64,000 nt of DNA from Gilliamella sp. wkB7 (GTDB lineage: Bacteria; Pseudomonadota; Gammaproteobacteria; Enterobacterales; Orbaceae), in NCBI RefSeq assembly GCF_001693435.1, contig NZ_CM004509.1, forward strand, positions 186,001 to 250,000. Direction: 5' to 3'. The translations under genes were made by a program, and so were the position numbers. Below are positions 1 to 64,000 of the stretch, in pieces; the first letter of the stretch is position 1, and each line of letters starts with the position of its first letter. The notes under the pieces were generated by a model. That model saw only the letters and a list, made by a program, of their open reading frames with translations. It ran no database searches and had not been told where the DNA came from.

Positions 1-1658
1 CTATCAATAGTATCTTTGTATAAAGCTAAATACCTATGTGTTAAAGAGCTTGGAATAGCTAATCCTTTAAGAAAACCATAATGATATTGCATAAATGCAA
101 TCGGTCTTAAATCATTTTTTGATCTAAATCGTTCCTTTGCACATTTAGCAAATTCAGATTCAAATCTATCTTCTAAAAGAGAAAGAATACTTTTTCTTGA
201 AGGATATGGACAATGTAACATAACATCATTTCCTGACTTACCGAAATCTTCCTTTATTAAAGAAATTGCATTTCGATCCGCTATTAAATATTCTTCACGA
301 GAATCATCAATATCACTCTCAAATACCCTTGTATCTGAAGGAAAATATTTCATTATGCCATTAGCAAAGAAAAAGTCATTGGGAACACAAAAATCGGTAA
401 GCATGAAATCATCATTAAAATAGATAAAATGCTCCGATAAACCTTCAATGTGATGAAGTTGAGTCTCTATGCTACTTGAGTTAAAAACTGGTAAAGCTTC
501 TTTATCTTTATAAATTTCATTATGATTAACTAATACTATTCTATCATTATCAATATTTAACCATTCAGGCGTTTGTCCGCAGGTAACAATAAAAATTTTT
601 CTTATAAACGGTGCAAACATTTCGATTGAACGTAGTAAATATTTCAATTCATTTCTATTTCTGAATCGTTCATCCTCATTAGCCCTACTTTCAGTATTAT
701 TATTACTATCATTAACTAAATGCAAATTTGAGTAAAATTCTTTTTCTGATTTCCATTCAGGATCATCACCATTAACCCAAGTAATGACAGCATCAATTGG
801 AAATGAAAAATTGGATGATCGTACATTTAAAAATTCATCTAAATCTTGATTATTATTAACAAATTCTTTAAATGTATCCTGTGTTAGTTTACTTATATAT
901 TTGTTATTTTCTTTGATAGTGTAAAGTGGAAAATTTGAATAATTCGCTTGCAAACTCCAAAAAGAAACTCTTATAAGAGAATAATATTTGTTTGTATAAG
1001 ATTCAGATGAATATTCTTTTTCAACATGAACAAGGTCAAAATATTTAAGTTTTGGAATATCAACTTTGGAAGTAATATTTTTTATTAAAAAATACTCGTT
1101 ATCTACTTTGAGATAATAACTATTTTCTGAAAACCAATATTGAAGTACTTTGATAAACTCATAAAGATTTTCATAATCAATATGAATTCCTTTCATCCAA
1201 ACGTCATCCGTAGCACCTGTCATAAACGGAATATTGATTAGTTTACAAATTTCAGTAAGTTTTTCATAAAATAATTGTCCATTTTTAGAAATAGCCACTC
1301 TTTGAAAATACACAGGGTTCTTTTTTTTCTTTTTTTCTTCTTTCTCCACTTTTTTAGCCTCTTTCTTTTCTTCTTTCTTTTTTTCCTCTTTCTTTTTTTC
1401 CTCTTTCTTTTCTTCTTTCTTTTTTTCTTCTTTCTCCACTTTTTTAGCCTCTTTCTTTTCTTCTTTCTTTTTTTCCTCTTTCTTTTTTTCCTCTTTCTTT
1501 ACTTCTTTCTTTTCCTCTTCCTTCGCTGTTGTTTCTATCTTTTTTTCTAACTCAAAAGAAATATTTGATAAATCAATTTTTTTCCTTTTTGCTTTGTAAT
1601 CATCAATAAAAAGTGAAGGATTACGAAATAATTTTTTTGTTTTAGCTATAATTCTCAT
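1..1658 (-). CDS. Stealth-family capsule sugar-phosphate transferase, partial
   Basis: The gene starts at ATG 1658 and runs off the left edge; 552 residues are visible. After a short basic N-terminus ending in LFRNPSLF (the same opening as the next Stealth gene) comes a very Lys/Glu-rich stretch, about residues 38-113, then the Stealth signatures: IDAVITWVNGDDPEW (conserved region 1) and HFIYFNDDFML (region 2). Stealth proteins transfer sugar-1-phosphates and polymerise phosphodiester-linked capsules in the cytoplasm; this follows from the family. It is the distal visible gene of the capsule operon, downstream of kpsS and a second Stealth gene. The Lys/Glu linker, partly a 30-residue tandem repeat, is unusual and may be a charged or coiled spacer. 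The substrate cannot be read from the sequence. Confidence 0.85.
   Translation of the reverse strand, partial: MRIIAKTKKLFRNPSLFIDDYKAKRKKIDLSNISFELEKKIETTAKEEEKKEVKKEEKKKEEKKKEEKKEAKKVEKEEKKKEEKKEEKKKEEKKKEEKKEAKKVEKEEKKKKKNPVYFQRVAISKNGQLFYEKLTEICKLINIPFMTGATDDVWMKGIHIDYENLYEFIKVLQYWFSENSYYLKVDNEYFLIKNITSKVDIPKLKYFDLVHVEKEYSSESYTNKYYSLIRVSFWSLQANYSNFPLYTIKENNKYISKLTQDTFKEFVNNNQDLDEFLNVRSSNFSFPIDAVITWVNGDDPEWKSEKEFYSNLHLVNDSNNNTESRANEDERFRNRNELKYLLRSIEMFAPFIRKIFIVTCGQTPEWLNIDNDRIVLVNHNEIYKDKEALPVFNSSSIETQLHHIEGLSEHFIYFNDDFMLTDFCVPNDFFFANGIMKYFPSDTRVFESDIDDSREEYLIADRNAISLIKEDFGKSGNDVMLHCPYPSRKSILSLLEDRFESEFAKCAKERFRSKNDLRPIAFMQYHYGFLKGLAIPSSLTHRYLALYKDTID
1331..1510 (-). repeat. 90-bp tandem repeat coding a Lys/Glu-rich 30-residue unit
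   Basis: Bases 1331-1420 and 1421-1510 are two head-to-tail copies of a 90-bp unit differing at a single base (1411 versus 1501). The length is a multiple of three, so copy-number changes would keep the Stealth gene in frame. The unit encodes KKEEKKEEKKEAKKVEKEEK-like sequence. Confidence 0.9.
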
Positions 1659-1698
1659 GGGACCTCTTTATATTTCATATCTAAGTAATAACCAATAA

Positions 1699-2787
1699 TT
1701 AACTGTAAAATTTTTTTAGAAAAGCCATTAAATTAGCTTTATAATCAAAAGGATTTTGAATGTTGGAAATAAAATCATTAGCACAGAAAGAATGGGGTAA
1801 TATATTTTCATTTTTTCTTGTATTTAACATATGATAATGACTGAAGGATGACGCAGATCTAATATTAAAATGATAGCAAATATCACGTGATAATTTAGAC
1901 TTACCACCAAGATACATCATCCAAGGAACTAGAAAGGTGGCCAAATTAAGATCATTATCATATCTAAACCTATTAGGCAGAAAGTTATTAATTTCATTTC
2001 CAAACAGCAACCACGCTAATTTGAAATAAGATTTCTTTAATGGAACATAGGCATGCACCAATGGATTACTAATTTTTTTATTATACTTTTTCAATAGCAA
2101 TTCCCGACAATTCAAGCTAGCTAATAGTGTTGGCGTTTTTACACCCTTTTTAATCATTTGATCCAAATTTTTTCTGTTTAAAAACAAAGATGATAAATTA
2201 TTACCGCTTAGAAAATGTGTTTTAGGTAGTTTTCTAGCAATAAACACATCATCATTAAAGTAAATAAAGTTTTCAGATAATCCGGGGATATTATGTAAAT
2301 GTGCTTCAATGACATGAGAATTAAATGTGGGAAGATATTTATGACTTATTATTTGTTTATGATCAATTATTTTAACTTTATCAGATAAAGGAAATTCTGG
2401 AATTTGATCATCTGTTACTAAAAATATTGAGTTTACCCAAGGTATGTGAGATTCAATGCTTTTAATTACATAATATAATTCACCATGATTTTCAAACCTT
2501 GAACTATCAATGGATAAACGGTTAAGATTATTTTTACTATGAGCTTTATAATACTTTAGCTTTTTAATCCAATTTGGATCATTATTATTAACCCATGTAA
2601 TAACCACATCAATGATTTCTGAACATTGATTTTCATAAATATTATATAATCTAAAATCATCCATGATTAAGATATTTTCATTGACAACATTGTGACCTTG
2701 TTCATCAAATGATAAAGGATATTTATTTATAAAATAATCCCTAAAAAATATACCTGGATTTCTTACAAATTTATTGAATTTACTCAT
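1699..2787 (-). CDS. Stealth-family capsule sugar-phosphate transferase
   Basis: A 362-residue protein with Stealth conserved region 1 (DVVITWVNNNDPNW, about residues 61-74) and region 2 (NFIYFNDDVFIARK, about 174-187). The N-terminus FNKFVRNPGIFFRDYF is the typical start of capsule Stealth proteins. The family makes phosphodiester-linked polysaccharide by transferring hexose- or HexNAc-1-phosphate. It lies between kpsS and a longer Stealth gene in the same direction, so two paralogous transferases serve one locus, suggesting a polymer with two kinds of linkage or a division of labour (inference). It ends about 40 bp before the next gene starts. Confidence 0.85.
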   Translation of the reverse strand: MSKFNKFVRNPGIFFRDYFINKYPLSFDEQGHNVVNENILIMDDFRLYNIYENQCSEIIDVVITWVNNNDPNWIKKLKYYKAHSKNNLNRLSIDSSRFENHGELYYVIKSIESHIPWVNSIFLVTDDQIPEFPLSDKVKIIDHKQIISHKYLPTFNSHVIEAHLHNIPGLSENFIYFNDDVFIARKLPKTHFLSGNNLSSLFLNRKNLDQMIKKGVKTPTLLASLNCRELLLKKYNKKISNPLVHAYVPLKKSYFKLAWLLFGNEINNFLPNRFRYDNDLNLATFLVPWMMYLGGKSKLSRDICYHFNIRSASSFSHYHMLNTRKNENILPHSFCANDFISNIQNPFDYKANLMAFLKKFYS

Positions 2788-2925
2788 ACTATCAATTTAA
2801 ATTTTACTCATACTACAATTTAAAATTTACTCATAATATAAAAATCATTTTAATTTTTTACTTACTTTCTTAAAATAAACAGAATTTTGAACACTATGTA
2901 ACTTCAAGAAAATTTACTGAAAAAA

Positions 2926-4089
2926 TTAATTAATGTTTAACTCAAAATTATTATAATAAACCGATCCCTTTATCTGGGATTTATTACATAAATAAGTTCG
3001 ATAACGCTCAAACAATTCAGCATCAGGTTTTATCCCTTCTTTCCAGAAATGATGGAGTCCTTTTTGAAAAGTTAGTCCTTCAATATCATAATGAGCATTA
3101 CCTAATACTTTAACTGGTAAACCATGGATAAGTGCTGAAAATCCACAAGTACTGTTAACTGTTACTAATCCTTTTGCTTTTCTTAACAAAATTGGCATAG
3201 GAACGCCATGCATGTATATTACTCTTTCACTAACACCATATCTTTTAGTTAATTTTTTAATCAATTTTTCATAATTATTAAAACCTTCATCCATTGGATG
3301 ATGCTTGATTAGTAGATAACTTTTATCATCAGCAAACATGGAAAATGATCGAATAACTCTAAAAATATATGATCTCATTGAATGGTAGTAACTATGAACT
3401 TGTATTTGAAAATCTTGATCACATTGCAATGGAAAAATATAAAATGGCTTATATTCGTCATTAACTATCTTTTTTATTAATCTTGGCAGTATTACTCTTG
3501 CCTTAAGTTTTCGTATTAATGCTAAACCCCAATAAAAAGTATAAAAAGTTAGTGAGGTTTTTCTGTGATGTATATAATTTGGGTACTTTCGTTTTTTTAA
3601 AAACATTAAAATATAATAAACACAAGTGTAATAAATCATTGAATAAAAATGGGATTTACCTTTATTCGCTTTAAAAGAGGTAATTTGGATATTTTGATAA
3701 AAATCATGATTCTTAGGAATTAGAGAATAGCCATTAACGCCATTTTTTTCAAATGTAATATAATGTGGCCTTAAATAACCTTCTTCAAAAACCCAAAAAG
3801 ATAAACTTGGGTTGGAATTAACTATTGATTTAGCTATTTTGTGGTAAGCACGACAATCTCCAAAAACAACAATTGCATTAATATTATATTTGTCAATATA
3901 ATCAACTAAAAATTGATGAAATTTGGCAATCGGTTCATAAAAAGACATACTATTCTGCGGAAAGAAAAACTCATCGCCTCCATTTAAATTAATTTTATAA
4001 ACTTTACATCCTTGATTTTGTAACCATTTTGCAACATTTTTAAAAAATGGACCAACAGGTCCTTGTAACAAAAGAATATTTTCTTTCAT
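2926..4089 (-). CDS. kpsS: Capsule beta-Kdo transferase KpsS (LipB)
   Basis: The N-terminus KENILLLQGPVGPFFKNVA is the KpsS/LipB hallmark, and an EEGYLRPHYIT motif and a C-terminal HGVPMPILLRKAKGLVTVNS segment fit the family. KpsS adds the first beta-Kdo to the phosphatidylglycerol terminus on the cytoplasmic face, starting the poly-Kdo linker of ABC-transporter-dependent capsules. I chose ATG 4089, which gives the usual family start; the frame is open to a GTG at 4131 and an ATG at 4119, which would add 10-14 atypical residues. About 400 bp separate it from kpsC, longer than the other gaps in the locus, so it may have its own promoter. Confidence 0.88.
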   Translation of the reverse strand: MKENILLLQGPVGPFFKNVAKWLQNQGCKVYKINLNGGDEFFFPQNSMSFYEPIAKFHQFLVDYIDKYNINAIVVFGDCRAYHKIAKSIVNSNPSLSFWVFEEGYLRPHYITFEKNGVNGYSLIPKNHDFYQNIQITSFKANKGKSHFYSMIYYTCVYYILMFLKKRKYPNYIHHRKTSLTFYTFYWGLALIRKLKARVILPRLIKKIVNDEYKPFYIFPLQCDQDFQIQVHSYYHSMRSYIFRVIRSFSMFADDKSYLLIKHHPMDEGFNNYEKLIKKLTKRYGVSERVIYMHGVPMPILLRKAKGLVTVNSTCGFSALIHGLPVKVLGNAHYDIEGLTFQKGLHHFWKEGIKPDAELFERYRTYLCNKSQIKGSVYYNNFELNIN

Positions 4090-4131
4090 TTGAACTAACT
4101 CATATAAATAATGACTCATTCCATAATTCAC

Positions 4132-4487
4132 ATAATAAATTATTTCTAATAAAAAAGTTAATTATTTGCAAAAAATATTAATATAAACAAATGGTTAATT
4201 TATCATTTCTAATTTATTAATGATGTTTCACAATAAATCCATTTAATTAATAAAGTTTATCATGACACCATAGATATCCCTTCATTTTAAGGTTTAGTAT
4301 CTATGTATTCACACAATATAAAATGCATTAGAATGCAACAATCTTTATTATTTATTTTCCATTATGATAAGCTAATATTAAAGTTTTGTAAATAATATTT
4401 AAACTAAATTCGATATAATTGCATTCATAAGTTAAAATTCTTATAATTTGTAAGTTTATGTAAATTTTATGATTATGAATCAACACA
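4132..4487. other. AT-rich intergenic region between kpsC and kpsS
   Basis: No gene seen. It contains an inverted repeat at 4269-4305 with 8-bp outer arms (CATAGATA / TATCTATG) and a weaker inner CCTT/AAGG pairing, without a clear T-run. It may hold the promoter of the kpsS-Stealth part of the locus. No ops/RfaH element was recognised. Confidence 0.5.
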
Positions 4488-6614
4488 TTAAAAAAATATA
4501 ATATTTTGAAAGTAGTGTAATAAATTACTTTTATTAAGCTTTATATTAGTAAAAAGAGTTATTAGTTGCGTTATTTTTTGTAATTGCTTTTTTAACCAAC
4601 ATTGGTTAATAGATGGAGAGCTTTTAGTTTTTTTATAATTTAAATAATCAATTAATGTTTCTGGATCTGTGAAATGTAGTGTTTCAGGATGAATGTATAT
4701 TGAATATTCATACATCACAATATAAATTAATTCATCTAATGATAAAATTCGACATCTAAGTGAATTTGGATATAAATCTGTAGTCAATCCCCAACCTGAA
4801 TAAAATGGTTGACCATAGCAAACAACTACTTTATGACGGATTAATGCCTCAAAACCTGCTAATGATGTGATTGTATGAATTTCATCAACCTGTTCAATGC
4901 AATGAATAATATCTACAAATTCAATAATATCATTCACATATTTTTTTAATTCCGAATTATTTATCTCCCCTATTCTATTACCACTTAAAACATCAGGATG
5001 AGGTTTATAAATGATATAAGCGTCTTGATTTTTTTTTCTGACCATTTGAACCAATTCCAAATTGGTTTTAATTATGGGTGAGCCATATATTATCGATGCA
5101 TCATCCTCGACTTGACCAGGTATTAATATTATTTTTCTTTTTTCATGATTAGGTTTAATTTTCTTTTCATAACCAACATTATATTTGCTTATTTTTGTTT
5201 CAATTATCAGTTTTTGTAATGATTTAGCTCTTTCTTGCTCTTGTTCTGTCACCACTCTAGTTGCTAATAAAGACTCTAATTCACTAATTTTTTGAGAATT
5301 ATAATATATTCCCATTTCATCTATCACTAATGAATATGGCATTACTAAATTAGAGCCTAATCCTATCGATCGAATAAAGCCATCCTCTATGCGCATAATA
5401 CAAAATTTTTCTTTCTGAATAATTGGAAGAATGTTTTTTTTACCTTGTCCCCAGATTAATATTTTTTGGGATTTGACCTCATAATTTAATTTGTTGCCAT
5501 TTTCAATCTTTCTAAACTTATTAATAGAATAAAAATGAATTTTGACTGAAGGAAGATTTAAATATGGCAGTAATATATGTTTTTTCCAAAATGAAAATCC
5601 AACTAATTTAACTGAACCACGAAGTTTATTATTTAATTTTTTAATTTTAGTTAGATAATTAATAACATCGAATATAGTTCCTTTTTCACCATTATTTGGA
5701 TTTATATATTGGCAATAAAGGATATAACTTGCTACAAACAATTCGGTAATAGTCGCCTCGGTTCTTCTTTCATTATTTTTTAAACTTTTTATATTTTTGT
5801 GTCGATCGTCTGTCACTCCCCATCCAGCATACCATGGTAATCCGAAAGTAATAACTTCTTTACCTAATAAAAGAGCTTCAAATCCCATATGAGATGTGAC
5901 TACATAAACTTTATCAATTTGTTTTAACAATGAAATAGGATTAATATCCTCGCTGAGTAAAACTATTGAATCTTTATTTAAATTATTTGTTAAAAAACCT
6001 TCTTTATAACCATTAATTACGTCTGTATGTGTTTTAACATATACAGTTGCAGTAGGATTTTCCTGTAAAGCATTATCTAACATTTTGAGGAAAGTTTGCT
6101 GATTTGCACCACCATATTTAACTGACATATCTCCAACAGTTTGATCAATTACCAATACTTTTTTCTTTTTTACATGATTTTCATCATTAAAATTAACAAA
6201 ATCTGGGGCGTGATTGTATTTTGTTAATTCGTTGTCAGTAATTAATTTTATAGCTTGTTTTGCATCATCTAAATAGAGAACTAAACGGCTTTTATCTTTT
6301 ATCAATTGTTCTAATTCTGAGGGAAAACGAGCATCATAATAAATACCTATGCTATCTGCTATAAGTGATAATGGAGAATAACCTTCTAATCCCAAACCCA
6401 CAGAACGTAAAAATCCATCTTCAAGTGAAATAAATGGCAGTTTATTTTCTTTTGCATATTTTCTTGCTTTCTTTGTAGTCGGACGAAGTCCCCATCCAGC
6501 AATTGCATTAGCTTGTTTTTTATTTTTCTTATCTGTAAAAATTAAATCAGGAAAAAAATGATTAACGTTTTTAATTTTTATGATTTTTTTTGAAAAAACA
6601 GCAACTTTTTGCAT
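4488..6614 (-). CDS. kpsC: Capsule poly-beta-Kdo transferase KpsC (LipA)
   Basis: 708 residues with the duplicated architecture of KpsC. The N-terminal half has AGWGLRPTTKKARKYA and SLEDGFLRSVGLG; the C-terminal half repeats this as IWGQGKK and RIEDGFIRSIGLG, followed by a second GQPFYSGWGLTTD like the first GLPWYAGWGVTDD. KpsC uses two glycosyltransferase modules to extend the beta-Kdo linker started by KpsS. Slightly longer than the roughly 675 residues I recall for E. coli. It starts 19 bp after kpsT ends, in the same operon. Confidence 0.93.
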   Translation of the reverse strand: MQKVAVFSKKIIKIKNVNHFFPDLIFTDKKNKKQANAIAGWGLRPTTKKARKYAKENKLPFISLEDGFLRSVGLGLEGYSPLSLIADSIGIYYDARFPSELEQLIKDKSRLVLYLDDAKQAIKLITDNELTKYNHAPDFVNFNDENHVKKKKVLVIDQTVGDMSVKYGGANQQTFLKMLDNALQENPTATVYVKTHTDVINGYKEGFLTNNLNKDSIVLLSEDINPISLLKQIDKVYVVTSHMGFEALLLGKEVITFGLPWYAGWGVTDDRHKNIKSLKNNERRTEATITELFVASYILYCQYINPNNGEKGTIFDVINYLTKIKKLNNKLRGSVKLVGFSFWKKHILLPYLNLPSVKIHFYSINKFRKIENGNKLNYEVKSQKILIWGQGKKNILPIIQKEKFCIMRIEDGFIRSIGLGSNLVMPYSLVIDEMGIYYNSQKISELESLLATRVVTEQEQERAKSLQKLIIETKISKYNVGYEKKIKPNHEKRKIILIPGQVEDDASIIYGSPIIKTNLELVQMVRKKNQDAYIIYKPHPDVLSGNRIGEINNSELKKYVNDIIEFVDIIHCIEQVDEIHTITSLAGFEALIRHKVVVCYGQPFYSGWGLTTDLYPNSLRCRILSLDELIYIVMYEYSIYIHPETLHFTDPETLIDYLNYKKTKSSPSINQCWLKKQLQKITQLITLFTNIKLNKSNLLHYFQNIIFF

Positions 6615-6633
6615 AAACGATTGAATGGTGTTT

Positions 6634-7293
6634 TTAAGTTAAATTTTGTTGCTTATTGTGATATTGATAAGCTTCATCTATAGTTTCAAATTGGTATAAA
6701 TTACCCTCATCTAAAACCATTGCCTTATCACAATAGCTTTTTATTGCATTCATATTGTGAGACACTAATATCAAGGAACGATCTTTTTTATTTTCAAATA
6801 GTTCTTTTTTACATTTTTGTGTAAACCTTGAATCACCTACAGCGATAACCTCATCAATTAGATAACAATCAAATTCTATTGATAAAGATAAGGCAAAAGC
6901 TAAACGAGCTTTCATTCCTGAAGAGTATTTCTTAATAGGTTCATATAAATATTCATCTAGTTCGGCAAAATCTTCAACATATTCTTTAGTTTTTTTAATA
7001 TCAGTCTGGTAAATTCTACATATAAATCGTAAATTATCCATACCAGTCAAACTACCCTGAAAAGCACCTGTAAAAGCTAATGGCCAAGAAATGGACATAC
7101 TGCGCTTGATGGTACCTGATGTTGGTTTTTCAATTTCACTTATAAGTCTTATTAATGTTGATTTACCTGCTCCATTACGACCTATTATTCCGAGTTTTTC
7201 GCCTCGATGTAAAGTAAAACTAATATTATTTAAAACGTTCTTATACCCATTTCGTGTGTTATATTTTTTGCATACACTATCAACTATAATCAT
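6634..7293 (-). CDS. kpsT: Capsule ABC exporter ATPase KpsT (CtrD/BexA)
   Basis: 219 residues, normal for KpsT. Walker [10 protein letters not shown] lies near residue 38, the signature motif reads [13 protein letters not shown], and Walker B ends CYLIDEV, followed by a switch histidine in LVSHN. It powers export of the capsule glycolipid across the inner membrane with KpsM. The start ATG overlaps the kpsM stop by one base (TAATG) and is preceded by AGGAAG, indicating translational coupling. Confidence 0.95.
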
Positions 7294-8099
7294 TATTCTT
7301 CCTCAAGTATATGGTTTTCATTAATTTTAACCAAAGTCAATCCAATGAATAGTAGAACTATATTGCACAAAATTAGATAACTTATACTTTCGTGAGTGGT
7401 TACAGATGAGCCAAAGTATCCATAACGAAACATTTCAGTTCCATGTATTGGAGGTAGAAAAAGTAACAAACTACGAATTTCGTTAGGGAAAGTGTCCACC
7501 CAAAAAAAAGCACCAGAAATGGGTATTAACATAAAACGTAAAGTTCCCCATATTTTATCAAAAGCTTCAAATCTAGCAGATAAAACAAAAATAATAAGTC
7601 CTAATCCGAGAGAAAACCAACACATCAATCCCCAAGCACACAGCATATAAAAGGGATCACTGGGTATGGAAATTAATCTAAGAAATATAAAAATTATTAT
7701 TATAAATATTTGAGCTGCACTTGCACCTATCATTTCAAGAAAAATGCGCGCATATACAACATCTAAAATACGTATATTATGGTGATATAGTAATGCTTGA
7801 TTAGCTTTAACAGCCCCTTTTGCTCGCGATGAACTATTACGCCACATCATAACCATAGGATAGCCTGTTAATATAAATGCAACAATATTGAGATTAGAAA
7901 CAGCATTAACTTTAAAAAAAAACCATATTAAGCTTATCAATAAAGTCAAAGACATTGGTTCAACAAATAACCATAAAAAACCAATATTATTACGACCATA
8001 GCGAGTTATTATCTCACGTAATATCAAAGCTTTTATCACATTAATTTGGATAGTGAGTGAGCGTAAAAATTGAGTTTTAGAAATTACTTCACTTATCAA
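7293..8099 (-). CDS. kpsM: Capsule ABC exporter permease KpsM (CtrC/BexB)
   Basis: 268 residues, close to H. influenzae BexB as I recall it: [21 protein letters not shown] near the N-terminus, [10 protein letters not shown], and [12 protein letters not shown] near the C-terminus; about six membrane segments. It forms the channel for lipid-linked capsule with KpsT. The best start is TTG at 8099: GGGAG stands eight bases upstream, it overlaps the kpsE stop, and no ATG lies nearby in frame before conserved sequence. A TTG start overlapping the previous gene suggests coupled, tuned-down translation. Confidence 0.93.
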
Positions 8100-8995
8100 T
8101 CTTTGTGCTCCCTTATCCCTACTATCATCAAATTAAAAATGCCATATATAATTAGGCTTATTATAAAAGTTGAGATTATATTATATGCACGCGCAGGTTT
8201 GAATGAAACATCTGAAACACTCGGTTGTTCTATTCGTTCTAAATAAAGTTGTTTTTTAGTTATCTCCACTTGAGCATTACGTAAAGACAACGTAGCTACC
8301 TCAAATTGCTGTTTTGCAACTGTATTATTTATGAGAATTTGTTGATATTCAGCTAGATTAGCATCTTTATTTTTGTTCTTTTGAAATTCGGAAAGTGCAT
8401 TAGCTTCCTTTTTCATTTGTAATTCAGCATTTTTAAGTTCAGCTAAAGATGCAGTGATAAGATCTTGTTTAGCGCGTAGATTTATTTGATTAACAAATCC
8501 TTCAGCTTGTTTTAATAAATTTTCGTTAATATTAAAAGCATCATGTATATCAAATGCATTAACACTTATTGTTGCAATACCCGAAGAACTGTCAAAGTTA
8601 ACAGTTATCATATCACTCATATAGCGATAAAAATATTCATTTTTATTCATGAAATTAAAATTAAACCCGTTAAAACGAGCAATTACATCGCCTTTTTGGG
8701 TATACCATTGTTTAATAGGTAGCAGTTGTTCAATAGAAGAGAGTGCGTCTCTAGATTTTATATACGAAAGAACAACATATGAGTCATCATTTGAACGAGA
8801 AATACCAACTTTTGAAAAAAAAGTCCCCAATCCTCCTAATGAGGATTGAGTATCAGAAGAACGTATAATATATGTAGCTTCTGATGTATATATATTCTCT
8901 GCTATAAATCCAAAATAAATTATTGATAATAAAGTTGGTAGCGTAACAACTAAATGCAATAACCATCTTTTTTTCAACTTAATGAATAAAGACAT
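8096..8995 (-). CDS. kpsE: Capsule export inner-membrane periplasmic adaptor KpsE (CtrB/BexC)
   Basis: 299 residues: an N-terminal membrane segment (LHLVVTLPTLLSIIYFGFIA), a periplasmic part with a coiled-coil stretch (about residues 180-245, rich in Lys/Glu/Ala/Gln), and a C-terminal membrane segment ending GIREHKD. This is the PCP/KpsE layout; it links KpsMT to the outer-membrane OPX protein. KpsE/BexC/CtrB proteins are about 370-390 residues as I recall, so this one is roughly 80 shorter, probably with a shorter coiled coil. It overlaps kpsM and starts about 28 bp after the OPX gene ends. Confidence 0.88.
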   Translation of the reverse strand: MSLFIKLKKRWLLHLVVTLPTLLSIIYFGFIAENIYTSEATYIIRSSDTQSSLGGLGTFFSKVGISRSNDDSYVVLSYIKSRDALSSIEQLLPIKQWYTQKGDVIARFNGFNFNFMNKNEYFYRYMSDMITVNFDSSSGIATISVNAFDIHDAFNINENLLKQAEGFVNQINLRAKQDLITASLAELKNAELQMKKEANALSEFQKNKNKDANLAEYQQILINNTVAKQQFEVATLSLRNAQVEITKKQLYLERIEQPSVSDVSFKPARAYNIISTFIISLIIYGIFNLMIVGIREHKD

Positions 8996-9023
8996 AGTAG
9001 TATCAAGCCTATCAATTAATAAA

Positions 9024-10163
9024 TTATTCTGTAATTTGGCTAACTTGATTAATCATTCCTACACCTGGTGAAAACACCGCATATAAGAATTTTTGTAGTT
9101 CAACAATAGGTGCAGATGCAACATAAACGATATCATTATTTTGAACTTGGAAATTTTTCATAATGAAAAATGAATTAGGATTAGTTAAGTCAATTTGATA
9201 AACGGTTGGCATGGTTTCTTTCTTATTATTGACTAATAGATTATCTTGATATCTAAATACAAACACACCTTTTGCATTTGCTTTATTATCATTTAAACCA
9301 CCAATACGAGCTAGTGCTTGAATTAAATCAATTCCTACAGCTTCAAAACGTACTTCTTTGGTTGCGCCTGTAGCCCCCATCGAAATAAAAGAATTTGGCT
9401 TATTAATCAAAGTAATAACATCATTTTGCTGAAGATAAATATTAAATTGAGGATTTGATAAAACCGAAATTAATGGGATTTGGCTATTTTTCTTATTTCG
9501 AGTAAGTTGTATTAATGTGTCTTTAATATCATACATACTGTCACCTAACATTGCTACAGCATCTAATAATCGTTCTCCTTTAGCTGTCAGGGTCATTTTG
9601 CCACTAAACTTGTCTCCAATAACTGTAATTGTTGACGATCTTTTCTCTAAAATCGTAATGATGATTTGAGGTCTATTTGCGATGCCTGATAATTTTTCAA
9701 CAATCTCATTTTGTATTTGAGAAGGGGTTTTATCATTTACTTTTAGAATTCCAACAAATGGTAATGAAATAAGACCGTTTGAATCTACAGTCACTATAGG
9801 CAACTCAGTTAATCCAGTTCTTGGCGCCCCTGTATCACTCGATCCTGTAAATAATATTGCTGGTGGAGTTTCAATAATTGAGATTTTTAGACTATCCCCT
9901 TTTCCAATTCTATCGACTTTTTGTACTTGATTCGTTGTTTCATTAATAAATTTAATACGATTTTTGGATAAGTTAGCATCTTTAGTAAAATTGATTGGAT
10001 TATTGAGATCGACTAAATTAACTTTATTATAAATTGCATCCTGTCTAGAATCATGTTTATTTAGACTTTTTATTGAAGAAAAACTTGGTCCAGAATGTGG
10101 TAATACTGAACAGCCACATAAAACCATGGCTAGAGTTATTGGAAGAAGAGCTGGTAGTTTCAA
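9024..10163 (-). CDS. ctrA: Capsule export outer-membrane lipoprotein (OPX family, CtrA/BexD type)
   Basis: 379 residues with a lipoprotein signal ending in the lipobox LCGC (Cys about residue 18), then a polysaccharide-export domain (GDSLKISIIETPP) and repeated SLBB-like beta-grasp regions (VDSNGLISLPFVGILKV; LQQNDVITLI). It forms the outer-membrane channel. The start is TTG at 10163: AAGGAA stands seven bases upstream, and starting at the first in-frame ATG would destroy the signal peptide. It is the first gene of the capsule operon. The size and lipobox fit CtrA/BexD better than E. coli KpsD. Confidence 0.9.
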   Translation of the reverse strand: MKLPALLPITLAMVLCGCSVLPHSGPSFSSIKSLNKHDSRQDAIYNKVNLVDLNNPINFTKDANLSKNRIKFINETTNQVQKVDRIGKGDSLKISIIETPPAILFTGSSDTGAPRTGLTELPIVTVDSNGLISLPFVGILKVNDKTPSQIQNEIVEKLSGIANRPQIIITILEKRSSTITVIGDKFSGKMTLTAKGERLLDAVAMLGDSMYDIKDTLIQLTRNKKNSQIPLISVLSNPQFNIYLQQNDVITLINKPNSFISMGATGATKEVRFEAVGIDLIQALARIGGLNDNKANAKGVFVFRYQDNLLVNNKKETMPTVYQIDLTNPNSFFIMKNFQVQNNDIVYVASAPIVELQKFLYAVFSPGVGMINQVSQITE

Positions 10164-10263
10164 AATAAATTTCCTTATACATCATTTCTTATTTCTTATT
10201 TTTTATTTCTTATTTTTTTTTATTTTTATTATAAAACAGATAATTTTAGACTAAAAGTGTTTT

Positions 10264-10378
10264 GTGGTGGAGACCCTATCAGCCACATCTCACACACATA
10301 TTTTTTACTTTGGCTGCTTCCTTCCGGACCTGACCTGATGAGCAAAAAAATGTTGCAAGAGGACCCATAGTGCCTCCA
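10264..10378 (-). ncRNA. ffs: 4.5S RNA (bacterial signal recognition particle RNA)
   Basis: The minus strand carries the universally conserved SRP core CAGGTCAGGTCCGGAAGGAA then GCAGCCA, flanked by arms that pair (GGAGGCAC... with ...GGGTCTCCACC). Length and alignment fit the 114-nt E. coli 4.5S RNA. It binds Ffh for co-translational membrane targeting. Ends are placed by comparison with E. coli and may be off by a few bases. Confidence 0.95.
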
Positions 10379-10442
10379 TAGGAAAGGTTTTATTATGCTT
10401 TAATTATAAAATTATTTCAATTATTATTTTACTCGACAATAC

Positions 10443-10487
10443 TCAATCGACCTTTCTTTAATCTTAACTTTAAAGAAAGGCGATTGA
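10443..10487. other. Long inverted repeat between ihfA and ffs
   Basis: TCAATCG-A-CCTTTCTTTAA pairs with TTAAAGAAAGGCGATTGA: 18 base pairs with one bulged base and an 8-base loop. There is no T-run on either side, so it is not a standard intrinsic terminator, though it sits just after ihfA and may still end or protect its transcript. Confidence 0.7.
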
Positions 10488-10521
10488 AATAAGAGTATAG
10501 AATTTAATTCTACAGCATAAG

Positions 10522-10815
10522 CTACAGTGCTAAATTCTTTTCTACTCGTTCTCTGAATTTAATACCTGGTCTGAATGTAACTACTCGACGAGCTGAGATA
10601 TCTACACTTTCACCAGTTTTAGGATTACGACCCGGGCGTGAATTTTTATCACGTATAGCAAAATTACCAAATCCAGATAATTTTACTGGTTCCCCTTTTT
10701 CTAAAGCCACTCGAATCTCTTCAAAAAAAAGTTCAACAAGGACTTTAGCTTCTTGACGATCAATATTAAATTTTTCGGCAAGACGATCTGCAATATCAGC
10801 TTTAGTTAATGTCAT
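10522..10815 (-). CDS. ihfA: Integration host factor subunit alpha
   Basis: 97 residues of the HU/IHF fold: [16 protein letters not shown] at the start, the GFGNF turn, and the DNA-intercalating arm motif [10 protein letters not shown]. With IHF-beta it bends DNA at specific sites. It starts 5 bp after pheT ends, the same pheST-ihfA arrangement as in E. coli, and is probably co-transcribed with pheST. Confidence 0.97.
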
Positions 10816-10820
10816 AGTTA

Positions 10821-13208
10821 TTATTCTCTTAATAGGGCTTTAAAACGATTTTGTAAAGCAGTGACACACTTGCTTACAATGTTTGTTATATCTTCTTCTT
10901 CAAGTGTACGTGATTTGTCTTGTAAAATCAAACTGATAGCAAGGCTTTTTTGATCTTCTTTAATGTTATCTCCTTGATAGACATCAAAAAGATTAACTTT
11001 AACAAGTTGCTCTCCTCCAGCTTGCTTACACACTGAAATAATTTCTGCTGCTGGAATTGTATTTGAAACAATAATCGCTATATCTCGTTTGTTTGACGGA
11101 TATTTTGAAAGGTCTTGAGCAACAGGCACCTTTTTAAAGTTAATTTTAGCTAAATTTATTTCAAAAACAAGCGTTTTACTATTTAAAGATAATTTTTTTT
11201 CGATTTCTGGATGTAAAACACCAAAATAACCGATAACCTCATCATTTAAATTGATTACTGCACTTTGTCCTGGATGTAAAGCTGATAATTCTGCTTTATT
11301 AAACAAAACTTGTCCATCACAACCTAACAGAGATAAAATGGCTTCAAGATCCCCTTTTAAATCATAAAAATCAACGCTCTTTTTAGGTAATTGCCAATGA
11401 TCTTCGTATAAATTACCCGTAATAACCCCAGAAAGCATGAATTCTTGACGCACACCCAACTCACATTTTTCATCTGGTATAAAACGTAAACCCGTTTCAA
11501 ATAATCGTAAACGAGATTGTTGTCGATTTTGATTATAGAGCACCGCATCTAATAATCCTGACCACAATGATAAGCGCATTACAGACATTTCACTGGAAAT
11601 TGGATTTGGTAAAGTGATTACAGGTTCATTCGGATGAAGAATATGCTGAATTTTAGGATCAACAAAACTATATGTTACGGCTTCTTGATAACCACGATCA
11701 ACCAATAAGTCTTTTATTCGGCGTAAAGATATAATACTTTCTGGTTTTGGCTGCATTACCGATTCAATTTTCATATTTGTATTCGGAATATTGTTATATC
11801 CGTATATGCGGGCAACTTCTTCAACCAAATCTTCTTCGATTTGTAAGTCAAAACGCCAGGTAGGTGATTTAACGATCCAAATATCGTCTTTATATTCTAC
11901 TTCACAACCAAGTCGAACTAAAATATCCGTAATTTTTTGTGCTTCAATGGTATAGCCTATAATTCGATCAATTTTGTTACGGTGTAACTTTATTGTTGCT
12001 TGTGAGGGTAATTCACTTTGATTTGTAACTTCAATAACTGGCCCAACCTCCCCGCCACAAATATCAACTAATAATTGTGTCGCTCTTTCCATTGCCACAA
12101 ACTGTAATGCAGGATCGACACCACGTTCATAGCGGTGAGAAGCCTCAGTATGTAGCCCATATTCTCGAGCCTTACCTGTAATTGCTAATGGAGCAAAAAA
12201 AGCTGACTCAAGAAAAATATCTGTAGTTGATTGTGTTACACTTGATTTTTCACCGCCCATAATACCTGCAATTGCTAAAACTTTATTATGATCTGCAATA
12301 ACTAATGTTTTATCATTCAATTTAACTTCATTACCATTAAGTAATGTCATTTCTTCGTCTTGGTGAGCATAACGAACAATAATGCCTTTTTCAATTTGGT
12401 TTAAATCGAACGCATGCATTGGATGACCAAGTTCAAGTAATACATAATTAGTAATATCAACGACTGCATCAACAGAACGAATGCCTCCACGACGCAACTT
12501 TTCTTTCATCCATAATGGTGTCATCGCATTGATATTGATATTTTTAATTACTCTTCCTAAGTAACGAGGAGCTGCTTTTGGAGCATCTATTTGGATTGAT
12601 AAGGTATCAGAAATTGTTGTTGGTACATTTGCTATTTTAATTTCTTTCATTGGAATATTATTAACGGCTGAGATATCTCTAGCAATCCCAACAATACCAA
12701 AACAATCAGCACGATTAGGTGTAACACTTATATCAATCATAACATCGTTAAGATTTAAATATTCTCGAATGTCTTTTCCCAAAGGTGCATTATCAGGTAA
12801 TTCAATAATACCATTATGATCATCAGTAATACCTAATTCTGAATAAGAGCATAGCATCCCTTCTGAAGGCTCACCGCGTAGTTTTGCTGATTTAATTTTA
12901 AAATCACCAGGTAAAACAGCCCCAACAGTAGCGCAAGCAACCATTAAACCTTGTCGGCAATTTGGTGCACCACACACAATATCAAGTAATTCATCTTTAC
13001 CTATGTCCACTTTAGTTACACGAAGTTTGTCTGCATTAGGATGTTGTTTACACTCAACAACTTTTCCTATCACAACACCAGTAAAATCTCCTGCAACCTT
13101 TTCCACATTATCAACTTCTAAACCAGCCATTGTTAATTGATCGGCTAGCATTTCGCTACTAATTTCTGGATTGATCCATTCACGTAGCCAACTTTCACTA
13201 AATTTCAT
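10821..13208 (-). CDS. pheT: Phenylalanyl-tRNA synthetase beta subunit
   Basis: 795 residues, the normal length. An EMAP-like tRNA-binding domain lies near residues 39-148 ([19 protein letters not shown]), followed by B3/B4 domains, the B5 domain and a C-terminal ferredoxin-like anticodon-binding domain ([12 protein letters not shown], about residue 706). It forms the alpha2-beta2 enzyme with PheS and carries editing. GGAG stands eight bases before the ATG, 16 bp after pheS. Confidence 0.97.
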
Positions 13209-13224
13209 GTTTTGATCTCCAGAA

Positions 13225-14289
<1,065 letters not shown>

Positions 14290-14346
14290 TCACGAATGAA
14301 AATTTTTAATGAAGCTAAAAAAGAAACGAAAAACAACTAATTTCAT
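14290..14346 (-). CDS. pheM: pheST operon leader peptide PheM
   Basis: An 18-codon open frame from ATG 14346 to TGA 14290 reads MKLVVFRFFFSFIKNFHS, with six phenylalanines. An AAGAG lies about ten bases upstream and an attenuator hairpin stands just downstream, before pheS. Slow translation at Phe codons when charged tRNA-Phe is scarce should prevent the terminator and let pheST be transcribed, as in E. coli. Too short for ordinary gene callers. Confidence 0.9.
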   Translation of the reverse strand: MKLVVFRFFFSFIKNFHS

Positions 14347-14383
14347 AATTACTTTACTCTTAAATAATATTATCAATAAAATG

Positions 14384-14408
14384 ATAAAAGCCGAGATAAC
14401 TCGGCTCT
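14384..14408 (-). terminator. Hairpin terminator after rplT
   Basis: GAGCCGAG-TTAT-CTCGGCTTTT on the minus strand, ten bases after the rplT stop. The short T-run suggests partial termination before the pheM-pheST segment. Confidence 0.8.
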
Positions 14409-14418
14409 TATAAAGCTA

Positions 14419-14775
<357 letters not shown>

Positions 14776-14804
14776 CTATATCCTCTAATTAATTAACCAA
14801 TAAA

Positions 14805-15002
14805 TTAAGCGTATGGAACACACGCAGTAACTAAACCTAAATCGCCTTTTGACACAGTAGTCAAACCACGTAAATGACGTTTACGCTTAGTTGATTTTTT
14901 GGTTAGGATATGACTCTTGTTAGCTTGTTTATGCTTAAAGCCACCAGAAGCTGTTTTTTTAAAGCGCTTTGCTGCGCCTCTTACAGTTTTAATTTTAGGC
15001 AT
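14805..15002 (-). CDS. rpmI: 50S ribosomal protein L35
   Basis: 65 residues from ATG 15002: [20 protein letters not shown]. The frame is open five codons upstream (15017) but the L35 family starts at MPKIKT. It lies between infC and rplT. Confidence 0.97.
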
Positions 15003-15086
15003 TTTATTAATTTCCACTTCGCATTGTTAATAAAAATAAAATAATGGTGTAATTTTTAGAAAACTAAAGATTAACTTGCAAAACCA

Positions 15087-15626
15087 TTACTTCTTCTTCG
15101 GCGCTAGCACCATTATCATTTGACGACCTTCAATCTTAGTTGGATAAGATTCAATAACCGCCAAATCAGCTAAGTCTTCTTTAATGCGATCAAGCATCTC
15201 AGTACCTAACTGTTGATGAGCCATTTCACGTCCACGAAAACGCAACGTGACTTTAGCTTTATCGCCATCTTCTAGAAAGCGAATCAGGCTGCGGAGTTTT
15301 ACCTGATAGTCGCCTTCATCTGTACCAGGTCGGAATTTAATTTCCTTAACCTGAACAACCTTTTGCTTCTTCTTCTGTTCTTTTGTTGCTTTACTCTTTT
15401 CATAGAGGAACTTGCCATAATCCATAATTCGACAAACAGGTGGCTCTGCATTAGGGCTTATTTCGACTAAATCTAAAGTTGCTTCTTCCGCTTGTTTTAA
15501 AGCTTCTTCTAAGCTTACTATACCGAGCTGTTCACCATCGACGCCGGTTAACCTCACCTCACGAGCAGTAATCTCATCATTGATCTTATGCGCGCGTGTT
15601 GACTGAATACGTTTACTGACTTTAAT
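15087..15626 (-). CDS. infC: Translation initiation factor IF-3 (AUU start codon)
   Basis: Homology extends 23 codons upstream of the first [23 protein letters not shown]..., matching the IF-3 N-terminal region. The only start at the right place is ATT at 15626-15624, eight bases after GGAGG; the ATG between them reads only two codons to a stop. This gives 179 residues against 180 in E. coli, where infC also uses AUU to autoregulate, since IF-3 rejects non-canonical start codons. Conserved core: [13 protein letters not shown] and [13 protein letters not shown]. It lies 27 bp after thrS. Confidence 0.96.
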
Positions 15627-15653
15627 ATCTCATTCCTCCAAATTAATTTATCG

Positions 15654-17579
15654 TTAATTCATTTGTTCTAATGAACGACTATGAATTTCGTTAAGCAACA
15701 ATTCTATAACATGTTTCACTTCAAAGCTACCAAGATCTTTACCTTGACGAGTTCGAACTGAAATTGTTCCTGATTGCATTTCTTTGTCTCCACAAACAAA
15801 CATATACGGAACACGTTTTAGAGTATGCTCTCGAATTTTAAACCCAATTTTCTCATTTCTCAAGTCTGCTTTTGCTCTAATTCCAACTTTTTGCAATTGC
15901 TCGGTTAATTGTTTGGCATATTCAGCTTGATTATCGGTAATATTTATTACTGCAACTTGCAAAGGAGCAAGCCATGTAGGGAAGAATCCAGCACAATCTT
16001 CGGTTAAAATTCCCATAAAGCGTTCCATTGAACCTAAAATTGCTCTATGGATCATAACTGGTGTATGGCGTTCGTTATCTTCACCTACATATGTCGCATC
16101 TAAACGTTCAGGTAACATGAAATCAAGTTGTACTGTACCACATTGCCATGCTCGTCCTAAACAATCATGTAAAGTAAATTCAATTTTTGGTCCATAAAAT
16201 GCGCCTTCGCCTGGTAAATATTCGAATTCAATACCATTTTCAGTTAAACATTCAGCTAAATCTTTTTCAGCTAAATCCCATGTTTCATCTTTACCAATAC
16301 GTTTTTCTGGGCGAGTGGATAATTTAACGGTAATATCTTTAAAACCAAATGTGCTGTAAGTATCATAAACCATTTTAATACAGCTGTTTACTTCACCTCG
16401 AATTTGCTCTTCAGTGCAGAATATATGCGCATCATCTTGGGTAAAGCCTCGAACACGCATTAAACCATGTAATGAACCTGACGGTTCGTTACGATGACAA
16501 CTACCAAACTCAGCCATACGTAAAGGTAAATCACGATAAGATTTTAGACCTTGATTAAAAATTTGTACATGACCCGGGCAGTTCATTGGTTTAATACAAT
16601 ATTCACGATTTTCAGACGAAGTAACAAACATTAACTCTTTATAGTTACCCCAATGACCTGTTTTTTCCCATAATACGCGATCCATCATAAATGGACCTTT
16701 TACTTCTTGATAATTGTATTCTTTTAATTTGGTACGAACAAAAACTTCTAGTTCACGAAATATAATCCAACCATCATTATGCCAAAATACCATACCAGGT
16801 GCTTCTTCTTGCATATGATAAAGATCAAGTTGTTTACCAATTTTACGGTGATCACGTTTAGCGGCTTCTTCTAAAAATTGTAAATAACTATCAAGTTGTT
16901 TTTTATCCGCCCAAGCTGTGCCATAAATACGTTGTAACATTTTATTATCACTATTACCACGCCAATAAGCACCAGCAATTTTTTGTAATTTGAAATGATG
17001 ACAAAAACGCATATTAGGGACATGAGGTCCTCGGCACATATCAATATATTCTTCATGATGATAGAGTGCCGGTGTTGAATCTTTGGGAATATTTTCGTCT
17101 AAAATAGCAATTTTATACGGTTCACGACGATCCCAAAATACTTCTCTTGCACGTTCCCAGCTCACAACTTCTTTTTTTACTTCATAATCTTTTTTTGCTA
17201 ATTCGTGCATACGTTTTTCTAAAGCATCAAGATCTTCCTGAGTTAAAGAATGATCTAAATCAATATCATAGTAGAAACCATTGTCAATAGTTGGACCAAT
17301 TGCCATCTGCGTATCAGGCCATAATTGTTTAATAGCATGACCTAATAAATGAGCACAAGAATGGCGAATAATTTCTAAACCATCTTCATCTTTAGCAGTA
17401 ATGATAGCTAATGTTGCATCCTCTTCAATTACATCACAAGCATCTTTACGTTGACCATTTACACGCCCAGCAATACAAGCCTTAGCAAGCCCTGCTCCAA
17501 TACTTTGAGCAACTTCTAGAACAGTAACTGGTTTATCAAATTGACGTTGACTTCCGTCAGGAAGAGTAATAATTGGCAT
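15654..17579 (-). CDS. thrS: Threonyl-tRNA synthetase
   Basis: 641 residues, full length. An N-terminal TGS domain (1-62), the editing domain with [12 protein letters not shown] (about 73), the catalytic core with class II motifs and zinc ligands (MNCPGH, about 332; [18 protein letters not shown] motif 2), and a C-terminal anticodon domain ([10 protein letters not shown], about 544). AAGGA precedes the ATG, and the leader contains a hairpin resembling a tRNA-Thr anticodon arm. Confidence 0.98.
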
Positions 17580-17599
17580 AATAAATCCTTATAACAGTG

Positions 17600-17620
17600 G
17601 TGCGCCACACGAAAGCGCAC
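17600..17620 (-). promoter_or_regulatory. Putative ThrS translational operator hairpin
   Basis: On the minus strand GTGCGC-TTTCGTGTG-GCGCAC forms a 6-bp GC-rich stem with a 9-base loop containing CGU, a threonine anticodon, about 20 bases before the thrS ATG. In E. coli, ThrS binds a similar anticodon-like hairpin next to its ribosome-binding site and represses its own translation. The role here is inferred from position and loop. Confidence 0.65.
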
Positions 17621-17822
17621 ATGCGTACATAAATAAGCAGAGTATACTATCACTTATTATAAGGTTTTTAAATAGGATTAAACTTGATTTAAAATTAGAT
17701 TTTTATCAAATTAATCATCTATGATGATTTCATGAACTTAAAAAGCTCAAAATCAATTTATTAATGGTATTTATGAATATTAGACATGAATTATGTAACA
17801 CTATAATATTATAAGTTAAATT

Positions 17823-17856
17823 ACCTAGCTTTAGTTTTTAACTAATCAGCTAGGCT
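17823..17856 (-). terminator. Hairpin after the sugar-kinase operon
   Basis: CCTAGCT-GA-TTAGTT...AACTAA-AGCTAGG on the minus strand: 13 base pairs with an asymmetric GA bulge, ending about ten bases after the kinase gene. The tail TAATTT is weak. Probable terminator of the operon. Confidence 0.6.
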
Positions 17857-17865
17857 TATAAAAAA

Positions 17866-18753
17866 TTATAATTCTGCTAAATATGTTTCAGGTATAACTG
17901 GCATTGAACCATTTTGGGTACAGACGTAAGAAGCGATACGATTTGCTTTAATATTAATTTCCTGTAATGCTTTACCTTTCAAATATAACACACTACTAAT
18001 TGCCATAAATGAATCGCCAGCACCAACAGTATCAATCGCTGTGATTTTTTCTGCTGGACAATAATCTTGCTCACTTTTAGTAAATAGATGACTGCCATCA
18101 CTACCACAAGTATAAATTAATAACTCTAGTTGATGATGTTGGTTAAGATAATCGAAAAGTTTTTTTGGATCAGATTTGATTTTTAACAAGTTTGCAATAA
18201 TTGGTAATTCTTCATCATTTAACTTTAAAATATTGGCATTTTCAATACAAAAAAGCAAAGTTGAATGGTTATAATGATTTTGACGCAAATTGATATCAAC
18301 AATAATTTTGGTTCGTGGTGAACAATGAGTAATAATTTTTTTTAGTAAGTCATGATTCTGTTGATTGCGTTGAATTAAACTACCAAAATAAATTGCATCT
18401 AAATTATCTTGCTTGATAAGGTCTAATAGTTGCTCTGTTAACTGAATATCATCCCAAGCAACAGGATTAACTATATCATAAGTCGGTTTTCCGTCTGAAT
18501 CTAATTTGACTAATACAGTACCTGTTGGATAATTTTTTGATATTTGAAGATGTTGTGGAATTTGCAGTTTTTCAATCAGATTACTTAAATCTTTACCATT
18601 TTCATCATCACCAATGGCAGAAACTAATATAGCGTTTGCCCCCGCAGATTTAGCATGATAACAAAAATTGGCGGCAGCCCCACCAATTTTTTTCCCATTA
18701 GGTAAACAATCCCATAAAAACTCGCCTATTGCGACCACTTTTATGTCATTCAT
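17866..18753 (-). CDS. PfkB-family sugar kinase (fructokinase-like)
   Basis: A ribokinase/PfkB fold protein of 295 residues. N-terminal GEFLWDCLPNGKKIGGAAANFCYH and C-terminal DTVGAGDSF carry the two PfkB signatures, with Asp of GAGDSF as catalytic base. The family phosphorylates fructose, ribose or related sugars; the N-terminal pattern resembles bacterial fructokinases. I place the start at ATG 18753, eight bases after AGGAA, overlapping the upstream 468-aa gene; the frame opens at TTG 18759. It is the last gene of a sugar uptake operon and probably phosphorylates the imported sugar or its product. Confidence 0.85.
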   Translation of the reverse strand: MNDIKVVAIGEFLWDCLPNGKKIGGAAANFCYHAKSAGANAILVSAIGDDENGKDLSNLIEKLQIPQHLQISKNYPTGTVLVKLDSDGKPTYDIVNPVAWDDIQLTEQLLDLIKQDNLDAIYFGSLIQRNQQNHDLLKKIITHCSPRTKIIVDINLRQNHYNHSTLLFCIENANILKLNDEELPIIANLLKIKSDPKKLFDYLNQHHQLELLIYTCGSDGSHLFTKSEQDYCPAEKITAIDTVGAGDSFMAISSVLYLKGKALQEINIKANRIASYVCTQNGSMPVIPETYLAEL

Positions 18754-20152
18754 TTTCAATTATTCCTTGTTTGACATCAATGTTTTTTTCCATACTGTCG
18801 GCTTGCTTTTGCCAATCATCAAATTGACCATATGCTGTATATATAGTCGATCCTGTTGGTAATTCAGGGTATTCATTTTCACCATTGGTTCCCCAATTCA
18901 CCCAACCTGAATCTTTACGTTGAACAATTTGATAACGTCCAACAATATTACTCGTATACCAAATCATAGAATACCCTGATTCTGGATTAATTTCAGCCGT
19001 TTTATTTGCAGCAAGCGGAAAAATAGTTTGTTCAGGCACACTGTTAACATCGACTTCTTTCGCGGATAATATTTCTTTATTTCGTTCACTGTTATGAACA
19101 ACATGATGCGCTTTACGTAAAATAGTTTTAACATGTGCTTTTATTTCTTCATCACTTAAAATACCTTCTTTAACACAAAACAGCCGCCAAAAGAAATCCC
19201 AAGACACCGCATTGATATTATCACCGATTGACTCTCGATAGCGCCTCGCATTTGGAGGGAGTTTATCAAGTGGTTGAGATAAAATTCGATTAACTTCATC
19301 CGCTAGTATGTTGGCATACAGATCTCCCTGCCTATAATAAGTACCACCGTAACTAGCAAAACGAGAAAACACCACATTATTTTGTCCACTTTCATACTCA
19401 TCACCAACGGTGATCTTATTTATAACAGGTATTCCATCCACTGAGGTTTCAAAATCATCCACATAATAAGTACGTTTAAACCAAGGTGATTTATAAAAAA
19501 ATTCCCAAACAATTGAGAATGATTTATTGTGTAATGCAGGATCTAATCCATTAGGTATTTGACCATCAAATCGATAACGACAATAAATAGGACCTTCAAC
19601 CTCAGTTTTACATTGAACTATAGTATGTTCTGGCGGATTAATTAAGCCATTTGCTGGCGTAAAAAATGGTCCATAAAATCCACCGATAGCATTTGAGCAA
19701 TCTTTAATCAAATTAAGGTTTTCAGCTTTAGCTGCAAAATAACGAATACCCCATTTTCCATATGATGTACCATCAGCAGTCCCACGACATAATTCTAAAA
19801 TATAATGCCCAGTATCAAGCCTTTTAATTCCATCTTTTAAAATGGGATCTAATTGCTTTATTCCCTTTAAATTACTTGATTGCGCTTTCGAATCTAAATA
19901 CAAAGTATAATTTTCAACTAATTGATTTAAATTAGTTACTATGAAAGCTATTGAACAAGCAGAGATCAACTTATTTGCTCCATCATAAGCTAAATCAAAT
20001 AATTGATGCGGTACAATATTCCCTTTCTCATCGACAAGTTTTACTTGGGTCGGATCAATTGGCTGTTCTTTAAAAAAAAGGCGCGTAATTACAGGTTCAT
20101 TTTGTCGATTAATACCATCTGGATTATTTAACATCAAAGTACATTTTTTCAT
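18746..20152 (-). CDS. Unrecognised 468-aa protein in sugar-uptake operon
   Basis: I do not recognise the family. The protein is soluble-looking, with no signal peptide or membrane segment, and rich in aromatic residues (WEFFYKSPWFKRTYYVDDFE, GTYYRQGDLYANIL, VSWDFFWRLF), a pattern common in beta-rich carbohydrate-active or carbohydrate-binding proteins. Its first 120 residues look like a beta-domain (EPVITRLFFKEQPIDPTQVK). It sits between the permease gene and the PfkB kinase, with its stop inside the kinase start, so it is probably translated with the kinase and handles the imported sugar or glycoside inside the cell (inference). An enzyme acting on a glycoside or uronide is one possibility, but no catalytic motif is assigned. 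Confidence 0.75.
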   Translation of the reverse strand: MKKCTLMLNNPDGINRQNEPVITRLFFKEQPIDPTQVKLVDEKGNIVPHQLFDLAYDGANKLISACSIAFIVTNLNQLVENYTLYLDSKAQSSNLKGIKQLDPILKDGIKRLDTGHYILELCRGTADGTSYGKWGIRYFAAKAENLNLIKDCSNAIGGFYGPFFTPANGLINPPEHTIVQCKTEVEGPIYCRYRFDGQIPNGLDPALHNKSFSIVWEFFYKSPWFKRTYYVDDFETSVDGIPVINKITVGDEYESGQNNVVFSRFASYGGTYYRQGDLYANILADEVNRILSQPLDKLPPNARRYRESIGDNINAVSWDFFWRLFCVKEGILSDEEIKAHVKTILRKAHHVVHNSERNKEILSAKEVDVNSVPEQTIFPLAANKTAEINPESGYSMIWYTSNIVGRYQIVQRKDSGWVNWGTNGENEYPELPTGSTIYTAYGQFDDWQKQADSMEKNIDVKQGIIENE

Positions 20153-20200
20153 TTTATTGTCCTATTAATTAAATTTTTATTATTCATGTTATTAAACAAT

Positions 20201-21217
20201 TTATTTTGCTCTTTTTCGTTTCAACATATCGACATAAACGGCTAAAAAGATAATCACACCTTTTGCAACCAATTGCCAAAATGAATTTACACCCAATAAA
20301 TTCAAACCATTATTAATAACGCCGATAACAATAACGCCTAAAATGGTGCCACTAATACGACCTATCCCACCAGACATTGATATACCACCTAACACACAAG
20401 CAGCTATCGCATCCATTTCATATCCCTGCGCAACAGATGGTTGTCCTGAATACATTCTTGCGGCAAGAACGATTCCTGCGAAAGCTGCTAAGAAGCCAGC
20501 AATTGTATAAACAATGATTTCAACACGCTTAATTGCTATACCTGATAGTCTTGCTGCTTCACGATTACCACCCAGAGCATAAATATAAGTGCCTAAACGA
20601 GTTCGATTAACAAGAACTAACATAATGATGATAAACACCAACATATAAATCACTGGGTATGGAATCATTCCCAAATAACCAGTACCAATACGAGTAAAAC
20701 TTTCATCAAAAATACGAATTGATTGGCCACCACTATAGATAAAACCTACACCACGAGCGATCATCATCATAGCTAAAGTAACAATGAATGGTGGAATACC
20801 TGTATAAGCAATAGCTACGCCGTTTGATAGACCACAAAGAGTACCAATTAGCAAGCCTAGAAAAATTGCTGTAATTATGCCCATTTCACCTATTGATATA
20901 AATCCAACAGTAAGCGTACCAGCCATTGCAACAATAGAACCTACAGATAAATCTATGCCACCTAATATGATAATCAACGTCATTCCTAATGCTAAACACA
21001 TATTGGTAGATATTTGTCTTAACACCGATAACATATTTTCTTGTGAAAGAAATACAGGACTTGCAAAAGTTAAAATTGTACTAATCAATAAAAGAGCAAT
21101 TAATATACCTATATTATGAGTAATAAAATTTTTGAAACTTCTGATAATGATGTTATTGGTTATTGACGAGGGATGATAGATTTTATCATTTGATTGTTTA
21201 ATTGATTGGTTAATCAT
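20201..21217 (-). CDS. Sugar ABC transporter permease (RbsC/AlsC family)
   Basis: 338 residues, multi-spanning, with the family motifs GGIDLSVGSIVAMAG (about residue 86) and ALGGNREAARLSGI (about 213), and AIAACVLGGISMSGGIGRISGT near the end. BPD_transp_2 family permease importing a monosaccharide. It is flanked by the ATPase gene 4 bp upstream and the unknown 468-aa gene downstream. The substrate cannot be assigned from the permease alone. Confidence 0.93.
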   Translation of the reverse strand: MINQSIKQSNDKIYHPSSITNNIIIRSFKNFITHNIGILIALLLISTILTFASPVFLSQENMLSVLRQISTNMCLALGMTLIIILGGIDLSVGSIVAMAGTLTVGFISIGEMGIITAIFLGLLIGTLCGLSNGVAIAYTGIPPFIVTLAMMMIARGVGFIYSGGQSIRIFDESFTRIGTGYLGMIPYPVIYMLVFIIIMLVLVNRTRLGTYIYALGGNREAARLSGIAIKRVEIIVYTIAGFLAAFAGIVLAARMYSGQPSVAQGYEMDAIAACVLGGISMSGGIGRISGTILGVIVIGVINNGLNLLGVNSFWQLVAKGVIIFLAVYVDMLKRKRAK

Positions 21218-21220
21218 TTT

Positions 21221-22711
21221 TTAAGCTCTCCCTGTTGCTAATTTCATAATCTTTTCCTGTGTAAGTTCATGATGAAATAGTTCTCCTTGAATTTGACCAT
21301 TAGCGACCACACAAACTCTGTCACACATATTAATAATTTCGGGTAATTCTGATGAAATCATAATAATAGCTATACCATTTGCACAAAGCTCATCAATAAT
21401 TTGATAGATTTCAGCTTTAGCGCCAATATCAATTCCTCGAGTCGGTTCATCTAAAATGATAACTTTAGGTTTAATTGCTAACCATTTAGCTATAACAACT
21501 TTTTGCTGATTTCCACCACTTAATTGACCAACAATTTTGTCGGTATTTGGAGTTTTGATATTTAGTTTATTGATATAGAATTGAATAATTTCTTTCTGTT
21601 TCTGTTGGTCAACTAAGCAACCGTGCATAAATTGTTTCAATACGGTTAGTGTAAGATTAAATGCGATACTATTATTTAATATCAGCCCCTGTTTTTTCCT
21701 ATCTTCAGGTATTAATGCAATACCGATATCAATCGCATCTTGAGGAGATTTGATCTGAACTAACTTATTATCAAAATAAATTTGACCACTATCATATTGA
21801 TCTGCGCCAAAAATAACCTGCATGATTTCACTTCTTCCTGCCCCCATCAGGCCAGAAAAACCTAAAATTTCTCCTTTCTTCAATTTGAAATTGACATTAT
21901 TAAAAACGCCTTTTTTTGAAAGATTCTTAACTTCTAATAAGCATTTACCCTCTGGCTGATAGTGACGTTGATAATAATTACTTAAATTACGACCCACCAT
22001 CATTTTGACCAATTCATCAATATTTGTTTCTTTTGTATTAACTGTATTTACATAACTTCCATCACGTATAACAGTAATTCTGTCAGTGATGGTAAATAAC
22101 TCATCCATACGATGTGAAATATATATGATGCTAACGTTATGTTCCGTTAGTTTTTTTATCATTAAAAAAAGTTGTTCTACTTCTTTATCAGTTAAAGAAG
22201 AGGTCGGCTCATCCATGATTAGAATGCGTACATTGAATGAAATCGCTTTAACGATTTCGATGAGTTGCTGTTGAGCTATGGTTAACTCATTTACTGGGCA
22301 TAGAACATCAATAGTTAATCCCATGTTCTCTATCATAGTTTTAGCTTTGGTGATCATTTGTCGATGATCTTTAAAACCTAATCTAGTTCTTGGTTCACGC
22401 CCTAAAAAGATATTTTCATATACACTAATATAAGGAACTAAGACAATTTCTTGGTGGATAACATTAATTCCTCGTGATTGTGCATCTTTAATACCATCGA
22501 TTATCTCAGTTTTACCATTAATTTTAATTTCACCGGCATCCGGTTTATAGATGCCGCCGATAATTTTAATTAATGTTGATTTGCCAGCACCATTCTCACC
22601 TAATAATCCATGCACTTCACATTGTTTTAAGTTAAAATGCATGTCTTTTAAAGCATGAACCCCAGCAAATTTCTTTTCTATATGAGATAGTTGTAAAACA
22701 ACTTGTTCCAT
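21221..22711 (-). CDS. Sugar ABC transporter ATPase (RbsA family, double domain)
   Basis: 496 residues with two ABC domains. The first has Walker A GENGAGKST (about residue 37), TIAQQQLIEIVKA in place of the classic signature, and ILIMDEPTSSL. The second has a degenerate Walker A GLMGAGRSE (about 288), signature LSGGNQQKVVIAKWL and VIILDEPTRGID. This asymmetry is normal for RbsA/MglA. It energises uptake of the sugar delivered by the adjacent binding protein. AAGGTGA precedes the ATG. Confidence 0.95.
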   Translation of the reverse strand: MEQVVLQLSHIEKKFAGVHALKDMHFNLKQCEVHGLLGENGAGKSTLIKIIGGIYKPDAGEIKINGKTEIIDGIKDAQSRGINVIHQEIVLVPYISVYENIFLGREPRTRLGFKDHRQMITKAKTMIENMGLTIDVLCPVNELTIAQQQLIEIVKAISFNVRILIMDEPTSSLTDKEVEQLFLMIKKLTEHNVSIIYISHRMDELFTITDRITVIRDGSYVNTVNTKETNIDELVKMMVGRNLSNYYQRHYQPEGKCLLEVKNLSKKGVFNNVNFKLKKGEILGFSGLMGAGRSEIMQVIFGADQYDSGQIYFDNKLVQIKSPQDAIDIGIALIPEDRKKQGLILNNSIAFNLTLTVLKQFMHGCLVDQQKQKEIIQFYINKLNIKTPNTDKIVGQLSGGNQQKVVIAKWLAIKPKVIILDEPTRGIDIGAKAEIYQIIDELCANGIAIIMISSELPEIINMCDRVCVVANGQIQGELFHHELTQEKIMKLATGRA

Positions 22712-22763
22712 AGATTTATCACCTTATTGATTATAAAAGCTATAACAGGATTTAAGTCGATTA

Positions 22764-23708
22764 TTACTGCCAGACTTTTACACCATTTTTTTCAATCATT
22801 TCTTTGGTAATAGGAAAAGTTGGTACTAAGATTTCTTTAGAAACATGTTCTCCTGCTAAAACTTTTTTACCGACTTTATAGGTTTCTTTAGCTAATTGAA
22901 TTGGTGCTTGGGCTACAGTTAAAGTTAAATCACCATCACTAAAAGCCTTTTTGCCATCAGGTGAACCATCAACTGTATAAATTTTGATATTTTTTAGTTT
23001 ATTTGAAGCTTTTAATGCAACAACCACACCTAAAGCAGAAGGATCATTTACAGCAAAAAAAGCCTGTAGATCTGGATGAGCTTGAATAATATCTTCAGCA
23101 ATTGGCATAGTCACTTCTAAAGCACATTTTCCGTTTTGTTGAGATACCACATTAAATTTACTTTTATTTTCACCTAATCCGGCATAAAAACCATCTGCTC
23201 TTAACACGCTGGCTCGATTGAATGGGCAATCAATGACTGCTATTTTTGCACCATTAGGAAAATCTTTAGCCATTTGTTCACCATTGATTTTACCTGCTAG
23301 AAAATTATCTGATGCGACAGTACTTACAATTAAATCATCATCACTAATTGGATTATCAATAACTACAACTGGAATTTGTTTTTGTTTAGCTGCAAGCAAA
23401 CCTTGCCTAATACCTTCAGAATCTACAGCAATTAAATAAATGATGTCCACATTTTGATTAATCACATCTTCCATCATAGATATTTGCTTAGCTTGGTCAT
23501 ATTGAGGATCAATAAGAATATATTGATCCCCATTCTGTTTAGCTATTTCAGAAAATGTATCTGAGATGGCGGTAAAAAATGAATTGTTTAATGTTGAAGT
23601 GATAAAAGCAAACTTAATAGGTCTCTTATCATCAGCGTTTACAAGTTGAAAACAACTTGTAAAAAATACAGATGTAATTGTTAAGCATATTGTTATGAAT
23701 TTTTTCAT
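22764..23708 (-). CDS. Periplasmic sugar-binding protein (RbsB/AlsB-like)
   Basis: 314 residues with an N-terminal signal sequence ending near CFQLVNADDKRP (the Cys at about 19 could make it a lipoprotein, but the lipobox is poor). The mature part is a type 1 periplasmic binding fold: FAFITSTLNNSFFTAISDTF at the start and AVNDPSALGVVVAL, IYTVDGSPDGKKA later. First gene of the operon; GAGGTGG precedes the ATG. The ligand is probably a pentose or hexose. Confidence 0.92.
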   Translation of the reverse strand: MKKFITICLTITSVFFTSCFQLVNADDKRPIKFAFITSTLNNSFFTAISDTFSEIAKQNGDQYILIDPQYDQAKQISMMEDVINQNVDIIYLIAVDSEGIRQGLLAAKQKQIPVVVIDNPISDDDLIVSTVASDNFLAGKINGEQMAKDFPNGAKIAVIDCPFNRASVLRADGFYAGLGENKSKFNVVSQQNGKCALEVTMPIAEDIIQAHPDLQAFFAVNDPSALGVVVALKASNKLKNIKIYTVDGSPDGKKAFSDGDLTLTVAQAPIQLAKETYKVGKKVLAGEHVSKEILVPTFPITKEMIEKNGVKVWQ

Positions 23709-23880
23709 AAAGCCACCTCAGGTAGTCAATTGTTTTATAAAAATAATTTACTGATTAAATTAAGACATCAAAATAATGATTAAGTATTTTGAGCAAATTT
23801 AGTCTAATTATCTGAGGTAATCTAAACAATATTAATCTATATTTTTTATGATTTATGATATCAAAGTCACTTTTTTTATA

Positions 23881-23907
23881 AACTTGTAAAATTTAATTTA
23901 TCAAGTT
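23881..23907. promoter_or_regulatory. Candidate operator for the GntR/AraR-type regulator
   Basis: A 27-bp interrupted palindrome, AACTTG...CAAGTT with internal AAATT/AATTT symmetry, lies between the divergent binding-protein operon and the regulator gene. AraR-type regulators bind palindromes of related form, so local auto- and cross-regulation is likely. Confidence 0.45.
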
Positions 23908-23958
23908 TAACGGATATGTCATACTGCATAAATTATCGAAATTTTAACAGGTGAAACC

Positions 23959-25047
23959 ATGGTAAATAAAAGTGACCAGATATATAAAGAAATATTATTA
24001 CAAATCAAAAGCGGAGTTTTAGATTACAATAGTGCTCTACCCTCTTCATCCGATTTAAGTCAGGCATATAAAACCTCTCGACCAACAATAAGTAAAGTAT
24101 TTTCGAAGCTAAAAAATGAAGGTTATATTGAGGGTAAACAAGGAGGAAAGTTTTATGTCAGACAACCTAAAAATGAACAAGTGACAAAATATATTTTTGG
24201 CATTTTAGCTCCACGACTTGAGCAAGACGAAAGCAGAATGATTCTTGATAGTTTATATTCTGAAATAGCTAGTTTAGCAAATCATTATCAATTTTCATTA
24301 TTATGGGCTGGTATGCTAACTAAAAGTCAGGATATACAATCTATCTTGGATGACGTAGAAAAAGTTATTATTAATTATACAAAAAATAACATCAACGGTA
24401 TTTTTTTTACACCTTTAGAATTTCACCCATATGCCAACATTATTAACCACAAAATAATGGATTGCTTAAATCAATATAAAATTCCTTGCATATTGTTAGA
24501 ACGTGATTATTGTTTATTTCCTACTCGAGGCATGGCTGATTTAGTCAGTATTGATAATATTGCAGCTGGTTATATTGTAACTCAACATTTTCTTAAACAA
24601 AATAATAAACGAATTGCTTTCGTTTCAAAAAGTGATTCAGCTAATACAATAGCATTGAGAATTATTGGTTATAAACAAGCGCTATTTGATACAGGAATTA
24701 CCAATAATTGGATAATTCAAATTCCACAAGTAGATGAAAATGTCATAAATCATTTGTCAAAATTAAATATTAAACACGTTGTTTGTGGAAACGACTTTAC
24801 AGCAATGCAATTAATTTCCTTAAATCAGAGAATCAATCCTAAACAAAAATTATTTACCATCAGCTTTGATGATGCCGATTATGCATGTCACCTTTCAACA
24901 CCCCTTTCGACATATAAGCAACCTTTGGCTAGTATCGCCCTAACTGCGGTTGAAACTTTAATTCAACGAGTTTATAACCCAACATTACCAATTCGAACTA
25001 TTTATGTTAATGGAGAGTTAGTCATTCGAGCGTCAAGTGGGACTTGA
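23959..25047 (+). CDS. GntR-family regulator with LacI-type sugar-binding domain (AraR-like)
   Basis: 362 residues. The N-terminus (1-72) is a GntR winged helix (YKEILLQIKSGVLDYNSALP, SRPTISKVFSKLKNEGYIEG); the rest resembles the periplasmic-binding-protein fold of LacI/GalR (NNINGIFFTP, IPCILLERDY, VSIDNIAAGYIVTQHFL, GELVIRASS at the end). This combination is typical of AraR. AGGTGA precedes the ATG. Divergently placed to the sugar ABC operon, so it probably represses that operon until a sugar binds. Confidence 0.9.
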   Translation: MVNKSDQIYKEILLQIKSGVLDYNSALPSSSDLSQAYKTSRPTISKVFSKLKNEGYIEGKQGGKFYVRQPKNEQVTKYIFGILAPRLEQDESRMILDSLYSEIASLANHYQFSLLWAGMLTKSQDIQSILDDVEKVIINYTKNNINGIFFTPLEFHPYANIINHKIMDCLNQYKIPCILLERDYCLFPTRGMADLVSIDNIAAGYIVTQHFLKQNNKRIAFVSKSDSANTIALRIIGYKQALFDTGITNNWIIQIPQVDENVINHLSKLNIKHVVCGNDFTAMQLISLNQRINPKQKLFTISFDDADYACHLSTPLSTYKQPLASIALTAVETLIQRVYNPTLPIRTIYVNGELVIRASSGT

Positions 25048-25178
25048 TTTGGGTGTTGCTAATATTAAACAGAGATACAAATGAAAAATAGTAATAATTA
25101 CATTCAGTTCTATGTGACGTTGTCACTAAATTGAGCAAGATAATAATCTATGTTTAATAATAAATTTGCTTAAAATGT

Positions 25179-25871
25179 TTAAATTTTCAAAAATAATTCC
25201 CTACTTTTAAAAGGTTTTGAGCCAACATAAGGTTTTAAAGCCATTCGAGTAAAGCGTTTAGCTGCTTTTAGTGTATCAGGAGTGCTAAAATCACGATTTC
25301 CCAAAGCCAATACTTGTTCACCTGTGAAACTGGTACTATTTCTTAATAAACTACCGATAAATCCTTTTTCAGATTGATATTGATAATACATTGATTCAAC
25401 AATATTATCGCCTGTCGCGCTACAATGAAAAAAATCAACGTAATAACCCATATTTTCTAATAATGACAATTCAAAAGTACGAAGAACATTCTCAGCAGGA
25501 GCTTGTTGTGCCAGTTGTTGTAAACTTTTTAAATAATCATCAAAAAGTGTTGGCATCTCAGTATCTGCAATTAATACGCGATGTAATAATTCATTTAAAT
25601 AAAAAGCGCTATATAATGAAACCGAAACTAATGGTATAGTAAGTGACATTGCTTCAACTTGACGTAATATTTTTATATTACTTTTACCAGAATATTGTAC
25701 TATTAAGGGGGTAAAAGGTTGCAATAGCCCTTTCAAAGAAGAATTTTTTCGTCGAGCTCCCTTAGCTAAAACGGTTATTTTACCACCATTTTCAATGAAT
25801 AGATCAACTAATAAGCTGCTTTCAGTTTGAGTACGTGTGTGCAAAACAAATGCTCTTTGCCAATTTTCCAT
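25179..25871 (-). CDS. recO: DNA repair protein RecO
   Basis: 230 residues: an N-terminal OB-fold (WQRAFVLHTRTQTESSLLVD, KGARRKNSSLKGLLQPFTPL) followed by a helical domain (AFYLNELLHRVL). RecO works with RecR to load RecA on SSB-coated gaps. It stands alone here, without the era/rnc neighbours seen in E. coli. AAAGG precedes the ATG. Confidence 0.93.
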   Translation of the reverse strand: MENWQRAFVLHTRTQTESSLLVDLFIENGGKITVLAKGARRKNSSLKGLLQPFTPLIVQYSGKSNIKILRQVEAMSLTIPLVSVSLYSAFYLNELLHRVLIADTEMPTLFDDYLKSLQQLAQQAPAENVLRTFELSLLENMGYYVDFFHCSATGDNIVESMYYQYQSEKGFIGSLLRNSTSFTGEQVLALGNRDFSTPDTLKAAKRFTRMALKPYVGSKPFKSRELFLKI

Positions 25872-26024
25872 GCAAAACCTTTAATTAGATTGTTGTTTTT
25901 TTGTTTAATAATAGCGTGTGAACAAAATTTAAGTAATTTTTTGAAATTTAACCTGAAATTAAGTTAAAAATCCGATATAATCAAATAATAACAATAGGAT
26001 TATAGGATAAATAAAAGACAAGCT

Positions 26025-27653
26025 ATGGAACTTTTTTCAATAATTTTACTTCTCGTATTAATTGTATCACTTTCTGGTGTCGTTGTTAAAATGTTACCAA
26101 TACAAATACCATTACCGCTAATGCAAATATTATTAGGTTGCATTCTGGCCGCATTTGGTGTTTATGTAAAATTTGATCCAGAATTATTTCTTGTTTTATT
26201 CATTCCACCTTTACTATTTGCTGATGGGCGAAAAACATCCGTAAAAGATTTCGTATATAATTTCAGAGAAATTGTTGGATTGGCGCTTGTATTGGTGGTT
26301 ATCTCAATTATCGCTTTAGGTTACATTCTTCACTGGATGTTACCAAATGTCCAATTGGCAGCTGCTTTAGCTCTTGCAGCCGTCTTATCACCTACCGATG
26401 CCGTTGCCTTGAGTGGAATCGTTGGTAAAGGTCGTATAGAAAAAGAAAAGATGGAAATTATTGAAGGTGAAGCATTGATGAATGATGCTTCAGGTCTAGT
26501 TTCGTTAAAGTTTGCAATCGCAATTGCGACAGGACTGCTTGAATTTGATTTGTTGCAAATTAGTATATCTTTCTTTGTCGTTGCTGTCGGTGGTTTAGCG
26601 GTTGGGGTTTTATTTACTTGGTTATATGCTAGGATTTTACGTAAAATAAATCAACTTACTAATAATGACCCAGCAATTCAAATCGTATTATTATTCTTAC
26701 TTCCATTTGCCGCTTATATTATTGCTGAAGAATGCCATTGTTCTGGTATTTTAGCTGCTGTAAGTGCAGGTATGACCGTCAATCATTCTGGTATGATGCG
26801 TAATGCACCTTTGACAACACGTTTACAATCAGATAGTGCATGGTCAATGTTAACTTTTGTATTCAACGGATTTGTTTTTGTTCTTTTGGGTATTCAGTTA
26901 CCTAGTATTTTAAATAATACTTTCGCTGAAAATCAAACAGATGCATCGATTGAGCTATGGCAATTATGCTTGATTGTTTTATTTGTTTTTATCGTATTAA
27001 TGGGAACAAGATTTGCTTGGCTATGGGCTATGAAACACATGCCAACCATGCCTTTTGGAACAAAACGACCTCTAGCATTTAGAGCATATACAAATCGTGA
27101 TTTATTAATTTCAACTTTTGCTGGTGTCCGTGGAGCAATAACATTAGCTGGTGTATTATCTATCCCAATGACCATTGCAGGTAGGTATCAACTTGTCTTT
27201 ATCGCTACAGGAATTATCTTAATTTCATTGATTGTTGCAGTAGTTATATTACCTATTTTATTACGAGGTAGTGTAATTTTAGATAATTCAAAACAAGACA
27301 ATGAAATTTTAACAGTGAAAGGACAAATGGCAGAAGAAGCTATTATTAGCCTAGAAAAAATGCAAAACAACTTACTACAAGAAACTTCTGAAGCAGGTTT
27401 GGATCAAGAAATAATTCACGAAGTTGGCTCGCGTGTTATCGGTTCATTAAGACGTAGGACAGGTCTCAAAGATTTAGAACAAAAAGCACTTGAAGCTGAG
27501 AACCTAGAAAGACGTATGCGTTTAGTTGCAATTGGTGCAGAACGTACCGCACTATTACAAATGAAAATTCGTAATGAAGTAAGTGAAGAAACTTTTGAGC
27601 ATCTAAACACTGATTTAGATATTTATGAGAAAATGATCTCTGGAGATGTTTAA
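26025..27653 (+). CDS. Na+/H+ antiporter, CPA1 family (YjcE-like)
   Basis: 542 residues with about 12 membrane segments and a C-terminal cytoplasmic helical tail (from about residue 420). Conserved CPA1 motifs: FDPELFLVLFIPPLLFADG, LSPTDAVALSGIVG, EGEALMNDASGLVSLK (ion-binding Asp), and FAGVRGAITLAGVLSIP. It exchanges Na+ for H+ across the inner membrane. Very similar to E. coli YjcE. Its stop codon is directly followed by the ubiT ATG. Confidence 0.93.
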   Translation: MELFSIILLLVLIVSLSGVVVKMLPIQIPLPLMQILLGCILAAFGVYVKFDPELFLVLFIPPLLFADGRKTSVKDFVYNFREIVGLALVLVVISIIALGYILHWMLPNVQLAAALALAAVLSPTDAVALSGIVGKGRIEKEKMEIIEGEALMNDASGLVSLKFAIAIATGLLEFDLLQISISFFVVAVGGLAVGVLFTWLYARILRKINQLTNNDPAIQIVLLFLLPFAAYIIAEECHCSGILAAVSAGMTVNHSGMMRNAPLTTRLQSDSAWSMLTFVFNGFVFVLLGIQLPSILNNTFAENQTDASIELWQLCLIVLFVFIVLMGTRFAWLWAMKHMPTMPFGTKRPLAFRAYTNRDLLISTFAGVRGAITLAGVLSIPMTIAGRYQLVFIATGIILISLIVAVVILPILLRGSVILDNSKQDNEILTVKGQMAEEAIISLEKMQNNLLQETSEAGLDQEIIHEVGSRVIGSLRRRTGLKDLEQKALEAENLERRMRLVAIGAERTALLQMKIRNEVSEETFEHLNTDLDIYEKMISGDV

Positions 27654-28160
27654 ATGATAGAAAGCCAGCATAATTTATTAGGAAAAATACATTCAACATT
27701 TGTTGATAAAGCGCCTCAAGTATTGGGAATTACTTTACGCTGTATTCCTTTTAATTTAAAAAAACAAGTTATTGAACAATTGTTACAATTACAATTTAAA
27801 CATTCACTTGAAGATGGTGATCTTGATTTTTTAGAAAATCGCTGGCTTAAAATTGAAGTTACAGATCTACAATTAATATGGTTTGTTAGCCTAATAGAAA
27901 ATAAATTAGTTGTCAGTCGTGAAGAAATTGCTGATGTAAGCTTCATTGGCAATGCTAATGATTTGATAATGATTGCAACTAGAAGACAAGACCCTGATAC
28001 ACTCTTTTTTCAACGTCGATTAATAGTTGAAGGAGATACTGAGCTCGGTCTATATGTTAAAAACTTAATGGATTCAATTGAATTAGAAACTATGCCTAAA
28101 CCTCTCAGAATCACTCTTGAAAAGTTGGCTGATTTAATTGAGAGTGCCCCAAAAGAGTAA
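27654..28160 (+). CDS. ubiT: Ubiquinone biosynthesis accessory factor UbiT (SCP2 domain)
   Basis: 168 residues with the sterol-carrier-2 fold; DGDLDFLENRWLKIEV and RKQDPDTLFFQRRLIVEGDT-like motifs (here RRQDPDTLFFQRR, IEGDTELGLYVKNLMD) match E. coli UbiT/YhbT. In E. coli it supports O2-independent ubiquinone synthesis with UbiU and UbiV, probably by binding lipid intermediates. The ATG abuts the antiporter stop, so the genes are coupled; ubiUV are not in this window. A terminator follows. Confidence 0.9.
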   Translation: MIESQHNLLGKIHSTFVDKAPQVLGITLRCIPFNLKKQVIEQLLQLQFKHSLEDGDLDFLENRWLKIEVTDLQLIWFVSLIENKLVVSREEIADVSFIGNANDLIMIATRRQDPDTLFFQRRLIVEGDTELGLYVKNLMDSIELETMPKPLRITLEKLADLIESAPKE

Positions 28161-28186
28161 AAATTGTCTATTATTCATAATTAAAT

Positions 28187-28220
28187 AAAAAGGGAATGAT
28201 ATTAATTCATTCCCTTTTTT
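28187..28220 (+). terminator. Intrinsic terminator after ubiT
   Basis: AAAAGGGAATGA-N6-TCATTCCCTTTTTT: a strong stem of about ten pairs with a T-run, 27 bp after the ubiT stop. Confidence 0.92.
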
Positions 28221-28507
28221 ATTTTTACTTAAATTAAATATTCGTTTTTAAATTAGATATTTCTATTTGTTTATTCACATCATGATAATTAATTACATAT
28301 TTTTATCTTTTCATTATTAGAATGATCTTTTGAATAATGATTTTTTTAGAAAATTTGATAATTAATTCTTAATTTTAATTTTAATTTTAATTTTAATTTT
28401 AATGAAATATTGAGATATAAATCACAATAAACAAAGTATTTATTTTCGATTTTAACCTAGTAAAGTTAAATTAAAGGGATAAATAGTGAATATAGGTAAA
28501 AAAAATT
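28221..28507. other. AT-rich intergenic region with a hexanucleotide repeat
   Basis: No gene seen. Bases 28371-28402 hold five tandem AATTTT units plus a partial one. It precedes the exported hydrolase by about 100 bp and may touch its promoter. Confidence 0.6.
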
Positions 28508-29569
28508 ATGGTCAACTTTAAGAAAAAACTATGCATTGTTATTTTATTAATAATTCCTTCTTTTGGGTATTGTCTCGATTTTAATAATAAAAATGAAGCC
28601 AACTTCATTATTAATAACTTCAAATTTAATGATGGGAGTACAATGTCAAATCTATCAATACACTATATTACTCTTGGCAATCCGAAAAATAAGCCCGTAT
28701 TAGTATTACACGGTACTACTGGTAATGGAGCATCGATGTTAAATGATAGTTTTGGCCATGCTTTATTTGACAAAGGAATGCCACTAGATGCAGAAAAATA
28801 CTTTATTATCCTTCCTGATGCTATTGGTACAGGTCAATCTTCGAAACCGTCAGATGGTATGAAAGGTGACTTTCCACATTATGATTATACCGATATGGTT
28901 AATGCTCAATACCAATTAGTGAAAAATGGATTAGGCATCGATCATTTAGAGTTAATTATAGGAAATTCCATGGGAGGGATGAATACTTGGAATTGGGTTA
29001 CTATGTATCCAGATTTTATGACTGCTGCAGTACCAATGGCTGCGACCCCTGCCCCTATGTCAAGCCGAAATTGGATAATGAGAAAAATGGTTATTAATGC
29101 TATTAAAGACGATCCTGATTGGAAAAATGGATTCTATGACAAAAAACCAGAAAAATTCCAAACCGTTTATAATTATTATAATATAGCAACCAATGGAGGC
29201 GATATTGCTTGGCAAAACAAAGCCTATAATACTGCAAAAACAGAAGAATTATTAGCTAGTACATTAAAAGAGCGCATTACAATGGATACTAATGATTTTT
29301 TATTTCAATGGGATGCAGCAAGAAACTTCGATCCAACTAAAGACTTGATTAAAATAAAAGCTCATATATTAGCAATAAATTCAGAAGATGATGAAAGAAA
29401 CCCTCCTACTACAGGTTTAATGGAAAAAGCGATAAAAAACATACCTCATGTTAAATATGTATTAATACCAGCAAGTATCAAAACCAGTGGGCATAGTACC
29501 ACAATGACAGCAAATTTATGGAAAGATCATTTAACTTCATTTTTAAAAGAGATAGAGGACAACAAATAG
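28508..29569 (+). CDS. Exported alpha/beta hydrolase (homoserine acetyltransferase-like)
   Basis: 353 residues with an N-terminal signal peptide (KKKLCIVILLIIPSFGYC). The mature part is an alpha/beta hydrolase: oxyanion HGTTGNG near residue 68, nucleophile elbow GNSMGGM with Ser154, acid in INSEDDERNPP and histidine in SGHSTTM near residue 322. The fold and GNSMGG resemble the MetX/homoserine O-acetyltransferase branch, but the signal peptide argues for a periplasmic hydrolase. The substrate is unknown. It stands alone between two non-coding stretches. Confidence 0.85.
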   Translation: MVNFKKKLCIVILLIIPSFGYCLDFNNKNEANFIINNFKFNDGSTMSNLSIHYITLGNPKNKPVLVLHGTTGNGASMLNDSFGHALFDKGMPLDAEKYFIILPDAIGTGQSSKPSDGMKGDFPHYDYTDMVNAQYQLVKNGLGIDHLELIIGNSMGGMNTWNWVTMYPDFMTAAVPMAATPAPMSSRNWIMRKMVINAIKDDPDWKNGFYDKKPEKFQTVYNYYNIATNGGDIAWQNKAYNTAKTEELLASTLKERITMDTNDFLFQWDAARNFDPTKDLIKIKAHILAINSEDDERNPPTTGLMEKAIKNIPHVKYVLIPASIKTSGHSTTMTANLWKDHLTSFLKEIEDNK

Positions 29570-30411
29570 CTTAATTTTTAAATAAATGTTAATGAATTAT
29601 AATTAACTACTATTATAGATAATATTATTTATAAAAGTATTGTACTTTTATTTTAAAGTTACAACGTCACAAAAAATTTTTATTTGATTAATGCTAAATT
29701 ACTAATTTAAACAAAAGTTATATACATTTAATGTATATGAATTAGCCAAACCATGATTTAAAGATTTAGTTAATTAGTAGTGCATTTAAAAGTTAAAATA
29801 AATCTCATGTTAACATTATAAAATTTGCTATAACAACATGGTATATCCTACTTATTAATTATATCTAATATCATAAAGTTTACCTTTTGATATCATAACG
29901 TATTGGGCTATAAATCCTACATAAAGACCATGATTGCTTTTTGCTATCACAAAAATGGAAATAGCCCAACCATAACTAGGTTTATCGCAATATAAAAAGT
30001 AAATTTAAAAATTAGATGTTACCATTTTTGAGAACTTTACTAAACGCAGATATTTGTAGGATTTTTAAATATATTGCATCGTTAGCTATTACAATTAATG
30101 ATAAATATCATTCATGGATTAAAATTAAATCTCAAGCATTGCTCTATACCGAAATTAAAAGGCAATACTCCCTTTTTGTGATATCCTTACACTTAAACCA
30201 TCAAGTAGTAATTTATAGAAAACTAGGATAAGATTTATTTGATAGTGCTATTTGTTTTGAATCGTTAGCCATCATTTTAATTTTCTACATTTTGTACACA
30301 ATTAAAAGCATAGCTATATATTTTGTATATTCACAATCGCAAATAAATAAATGAACAATAAAACAGTTAAAAATCAAGAAATAAAATAATAATTAAGAGC
30401 CCAAAAGAATA
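29570..30411. other. 840-bp non-coding stretch
   Basis: No convincing gene. A 71-codon frame at 30016-30231 has no ribosome-binding site, no recognisable motif and ordinary AT-rich composition. TTGGGCTAT (about 29904) and ATAGCCCAA (about 29961) form a 9-bp inverted repeat about 46 bp apart. Confidence 0.5.
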
Positions 30412-31845
30412 ATGAAAAACGACTTAAATCAGCCAACTTTTTACGTTCATGATTATGAAACTTTTGGTATAAACCCAGCTTTAGATCGCCCAGCACAGTT
30501 TGCAGGTGTTCGAACTGACGGTGATTTTAACATCATTGAAGATCCATTAGTTATTTATTGTCAAATTGCTCAAGATTATTTACCAAATCCTGAGGCTGTA
30601 CTTATTACTGGTATTACTCCTCAGAAAGCCAATCAAAACGGCATTTGTGAAGCTGAATTTACTAAACGAATCTATCAAGCTTTTAGTGAACCTAACACAT
30701 GTATTTTAGGATATAACAATATCCGATTTGATGATGAAGTCACCCGTAATATTTTATATCGTAACTTTTATGATCCCTATTCATATAGTTGGCAGAACGG
30801 TAATTCTAGGTGGGATCTTCTTGATGTTGTTAGAGCTTGTTATGCATTAAGACCAGATGGTATCAATTGGCCCATCAATGATAACGGTCTTCCTAGCTTT
30901 CGTTTGGAGCATCTAACTCAAGCAAATAATATTAAGCATGAACATGCTCACGATGCTATGTCCGATGTTTATGCAACTATTGCTATGGCTAAACTAATAA
31001 AAGAAAAACAACCCAAATTATTTAATTATTTTTTCTTATTACGTAATAAAAACAAAGTTGCTGAACTTATAGATGTAGTCAATATGACACCTATCATTCA
31101 TGTATCGGGCATGCTAGGTAGTCATCGAGGTAATCTATCAGTAGTTGCTCCAATAATCTGGCATCCAATACAAAACAATGCAGCAGTTATATGTGATTTA
31201 GCGGGTGATATTGACCTCCTTATTGATTTGTCCGTTGAACAAATCAAAGAGAAACTGTATACAAAAACAGAAGATCTAGAGTTAGGAGAATCGCGAATTC
31301 CTTTAAAATTAATTCATACCAATAAATGCCCTATAGTTGCTCCATTAAAAACCTTGTTACCTGAAAATGCAAAACGATTTGGGCTTGATGTAGAACAATG
31401 TTTAATTAAACTACAAAAACTACAAGAAAATCAAAATTTGCTGCAAAATAAGATGCAAGAATTGTTTAATATTGATAATAATTATCCAATTAATTCAGAT
31501 GTTGATGCTCAAATTTACCAAGGTTTTTTGAATAATCAAGATAAATTGCGCTGTGAAACGATTCGAACAACACCCACTCAACTGTTAGATAGCCTATCTT
31601 TAACATTTGATGACCCTCGTTTAGCTACTCTATTTTTTAGATATAAAGCTCGAAACTATCCTCAAGCATTAACAGAACGAGAGCAGGCTGTTTGGTTCAA
31701 TCATTGTCGAGACAAACTTAATATATCCAAAATACAAGATTATTTATTGAATCTAGAACTATTAGCTGAAACGTATATTCAACAACCTGAAAAATTAACA
31801 ATAATTAAACAACTTTATAACTATTGTCATTATTTAGTTGGATAA
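30412..31845 (+). CDS. sbcB: Exodeoxyribonuclease I
   Basis: 477 residues. DnaQ-like exonuclease motifs: FYVHDYETFG (Exo I, acidic pair), GYNNIRFDDEVTRN (Exo II) and HDAMSDVYAT (Exo III), followed by the SH3-like and helical C-terminal domains of ExoI. It degrades single-stranded DNA 3'-5' and acts in repair and recombination. Length matches E. coli (475). Monocistronic. Confidence 0.96.
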   Translation: MKNDLNQPTFYVHDYETFGINPALDRPAQFAGVRTDGDFNIIEDPLVIYCQIAQDYLPNPEAVLITGITPQKANQNGICEAEFTKRIYQAFSEPNTCILGYNNIRFDDEVTRNILYRNFYDPYSYSWQNGNSRWDLLDVVRACYALRPDGINWPINDNGLPSFRLEHLTQANNIKHEHAHDAMSDVYATIAMAKLIKEKQPKLFNYFFLLRNKNKVAELIDVVNMTPIIHVSGMLGSHRGNLSVVAPIIWHPIQNNAAVICDLAGDIDLLIDLSVEQIKEKLYTKTEDLELGESRIPLKLIHTNKCPIVAPLKTLLPENAKRFGLDVEQCLIKLQKLQENQNLLQNKMQELFNIDNNYPINSDVDAQIYQGFLNNQDKLRCETIRTTPTQLLDSLSLTFDDPRLATLFFRYKARNYPQALTEREQAVWFNHCRDKLNISKIQDYLLNLELLAETYIQQPEKLTIIKQLYNYCHYLVG

Positions 31846-31948
31846 TTGAATTTGACGGGCGTATGATAAGATCAATTCTATTTATATCATTGAAGCCGCA
31901 GATATAAATAATCATCATAAAGTTTAATATATTTAACAATATAATATT

Positions 31949-32400
31949 ATGAAACATTTTTTAGCCAAACATGCAACGATAAAACATCGACTCTATTCTT
32001 TATACTATACGCTGTTCAGCTATGGTCGAGGATTGATTATTTTAACTCTCTGTTTATGGGTGGGAAATATAATCTCAAAAATAATACCGATAATGATTCC
32101 TGGCAGTATTATTGGTTTGTTACTTCTATTTTTCTTACTTGCTTTCCAGCTTATCCCAACTTGTTGGATCAAAAATAGCTGTAATCTATTTATGCGTTAT
32201 ATGACGGTTCTTTTTATTCCTGCTGCTATGGGCATAATGGATAACTATTCACTTTTATTAGAAAATTGGATCCCTATTATCTTTAGTAGTGTAGGTGGAT
32301 CGCTCATTGTATTAATTTTTACCGCATTTCTAACCGAAAATTTCCAAAAAACAATGCCCCAAAAAAGAACAATTTTATCAAAAAATCAGGAGAAGCAGCC

Positions 32401-32404
<4 letters not shown>
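31949..32404 (+). CDS. yohJ: CidA/LrgA-family membrane protein YohJ
   Basis: 151 residues, four membrane segments, with the family motif MIPGSIIGLLLLFFLL and a conserved FIPAAMGIM. Related to holin-like LrgA/CidA; in E. coli yohJ pairs with yohK. An N-terminal extension of about 20 residues relative to E. coli suggests a later start is possible. The stop overlaps yohK (ATGA). Confidence 0.9.
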
Positions 32405-33739
<1,335 letters not shown>

Positions 33740-33817
33740 TTTTTTGTAAAAAAGTTTCAGGTTATGGGTATGTTTCAGTAAAAAAATAGGCACAAAACTA
33801 TTGTCTAATAAATTAGA

Positions 33818-33833
33818 TTGCATTTTTATGCAA
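33818..33833. promoter_or_regulatory. Candidate ARG box and promoter of the art operon
   Basis: TTGCATTTTTATGCAA is an inverted repeat resembling the ArgR half-sites TGAAT-N4-ATTCA with one base changed in each. It overlaps a plausible -10 (TTTTAT, 33824-33829) spaced 17 bp from TTGTCT. artP starts 43 bp downstream. Regulation by ArgR is inferred. Confidence 0.45.
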
Positions 33834-33876
33834 AAAAAAGTAATATTTAGTCAATTTAAATTTAAGAAAACGAAGA

Positions 33877-34605
33877 ATGAATATTGAACTAAACCATATT
33901 AATTGCTTTTATGGTTCTCATCAGGCATTAAATGATGTTTCATTATGCTATCCACTTGGTGAAACGATTGTTTTACTTGGTCAAAGTGGTGCAGGAAAGA
34001 GCTCTTTATTAAAAGTATTTAATTTACTTGAAATTCCAACATCGGGCGAAATGACTATAGCTGACTCACATTTTGATTTTTCAAAAAAAATCAGTGAATC
34101 AACAATTCGACTACTTCGAAAAAATGTTGGTATGGTTTTTCAAAATTATAATTTATGGCCACATTTAACTGTACTTGAAAATCTAATTGAAGCACCTTGT
34201 CAAGTATTAAAAATGTCTAAAAAAGAAGCCAGTGACAAAGCAATGTCGATTTTAAAACGTTTGCGGATAGATGATATGGCACACCGTTACCCTCTTCATC
34301 TTTCAGGAGGACAACAACAACGTGTTGCTATAGCAAGAGCATTAATGATGGAACCTCAAATTTTATTATTTGATGAGCCAACTGCGGCTTTAGATCCAGC
34401 TATAACATCGCAAATAGCAGAAATCATTAATGAATTATCACAAACAGGAATTACACAAATTATTGTCACACATGAAGTGGATTTTGCTCGTAAAGTTGCT
34501 TCGCAAGTGATTTATATGGAACACGGTAAAATTATTGAGCAAGGACAACTAGAATGCTTTGCTCATCCTAAAACCAAAGAATTTAAAGCTTATTTATCAC
34601 ATTAA
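33877..34605 (+). CDS. artP: Arginine ABC transporter ATPase ArtP
   Basis: 242 residues, as in E. coli. Walker [10 protein letters not shown] (about 36), signature [15 protein letters not shown], Walker [15 protein letters not shown]-terminus [22 protein letters not shown] matches ArtP. It energises uptake of arginine or related basic amino acids; first gene of artPIQM. Confidence 0.95.
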
Positions 34606-34626
34606 ATAATATTATTGGGTGAGAAT

Positions 34627-35361
34627 ATGAAGAAAACATTATTAGCTGTTTTATTAGCAGGAACGGCATTTGTAACACAAGCAGCAGAAAACCTCATCAT
34701 CGGTACAGAAGCAACTTATGCTCCTTTTGAATTTACTAATGATAAAAATGAAATTGTCGGTTTTGATATTGATATGATTAACAAAATTTGTGATGAAATG
34801 AAAGTTTCTTGCAAAATCGTTAATCAATCATTTGATGGTTTAATTCCCAGTTTAAAAACTCGTCGAATTGATGCTGCAATTGCAGGTATAGATGTAACAG
34901 CTGAAAGAAAAAAACAAGTTGATTTTACTAAAATTTATTATGATGATAGTTCAATTCAATTCATCACATTAAAAGACTCCCTAACAAGTTTAGATCAACT
35001 TAATGGCAAACGTGTCGGTATTCAAAAAGGTACGACTTATTTAAAATATTTGAATGAAAAATTTCCGGATGTGAAACCGGTTAGTTACGATAGTTATCAA
35101 TTTGCATTTCTTGACTTAAAAGCTAAACGTATTGATGCTATTGTTTCAAGTTCATTCGTAGCTGGTGATTGGTTAGGTAAAGAAGCCGAAATTGTACCAT
35201 TAGGTGATAAAATCACTGATCATGAATTTTTTGGTGAAGGTTTAGGTATTGCTTTACGTAAAGGTAATGATGAGCTTCGTGAAAAATTTAACCAAGCAAT
35301 CGATAAGCTAAAAGCAAATGGAGAATTAGACGCTATTTATAAAAAATGGTTTAATAATTAG
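34627..35361 (+). CDS. artI: Periplasmic arginine-binding protein ArtI/ArtJ
   Basis: 244 residues from ATG 34627, preceded by GGTGAG. Signal peptide KKTLLAVLLAGTAFVTQAA, then the SBP_bac_3 fold: LIIGTEATYAPFEF, DIDMINKICDEM, and KRIDAIVSSSFVAGDWL. Binds arginine or another basic amino acid. Only one binding protein is present where E. coli has two (artI, artJ), so I cannot say which it equals. Confidence 0.94.
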   Translation: MKKTLLAVLLAGTAFVTQAAENLIIGTEATYAPFEFTNDKNEIVGFDIDMINKICDEMKVSCKIVNQSFDGLIPSLKTRRIDAAIAGIDVTAERKKQVDFTKIYYDDSSIQFITLKDSLTSLDQLNGKRVGIQKGTTYLKYLNEKFPDVKPVSYDSYQFAFLDLKAKRIDAIVSSSFVAGDWLGKEAEIVPLGDKITDHEFFGEGLGIALRKGNDELREKFNQAIDKLKANGELDAIYKKWFNN

Positions 35362-35395
35362 TCGTTAAAATTTAATTCTTAACTTGATTTATGAT

Positions 35396-35429
35396 CTCGC
35401 CGCATACATTGCGGCGAGTTTATTTTTTT
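35396..35429 (+). terminator. Intra-operon terminator between artI and artQ
   Basis: CTCGCCGC-ATACATT-GCGGCGAG followed by TTTATTTTTTT: an 8-bp GC-rich stem with a T-run. It should lower transcription of the permease genes relative to the binding protein, which is needed in excess. Confidence 0.9.
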
Positions 35430-35449
35430 AATTTAAATACGGTTTTTTT

Positions 35450-36226
35450 ATGTCAGACTTTCTATCCAACGGAACAAACTGGATTCTATCTTCGATGGAC
35501 GGATATATCTTGCCATTAGCGCAAGCAACGTCAATCACATTATCCTTAGCTTTTGTATCATTAATTATAGGCATGATATTTGCTTTTATTTTTACACTGT
35601 TAGAATCTGCGCCTTTCAAACCCGTTGCATGGTTAATGTCCTTATTTAATTTGACTATCCGCGCCCTACCCGAATTATTAATTGTGGTAGCAATTTATAC
35701 TGGACTACCTTTGTTATTGATGTCATTAGATGATGGAATAGCAATTTCGCTTGGATTTACCTCATTTACATTGCAAATCGACATAGCAAACACAAAACCC
35801 GATCCGTTTTTATGTGGTGTAACTGCCCTTTCATTACTTTATGCGGTTTATGCATCTCAAACATTACGTGGTGCATTTAAAGCAATTTCAAACGGTCAAA
35901 AGCAAGCTGCACAAGTACTGGGATTAAGCAAATCGCGAACGTTCTTTCGAATTATTATGCCACAAATGTGGCGTCATGCCTTACCTGGATTGAGTAATCA
36001 ATGGCTAATACTATTAAAAGATACCGCGTTAGTTTCGGCAATCGCTATTGATGATTTGATGATGCAAACAAAAACCATAATTGCTCGAACTAATCAACCT
36101 TTTCTATGGTATTTCATTGCGATGCTTATTTATTTAATTATTTCTATTTTAAGTCAAAGGATTATTACACGAATCGAAAAGCGTTCAACCTATTTTGAAC
36201 AACCAAAATCAGCCAATAGTTTGTAA
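35450..36226 (+). CDS. artQ: Arginine ABC transporter permease ArtQ
   Basis: 258 residues with several membrane segments and the HisM-type permease signature QAAQVLGLSKSRTFFRIIMP (EAA loop, about residue 148). Forms the channel with ArtM. The region LDDGIAISLGFTSFTLQIDIANTKPD is a periplasmic loop somewhat longer than I expect for the family. Confidence 0.92.
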   Translation: MSDFLSNGTNWILSSMDGYILPLAQATSITLSLAFVSLIIGMIFAFIFTLLESAPFKPVAWLMSLFNLTIRALPELLIVVAIYTGLPLLLMSLDDGIAISLGFTSFTLQIDIANTKPDPFLCGVTALSLLYAVYASQTLRGAFKAISNGQKQAAQVLGLSKSRTFFRIIMPQMWRHALPGLSNQWLILLKDTALVSAIAIDDLMMQTKTIIARTNQPFLWYFIAMLIYLIISILSQRIITRIEKRSTYFEQPKSANSL

Positions 36227-36235
36227 GGTCACGTT

Positions 36236-36913
36236 ATGTTTGATAATTTTATTTACTATCTTAAAGTCATTTTACAAGGACTTCCTGATACCTTAAGTTT
36301 AGGTATTTTAGGCATTATTTCAGCAGGTCTATTGGCTGTTATTTTATCTTGCTTATTATCGCTAAATTCTTGTGTAATAACTAAAATTATACGCACTTAT
36401 ATTATTATATTTACCGGTTCACCGCTTTTAGTTCAGCTATTTTTAATCTACTATGGACCATCACAATTTGGCGATGTTTTAAATAAAGTACCGACATTTT
36501 ATGAGGTTATCTCTTCACCTTGGTTCTGTGCTTATCTTGCATTAACACTTAATAGTGCAGCCTATACTACGCAAATATTTTATGGTGCTTTAAAATCCGT
36601 ACCACAAGGTCAATGGCAAGCGTGTGAGGCTTTAGGTATGAATAAAAGACAAACATTAAAAATCGTCATGCCATATGCATTAAAACGAGCACTTTCGACT
36701 TATTCTAATGAAGTGGTTTTTGTAGTAAAAGGTACGGCTTTAGCTTCAATGATTCCTGTTATGGATATTATGGGATATAGTAATCAATTAAATGGAGATT
36801 ATTATGATTTTTCAATTTTTGTGGTTGCAGGGCTAGTCTACCTCTTGATAAATGGGCTTTTAAGCACCATTATGAGGGTAATAGAGAAAAAAGCCCTCAT
36901 TTTTGAAAACTAA
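36236..36913 (+). CDS. artM: Arginine ABC transporter permease ArtM
   Basis: 225 residues; EAA loop [20 protein letters not shown] at about residue 126 and [15 protein letters not shown] near residue 61, typical of ArtM. AAGG stands before the ATG, 10 bp after artQ. Its stop lies one base before the uvrC start. Confidence 0.93.
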
Positions 36914-36914
36914 T

Positions 36915-38750
36915 ATGAGCCAATTCGATTCAGCATCATTTTTAAAAACAGTCCCACATAAACCTGGTATTTATCAAATGTTCAATGATAAACAGACCAT
37001 TATTTATGTGGGAAAAGCCAAAGATCTCAATAACCGATTAAAAAGCTATTTTAACAGTAGTAAAAAAACACTTAAAACAGACAGGCTAGTCAGCCATATT
37101 CATCATGTTGAATTTACAATTACTAACACCGAAACTGAAGCTTTACTACTAGAACAGACTTACATCAAAAAATATCAGCCTCGTTATAATGTATTATTAA
37201 AAGATGATAAGAGCTATCCATTTATAAAGCTTAGTAAAGAACGCCATCCACAATTATCACTTTATCGTGGCGCAATTAATCGAAAAAAAGATGAGTTTTT
37301 TGGTCCTTATCCGAGTGGATATGCAGTTAAACAGATTTTAGCACTACTACAAAAAACCTTTCCGATTAGGCAATGTTTGGATAGTACTTATCGCAATCGT
37401 ACTCGTCCATGTTTGCAATACCAAATTAAACGTTGTTTAGGTCCATGCGTACCAGGATTAGTTAGCGATGAAGATTATAATGAGCAAGTTAATTATGTTA
37501 GATTATTTTTATCTGGACGATCAGAGCAGATTATCCAAAAAATAACTGAAGATATGCATAAAGCAAGTAGCGAGCTTAACTTTGAAAAAGCCGCAGCATT
37601 ACGTGACCAGTTACAAGCCATAAAACATATTAATGAGAAACAAGCTATATATAATAATAATGATAATCTTGATGTCATTGGATTCCATTATGAGTCGGGC
37701 TTAGCGTGTATTTATGTTTTGTTTATCCGCAATGGGCAAACTTTTGGTCACCGCTCCTACTTTCCTAAAGTGCCATCAAACACTGAGCTCGAAGAAGTTA
37801 TTGAAACCTTTTTAGGTCAATTTTATCTGCAAGGTAATCAAAATAGAAATATTCCTCAAAAGATTTTATTAAATTTTTCATTATCAGATAAACAAGCAAT
37901 GGAAGAAACTTTATCTATCATTGCAGAGCATCAAGTTAAATTAGTTGATGAACCTAAAGGCGATAATCTAAAATTACTTAACATTGCTACTGTTAATGCA
38001 CAAACAGCAGTCAAAAATAAATTATTAGAAAATTCAACCATAAAACAACGCTATGATGCGCTTAAGGCATTTTTAGGGATTGATAAAATCAATCGTATGG
38101 AATGCTTTGATATCAGTCATTTTATGGGTAAAAATACAATAGCGTCTTGTGTGGTATTTGATGAAAATGGTCCAGTCAAATCTGAATTTCGTCGCTATAA
38201 TATAACGGGCATAACTCCAGGTGATGATTATGCTGCGATGGATCAAGTATTAAGACGTCGTTACAATAAAAAAGATCTACCTGATGAAAAAGTTCCTGAT
38301 ATTATCTTCATTGATGGTGGTAAAGGGCAACTTAACCAAGCATTACAAGTATTTGAACAATTAGATGTAAATTGGAATAAAAATCATCCAATTTTAATCG
38401 GTGTGGCAAAAGGTGCAGAAAGAAAAGAAGGTCTAGAAACACTATTTTTTGAAGCACATGGGACAGGTCATTATCTTGATGATCGCTCCCCTGCTCTATT
38501 GCTTATTCAACAAATACGTAATGCGTCTCATGATCATGCTATTGTAGGGCAACGTAAAAAAGGGACAAAACAACTTACGGATAGTGCATTAGAACATATT
38601 GATGGCGTGGGCGCAAAAAGACGAAAAGCACTTTTAAATCATTTTGGTGGATTAAGAGAGTTAAAAAATGCCAGTATTGATGAAATAGCCCAAGTACAAG
38701 GTATTTCTAAACCGTTAGCTGAAAAAATTTATCTAAATTTACAACAATAA
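36915..38750 (+). CDS. uvrC: Excinuclease ABC subunit C
   Basis: 611 residues from ATG 36915 (the frame opens at TTG 36903 inside artM; the E. coli protein is 610). Domains: GIY-YIG nuclease ([21 protein letters not shown]), the Cys-rich linker ([15 protein letters not shown]), a UVR motif ([11 protein letters not shown]), the RNase H-like nuclease ([22 protein letters not shown]) and C-terminal HhH ([20 protein letters not shown]). It makes both incisions in nucleotide excision repair with UvrB. Confidence 0.97.
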
Positions 38751-38784
38751 CGCATTGAAAAAATAACACATTTCAGGCAACATA

Positions 38785-38809
38785 AGTGTTAAAAGAACAC
38801 TATTTTTTT
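38785..38809 (+). terminator. Intrinsic terminator after uvrC
   Basis: AGTGTT-AAAAG-AACACT then ATTTTTTTA, 35 bp after the uvrC stop. Short stem but a clear T-run. Confidence 0.75.
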
Positions 38810-38859
38810 ATTATCACTAATACTTTGATTAATAAGATAAAAAAAAGAGCTTATTTCAC

Positions 38860-39414
38860 ATGAAAATCAACCTACCAACATTTTTAACCCTATTTCGAGT
38901 TATTCTAATTCCTTTTTTGGTGTTAGCATTTTATCTTCTACCCCACGAATGGTCTGGTTTTTTTTCAGCGTTAATTTTTTTAATCGCAGCAATAACGGAT
39001 ATTTTTGATGGCTATCTTGCTCGTCGTTTAGGACAAACTACCAAGTTTGGTGCTTTTTTGGATCCCGTTGCTGATAAAATTATGGTAACAATTGCACTAG
39101 TATTAATTACTCAATATTACCAAGCATGGTGGATCTCTGTTCCAGCAATAATAATTGTCTCACGTGAAATTATAATATCCGCTTTACGTGAATGGATGGC
39201 TGAAATTGGCAAACGTAGTAATGTTGCCGTGTCGTCCATTGGCAAAATCAAAACCATTGCCCAAATGACTGCATTAACTTGGTTACTTTGGCGTCCTTGT
39301 GACATTGTTATTTATGCAGGCTTAGTCACTTTATTACTTGCTACAATTTTAACCATATTTTCCATGATCCAATATTTATGGATAGCACATACTGATCTTT
39401 TAGAGGAAGAATAA
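38860..39414 (+). CDS. pgsA: CDP-diacylglycerol-glycerol-3-phosphate 3-phosphatidyltransferase
   Basis: 184 residues, four or more membrane segments, with the CDP-alcohol phosphotransferase motif [27 protein letters not shown] (D-x2-DG-x2-AR-x8-G-x3-D-x3-D). It makes phosphatidylglycerol phosphate in the inner membrane. The uvrC-pgsA-tRNA order is as in E. coli. Confidence 0.96.
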
Positions 39415-39434
39415 CTCCTCTTCTTCTAAATTTT
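39399..39434 (+). terminator. Hairpin overlapping the pgsA stop
   Basis: TTTAGAGGAAGA pairs with TCTTCTTCTAAA (12 positions, one G-U), 8-base loop, followed by TTTT. Probable pgsA terminator. Confidence 0.6.
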
Positions 39435-39637
39435 AAAAGTGTAATTTTATTGTTTAACTTTGACTCAATAAAATTACACAAATCTACTTTAAGTCAGCAA
39501 AAGAATATCTTTAAGCCATTATCAAGTTAAACATTAAGCAATCAATCGATTTATTTAAAATTTCTATTGACTGAAAAACTGAGATAGGTAAAATGCACAG
39601 CATCCAAAGCGAATTACTTTTTGATAATTAGTTTTGA

Positions 39638-39725
39638 GCCCGGGTGGTGAAATCGGTAGACACAAGGGATTTAAAATCCCTCGGCCTTTTTGGCCGTGCG
39701 AGTTCAAGTCTCGCCCCGGGCACCA
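39638..39725 (+). tRNA. leuZ: tRNA-Leu (UAA)
   Basis: Full 88-nt cloverleaf with encoded CCA. Acceptor GCCCGGG/CCCGGGC, anticodon stem GGGAT/ATCCC around loop TTTAAAA giving anticodon TAA, a long variable arm (CGGCCTTTTTGGCCG), and T-loop GTTCAAGTC. Close to E. coli leuZ, which also follows pgsA. Confidence 0.97.
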
Positions 39726-39742
39726 TTTAAAACACTTCTTTT

Positions 39743-39818
39743 GCGGGAATAGCTCAGTTGGTAGAGCGCAACCTTGCCAAGGTTGAGGTCGCGAGTTCGA
39801 ACCTCGTTTCCCGCTCCA
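39743..39818 (+). tRNA. glyW: tRNA-Gly (GCC)
   Basis: 76 nt with encoded CCA. Acceptor GCGGGAA/TTCCCGC, anticodon loop TTGCCAA giving GCC, T-arm GAGTTCGAACCTC. Follows tRNA-Leu by 17 bp. An integrase remnant begins about 230 bp downstream, so its 3' end may have been an attachment site. Confidence 0.97.
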
Positions 39819-40044
39819 ATTCACGTTTCATAGTCTTTTATAATCAAATATTTATCGACTTTTTTTATTTTAAAATCAGTCAGTAAGCCTTGTTTTGTAC
39901 TCCATTAAAGAGTACTGAGTTGTATTATAATCCACTCGTAAATGGTACATCCAACGATACATTGCATTTTTTACTGTTTTTTAGTTCTATCTCCTTATAA
40001 TTAGAATCTCCTTTTTTCTGTTTTGTTGTTTGAGGAGATTGTCT

Positions 40045-40936
40045 ATGGCTTTACTGATGCCTTAATGAAAGATGATAAACCTAAATCGAAAGCTTATACT
40101 CTGAATGATAATGAGGGCTTGGCGTTGTTTGTGTCGCCTTCGGGCGGTAAAACGTGTCATTTTCGTTTTACGTTACAAGGTAAATGACAACGTATTTCGT
40201 TGGAGGTGTATTCAGAAGTTGGCCTTGCATAGGCAAAAGTACAGTGTGAGTCTAATCGTTCTATTTCACATGTTTCTGTAACTGCTGGTATTCCTTTTAC
40301 TCATACTATTGCCAGTATGTCTAGTATGTCTCATGCGTCTAACTTGGGACGTTTTCAACAAGAAATTCATGCCTTTGTTATTGAGGTGCATTCGCATTCG
40401 TTAGAGGGTAATTCGGATGATATGGCGGCCTCTTGTGTTGTTTCGTCTTCGAGTTTGCTGAGTTTAATATGCATTGAGAGTTGTGTAAGTTTCGTAAGCT
40501 AGGATTAGATAAAAAGGATAAACGGAAAAGTACTGCGTTGCAGATTGAGCAGTATTTGTGTAAGGATATGATACCGAGATTGGGCATTTGAAATTGGATC
40601 AGATTTTGCAACGGGAGAAGTAGGTGGTTTTTTCGTGAAATTGAGGCATGTGAGGCGTTGTCGTTAGCGAAAGGCTCTGTGCACATCGCAGTGAACTACA
40701 GCTGTGTATCAGTAACAGTGTTTACGGCGGTTGGGTTTTAATGATAGGCTGACAACCCATGGGATTCGGGCGACTATTTCATCGGCTTTGAATGAGCTTG
40801 GCTATCCTAGGGAGCGGATTGAGGTGCAATCTTTCATTCGCATAAGGATCAAATACGCGCCTCTTATAATCATGCTTTGTATGTGATGCAACAACCGGAG
40901 ATGATGCAGACGTGGGCTGATAAGTTGGATGCTTGA
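40045..40936 (+). pseudogene. Decayed P4-type tyrosine integrase
   Basis: Conceptual translation with frame changes gives the integrase N-terminal domain (TDALMKDDKPKSKAYTL, NEGLALFVSPSGGKTCHFRF, then QRISLEVYSEVGLA), a central part (TALQIEQYLCKDMIPRLG) and the C-terminal end (THGIRATISSALNELGYPRE, IRASYNHALYVMQQPEMMQ, TWADKLDA). There is a frameshift after the third codon, in-frame stops (after LQGK and after GLA), and the stretch holding most of the catalytic domain is missing. The full gene would be about 1.2 kb against 0.9 kb here. Such integrases insert at tRNA 3' ends, and tRNA-Gly lies just upstream. It cannot be functional. Confidence 0.85.
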
Positions 40937-41400
40937 GCATTAATTTACAAAAAAATAAAGATCCTGTATGCTGATAGGAGGACATAGCATTACCTCCATA
41001 GTGTTGTGGTTAGAAGCCTCGTTGTGTTCCCGCACAACGGGATTTCGTTAGTGAAAAAATCATTTCATCTGTTCGATCGTTAGTAACTTTACCCTAGTTA
41101 TAGCAGATTTTTTATGTATTTTATAATCGTTGAATTAAAACAATTGACCATTATTGATCAGTAATAACGATCCTAATAGTCGTTCATATTATTTTTAACC
41201 CATGGAGTAATTAACCTATTTAAAAAAAGAACCCCATAATATTATTTTCTTTGTTTTTAAGATGCTGAGGTACTTCGATAAAATCTAGTAAAACATGAAT
41301 AAAGTCAAAATAAACACGATAGGTAAGAAAAAAATTTAATAAATTAATTCATCTTTTTTGTTAATACTAGAAGACTGCTGTGATATAAAAAACAGCACTA
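40937..41400. other. Non-coding region after the integrase remnant
   Basis: No gene or clear repeat found. I looked for a second copy of the tRNA-Gly 3' end as an attachment site and did not see one here. Confidence 0.5.
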
Positions 41401-42321
41401 TCAACTAATTTTTTCAGCAAAATAATTGATGAATGCCTTAAGTTTCATTGAGTTTTTGTATGCCGAAGGATAAAGAAAGCAAAACTCCCAAGCATTTTCT
41501 TTATTATACTCAGATAAAATTTCAACTAGCTCTTTTCTCTTTAGTTCTTCTTGTACAGAAAAACTAAAAAGTTGAACTATACCACCATCATTTAAAGCTA
41601 AAAATTTGGTCGCTTGGATACTATCAAAGATTTGTATTTGGCTATTTTCAATATTGTCTTTACATATATTTTTACTCAAAAATGTCCAGTGAAATCGTTT
41701 ATTATTTTGACTAGAGCTAAAATTGATACATTTATGATTTATTAGTTCATTAGGGCAAACAATCATGCCATTTTTTGCAAGATAATTTGGGCTAGCATAT
41801 AATCCGGTAGTGGCAACAAACAATTTTTTTTTAATTAGAAAAGCCTCTAGCTTGGTATTTTCTTGTACTAGTCTAACTGATAGATCATACTCTTCAGCTA
41901 CGAAATCAATATTTCTATTAGTTACATGAAAATCAAGTTTTAAATTAGGATGCTCTTCAGAAAAATTAGCTAGATAAGGTGATATTTTATAGTTAAAAAA
42001 GGTTTCTGGAACGCTTATTTTTAATTTACCTCCTATTGCATTTTTTTCAGTTTTAATAGAATGCCCAGCATTAATTAGCATATCTAATATTTCGGAGCAT
42101 TTTTTATAGTAAATACGCCCTTCCTGTGTCAATTTAACTTGACGTGTACTACGTGAAAATAATTCGAATCCGATTCTCTCTTCAAGTCTCTTAATAGAGC
42201 GACTGACAGCAGCAGGTGTAATATTTAAATATTCAGCAGTAACTGAAAAGTTCTCATTTTCTGCCGCTACTAAAAATAATTCAAGGCTAGCGATATGCAT
42301 AGTTTTAAACTGTTTTTTCAT
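41401..42321 (-). CDS. LysR-family transcriptional regulator
   Basis: 306 residues from ATG 42321, with AAGG upstream; the frame is open to 42414 but the extra 31 residues (FLLCVIKLNYKIFQK) do not belong to the family. N-terminal winged helix: ELFLVAAENENFSVTAEYLN, ITPAAVSRSIKRLEERIGFE, LFSRSTRQVKLTQEG. The rest is the effector-binding domain. It lies downstream of, and in line with, the decayed tautomerase and cupin genes, the DJ-1-like gene and the DMT permease, which it may regulate. Confidence 0.9.
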   Translation of the reverse strand: MKKQFKTMHIASLELFLVAAENENFSVTAEYLNITPAAVSRSIKRLEERIGFELFSRSTRQVKLTQEGRIYYKKCSEILDMLINAGHSIKTEKNAIGGKLKISVPETFFNYKISPYLANFSEEHPNLKLDFHVTNRNIDFVAEEYDLSVRLVQENTKLEAFLIKKKLFVATTGLYASPNYLAKNGMIVCPNELINHKCINFSSSQNNKRFHWTFLSKNICKDNIENSQIQIFDSIQATKFLALNDGGIVQLFSFSVQEELKRKELVEILSEYNKENAWEFCFLYPSAYKNSMKLKAFINYFAEKIS

Positions 42322-42446
42322 CGGATTGCCTTTATTTATGAAAAATAACTGCTTTTGGAATATTTTATAATTTAACTTAATTACACACAATAAAAACTTC
42401 ATTGTAATCAACATAATGGATTACAAGGAAATATGAGTATAGTAGT

Positions 42447-42827
42447 TTATGCAATAAATTGCATTTTTCCTCCACCAAATGACCAATTTACAGGATCATT
42501 CTCTATTAAGCAAATAGCGATATCATCTATAGATATCTCTAATTGGTGAGATATTTTTTCCGCTATTCTATTATATAGTTGTAACTTACTTTGCTGTGTT
42601 CGCCCCTTATTCATCGTAATTTTTACGAAAATAAAATTATTGCTATAACTAATCTCCCAGAGTTGCTCAGGAGTAATACAATCATCAGATTTAAAATGAT
42701 GAAAATATATAAATTTCGCGCTTCTTTAGCATTCAATATATCACGAAGTGAACTATAGACATTATCAGCGATGATTTTTTTTAGCATCAAAATTATTATT
42801 TGTATAATAAATATCAATTAATGGCAT
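42447..42827 (-). pseudogene. Frameshifted tautomerase-family gene
   Basis: From ATG 42827 the reading gives MPLIDIYYTNNNFDAKK, typical of the tautomerase family with its catalytic Pro2. A run of eight A's near 42780 shifts the frame; the next frame gives IIADNVYSSLRDILNAKEAR, and a second shift near 42715 leads to FIYFHHFKSDDCITPEQLWE, then MNKGRTQQSKLQLYNRIAEK and NDPVNWSFGGGKMQFIA before the stop. Restored, it would be about 126 residues, the size of Tautomerase_2-type proteins. Two independent frameshifts make it a pseudogene unless the bases are misread. Confidence 0.8.
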
Positions 42828-42837
42828 ATGAAATTCC

Positions 42838-43562
42838 CTATATTATTTTTTTTAAAATAAAAAGTGATTGTTGGTCTTGGTAATCTGAGTTCTTAATTTG
42901 ATACTCACCATCTATAAGGTGTATATGTCCCGCTAAATGATGTTTTAAACCCAAAGCTACCGTAAACATTAATTTACATTGCTTGTTAAGTTGCATTTCA
43001 ATATTCTGAAACTTACCAACAATAAATGAAAACTGATTCATCGCATCTGTACTTCTAAGCATGTAACCATTGTATAGCATTAAATTCATTAAGCTTATTT
43101 CATCAGATGTAGATGTTTCGTATTTTTGCATCTCTCTTCCATAAGTATCTTCGTAACGTATTTAATCAAATTTATTTCTTGGATTTTCAACTTCAATAAG
43201 ATTCAACCCATTTTTTCCAGCTATAGTAGAATGATAAACTCCTTTTTTATAAAAACTTTTTTACCCTCAAACAACTCTATTTTTTTATTATCTAAAAATA
43301 CCGTAGCACCATTACCACCTAAACAAAGTAATACAGTATCTTTTCTTGGATGGCAATGCATTGAAGTTTTTGAATTAGGATTTATATGTAATCGCCATAC
43401 ATCATAAAAATTATCGTCATAGATGCGATATTCAAAACCCCAAGGTTTTTTTATTAAACCATTAAGGTAGGTATCTTTTTCAAAATTTTCTGAGCCAACT
43501 GAATTGAGTAATAAGCCTTACTCTAATTTAGAAATATCATCTTGTTTAAATTCCATAAACAT
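42838..43562 (-). pseudogene. Decayed cupin-domain gene
   Basis: Start ATG 43562, preceded by AGGA, begins MFMEFKQDDISKLE and hits TAA at 43518. The same frame continues with KKPWGFEYRIYDDNFYDVWR and the cupin motif SMHCHPRKDTVLLCLGGNG; a frameshift in a T-rich run near 43250 is followed by GVYHSTIAGKNGLNLIEVEN (cupin motif 2), then TAA at 43162 and a long C-terminal frame to 42838 (from MQKYETSTSDEISLMNLMLY). Two stops and one frameshift. Restored it would be about 240 residues. Cupins of this kind are often sugar isomerases or small-molecule binding proteins; the function is unassigned. Confidence 0.8.
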
Positions 43563-43572
43563 TTTTATTTCC

Positions 43573-44262
43573 TCATAAAGATAAAACATCAATCAAAGCT
43601 GATGCTAAGAGGTAAGATGACTCAGGGTTTTGACCTGTTAAAATATTACCATCAACAACACAATTGGGTGTTCTAGATTCTTTTTTAAAGAATAGACCAC
43701 CTTGTTTAACTAACTCATCCTCCACTAAATATGGTACTATCTCAGTCATTCCAACTTTTTCTTCTTCCTCATTAGTGAAACATGTTACTTTTTTTCCACT
43801 GCATATAGGATTATTATTCTTTTTTGATACCGAAGCCAATAATCCAGCAGGTCCGTGGCAAATAGCAGCAACAATTTTGTTTGAGTCATAAAAATTTGTA
43901 ACAAGATCAGCAAGTATTTTATTTTGTTTAAAATCCCACATTACACCATGCCCACCTGGCATAAATATTGCGTCATAATTCTCATTAGGAACATCTTTAA
44001 TTGAGAAACTATTTCTTAATTTGTTAAAATAGAATTCATCATCCAAAAGCCATTGTTGTGCATCTGTTCGAATATTTTTGGGGCGTAAAGTTTTGTATTC
44101 TATCGGAGGTTCCCCTCCTTTTATTGACGCTATACTCGCATTCCAACCATTATCCACAACAGCTTTAAGAGGAATTGCTAACTCATCTAAATAAAATCCT
44201 GTCTTACGATCTATTTCAGCAATATGATGAATGGAAGTAACAACAAATAATATATTTTTCAT
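43573..44262 (-). CDS. DJ-1/PfpI family protein (Hsp31-like)
   Basis: 229 residues. N-terminal ILFVVTSIHHIAEIDRKTGFY then LDELAIPLKAVVDNGW; nucleophile elbow AAICHGPAG with Cys135, preceded by AIFMPGGHGVMWDF. This is the Hsp31/glyoxalase-III-like branch of the glutamine-amidotransferase superfamily, whose members deglycate or detoxify reactive aldehydes. GGAG precedes the ATG. It follows the DMT permease by 57 bp and is probably in one operon with it and the decayed genes downstream. Confidence 0.88.
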   Translation of the reverse strand: MKNILFVVTSIHHIAEIDRKTGFYLDELAIPLKAVVDNGWNASIASIKGGEPPIEYKTLRPKNIRTDAQQWLLDDEFYFNKLRNSFSIKDVPNENYDAIFMPGGHGVMWDFKQNKILADLVTNFYDSNKIVAAICHGPAGLLASVSKKNNNPICSGKKVTCFTNEEEEKVGMTEIVPYLVEDELVKQGGLFFKKESRTPNCVVDGNILTGQNPESSYLLASALIDVLSL

Positions 44263-44319
44263 CTACTTTCTCCTTATTTTTAAAGTTATTGAATCTATTA
44301 TTTTTTTAATTTAGATTTT

Positions 44320-45249
44320 TTATTTACTACTTTTAATTGTTCTCATATAAATATTATTAAGAACTAGTGCAATAATAGTGATTATTGCTCCTATAAATTC
44401 GATATACGAAATAGAATGGCCTTGATAGATGCCAATAATAAAAGAAATGACAGGTACTAAATTTACAAAAAGAATGCCATTGATAGCACCAACACCATTG
44501 ATACCTGCATTCCAAGTAATGATCACTAATGTTGTAATAACAAGTACAAAAATATCAAATCCACTGGTGATTAATACATCTAGACTTGGAGGACTTGCTA
44601 ATTCTAAGAGAGACGCGATTAAAGTAATAGCTATAATACTTAATACACCAAGAGAAGAACTTAATGCTGTTACTCTTAACGCACTCCACTTGTGTTTTGT
44701 AATCATCATATTTGCAAAATAGGTATAAATAACCCAGCAGGTTGTAGCAGCCAACAATAATAAGTCACCTAGAAAGCTTGATGAGGCTATCAAATTATTA
44801 AAATCTCCATTCGTTATAACCAAAATAATTCCAACAAAAGCTAATACTGTAAATAAAATTGTTTTAATGTGAGGTATATTATGGTTAAGGATAGATGATA
44901 AAATCATTGATAACATCGGCATTAACGCCAATATGATTGTTGCATGTTCAGCAGAAGAAAAACCAATACCAATAAAAGTAAGGAAGTTTAATCCAGCAAA
45001 ACCTATTGTTCCAAAAAACCACAATTGAAAAGTGTTCCCTTCCGTTTTATAACTTTTTTTACCCTCGATGATAAGTAGAACAAAGCTTACAAGAAAAGCA
45101 CCAAGAACGTAGCGAATAAAAGTAAGATAATAACCATCTAAGCCAGATGATACAGCATGTTTTGAGGCGGGATACATAATACCCCAGCCAAATACAGTAA
45201 CTAATAAATATAATGTATATCTATAATTTTCTATTCGAATATCTTTCAT
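44320..45249 (-). CDS. DMT-superfamily permease (two EamA domains)
   Basis: 309 residues with about ten membrane segments in two EamA repeats; GWGIMYPASKHAVSSGLDGY and FIRYVLGAFLVSF in the first, NAGINGVGAINGILFVNLVPV in the second. Drug/metabolite transporters of this type usually export small metabolites. First gene of the minus-strand group; strong inverted repeats lie in its upstream region. Confidence 0.9.
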   Translation of the reverse strand: MKDIRIENYRYTLYLLVTVFGWGIMYPASKHAVSSGLDGYYLTFIRYVLGAFLVSFVLLIIEGKKSYKTEGNTFQLWFFGTIGFAGLNFLTFIGIGFSSAEHATIILALMPMLSMILSSILNHNIPHIKTILFTVLAFVGIILVITNGDFNNLIASSSFLGDLLLLAATTCWVIYTYFANMMITKHKWSALRVTALSSSLGVLSIIAITLIASLLELASPPSLDVLITSGFDIFVLVITTLVIITWNAGINGVGAINGILFVNLVPVISFIIGIYQGHSISYIEFIGAIITIIALVLNNIYMRTIKSSK

Positions 45250-45320
45250 AAAAGTCAGCCTTATTTTGCTTATTATTTATTTCATTGACTTTTATAATAT
45301 TTTTTTAGGAAAAGATCATT

Positions 45321-45364
45321 ATTACGACTGTAATATCATTTATTACACGAAGTAATAAATGATA
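45321..45364. promoter_or_regulatory. Perfect 13-bp inverted repeat, candidate operator
   Basis: TATCATTTATTAC-ACGAA-GTAATAAATGATA (45334-45364) is perfectly symmetrical, with a second smaller palindrome ATTAC-GACT-GTAAT at 45321-45334 immediately beside it. Both carry ATTAC/GTAAT half-sites compatible with LysR (T-N11-A) or TetR-type operators. They lie 70-115 bp upstream of the DMT permease start. Confidence 0.6.
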
Positions 45365-45701
45365 CTGCCTTCTGCCATTAATATTATTAAAGGTAAATGC
45401 TATATTTTTAATTATGTGGTGATATTTGCTCGATACTCATAAAACTTCTTTTAAAATTTAAATTTGAAAAATATTGCCTGAAATATAGGCTAATCTTCTT
45501 ATTATATGAATTTGGTAGCTTTGATGATTATTAACTCTCCTTTTTTAGGATAAATTAAAGTAAAAATGATCTTTTTTTGGTTATGTGGATTTTGTTTTTA
45601 CAGTTGAATGGTTGCGCTGTTATTTTTTTATGAAGATTTTTATGAAAAATATGGTAAATACGGAATCAACAGTCGTCATTGGATTGCTAGCCAATGAGAT
45701 T
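45365..45701. other. Non-coding region between MFS and DMT genes
   Basis: AT-rich, no gene recognised. It lies downstream of the MFS gene and upstream of the DMT permease on the same strand, so it should contain the MFS transcript end and the DMT promoter. Confidence 0.4.
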
Positions 45702-47066
45702 TTATTTATTTTTCATTTTAAATAAAGAAAAATATGAATATACCGACATGATAGAGAGTACACTAAAAGTGATGCCCCATAATTTTTGATAGGTAGAAAT
45801 GTATTCTAAAGGAGAAATATCTATTTCTAACAAAGCTAAAGAACTTGCTGATCCAATAATAATTCCTCCATTTTGAAAAAGCCTTAACAAGCCTCCAATT
45901 GATGATTGTTTATCTTTTTTTTGATCCATCGCTATTTGAATTAATGAACTTTGAAACAGTCCGCCACCTAGTCCGTAGCACAAAGCAGCTATAACATAAT
46001 TAAAGACTGAAATATTAAAACTAACCAAGAAAAGCAAGGCAAAACCAGATAGCATAAGTGGTAAAGCATAAATTAGTATAATTTTTTCATAATTTGAATT
46101 TATTACTTTTTTTACAAACACACTTAAAATAACGCCAATGGGTGAAGCTGTACAAATTAATCCTATATCGTCAATATGATAACTAGTTTCTCTAATAAAT
46201 ATGATAGGTGATGCCGAAAATATAATGCCCGCGGTGACTCCAAATACCAAACTGCCAATTGAAATGTATCTAATTGACGAGGTTAATAATAATTTAACAG
46301 GAAAAAAAGGATTGGAGCATTTTGACTCTATCCTCCAAAAAAATAAAAATATGATTAAAGTAGAAATACCAATGAAATTTGTTTCAACTAACGACAGATT
46401 TAAACTATTAGAATAAATAAGAGAAACACAACCGACTAACATTATGAAAAATAGTATCATTCCTTTTAAATCGAAAGTCTTTCTCATTAGTCTGTTTACT
46501 GCATTATTTATTTTTAAACAAAAAAAACAACCCAAAATACACAAGGGAACATTAATTAGAAACAATAATTGCCACCCCCATAATTTTAAAATAATACCAC
46601 CAAAAGAAGGTCCTAAAATTGGGCCTAAACTTATCGCCAACATTATGAAAGAATTTAATCTTATTTTCTGTTTACTTGATTGTAAACCAGCCAATCCCAA
46701 ACAATTTGCTTGCAATAATGCGGCACCTATTCCTTGACCACACCTTGATAAAATAAGCTGATTTGCAGACTCTGAAAATCCAGCAATCAATGAGGTTATA
46801 CCAAAAAGCAAGAAACCCAGTGTTAAGGCTGTTTTTTGTCCCCAAAAGTCACCAAGCCAACCGCTAGGAATGAGAAAAATAATTAAAAATAATAAATATA
46901 AAGTAACAGATAATCCGATATATTCCAAAGAAACGTCAAAATTGATAGAAAATGTATTGAGCGCCAAGTTAATAATACCGGTATCTAGGGTAGATAAAAA
47001 CAATCCTAAGCAACATATAATATAAATTGAAAATATAGGTTTAGAACTATCTGCTACTTTTGTCAT
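45702..47066 (-). CDS. MFS drug-efflux-type permease (EmrB/QacA-like)
   Basis: 454 residues with 12-14 membrane segments. Motifs of the DHA2 type: LDTGIINLALNTFSINF near the N-terminus, GWLGDFWGQKTALTLGF (motif A), and SRCGQGIGAALLQAN. Slightly short for the 14-segment group. Probably a proton-driven exporter. AAGG precedes the ATG. Divergent to the ArsR-like regulator, which is the likely repressor. Confidence 0.9.
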   Translation of the reverse strand: MTKVADSSKPIFSIYIICCLGLFLSTLDTGIINLALNTFSINFDVSLEYIGLSVTLYLLFLIIFLIPSGWLGDFWGQKTALTLGFLLFGITSLIAGFSESANQLILSRCGQGIGAALLQANCLGLAGLQSSKQKIRLNSFIMLAISLGPILGPSFGGIILKLWGWQLLFLINVPLCILGCFFCLKINNAVNRLMRKTFDLKGMILFFIMLVGCVSLIYSNSLNLSLVETNFIGISTLIIFLFFWRIESKCSNPFFPVKLLLTSSIRYISIGSLVFGVTAGIIFSASPIIFIRETSYHIDDIGLICTASPIGVILSVFVKKVINSNYEKIILIYALPLMLSGFALLFLVSFNISVFNYVIAALCYGLGGGLFQSSLIQIAMDQKKDKQSSIGGLLRLFQNGGIIIGSASSLALLEIDISPLEYISTYQKLWGITFSVLSIMSVYSYFSLFKMKNK

Positions 47067-47370
47067 TTATAGGCCTTATCTTAATATAATTAAACTATTA
47101 GCTGACTTCCTACAGAAGAAAGTGATTTTACCCGTAACCAACCGTCAGAAGTTGCAATAATTGAATATTGATTTTTCTATAGATTCAATGCCTTTTCTCT
47201 TTTGTTTTTGTGAATAAAATATCTAATTAGCTTATTTACTTTTTAAGGGTTATGTTTAAAAATAAATTTAAATAAGTTATCTAAAAAGTGTATTAATATT
47301 CTCTGTTAAATTTATTTAAGATTGAATAATAATTAGCAATATTATTGATCTTTCAGGGAGATTCTTAAGA
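47067..47370. promoter_or_regulatory. Divergent promoter region of MFS permease and ArsR-like regulator
   Basis: Holds both promoters. An AT-rich imperfect palindrome AATAAT...ATTATT at 47325-47346, just before the regulator gene, is a possible operator. No stronger signal seen. Confidence 0.35.
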
Positions 47371-48048
47371 GTGAATAAATTATATTGTGAGGATTTAATA
47401 CGATTTTCGGATGCAATGTCTGACTCTAATAGAGTTATAATTATTAGTGAATTAATGAATGGTAGAGCTCTTTCAGCCTCTTGGTTAGCAAATCGATTGA
47501 ATTTGTCACCACAAGCTACTCGTTTTCATTTAAAAAAATTAGAAGATGTTGAACTTATCGAACACAGAACGTGTGGTAAACATCGCTACTATAAAATAAA
47601 AAATCAAGAAACAGCAATGTTTATTGAATCAACTTTTAAAGTTATTCCCCCTAAAGATTGTTTATTTTTACCCAATGTCAAAACTAATGAAAAATTTAAA
47701 GAGGCAAGAACATGCTATAAACATTTAGCCGGTTCATGGTCTGTTGCACTAACCCAATCATTTATTAATAATGGATTTATTGATATACAAAATAATTTTT
47801 TTGAGGTTACCGAGAATGGTAAAAATTTTTTTAATGAACATAAATTATTAGTTAATGTGTCAAATACAGCTTTTGTTGGAAAGCGCTGTATCGATTTTTC
47901 TGAACATAGAGATCATATTGGAGGTCCATTAGGAGCTTCATTGCTTCAATCAATGCTACAACAAGAATGGTTTAAACAAAATGATAATAATCGCGAATTG
48001 ACAATTACGCCGAAAGGTAGAAAAAAACTTAAATCTATTATTAATTAA
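47371..48048 (+). CDS. ArsR/winged-helix transcriptional regulator
   Basis: 225 residues with GTG start at 47371, after GGGAG. N-terminal ArsR-like winged helix: FSDAMSDSNRVIIISELMNG, SASWLANRLNLSPQATRFHL and KKLEDVELIEHRTCGKHRYY. The C-terminal part (about 90-225) has conserved-looking Cys/His residues (ARTCYKHLAGSW, FSEHRDHIGGPLGASLLQSM) seen in a group of longer ArsR-like regulators. It is divergent from the MFS exporter and probably controls it; the signal is unknown. Confidence 0.88.
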   Translation: MNKLYCEDLIRFSDAMSDSNRVIIISELMNGRALSASWLANRLNLSPQATRFHLKKLEDVELIEHRTCGKHRYYKIKNQETAMFIESTFKVIPPKDCLFLPNVKTNEKFKEARTCYKHLAGSWSVALTQSFINNGFIDIQNNFFEVTENGKNFFNEHKLLVNVSNTAFVGKRCIDFSEHRDHIGGPLGASLLQSMLQQEWFKQNDNNRELTITPKGRKKLKSIIN

Positions 48049-48073
48049 TAAATATAGAGCTTTACAAAGTACT

Positions 48074-48192
48074 ATTATCAAACTCCCCTCTTTAAATCAC
48101 CATTAATAAAATTTATGTATATATTTGTTTGTCTAGTTTGGGATATCGTTAACATTATTTTTAATGATAATTATGGCGTTTAATAAGCAGAC
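48074..48192. repeat. Intergenic repeat element, copy A
   Basis: Begins ATTATCAAACTCC and ends ATTATGGCGTTT-ATAAGCAGACT; a diverged copy with the same ends lies at 49488-49593. No reading frame. Possibly a remnant of a small mobile or miniature element. Confidence 0.6.
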
Positions 48193-48234
48193 TACCTATC
48201 CTATTTTAATATTTTTTGAATAATTACTCATTTC

Positions 48235-48512
48235 TTAATCCCCTTCAGCTAGTATTATTCCATCTTGAGAAACTGCTTCTCTAAAATAAACTAATAATTC
48301 TTTTATTTCATTGTCGTTATTATTTGATAAATAATTAATTAAGATTTTTTGATGGTCAGGATAAACTTTTGTTGTACCATAGGGATCAATATAAATTCCA
48401 GTTTTTTCTCTAAATGAAAAAAAGCATCAGTTAACAATTCAACATTTTTGTCGTTTAAAACTACTGATGGTTTACTTCCATCAGTATCAGATAAATATGA
48501 AAAATTTAGCAT
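48235..48512 (-). pseudogene. Small gene with a frameshift, family unknown
   Basis: ATG 48512, with AAGAG upstream, starts MLNFSYLSDTDGSKPSVVLN then DKNVELLTDAFFH. At a run of seven T's near 48423 the frame is lost; the next frame continues FREKTGIYIDPYGTTKVYPD, ILINYLSNNNDNEIKELLVY, FREAVSQDGIILAEGD and stops at 48235. Restored, it would be about 92 residues, acidic and soluble, of the size of immunity-type or accessory proteins. I do not recognise the family. Confidence 0.65.
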
Positions 48513-48752
48513 TATATTAACTCTTTTTATGGGTTGGATAAGATGTAATTAAATTATTTTTTATAGTTTTATCTGAAGAATACTAATTAAGATAATACAA
48601 AAATCTATGTTTATTGCTAGATTGAAGCAAATTGTGTATGTATTTTGGACAACGCAATTTAATCAGCTTTTTTTAACGAGCAGATTTAGCCATTTTTTTT
48701 AAATTGAGTTTTCTGTTTTAACTTATAATATGCAATAAACACTTTTTAAAAA

Positions 48753-49073
48753 TTAATCGTTCCAAATTTCTTTAGCTAAACGAAACGTTGCCCAAGCTTT
48801 AGGCCAGCCAACGTAAAATGCTACATGAGTCAAAACTTCTGCTATTTCTTCTTTTGTAATGCCATTGGTTTTAGCCGTCTGTAAATGAAATTGTAAAGAA
48901 CTGTCTAAAATACCACTTGCAAGCAGTGCAGTAACCGTTACTAAACTTCTATCTCTTGCTGATAGCTCTTTTTCTCTAGACCAGACTTCACCAAATAATA
49001 CATCATCGTTAAGCTCTGCAAACTTAGGTGCAAATTCGCCTAAAACATCTCTTCCTGCTGTTACCTTATTCAT
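48753..49073 (-). CDS. Carboxymuconolactone-decarboxylase-like protein
   Basis: 106 residues with the CMD fold: SREKELSARDRSLVTVTALL, then ASGILDSSLQFHLQTAKTNG and EIAEVLTHVAFYVGWPKAWA. The AhpD-type CxxC is absent (no Cys), so it is closer to gamma-carboxymuconolactone decarboxylase-like proteins than to peroxidase partners. GGGGA precedes the ATG. Proteins like this often accompany oxidoreductase or quinone-detoxification genes. Substrate unknown. Confidence 0.88.
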   Translation of the reverse strand: MNKVTAGRDVLGEFAPKFAELNDDVLFGEVWSREKELSARDRSLVTVTALLASGILDSSLQFHLQTAKTNGITKEEIAEVLTHVAFYVGWPKAWATFRLAKEIWND

Positions 49074-50114
49074 AATTTTCCCCTTTATTTTTTTGATATA
49101 AAAGATTTAAACAACTTATAAACTATTCTGTATATAAATATTTGATAGAAGAAAAAAAGCTTAGTTCCAAATACAATGTAAAAATACAGTTTATTTATTT
49201 CTCAACAAAAACTGAAAATATTACATTTTTTATAATTTACTCTGATTTTTTTGAAAAACTATTTATTTTTAAAAGATTTTTAAGTCATTTGGTGAATATA
49301 CATTATATTTATTACAAGGAATTTTCTTATATAATACAAAAAAATATTTTTTTCTTATTTGCAAGCAAGCCTTATATCATCTTTAAATGCCCAAAATGAT
49401 TTAATTAATAAGCATAAAAATATTGAATTTTATCAAAAATATATAAGTAATCTAAATTTAAAATGCACTTTCAATTATTCAAATATTATTATCAAACTCC
49501 ACCCTAATCAATATCAATAATTTTCAATATATACCTGTTTATCTTGCGATATTGCTAATGTTATTTATCATTATGGCGTTTTATAAGCAGACTTTGTAAC
49601 CTAAATATCCAACACAAAGATATAATCCCACCATTATGTTTACCCCAAGTATCTTAATAATCAGACACTTTATATGTACTTGAAGCAACTTCCATAACAA
49701 CGATGACATCGAGCTAAAGTTCAATTAGCTTATTAGGTACTCAATTTTATTTTTATCTCTTATAGTCCTAAATTAGCGACACACTATTAAATATTCACTT
49801 CAACTCACTTTGTTCAACCTTTGTTACTCGGCATGACCAAAGTTAGTGCGCAAAAAGTTCTTATGCATAGACTATTATTAAAAATAAAGAACTTTTGCTG
49901 GTCACTCAATTTTAAACAGATAGTAAATGCATTAAACAAATCAACATTACCCTGATCAAAAAATTTCTTATTTATTAAATCATCTCATGATTTTTTATTT
50001 GTTAAAAAATAAATAGTTATCTATAAAAATCAGAAAAATTCTAAAAAAATAAATCTGATAGGGTTATTTTTAACCGATAAGGGGAGAAGTTTTTAAATTA
50101 AACGTTTAACTTAT
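49074..50114. other. Long AT-rich gap before the siderophore locus
   Basis: About 1 kb. An 85-codon frame at 49142-49399 is Phe/Ile/Lys-rich with no ribosome-binding site or motif, so I do not call it. The region holds repeat copy B (49488-49593) and, near the siderophore genes, a 12-bp palindrome TTAAACGTTTAA (50098-50109). Otherwise nothing recognised. Confidence 0.5.
49488..49593. repeat. Intergenic repeat element, copy B
   Basis: Diverged copy of the element at 48074-48192, same orientation, with nearly the same ends (ATTATCAAACTCC and ATTATGGCGTTTTATAAGCA). The two copies bracket the small frameshifted gene and the CMD-like gene. Confidence 0.6.
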
Positions 50115-50132
50115 GAATGATAATCATTCTTA
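50112..50132. promoter_or_regulatory. Fur box upstream of the siderophore genes
   Basis: GAATGATAATCATTC is a perfect palindrome matching the core of the Fur consensus (AATGATAATCATT, 13 of 13), about 80 bp before the first biosynthetic gene. It implies iron repression of the locus. Confidence 0.85.
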
Positions 50133-50206
50133 TTTATAAACATATTAATTAGCATAATCGAATGGAAGTTTAATTAAATTATGACTTACTAAAAAAGGTT
50201 AATGCA

Positions 50207-53191
50207 ATGACAAATTCTGAAACAGCAACTTGGAGTATAGAAGAACAAAAGCAATATTTAGAACTGGGATATTGGCACAAACTATCAATTGGTGCTGAAC
50301 TCAATAATTGGTGTAAATGCTATAGTAGTAATATAGCTATTATTTCTGGTAATAAAAAACTTACTTATCAAGAGCTCAATCAACAAGTAGAGTTATTGGC
50401 AGCGGGATTTTATCATCTTAAGGTACGCCCTAACGATCGTGTTTTATTGCAATTACCTAATTGTATCGGTTTTATAATTAGCTTTTTTGCCTTAATTCGG
50501 TTAGGGGCATTACCTATCTTAGCTATGCCATCACAAAGGCAGCAAGACATTCACGCCTTATGTAAATTAGCTGAACCCAAACTTTATATTGTACCTAATA
50601 GATTTTTAGGCACTAATTACCAACCTTTGATTGATGATATCACTACTCACTTTACTAATACTAGAGTGATCAACATTGATAATGAACAAGATCCAGACTT
50701 TACGTTAAGTCAATATTATCACTCTACGCCTTTCACAGTTAGTGAGCCTCATTACTTAGATCCTGCTATTTTATTATTATCTGGCGGTACAACAGGCACA
50801 CCTAAACTAATTCCTCGTACACATGCTGACTACTGTTATAACGCGAGAGCTATGGCGGAAATTTGTAAGATTGATAGCAATAGCGTTTATCTTAACGTAC
50901 TTCCCATTGCTCATAACTTCTCTTTATCTTGCCCTGGTTTATTGGGTGTTTTATCAAAAGGAGGACGCGTAGTACTGAGTAAAACAACCAGTTTTGATGA
51001 AGGTTTCAATCTCATTAAACAACACAAAGTTACCATTACTGCTCTTGTTCCTCCCCTTGCGCAATTATGGGCTAATGCAAGGGAATGGGATGATACTGAT
51101 ATTACTAGCTTGAAACTGATTCAAATAGGAGGCTCTCGATTAGAAGCAAGTATTGCAAAACAAATTAAACAAGCTATGCATTGTCAACTGCAACAAGTAT
51201 TTGGTACCGCGGAAGGTCTGATTTGCTGTACCCGATTGGATGATAGTGATGAAGTTATTTTCAATACTCAAGGCCGTCCTATTTCTCCGCACGATCAAGT
51301 ATTAATCGTTGATGAAAATGATCAACCTTTAAAAATCGGTGCTACTGGGGAAATGATTACCAAAGGCCCTTACACCATTCATGGTTATTATCGAGCAACC
51401 GAACAAAATAAAACTAGTTTTACCAAAGATAATTATTACCGTATGGGGGATTTAGTGAAATTTACCAGCACAGGTAATGTAATTGTTGAAGGACGTATCA
51501 AAGAACAGATCAATCGTGCAGGTGAAAAAATTGCGGCGGCAGAAATAGAACAAAAGCTTATTGAGTACCCCTCTATAGAAAGCTGTGCCGTAGTACCCGT
51601 TAAAGATAGTCGGTTAGGAGAGCGAAGTTGTGCTTTCATTATTTCCTCTAATAAACAAATAACTTTAAGCGATGTTAGAAATTTTCTTAAACAACAAGGT
51701 ATAGCTTTTTACAAATTGCCTGATCAATTAGAACACTTGACTAAATGGCCATTAACCTCTGTAGGAAAAATTGACAAACGCAGCTTATCTATTATAGGTG
51801 AACAACAAATGAGAAATAATCAACAACAAACTTACTTTGAACAATTAATTAGCATTAATAATCAGCCATTAGATCTTGCTGTTGCGTTGATTAACGAAAA
51901 ACTAAATGAACAATATGCAGTCTATGAGCATAATGGTGAATGGTCAGTTGGTTTGGGTAATATTGCACAACTTACAGTTTCTGCAGACAAAGCGATCATT
52001 TGTTATAACCAACAACAACAGTATTGGGACCAAGCTGAGATTATAGACAATATTAATGCGGCATTAGCTTCTTTACCCATTGCCGATTGGCGTGCTTATG
52101 GTGCGAGTAAGTTTGAATTAGCTCATATCTTCCACGATCCAGATTATATAAGTAATAATGATGAAACATTATTACAACTATTTATTCCTAGTCAAGAAGT
52201 TAGATTTACTCATAACCAAGCATTACTTAGAAGTATAACAGAGGAAGGCTTACAACAACTGCATGCTGTTGTAACAAAGTTAGATCAACTTAATCATACC
52301 GATCCAAAAATTAATAATACATTCAAAGAAAATGAAGCGATCATTCGTTCAACTAATGCTGAACTTTATAAAGAAAAAGTAGCAATCGCAGTTAATGAAA
52401 TTAAAGCAGGTCAATACCAAAAGATTATTTTATCCAGAAAAGTTCCGATTCCGGCTGATATCGATCTTGTGGCCAGCTATCAACTTGGTCGCAAACATAA
52501 TACCCCTGCTCGCTCTTTTGTACTTAATTTTAATGATCTAAAACTTATTGGTTTTAGCCCAGAAACAGTATTAGAAGTTAATAAAGAACGCATAGTAAGC
52601 ACTCAACCTTTAGCCGGCACTAGAGCCTTAAAACAAGATGATCCAGAACAGTCAGCAAAACTTTATGACGAGTTAATTAATGATACTAAAGAAATCGCCG
52701 AACATGCCGTATCTGTAAAACTTGCTTTTGAAGAATTAGAACGTGTTTGCGAAAAACACACCGTTGTTATTCCAAAATTTATGACAGTATCCAAACGTGG
52801 CACAGTACAACATCTAGCGTCACGTGTTACAGGTAAATTAAAACCTAATTTAACTTCTTGGCATGCTTTTAAATCACTCTTTCCTGCTGTAACTGCATCT
52901 GGTATACCCAAACGTGAAGCTTTAGCCGCCATTCGATATCATGAGGCAAACAAACGCGGGGCTTATAGTGGTAGCGTAATGATTGTTGATAGCAATGGTA
53001 GTTTAGATGCAGCTCTTGTATTGCGAAGTCTTTATCAACAAAACGGACAAGTTTGGTTGCAAGCAGGTGCTGGCATTATTGATCAATCATTACCTGAACG
53101 AGAACTAGAAGAAACCATCGAAAAGCTTAGTTGCATATCACGCTATTTAGTGGTTAGAGAACAAAAACCAGTGACGAGGATGGAGGGATAA
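50207..53191 (+). CDS. Fused salicyl-AMP ligase and salicylate synthase
   Basis: 994 residues combining two enzymes usually encoded separately. Residues 1-533: aryl-AMP ligase of the DhbE/YbtE family, with LLLSGGTTGTPKLIPRTH (A3), VFGTAEG (A5), YRMGDLV (A7) and GKIDKRSL (A10). At the position where 2,3-dihydroxybenzoate enzymes carry Ser (DhbE Ser240) this has Cys242 in HNFSLSCPG, the residue of salicylate-activating YbtE/PchD. Residues 535-994: MbtI/Irp9-type salicylate synthase, with RSFVLNFNDLKLIGFSPETV, STQPLAGTR, FPAVTASGIPKREAL, YSGSVMIVDSNG and VWLQAGAGII. So the protein should convert chorismate to salicylate and load it as salicyl-AMP onto the ArCP of the next protein. An internal ATG at 51809 marks the junction and could be an independent start. 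Translation is coupled to the NRPS (TAATG). Confidence 0.93.
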   Translation: MTNSETATWSIEEQKQYLELGYWHKLSIGAELNNWCKCYSSNIAIISGNKKLTYQELNQQVELLAAGFYHLKVRPNDRVLLQLPNCIGFIISFFALIRLGALPILAMPSQRQQDIHALCKLAEPKLYIVPNRFLGTNYQPLIDDITTHFTNTRVINIDNEQDPDFTLSQYYHSTPFTVSEPHYLDPAILLLSGGTTGTPKLIPRTHADYCYNARAMAEICKIDSNSVYLNVLPIAHNFSLSCPGLLGVLSKGGRVVLSKTTSFDEGFNLIKQHKVTITALVPPLAQLWANAREWDDTDITSLKLIQIGGSRLEASIAKQIKQAMHCQLQQVFGTAEGLICCTRLDDSDEVIFNTQGRPISPHDQVLIVDENDQPLKIGATGEMITKGPYTIHGYYRATEQNKTSFTKDNYYRMGDLVKFTSTGNVIVEGRIKEQINRAGEKIAAAEIEQKLIEYPSIESCAVVPVKDSRLGERSCAFIISSNKQITLSDVRNFLKQQGIAFYKLPDQLEHLTKWPLTSVGKIDKRSLSIIGEQQMRNNQQQTYFEQLISINNQPLDLAVALINEKLNEQYAVYEHNGEWSVGLGNIAQLTVSADKAIICYNQQQQYWDQAEIIDNINAALASLPIADWRAYGASKFELAHIFHDPDYISNNDETLLQLFIPSQEVRFTHNQALLRSITEEGLQQLHAVVTKLDQLNHTDPKINNTFKENEAIIRSTNAELYKEKVAIAVNEIKAGQYQKIILSRKVPIPADIDLVASYQLGRKHNTPARSFVLNFNDLKLIGFSPETVLEVNKERIVSTQPLAGTRALKQDDPEQSAKLYDELINDTKEIAEHAVSVKLAFEELERVCEKHTVVIPKFMTVSKRGTVQHLASRVTGKLKPNLTSWHAFKSLFPAVTASGIPKREALAAIRYHEANKRGAYSGSVMIVDSNGSLDAALVLRSLYQQNGQVWLQAGAGIIDQSLPERELEETIEKLSCISRYLVVREQKPVTRMEG

Positions 53192-56100
53192 TGATGTCTC
53201 TATCAGTAACGGATATTAGTTATGACGAAATTTATGATCAAATAAAGAAATTATTACCACATGGAACAGGTGAGATTAAAGATACGGATAACCTCATTGA
53301 AAGTGGGCTCGACTCATTACATATTATGCGTTTGGTTAGTCAATGGCGTAAATCTGGCTATAATATCACCTTTGCTGAACTAATAGAGCATCCAACCTTA
53401 CAACAATGGCAAACATTATTATTAAAGTCTTTTAGTGAGATTACCTCTGTTACCAGTTCAGCTACTGCGATAGATCAAGTTAAAAATGAACCATTTCCTT
53501 TAACCGATGTTCAATATGCTTATTGGATTGGTCGTGACGATAATAGAGAACTAGGTGGAGTTGCCTGCCATGCTTATTTAGAAATTGATGGTCACCTTAA
53601 TAATCCAGAGCAATTAAATTTAGCATTTAGCCAATTAATTCAACATCACCCGATGCTAAGAGCAAGCTTTACTGAAAATGGCCAACAACAAATCAAAGCA
53701 GCTAATAATAATGCTCCATTAATAGTACACGATCTACGAAAACTAACTGCTGAACAATGTACACAACGTTTAGCAGAAATTCGGAAACGACTTTCCCATC
53801 GTAAATTAGCAATTGAGCATGGCCAAGTTATAGGTCTTGAACTTTCGTTATTAGCTAACAGTAAATCCAGACTTCATTTCGATATTGATTTACTTGTGGC
53901 TGATGTACAAAGTTTAAATATTATTTTAAGAGATTTAGCACAACTTTATAGGCAAGAACTCCCTTTAAAAGCTCCTAATGATTGGAGTTTTGCCCATTAT
54001 CTAGCTAAAGAACAACAACGCAAACAAGCTAATTACCAAACATCCAAAAACTATTGGAATCAACGTTTAACAGAATTACCAGTAGGGCCACAATTACCCG
54101 TTCTCAGTAAACAAATAACTAAACCAGAGTTTACTAGGCGAACTTTTGTTCTTAACCATAATCAATGGCAAAATCTCAAACAACAAGCTGCTAAACATAA
54201 AATTACCCCTGCCATGACTCTGGCCTGTGCCTATGGTTATGTGTTAGCTCGTTGGAGTAACCATACAAACTTTTTACTTAATATCCCCTTATTTGACCGT
54301 AATGTAGAAGAGCCTGATATTGAACATGTCGTAGCGGATTTTACCAATTTATTATTATTAGATTGTGACTATAGTCAATCACACAGCTTTGCTGAACAAG
54401 CTATTCAGCTTCAACAACAATTTCATAAAAATGTTGCCTATTCCACTTACTCTGCAGTAGAAATACAAAGAGAAATGGCACGATTCAATAACCAACAAGG
54501 TATCATTGCGCCAGTGGTATTTGCATGTAATCTCGGTACACCACTACTGGATATGGCAACCTCGCAAACGTTAGGTGATCTGCATTATATGATTTCACAA
54601 ACTCCACAAGTTTGGTTAGATCACCAAGTCTATGAAATCAATGATGGTCTACTTCTGGCTTGGGATAGTGTCGAAGAACTCTTTCCTAATGGTTTAATTG
54701 ATGTCATGTTTGATGCATACTGTCAGTTGTTAATAGCTTTAAGTGAAGACGCTAATGCTTGGCAGCAATCACCATTTCAGGTATTACCTACTGCACAACA
54801 GTTCATTAGAAAGCAGGTCAACGCAGTTACTGCGCCTTTACCCTCCACTACTCTAATCGAGCCAATCTTTGCGTATGCCAAAGCTAATCCAACGTCAATT
54901 GCTTTGATATACAATGAACAAGAGATTTCTTATAAAGAGTTAACTACGCAAGCTCTTAAAATAGCCAGCCTGTTAGTCAGTAAAGGATTAAAAACTGGGG
55001 AGCCTGTCGCCGTTTCACTGCCTCGTGGACCCATGCAAATCATGGCGGTATTGGGGGTATTAGCTGCTGGCGGTGCTTATGTGCCAGTATCGATTACACA
55101 ACCAACTTCGCGTCAGCAAAAGATTTTTAATACTGCTGAAATTCGCCTAGTTCTTTGTAATCAATCTTTATTTGAAGACAGTCAATTTGAATTTATTTCA
55201 CCTCTATTTGCTATGGATTTAAAGCCATTAGCCGAACCGGTAAAAGTAGATAATAAATCTTTAGCTTATATTATCTTTACTTCCGGCTCGACCGGTGAGC
55301 CTAAAGGGGTTGAGATTAGTCATCAGGCGGCTTTAAATACGATTGTTGATATCTGTCACCGTTACCATATTGATAACTCAAGTTGTGCTCTGGCGGTTTC
55401 TTCTCTCGATTTTGATTTATCTGTATTTGATATCTTTGGTCTACTGGGTGTGGGTGGCCGTTTAGTATTAATTAGTGATGAAGAGCGTAGAGATGCTGCC
55501 AGCTGGTTACAATTAATTTTTGAACATGACGTTTGTGTATGGAACTCTGTACCTATCTTATTAGATATGCTATTGGTTGTAGCGACTCACGATACACGTA
55601 CACTCCCTTTAAAAACGGTATTACTTTCTGGGGACTGGATAGGGTTAGATTTACCTGTTCGTCTTGCTCAATGTTGTGGCAAGCTACCTAAATTGGTGGC
55701 AATGGGCGGTGCTACAGAGGGCAGTATTTGGTCGAATGCCTTTGAAGTTACTTTACCTTTACCTGAACAATGGTCTTCCATTCCTTATGGTTATCCTTTA
55801 ACAAATCAATGTTATCGTGTCGTTGATGCGTTAGGTCGAGATTGCCCGGATTATGTAGCAGGTGAATTATGGATTGGTGGTGCCGGCGTTGCGCTAGGTT
55901 ATCGTGGTACACCTGAGTTGACGGCTGAACGATTTGTTGAACTCAATGGAATGCGTTGGTATCGAACCGGCGACCGGGGTCGTTATTGGCCTGATGGTAC
56001 TCTGGAGTTTTTAGGCAGACAGGACCACCAAGTTAAAGTGCGAGGTCATCGTATTGAATTAGGTGAAATTGAATCGGCCTTAGCGGGTTTACCTGAAATT

Positions 56101-59100
56101 GCTCGTGCTGTTGCTGTAACAGTCGGCATGCCACCTCAATTGGCTGCTGCAATCCAATTAAAACAAGGGGTAACCACAACTGAACACGATATTAAACAAT
56201 CGTTACAACAACTATTACCTGATTATATGGTACCTACCAGCTTAGTCATTTACCAAAATCTGCCTTTAAATGCTAATGGTAAAGTAGATCGTAAAACCAT
56301 TATTAGTGAACTTGCTAATCAAATAAATAATACCGAAGCTATTTTTGAAGCGCCTCAAACAATCATTGAGCAACGAGTGGCTCAAGTCTGGCAAACTATT
56401 TTAAAAGTAGATCAAGTAGGACGCACGGATAGTTTCTTTGCATTAGGCGGTGACAGTTTATTAGCTACCCAAGTCATTTCACACTTAAAACAATTAGGGT
56501 TAGATACCGAACAACCCTTACGTCAACTGTTTGCTAAACCAAAATTAGCTGATTTTGCGGCTACTTTAACTCAAACCGAACAAAAAATAGAGCAACAAGT
56601 TGTAGCTGATTTAAAAAATCGCTATCAACCATTCCCTTTAACTGAAGTACAACGTGCTTACTGGATGGGACAAGCACCCGGTCTGCCTCTAAATTGTGGT
56701 ACTCATTATTTAGTAGAGCTAGATGGCACCAATGTTGATCTAACAAAGTTTAATCAAGCATGGAATCAATTAGTTAGATACCATGAAATGATGCGGGTTA
56801 CCATAGATACAGAAGGTAACCAAACTATCTTACAACATGCTGTTCCTGTCGAATTATATACTATTTCTCTGAACACAAATTCAGCCGCAAAGGCCCAACA
56901 AATCATTCATGATTATTGGCAACAACAACGTTTAACTAAGAACTATAATCATCACCTCTATGCTATTAAATATGGTCAGCAACGTTGTCGTATTGGCATT
57001 ATTTTTAACTACCTGACCTTAGATGGTTTCAGCATTAAACTGATTCTGCAACAACTGGCTATGCTATATGAAAATAGTAATACAACCCTGCCAGCTTTAG
57101 ATTTATCATTTAGAGATTTTGTCACTCAAATAGAAACTGACAATAGAACAAAAAATAATGATAAAACTTTTTGGTTAGAAAAACTAAATACATTACCTTT
57201 AGCGCCACAACTACCAATAGCAAAACAACCGGAACAACTTAATCAAGTTATTTTTAAACGTTATAGTCATCGGTTATCAGCTAATCAGTGGTCACAACTA
57301 AAATCTAAAGCACGACAACACCAGCTAACCCCTTCGGTTATCTTGTTGACTGCCTATGCTCATATTCTTGCACAATGGTCTGCAAACCAACCTCTATCGA
57401 TCAATTTAACTCTTTTTGATAGACCAAATATTCATCCACAGATTAATCAAATTGCAGGCGATTTCACTACTCTTGCCCCAGTGGGTTATTACCCCAATAG
57501 TGCACATTCTGTTATTGAGCAAGCTAAAGCAATGCAACAAGAAATTGTCGACGCATTAGAGCATAAAACCATATCTTCTATTTGGATACAAAGAGAGCGT
57601 TCTAAAACGATGGGCATGGCTACTGCTGCCTTACCTGTAGTGTTTACAAGTACTCTTGGTTTAGGACAAGATTTATTTGTAACGCAAAACCAAAGTTTTC
57701 CTGCTTTTGTAAGTGGTGGTTTATCAGAAACACCACAGGTATGGCTAGACCATCAGCTTTATGAATTTGATGGTGAGTTGGATCTTTCTTGGGACGCAGT
57801 GGAGGAACTATTCCCTATTGGTATGCTTGAGCAAATGTTTAATAGTTATATCCAACTATTAAATCAATTTATTGAACAAGATTGGCAACAACCTATCGTT
57901 ACTCTATTATCTACTGCACAACAGTTAATTAGAAAGCAGGTTAACGCAGTTACTGCGCCTTTACCCTCCACTACTCTAATCGAGCCAATCTTTGCGTATG
58001 CCAAAGCTAATCCAACATCAATTGCTTTGATATACAATGAACAAGAGATTTCTTATAAAGAGTTAACAACACAAGCTCTTAAAATAGCCAATCTGTTAGT
58101 CAGTAAAGGATTAAAAACTGGGGAGCCTGTCGCCGTTTCACTGCCTCGTGGACCCATGCAAATCATGGCGGTATTGGGGGTATTAGCTGCTGGCGGTGCT
58201 TATGTGCCAGTATCGATTACACAACCAACTTCGCGTCAGCAAAAGATTTTTAATACTGCTGAAATTCGCCTAGTTCTTTGTAATCAACCCTTATTTGAAG
58301 ACAGTCAATTTGAATTTATTTCACCTCTATTTGCTATGGATTTAAAGCCATTAGCCGAACCGGTAAAAGTAGATAATAAATCTTTAGCTTATATTATCTT
58401 TACTTCCGGCTCGACCGGTGAGCCTAAAGGGGTTGAGATTAGTCATCAGGCGGCTTTAAATACGATTGTTGATATCTGTCAGCGTTACCATATTGATAAT
58501 TCAAGTTGTGCCCTGGCGGTTTCTTCTCTCGATTTTGATTTATCTGTATTTGATATCTTTGGTCTACTGGGTGTGGGTGGCCGTTTAGTATTAATTAGTG
58601 ATGAAGAGCGCAGAGATGCTGCCAGCTGGTTACAATTAATTTTTGAACATGACGTTTGTGTATGGAACTCTGTACCTATCTTATTAGATATGCTATTGGT
58701 TGTAGCGACTCACGATACTCGTACACTCCCTTTAAAAACGGTATTACTTTCTGGGGACTGGATAGGGTTAGATTTACCTGTTCGTCTTGCTCAATGTTGT
58801 GGCAAGCTACCTAAATTGGTGGCAATGGGCGGTGCTACAGAGGGCAGTATTTGGTCTAATGCCTTTGAAGTTACTTTACCTTTACCTGAACAATGGTCTT
58901 CCATTCCTTATGGTTATCCTTTAACAAATCAATGCTATCGTGTCGTCGATTCGTTAGGTCGAGATTGCCCGGATTATGTAGCAGGTGAATTATGGATTGG
59001 TGGTGCCGGCGTTGCGCTAGGTTATCGTGGTGCACCTGAGTTGACGGCTGAACGATTTGTTGAACTCAACGGAATGCGTTGGTACCGAACCGGCGACCGA

Positions 59101-62100
59101 GGTCGTTATTGGCCCGATGGTACTCTGGAATTTTTAGGCAGACAGGACCACCAAGTTAAAGTGCGAGGTCATCGTATTGAATTAGGTGAAATTGAATCGG
59201 CCTTAGCGGGTTTACCTGAAATTGCTCGTGCTGTTGCTGTAACAGTCGGCATGCCACCTCAATTGGCTGCTGCAATCCAATTAAAGCAAGGGGTAACCAC
59301 AACTGAACACGATATTAAACAATCGTTACAGCAACTATTACCTGACTATATGGTACCTACCAGCTTAGTCATTTACCAAAATCTGCCTTTAAATGCTAAT
59401 GGTAAAATAGATCGTAAAACCATTATTAGTGAACTTGCTAATCAAATAAATAATACCGAAGCTATTTTTGAAGCGCCTCAAACAATCATTGAGCAACAAG
59501 TGGCTCAAGTCTGGCAAACTATTTTAAAAGTAGATCAAGTAGGACGCACGGATAGCTTCTTTACATTAGGCGGTGACAGTTTATTAGCTACCCAAGTCAT
59601 TTCACACTTAAAACAATTAGGGTTAGATACCGAACAACCCTTACGTCAACTGTTTGCTAAACCTAAATTAGCTGATTTTGCTGCTACTTTAACCGAAACC
59701 GAACAAAAAATAGAGCAACAAGTCGTAGCTGATTTAAAAAATCGCTATCAACCATTCCCTTTAACTGAAGTACAACGTGCTTACTGGATGGGACAAGCAC
59801 CCGGTCTACCTCTAAATTGTGGTACTCACTATTTAGTCGAACTAGATGGAGAAAGAATTGATTTACAAAGACTAACGGTAGCTTGGAATAAATTAGTAGA
59901 ACGTCATGATATGTTGCATACGATCGTTACAGAACAAGCAGAACAGCAAATTTTACCAGAATGGCCTGTTTATACCATTACCCAAACACAACATGACAAT
60001 CTATTAGAAGTAAAAAAGAGTGTTGCCGGATGGTGGCAACAACAGCAAAATGAAAAGTATAGCTTACCTTTTGCCATACACAGCTTTAACTATTCTGATA
60101 ACCGCAATTATTTAGCTATCATATTTAATTACATGAATTTAGATGGTTTTAGTATTAAGTTAGTACTAAAAGAATTAGCTGATTTCTATCAAAATCCAGA
60201 TTTACAATTACCTAAACTCACTTTATCGTTTAGAGATTATGTTACTCAAGTTAGCTATTCAACCGATGCCTTACAGAGAGCAGAAACATACTGGCGCAAC
60301 CGTATGGCAACTTTACCTGCCGCCCCACCATTACCGGTAAGAATTGATCCACAACAAATTAAACAATCTAAGTTTATTCGTAAAACGGCCAAATTGAATC
60401 AACAAACTTTTGCTGCTTTATGTAATATTGCTAAAAATCATAGTTTAACACCTTCAGTTATTATTATGTTGGTCTATGCTGAGGTACTCAGTCAATACAG
60501 TGGTGGTCAAGCTATTACGATTAATATGACTCTGTTCGATAGACAACCAGTACATCCAGAAATCTATCAAATTACAGGTGATTTTACTTCATTATTACCT
60601 ATTGCTTACGCACCTGATGCAACAAAATCATTATTAAATCAAGCCCAGTGTTTGCAAGAAGAACTGGCTACAGCACTCGATCACCGTGAAATATCTTCTA
60701 TTTGGGTACAAAGAGAGCTAGCCCGCAATAAGGGAATTAATTCTGGATCCCTACCGATTGTCTTTACGAGTACATTAGGAATTGCCGATGAATTATTACA
60801 AGATAGTGAACAACAAGGATTTTTACAGCTAACTGGCTCTGGTTTATCAGAAACTCCACAGGTATGGTTAGATCATCAATTATACCAATTAGACGGAGGT
60901 TTATTATTATCTTGGGATGCAGTAGAAGACCTATTCCCTGTGGGATTACTCGATCAAATGTTTAATAGTTATATCCAACTATTAAATCAATTTATTGAAC
61001 AAGATTGGCAACAACCTATCGTTACTCTATTACCTACTGCACAACAGTTAATTAGAAAGCAGGTTAACGCAGTTACTGCGCCTTTACCCTCCACTACTCT
61101 AATTGAGCCAATCTTTGCGTATGCCAAAGCTAATCCAACATCCATTGCTTTGATATACAATGAACAAGAGATTTCTTATAAAGAGTTAACAACACAAGCT
61201 CTTAAAATAGCCAGCCTGTTAGTCAGTAAAGGATTAAAAACTGGGGAGCCTGTCGCCGTTTCACTGCCTCGTGGACCCATGCAAATCATGGCAGTATTGG
61301 GGGTATTAGCTGCTGGCGGTGCTTATGTGCCAGTATCGATTACGCAACCAACTTCGCGTCAGCAAAAGATTTTTAATACTGCTGAAATTCGCCTAGTTCT
61401 TTGTAATCAACCCTTATTTGAAGACAGTCAATTTGAATTTATTTCACCTCTATTTGCTATGGATTTAAAGCCATTAGCCGAACCGGTAAAAGTAGATAAT
61501 AAATCTTTAGCTTATATTATCTTTACTTCCGGCTCGACCGGTGAGCCTAAAGGGGTTGAGATTAGTCATCAGGCGGCTTTAAATACGATTGTTGATATCT
61601 GTCAGCGTTACCATATTGATAACTCAAGTTGTGCTCTGGCGGTTTCTTCTCTCGATTTTGATTTATCTGTATTTGATATCTTTGGTCTACTGGGTGTGGG
61701 GGGCCGTTTAGTATTAATTAGTGATGAAGAGCGTAGAGATGCTGCCAGCTGGTTACAATTAATTTTTGAACATGACGTTTGTGTATGGAACTCTGTACCT
61801 ATCTTATTAGATATGCTATTGGTTGTAGCGACTCACGATACACGTACACTCCCTTTAAAAACGGTATTACTTTCTGGGGACTGGATAGGGTTAGATTTAC
61901 CTGTTCGTCTTGCTCAATGTTGTGGCAAGCTACCTAAATTGGTGGCAATGGGCGGTGCTACAGAGGGCAGTATTTGGTCTAATGCCTTTGAAGTTACTTT
62001 ACCTTTACCTGAACAATGGTCTTCCATTCCTTATGGTTATCCTTTAACAAATCAATGCTATCGTGTCGTCGATTCGTTAGGTCGAGATTGCCCGGATTAT

Positions 62101-62886
62101 GTAGCAGGTGAATTATGGATTGGCGGTGCCGGCGTTGCGCTAGGTTATCGTGGTGCACCTGAGTTGACGGCTGAACGATTTGTTGAACTCAATGGAATGC
62201 GTTGGTATCGAACCGGCGACCGAGGTCGTTATTGGCCTGATGGTACTCTGGAGTTTTTAGGCAGACAGGACCACCAAGTTAAAGTGCGAGGTCATCGTAT
62301 TGAATTAGGTGAAATTGAATCGGCCTTAGCGGGTTTACCTGAAATTGCTCGTGCTGTTGCTGTAACAGTCGGCATGCCACCTCAATTGGCTGCTGCAATC
62401 CAATTAAAACAAGGGGTAACCACAACTGAACACGATATTAAACAATCGTTACAACAACTATTACCTGATTATATGGTACCTACCAGCTTGGTCATTTACC
62501 AAAATCTGCCTTTAAATGCTAATGGTAAAGTAGATCGTAAAACCATTATTAGTGAACTTGCTACTCATACAACTAACGTTGTAGATAAAGAACCACCTCG
62601 AGATGAATTGGAACACCAATTAGCAGAATTATGGCAAGAAGTTCTGAAATGCCCTGCTCTGTCTCGAGATGATGATTTCTTTTTAAGTGGTGGTGATAGT
62701 TTGACTGCGACTCAAATCATACAACTTCTCCATAAACGACATATTACCCCTGAGCTTATTCCACTTAGAGCATTATTCACAGCACCTACAGTTGCTAGTT
62801 TAAGTGATTATATCAAACAACAATGGCAGACCAACTCATCAATAGCTATTAATGAAAGCACTCTATTTGAAGAAGGTACACTATGA
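53191..62886 (+). CDS. Trimodular siderophore NRPS: ArCP-(Cy-A-PCP)x3, cysteine-specific
   Basis: 3231 residues. ArCP at about 8-80 (Ppant Ser in SGLDSLHIM). Cy1 about 101-525, opening FPLTDVQYAYWIGR, with D233-LLVA-D238 and TPQVWLDHQ. A1 about 534-1035: TSGSTGEPKG, GGATEGSIW, YRTGDRG, RGHRIELGEIE, NANGKVDRK. PCP1 LGGDSL near 1089. Cy2 1148-1572, A2 1575-2075, PCP2 near 2130; Cy3 about 2189-2615, A3 2616-3116, PCP3 SGGDSL near 3170. Pocket residues read approximately D-L-F-N-L-S-M-I-W-K, close to the cysteine codes of yersiniabactin and pyochelin synthetases. Cy plus Cys implies thiazolines on a salicyl starter. Cy2 and Cy3 have NxxxxD in place of DxxxxD. No methyltransferase, epimerase or thioesterase is seen. 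The acidic end (STLFEEGTL) should dock to the next NRPS, whose ATG overlaps the stop. The product is inferred. Confidence 0.93.
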   Translation: MMSLSVTDISYDEIYDQIKKLLPHGTGEIKDTDNLIESGLDSLHIMRLVSQWRKSGYNITFAELIEHPTLQQWQTLLLKSFSEITSVTSSATAIDQVKNEPFPLTDVQYAYWIGRDDNRELGGVACHAYLEIDGHLNNPEQLNLAFSQLIQHHPMLRASFTENGQQQIKAANNNAPLIVHDLRKLTAEQCTQRLAEIRKRLSHRKLAIEHGQVIGLELSLLANSKSRLHFDIDLLVADVQSLNIILRDLAQLYRQELPLKAPNDWSFAHYLAKEQQRKQANYQTSKNYWNQRLTELPVGPQLPVLSKQITKPEFTRRTFVLNHNQWQNLKQQAAKHKITPAMTLACAYGYVLARWSNHTNFLLNIPLFDRNVEEPDIEHVVADFTNLLLLDCDYSQSHSFAEQAIQLQQQFHKNVAYSTYSAVEIQREMARFNNQQGIIAPVVFACNLGTPLLDMATSQTLGDLHYMISQTPQVWLDHQVYEINDGLLLAWDSVEELFPNGLIDVMFDAYCQLLIALSEDANAWQQSPFQVLPTAQQFIRKQVNAVTAPLPSTTLIEPIFAYAKANPTSIALIYNEQEISYKELTTQALKIASLLVSKGLKTGEPVAVSLPRGPMQIMAVLGVLAAGGAYVPVSITQPTSRQQKIFNTAEIRLVLCNQSLFEDSQFEFISPLFAMDLKPLAEPVKVDNKSLAYIIFTSGSTGEPKGVEISHQAALNTIVDICHRYHIDNSSCALAVSSLDFDLSVFDIFGLLGVGGRLVLISDEERRDAASWLQLIFEHDVCVWNSVPILLDMLLVVATHDTRTLPLKTVLLSGDWIGLDLPVRLAQCCGKLPKLVAMGGATEGSIWSNAFEVTLPLPEQWSSIPYGYPLTNQCYRVVDALGRDCPDYVAGELWIGGAGVALGYRGTPELTAERFVELNGMRWYRTGDRGRYWPDGTLEFLGRQDHQVKVRGHRIELGEIESALAGLPEIARAVAVTVGMPPQLAAAIQLKQGVTTTEHDIKQSLQQLLPDYMVPTSLVIYQNLPLNANGKVDRKTIISELANQINNTEAIFEAPQTIIEQRVAQVWQTILKVDQVGRTDSFFALGGDSLLATQVISHLKQLGLDTEQPLRQLFAKPKLADFAATLTQTEQKIEQQVVADLKNRYQPFPLTEVQRAYWMGQAPGLPLNCGTHYLVELDGTNVDLTKFNQAWNQLVRYHEMMRVTIDTEGNQTILQHAVPVELYTISLNTNSAAKAQQIIHDYWQQQRLTKNYNHHLYAIKYGQQRCRIGIIFNYLTLDGFSIKLILQQLAMLYENSNTTLPALDLSFRDFVTQIETDNRTKNNDKTFWLEKLNTLPLAPQLPIAKQPEQLNQVIFKRYSHRLSANQWSQLKSKARQHQLTPSVILLTAYAHILAQWSANQPLSINLTLFDRPNIHPQINQIAGDFTTLAPVGYYPNSAHSVIEQAKAMQQEIVDALEHKTISSIWIQRERSKTMGMATAALPVVFTSTLGLGQDLFVTQNQSFPAFVSGGLSETPQVWLDHQLYEFDGELDLSWDAVEELFPIGMLEQMFNSYIQLLNQFIEQDWQQPIVTLLSTAQQLIRKQVNAVTAPLPSTTLIEPIFAYAKANPTSIALIYNEQEISYKELTTQALKIANLLVSKGLKTGEPVAVSLPRGPMQIMAVLGVLAAGGAYVPVSITQPTSRQQKIFNTAEIRLVLCNQPLFEDSQFEFISPLFAMDLKPLAEPVKVDNKSLAYIIFTSGSTGEPKGVEISHQAALNTIVDICQRYHIDNSSCALAVSSLDFDLSVFDIFGLLGVGGRLVLISDEERRDAASWLQLIFEHDVCVWNSVPILLDMLLVVATHDTRTLPLKTVLLSGDWIGLDLPVRLAQCCGKLPKLVAMGGATEGSIWSNAFEVTLPLPEQWSSIPYGYPLTNQCYRVVDSLGRDCPDYVAGELWIGGAGVALGYRGAPELTAERFVELNGMRWYRTGDRGRYWPDGTLEFLGRQDHQVKVRGHRIELGEIESALAGLPEIARAVAVTVGMPPQLAAAIQLKQGVTTTEHDIKQSLQQLLPDYMVPTSLVIYQNLPLNANGKIDRKTIISELANQINNTEAIFEAPQTIIEQQVAQVWQTILKVDQVGRTDSFFTLGGDSLLATQVISHLKQLGLDTEQPLRQLFAKPKLADFAATLTETEQKIEQQVVADLKNRYQPFPLTEVQRAYWMGQAPGLPLNCGTHYLVELDGERIDLQRLTVAWNKLVERHDMLHTIVTEQAEQQILPEWPVYTITQTQHDNLLEVKKSVAGWWQQQQNEKYSLPFAIHSFNYSDNRNYLAIIFNYMNLDGFSIKLVLKELADFYQNPDLQLPKLTLSFRDYVTQVSYSTDALQRAETYWRNRMATLPAAPPLPVRIDPQQIKQSKFIRKTAKLNQQTFAALCNIAKNHSLTPSVIIMLVYAEVLSQYSGGQAITINMTLFDRQPVHPEIYQITGDFTSLLPIAYAPDATKSLLNQAQCLQEELATALDHREISSIWVQRELARNKGINSGSLPIVFTSTLGIADELLQDSEQQGFLQLTGSGLSETPQVWLDHQLYQLDGGLLLSWDAVEDLFPVGLLDQMFNSYIQLLNQFIEQDWQQPIVTLLPTAQQLIRKQVNAVTAPLPSTTLIEPIFAYAKANPTSIALIYNEQEISYKELTTQALKIASLLVSKGLKTGEPVAVSLPRGPMQIMAVLGVLAAGGAYVPVSITQPTSRQQKIFNTAEIRLVLCNQPLFEDSQFEFISPLFAMDLKPLAEPVKVDNKSLAYIIFTSGSTGEPKGVEISHQAALNTIVDICQRYHIDNSSCALAVSSLDFDLSVFDIFGLLGVGGRLVLISDEERRDAASWLQLIFEHDVCVWNSVPILLDMLLVVATHDTRTLPLKTVLLSGDWIGLDLPVRLAQCCGKLPKLVAMGGATEGSIWSNAFEVTLPLPEQWSSIPYGYPLTNQCYRVVDSLGRDCPDYVAGELWIGGAGVALGYRGAPELTAERFVELNGMRWYRTGDRGRYWPDGTLEFLGRQDHQVKVRGHRIELGEIESALAGLPEIARAVAVTVGMPPQLAAAIQLKQGVTTTEHDIKQSLQQLLPDYMVPTSLVIYQNLPLNANGKVDRKTIISELATHTTNVVDKEPPRDELEHQLAELWQEVLKCPALSRDDDFFLSGGDSLTATQIIQLLHKRHITPELIPLRALFTAPTVASLSDYIKQQWQTNSSIAINESTLFEEGTL
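54787..56727 (+). repeat. NRPS module repeat, copy 1 (A1-PCP1-start of Cy2)
   Basis: Near-identical to the segment 3123 bp downstream, covering the linker, adenylation domain, PCP and the first residues of the next Cy domain. Differences are mostly single synonymous bases; a few change residues (for example His/Gln in DICxRYH). Confidence 0.9.
57835..59850 (+). repeat. NRPS module repeat, copy 2 (end of Cy2-A2-PCP2-start of Cy3)
   Basis: Shares 57910-59850 with copy 1 and 57835-59442 with copy 3, both at an offset of exactly 3123 bp. Confidence 0.9.
60958..62565 (+). repeat. NRPS module repeat, copy 3 (end of Cy3-A3)
   Basis: Near-identical to copy 2 from the last 25 residues of the Cy domain through the A10 motif, then diverges sharply: PCP3 is a different sequence. 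Confidence 0.9.
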
Positions 62887-64000
62887 ATAAAGCAATAACT
62901 ATAGAAACTTTATTGAACGAATTATCCTCACAAGGTGTATTACTTTGGTCAGAAGGTGATCAGTTAAAATTTAAAGCACCTGCTGGGGTAATAACCGAAC
63001 AATATAAAGCGTATTTAAAAGAGAATAAGCAACAAATTATTGAGTATTTATCATTAGTTAATAACAACCGTATTGAACATGATGCTCATGGACGCTATCA
63101 ACCATTTCCACTTACTGATCTGCAACTAGCTTATATGGTGGGTCGTAGTAATCTTTATGAATATGGTGATGTTGGTTGCCATAGTTATATTGAATTAGAA
63201 TTACCTAAAACTAATGGCAAACAATTAGAAGCAGCTTGGCATGGATTGATTATGCGTCATGATATGTTACGAGCTGTTATACTAAAAGATGGTACACAGC
63301 AAGTACAATCAGAAGTAATTTTACCTTCACTTATCGAAAATGATTTTAGTCAATTAGATGCACAACAGGCAGAGCAACAGCTATTAGCCATAAGAAAGCA
63401 ACTATCGCATCGTTGCTACGATCCTAATCAATGGCCTTTATTTGATTTACAGCTAAGCCATATCGCACATGGAGCAATTTTACATTTTTCTATTGATCTA
63501 TTAATTGCTGATTTTGCTAGTATTCAAATCTTATTAGCTGAACTTGGTGAAGCTTACCATCATGGTGTAATGAGTTTAGCCGAACTCCCTATTACTTTCC
63601 GTGATGTGGTATTAGCCAAAAAACAAGCTTTTAATAATCCTCTTTATCAAGAACGCTATGAAAGACACAAACAGTATTGGCTAAAACAACTCGAAACGAT
63701 GCCATTGCCTCCAGAGTTACCAACAATTAGCAAGCAACAAAACCAAATTGTAACGTTTGAAAGATTTAACTTTACTCTGACTAAAGAACGTTGGCGAGCA
63801 CTTTGTCAAATTTCGACTAGCCATAAACTAACACCATCAAGTGTGGTGTTAACCGCTTTTACGGATGTGTTAGCGCGTTGGTCTCGTCATCCAGATTTTT
63901 GTATTAACTTAACTTTATTTAATCGACCTACTGATTACATAGGGGTACATAACATTGTAGGTGATTTTATTGCAGTCAATGTATTGGGCATTAGAAATAA
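62883..64000 (+). CDS. Siderophore NRPS with TubC docking domain and Cy domain, partial
   Basis: The ATG overlaps the previous stop (ATGA); 372 residues are visible before the right edge. Residues 1-55 form a TubC-type N-terminal docking domain (ETLLNELSSQGVLLWSEGDQ, LKFKAPAGVITEQ, LKENKQQIIEYL). From about residue 75 begins a heterocyclization domain: YQPFPLTDLQLAYMVGRS, HSYIELELP, MRHDMLRAVI, FSIDLLIADFASIQI (canonical DxxxxD), and INLTLFNRP. It should accept the chain from the third Cys module and form another ring. What follows, including any A, PKS, methyltransferase or release domain, lies outside the window. Confidence 0.92.
   Translation, partial: MNKAITIETLLNELSSQGVLLWSEGDQLKFKAPAGVITEQYKAYLKENKQQIIEYLSLVNNNRIEHDAHGRYQPFPLTDLQLAYMVGRSNLYEYGDVGCHSYIELELPKTNGKQLEAAWHGLIMRHDMLRAVILKDGTQQVQSEVILPSLIENDFSQLDAQQAEQQLLAIRKQLSHRCYDPNQWPLFDLQLSHIAHGAILHFSIDLLIADFASIQILLAELGEAYHHGVMSLAELPITFRDVVLAKKQAFNNPLYQERYERHKQYWLKQLETMPLPPELPTISKQQNQIVTFERFNFTLTKERWRALCQISTSHKLTPSSVVLTAFTDVLARWSRHPDFCINLTLFNRPTDYIGVHNIVGDFIAVNVLGIRN

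Follow-up and report, generated by a model that had tools for sequence, protein, structure and literature searches.

A probable ulbactin-type assembly line for a salicylate- and cysteine-derived iron chelator in Gilliamella sp. wkB7

The DNA analysed here (the window, 64,000 nucleotides) comprises bases 186001-250000 of the one-contig genome of Gilliamella sp. wkB7 (2,901,642 bases); published work counts the genus among the core bacteria of the honeybee gut and reports it from Drosophila as well. Three open reading frames were confirmed in its last part, the third of which runs past the window end (Table 1). The fused salicylate-forming and -activating enzyme that had been predicted for gene 1 is recovered by profile search, the salicylate synthase part matching TIGR03494 with 466.8 bits, above the cut-off of 325.15, and the AMP ligase part matching TIGR02275 with 620.6 bits, below the cut-off of 723.55. 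Likewise, three Condensation, three AMP-binding and four PP-binding stretches in gene 2 (Pfam/NCBIfam) agree with the ArCP-(Cy-A-PCP)x3 order that the original prediction had placed on this single chain, and TubC_N and Condensation matches (Pfam/NCBIfam) at the start of gene 3 agree with a docking domain and a fourth Cy. The window holds the TubC docking domain and the start of Cy4, with gene 3 ending 3454 bases beyond it, and what remains of Cy4, together with A4-PCP-R and genes 4-9 (up to genome position 261888), lies outside. The further modules anticipated beyond 64000 are found there in the form of A-PCP-R, which completes a fourth Cy-A-PCP.

Table 1. Features of the cluster in the window; positions are those of the window unless stated otherwise.
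Feature	Position	Strand	Basis or remark
Fur-box-like site, weak, upstream of gene 1	50113..50131	+	14/19 to consensus
Gene 1, 994 aa, EntE-like salicylate-AMP ligase fused to salicylate synthase	50207..53191	+	Pfam/NCBIfam
Gene 2, 3231 aa, ArCP-(Cy-A-PCP)x3	53191..62886	+	ORF and Pfam/NCBIfam
Cy1: DLLVADVQS with the Arg retained; dyad Thr position occupied by Ala, like PchE	53494..54777	+	
A1, pocket DLFNLSMIW, cysteine type	54829..56316	+	
Cy2: NYLTLDGFS, Gln for conserved Arg; dyad Thr/Asp and helper Gln kept	56608..57930 (limits approximate)	+	
A2, near-identical to A1 and A3	57952..59439	+	
Cy3: NYMNLDGFS, Gln for conserved Arg	59731..61068 (limits approximate)	+	
A3, near-identical to A1 and A2	61075..62562	+	
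Gene 3, 1523 aa, TubC docking-Cy4-A4-PCP-R	62883..64000 in window; ends at genome position 253454	+	

After gene 3, genome positions 253451-261888 encode a type II thioesterase, a TonB receptor, two reductases (RedA and RedB), an AraC regulator, whose gene lies on the strand opposite to the rest of the cluster, and an FptX-like transporter. The anticipated receptor gene is thereby found (737 aa; TIGR01783, 165.6 bits, under the cut-off of 223.5), and the top NCBIfam match of the transporter is RhtX/FptX with 260.6 bits, also under its cut-off (356.15). The expectation of a thioesterase holds for a separate type II gene but not for the line itself, which carries an R domain in place of a TE domain; profile searches found no PKS, methyltransferase or TE domains in genes 2 and 3, and neither methyltransferase nor P450 among genes 1-9 (Pfam/NCBIfam). 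A reductase of the Irp3/PchG type had been expected as well, yet this thiazolinyl imide reductase family (TIGR01761) has no match in the whole genome at E 0.001, RedA and RedB being the reductases at the locus. On the upstream side, window positions 48753-49073 and 47371-48048 hold a carboxymuconolactone decarboxylase family gene and an ArsR-like regulator, the regulator being found in 8 of 35 Gilliamella genomes; in these 35 genomes the downstream flank genes were matched in 21 (E 1e-60) and the upstream ones in 8 (E 1e-30).

The Gilliamella lineage is not the sole bearer of this line, and the layout, which had been regarded as unusual, recurs in Pseudoalteromonas and Vibrio, with ulbactins reported from P. 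flavipulchra. It is found on the conjugative plasmid p1 of Vibrio lentus and in P. piscicida 2515; the whole line with its R domain was read in wkB7 (G000 in our numbering of genomes), G001, V. lentus p1 and P. piscicida; for G146 the reading covers only gene 3. For salicylate, P. piscicida has the gene 1 fusion and V. lentus a separate salicylate synthase. Among 275 matching plasmid records, three (V. lentus p1, P. piscicida and Pseudoalteromonas sp. NC201) have a single place that covers at least 80% of gene 3. A search with Cy2 matched 1841 proteins, and the 120 listed include at least 13 proteins of 3224-3538 aa that have three Cy domains, the first with Arg/Ala and the second with Gln, three shorter proteins with the same pattern being left out of this count; eight of the 13 were paired by eye with RedA or RedB matches of apparently the same genome, among them those of Methylophaga frappieri, Oceanospirillum sediminis, Burkholderia guangdongensis and Pseudomonas matsuisoli. 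RedA adjoins RedB in all 11 loci read. Across the class, 369 evenly drawn genomes gave a RedB match in wkB7 alone (E 1e-20), so that it is rare there, and within the order 33 of 394 genomes had a match of some kind at E 0.001, nine of them a strong one (E < 1e-150, wkB7 included). The locus thus joins a family of lines that is scattered and has been little described.

Several members of this family are incomplete as read. The synthetase genes of G205 are split into several frames, for which reason it was excluded as a full example; its split line (L054, L055) represents a pseudogene or an assembly error. G285 has RedA and RedB with no synthetase match on the contig examined, and in G367, G292, G343 and G104 the synthetase genes reach the limits of the DNA examined. 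In the metagenome-assembled genome G004, gene 2 has one Cys module only, which likely reflects assembly collapse of near-identical repeats, deletion being the alternative. Close to the line on the V. lentus plasmid (NZ_AP025501.1, 203923-207560) lies a second iron ABC transporter set together with a nicotianamine-synthase family gene, a candidate second metallophore locus. No report of the cluster in Gilliamella was recognised in the literature searched, which contained few of the subscription journals, and antiSMASH NRPS and siderophore clusters are listed for Gilliamella, with no description of this line in the part of the article consulted (PMC9598484).

Alignment gives the pocket code DLFNLSMIW for A1-A3, which can be compared with DLFNLSLI of PchE and DLYNMSMI of HMWP2 in a published table of cysteine codes (PMC3672683), and the cysteine type predicted for these three domains is upheld by the likeness to PchE, which is also the top solved match of A1 by whole-sequence score. 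The code of A4 is DLWNFSLIW, with a tryptophan at position 239 and a phenylalanine at 299 that are absent from the cysteine codes in the part of this table that was compared (PMC3672683), and among solved structures linear gramicidin synthase scores highest against it by whole score, followed by others, BmdB and PchE included. The A4 pocket is the same in G001 and reads DLWNMSQIW in P. piscicida, DLLNFSLVT in V. lentus and DLLNFSLVA in G146; D235, L236, N278 and S301 are kept in all four of these further readable pockets, the broken A4 of G205 being left out of the comparison. It is therefore likely, but not certain, that A4 activates cysteine, with a pocket less canonical than those of A1-A3. 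In DNA, A1, A2 and A3 are 98.2-98.7% identical to each other, and 99.6-100% in V. lentus, whereas Cy1-Cy3 within one line share 35-57% protein identity; the A domains, but not the Cy domains, are thus homogenised within these genomes. The two A domains compared in G001 are 83% identical in DNA, so that homogenisation is not equally recent everywhere.

In Cy2 of HMWP2 a dyad is formed by T1830 and D1862 with Q1864 as helper, and a conserved arginine (R1509) pairs with the first aspartate of the DxxxxD motif in EpoB and PchE (PMC9547227). The equivalents of these four residues were read from alignments to solved Cy domains; Cy1 and Cy2 match those of PchE, HMWP2, EpoB and BmdB, the top match being PchE for Cy1 and HMWP2 Cy2 for Cy2. 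The catalytic aspartate and the helper glutamine (TPQVWLDxQ motif) are present in all four Cy domains of the line and the dyad threonine in three, Cy1 being the exception. Cy1 and Cy4 keep Arg and Asp with an intact DxxxxD motif, while in Cy2 and Cy3 Gln-Asn replaces Arg-Asp and the motif becomes NxxxxD, as it does in V. lentus. Despite this change, Cy2 and Cy3, which resemble solved Cy domains or relatives of these, are taken to work like other Cy domains. Among the 120 matches listed, 337 Cy-like domains were read, and their Arg/Asp states were Arg-Asp (264), Gln-Asp (34), Gln-Asn (19), Arg-Glu (13) and others (7). The first aspartate is missing in 38 of these 337 domains of relatives, so that the DxxxxD motif is not absolute. 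Moreover, asparagine occurs in none of 280 domains with Arg and in 19 of 54 with Gln among the matches listed (Fisher 4e-17, uncorrected for kinship), indicating that loss of the aspartate to asparagine accompanies loss of the arginine. A strict swap of Arg-Asp for Gln-Asn is ruled out, since Cy2 of P. piscicida has Gln with Asp and since, among the matches listed, Gln is paired with Asp (34/54) more often than with Asn. The inner Cy domains are a natural experiment on the DxxxxD motif. Cy1 is 53% identical to V. lentus Cy1 compared with 39 and 36% to Cy2 and Cy3 of its own line, while Cy2 and Cy3 are 57% identical to each other and match the corresponding V. lentus domains at 57 and 52% (51-57% over the Cy2 and Cy3 domains of both species); only Cy1 bears out the idea that a Cy domain stays at a fixed position of the line from species to species. 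A large, different NRPS cluster in another Gilliamella genome (G021:C18:118001-175000) contains one or more Cy domains with the Arg-Asp pair.

RedA (373 aa) and RedB (634 aa) both carry a saccharopine-dehydrogenase NADP domain, and the top Foldseek matches of their predicted structures (pLDDT 92.9 and 93.8, respectively) are carboxyspermidine, L-lysine and saccharopine dehydrogenases. Such dehydrogenases act at C=N or C-N bonds. In the enantio-pyochelin system PchK carries the annotation saccharopine dehydrogenase (PMC3377617), thiazoline reduction in Streptomyces venezuelae requires a homologue of PchK (PMC11626248), and for sorangibactin a saccharopine-dehydrogenase-like protein is called indispensable, with its function given as unknown (PMC10127202). 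On the basis of the modelled folds, RedA and RedB are two side-by-side candidate thiazolinyl imine reductases. RedB carries an extra C-terminal half (L010:7699-9603), a suggestive pairing on a thiazoline pathway: the Pfam family ATC_hydrolase (2-amino-thiazoline-4-carboxylate hydrolase) matches 18 of 66 family members at E 0.001, the wkB7 protein among them at 21.5 bits, below the family cut-off of 28.1, which hints that this half may bind a thiazoline ring. The release domain of gene 3 matches the thioester-reductase family TIGR01746 with 233.9 bits (cut-off 213.35), and TGxxGxxG and Yxx(S/T)K are present in all five copies of the R domain that were read.

The original prediction described the locus as iron-regulated through a Fur box. 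The palindrome at 50115-50129 is indeed perfect over 15 bp, but the site (50113-50131) agrees with the 19-bp Fur consensus at only 14 positions; a consensus search found no site with three or fewer mismatches upstream of gene 1, and 19 matches of this grade lie across the 64-kb window. Regulation by Fur is not established. In simulated 200-bp regions a 14-of-19 match occurred in about 2.7% and a 15-bp palindrome in 6.4%. The site is kept in the relative of 98% identity; in G001 the top Fur match near the same place reaches 13/19, and upstream of the V. lentus salicylate synthase no Fur site was found (at least nine mismatches). A scan for sigma-70 sites found none, with 4.9 expected by chance. 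Iron control of the cluster is plausible.

Horizontal transfer of the cluster is suggested by a mismatch between cluster identity and core identity, both among Gilliamella species and relative to Entomomonas; the core baseline is thin, being one gene (PheT), and applies to Gilliamella, Entomomonas being compared by RedA and RedB. Gene 3 occurs in 4 of 35 Gilliamella genomes, some of which are incomplete. Between G004 and wkB7 gene 3 is 99% identical and PheT 83%, and G011, with a PheT 97% identical to that of wkB7, shows no gene 3 and no RedA. Gene 1 is 98% identical to that of CAMLPV010000028.1, recorded as 'uncultured Gilliamella sp.'. RedA and RedB of G001 are 73.5 and 76.1% identical to those of wkB7, compared with 87.6 and 87.5% to those of Entomomonas moraniae, which belongs to the Pseudomonadales, Gilliamella being a member of the Orbales. 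In a RedB tree of 27 hand-picked proteins Entomomonas joins G001 with support of 100/98.

Pyochelin synthetase has two Cy-A-PCP modules, a methyltransferase and a TE domain. The Gilliamella line resembles it in that A1 and Cy1 are closest to PchE and in its AraC regulator, type II thioesterase and FptX-like transporter, but it has four Cy modules, R in place of TE, no methyltransferase and no reductase of the PchG type. With the yersiniabactin, piscibactin and photoxenobactin systems (HMWP2, PxbF/G/J) it shares the salicylate and Cy-A-PCP chemistry, PxbJ being described as the same salicylate synthase/ligase fusion as gene 1; it differs from them in having no PKS, such as the HMWP1-type part of yersiniabactin, in having one A domain per module instead of one serving several carriers, and in lacking an Irp3 type and releasing by R. 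The salicylate cap, the three Cys modules with a further Cy and the kinship with the pyochelin/yersiniabactin group, all of which had been proposed, are supported, but the line ends unlike either. Sorangibactin and mupirochelin, according to the parts of their descriptions consulted, are also salicylate-capped thiazolidine chains with a saccharopine-dehydrogenase-like gene, and differ by TE release, methylation and P450 genes, none of which is found in Gilliamella genes 1-9. The P. piscicida line shares the module arrangement, RedA and RedB; its gene 3 is 51% identical and the Cy and A domains of its gene 2 are 48-59% identical to those of Gilliamella, while the FptX-like transporter of the Gilliamella cluster was not matched in the P. 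piscicida stretch examined.

The locus is probably an ulbactin-type assembly line that joins salicylate with three or four cysteines to yield a reductively released iron chelator. P. piscicida, which we take to be a close relative of P. flavipulchra, is the link to the ulbactins, and the assignment rests on this kinship and the two reductases rather than on a sequence match to strain S16. P. flavipulchra S16 yields ulbactin analogues, one of which is described as a potent iron chelator (PMC12819058), and two novel thiazolinyl imine reductases were reported to be essential for thiazolidine formation in its ulbactins (Gu et al. 2025, doi 10.1021/acs.jafc.5c02142, cited in PMC12819058). Since the same layout is found in P. 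piscicida and the thiazolidine rings of the S16 ulbactins need two such reductases, of which RedA and RedB would be the Gilliamella counterparts, a known kind of cluster in a new host, Gilliamella, is most likely. In the proposed route gene 1 would make salicylate and load the ArCP, modules 1-3 would add and cyclise cysteines, and the docking domain would pass the chain to module 4, where a fourth cysteine is added or the module is skipped. RedA and RedB may then reduce thiazoline C=N bonds to give thiazolidines, and the R domain may release an aldehyde or alcohol, which could close further rings; the TonB receptor and FptX-like transporter would import the iron complex. The product predicted from the domain order is a salicyl group followed by three or four cysteine heterocycles, some of them reduced, ending in an aldehyde or alcohol, and Gilliamella, as a core bee-gut symbiont, thereby gains a predicted siderophore with a testable structure.

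Ulbactins F and G fit salicylate and three cysteines, and since a fourth module would bring the cysteines to four, either module 4 or the release step is left unexplained by the ulbactin assignment. The presence of four complete Cy-A-PCP modules with an R domain would suit a separate, undescribed siderophore made by this kind of line, namely an aldehyde or alcohol of salicyl-tetra-thiazol(in/id)ine type that is not ulbactin, and gene 3 is just 45-51% identical to its V. lentus and Pseudoalteromonas counterparts, with differing A4 pockets; however, module order, docking, R domain and the RedA-RedB pair are common to the Pseudoalteromonas line, and we consider a separate product unlikely. Also rather unlikely is the wider proposal of a four-Cys salicyl polythiazol(id)ine metallophore that is released as an aldehyde and is not an ulbactin, from a cluster that is transferred whole between the Orbaceae and Pseudomonadaceae of insect guts and whose two inner Cy domains heterocyclise by means of a neutral Gln-Asn pair instead of Arg-Asp.

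That the line is instead a pyochelin/yersiniabactin variant with idle or degenerating extra modules, in which Cy2 and Cy3 no longer cyclise, is suggested by the asparagine in place of the first aspartate in both, but is highly improbable, given that both keep the dyad Thr and Asp and the helper Gln, that the Gln-Asn state is retained in V. lentus at 51-57% identity, and that among the matches listed Asn appears only where Arg is already Gln. It is equally hard to credit a zinc or copper metallophore or an antibiotic as the main product rather than an iron siderophore: the Fur box is weak and the related mupirochelin is reported to bind zinc as well, yet the top NCBIfam matches of receptor and transporter are a TonB siderophore receptor and RhtX/FptX, both under cut-off. 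The ulbactin-type line is thus the reading we prefer.

Elsewhere in the wkB7 genome (G000:C1:2852487-2867369) lies a second, unrelated NRPS of 4960 aa with five Condensation, four AMP-binding and a Thioesterase domain, which adjoins a phosphopantetheinyl transferase family match, and frames of similar length match it in G005, G006 and G011.
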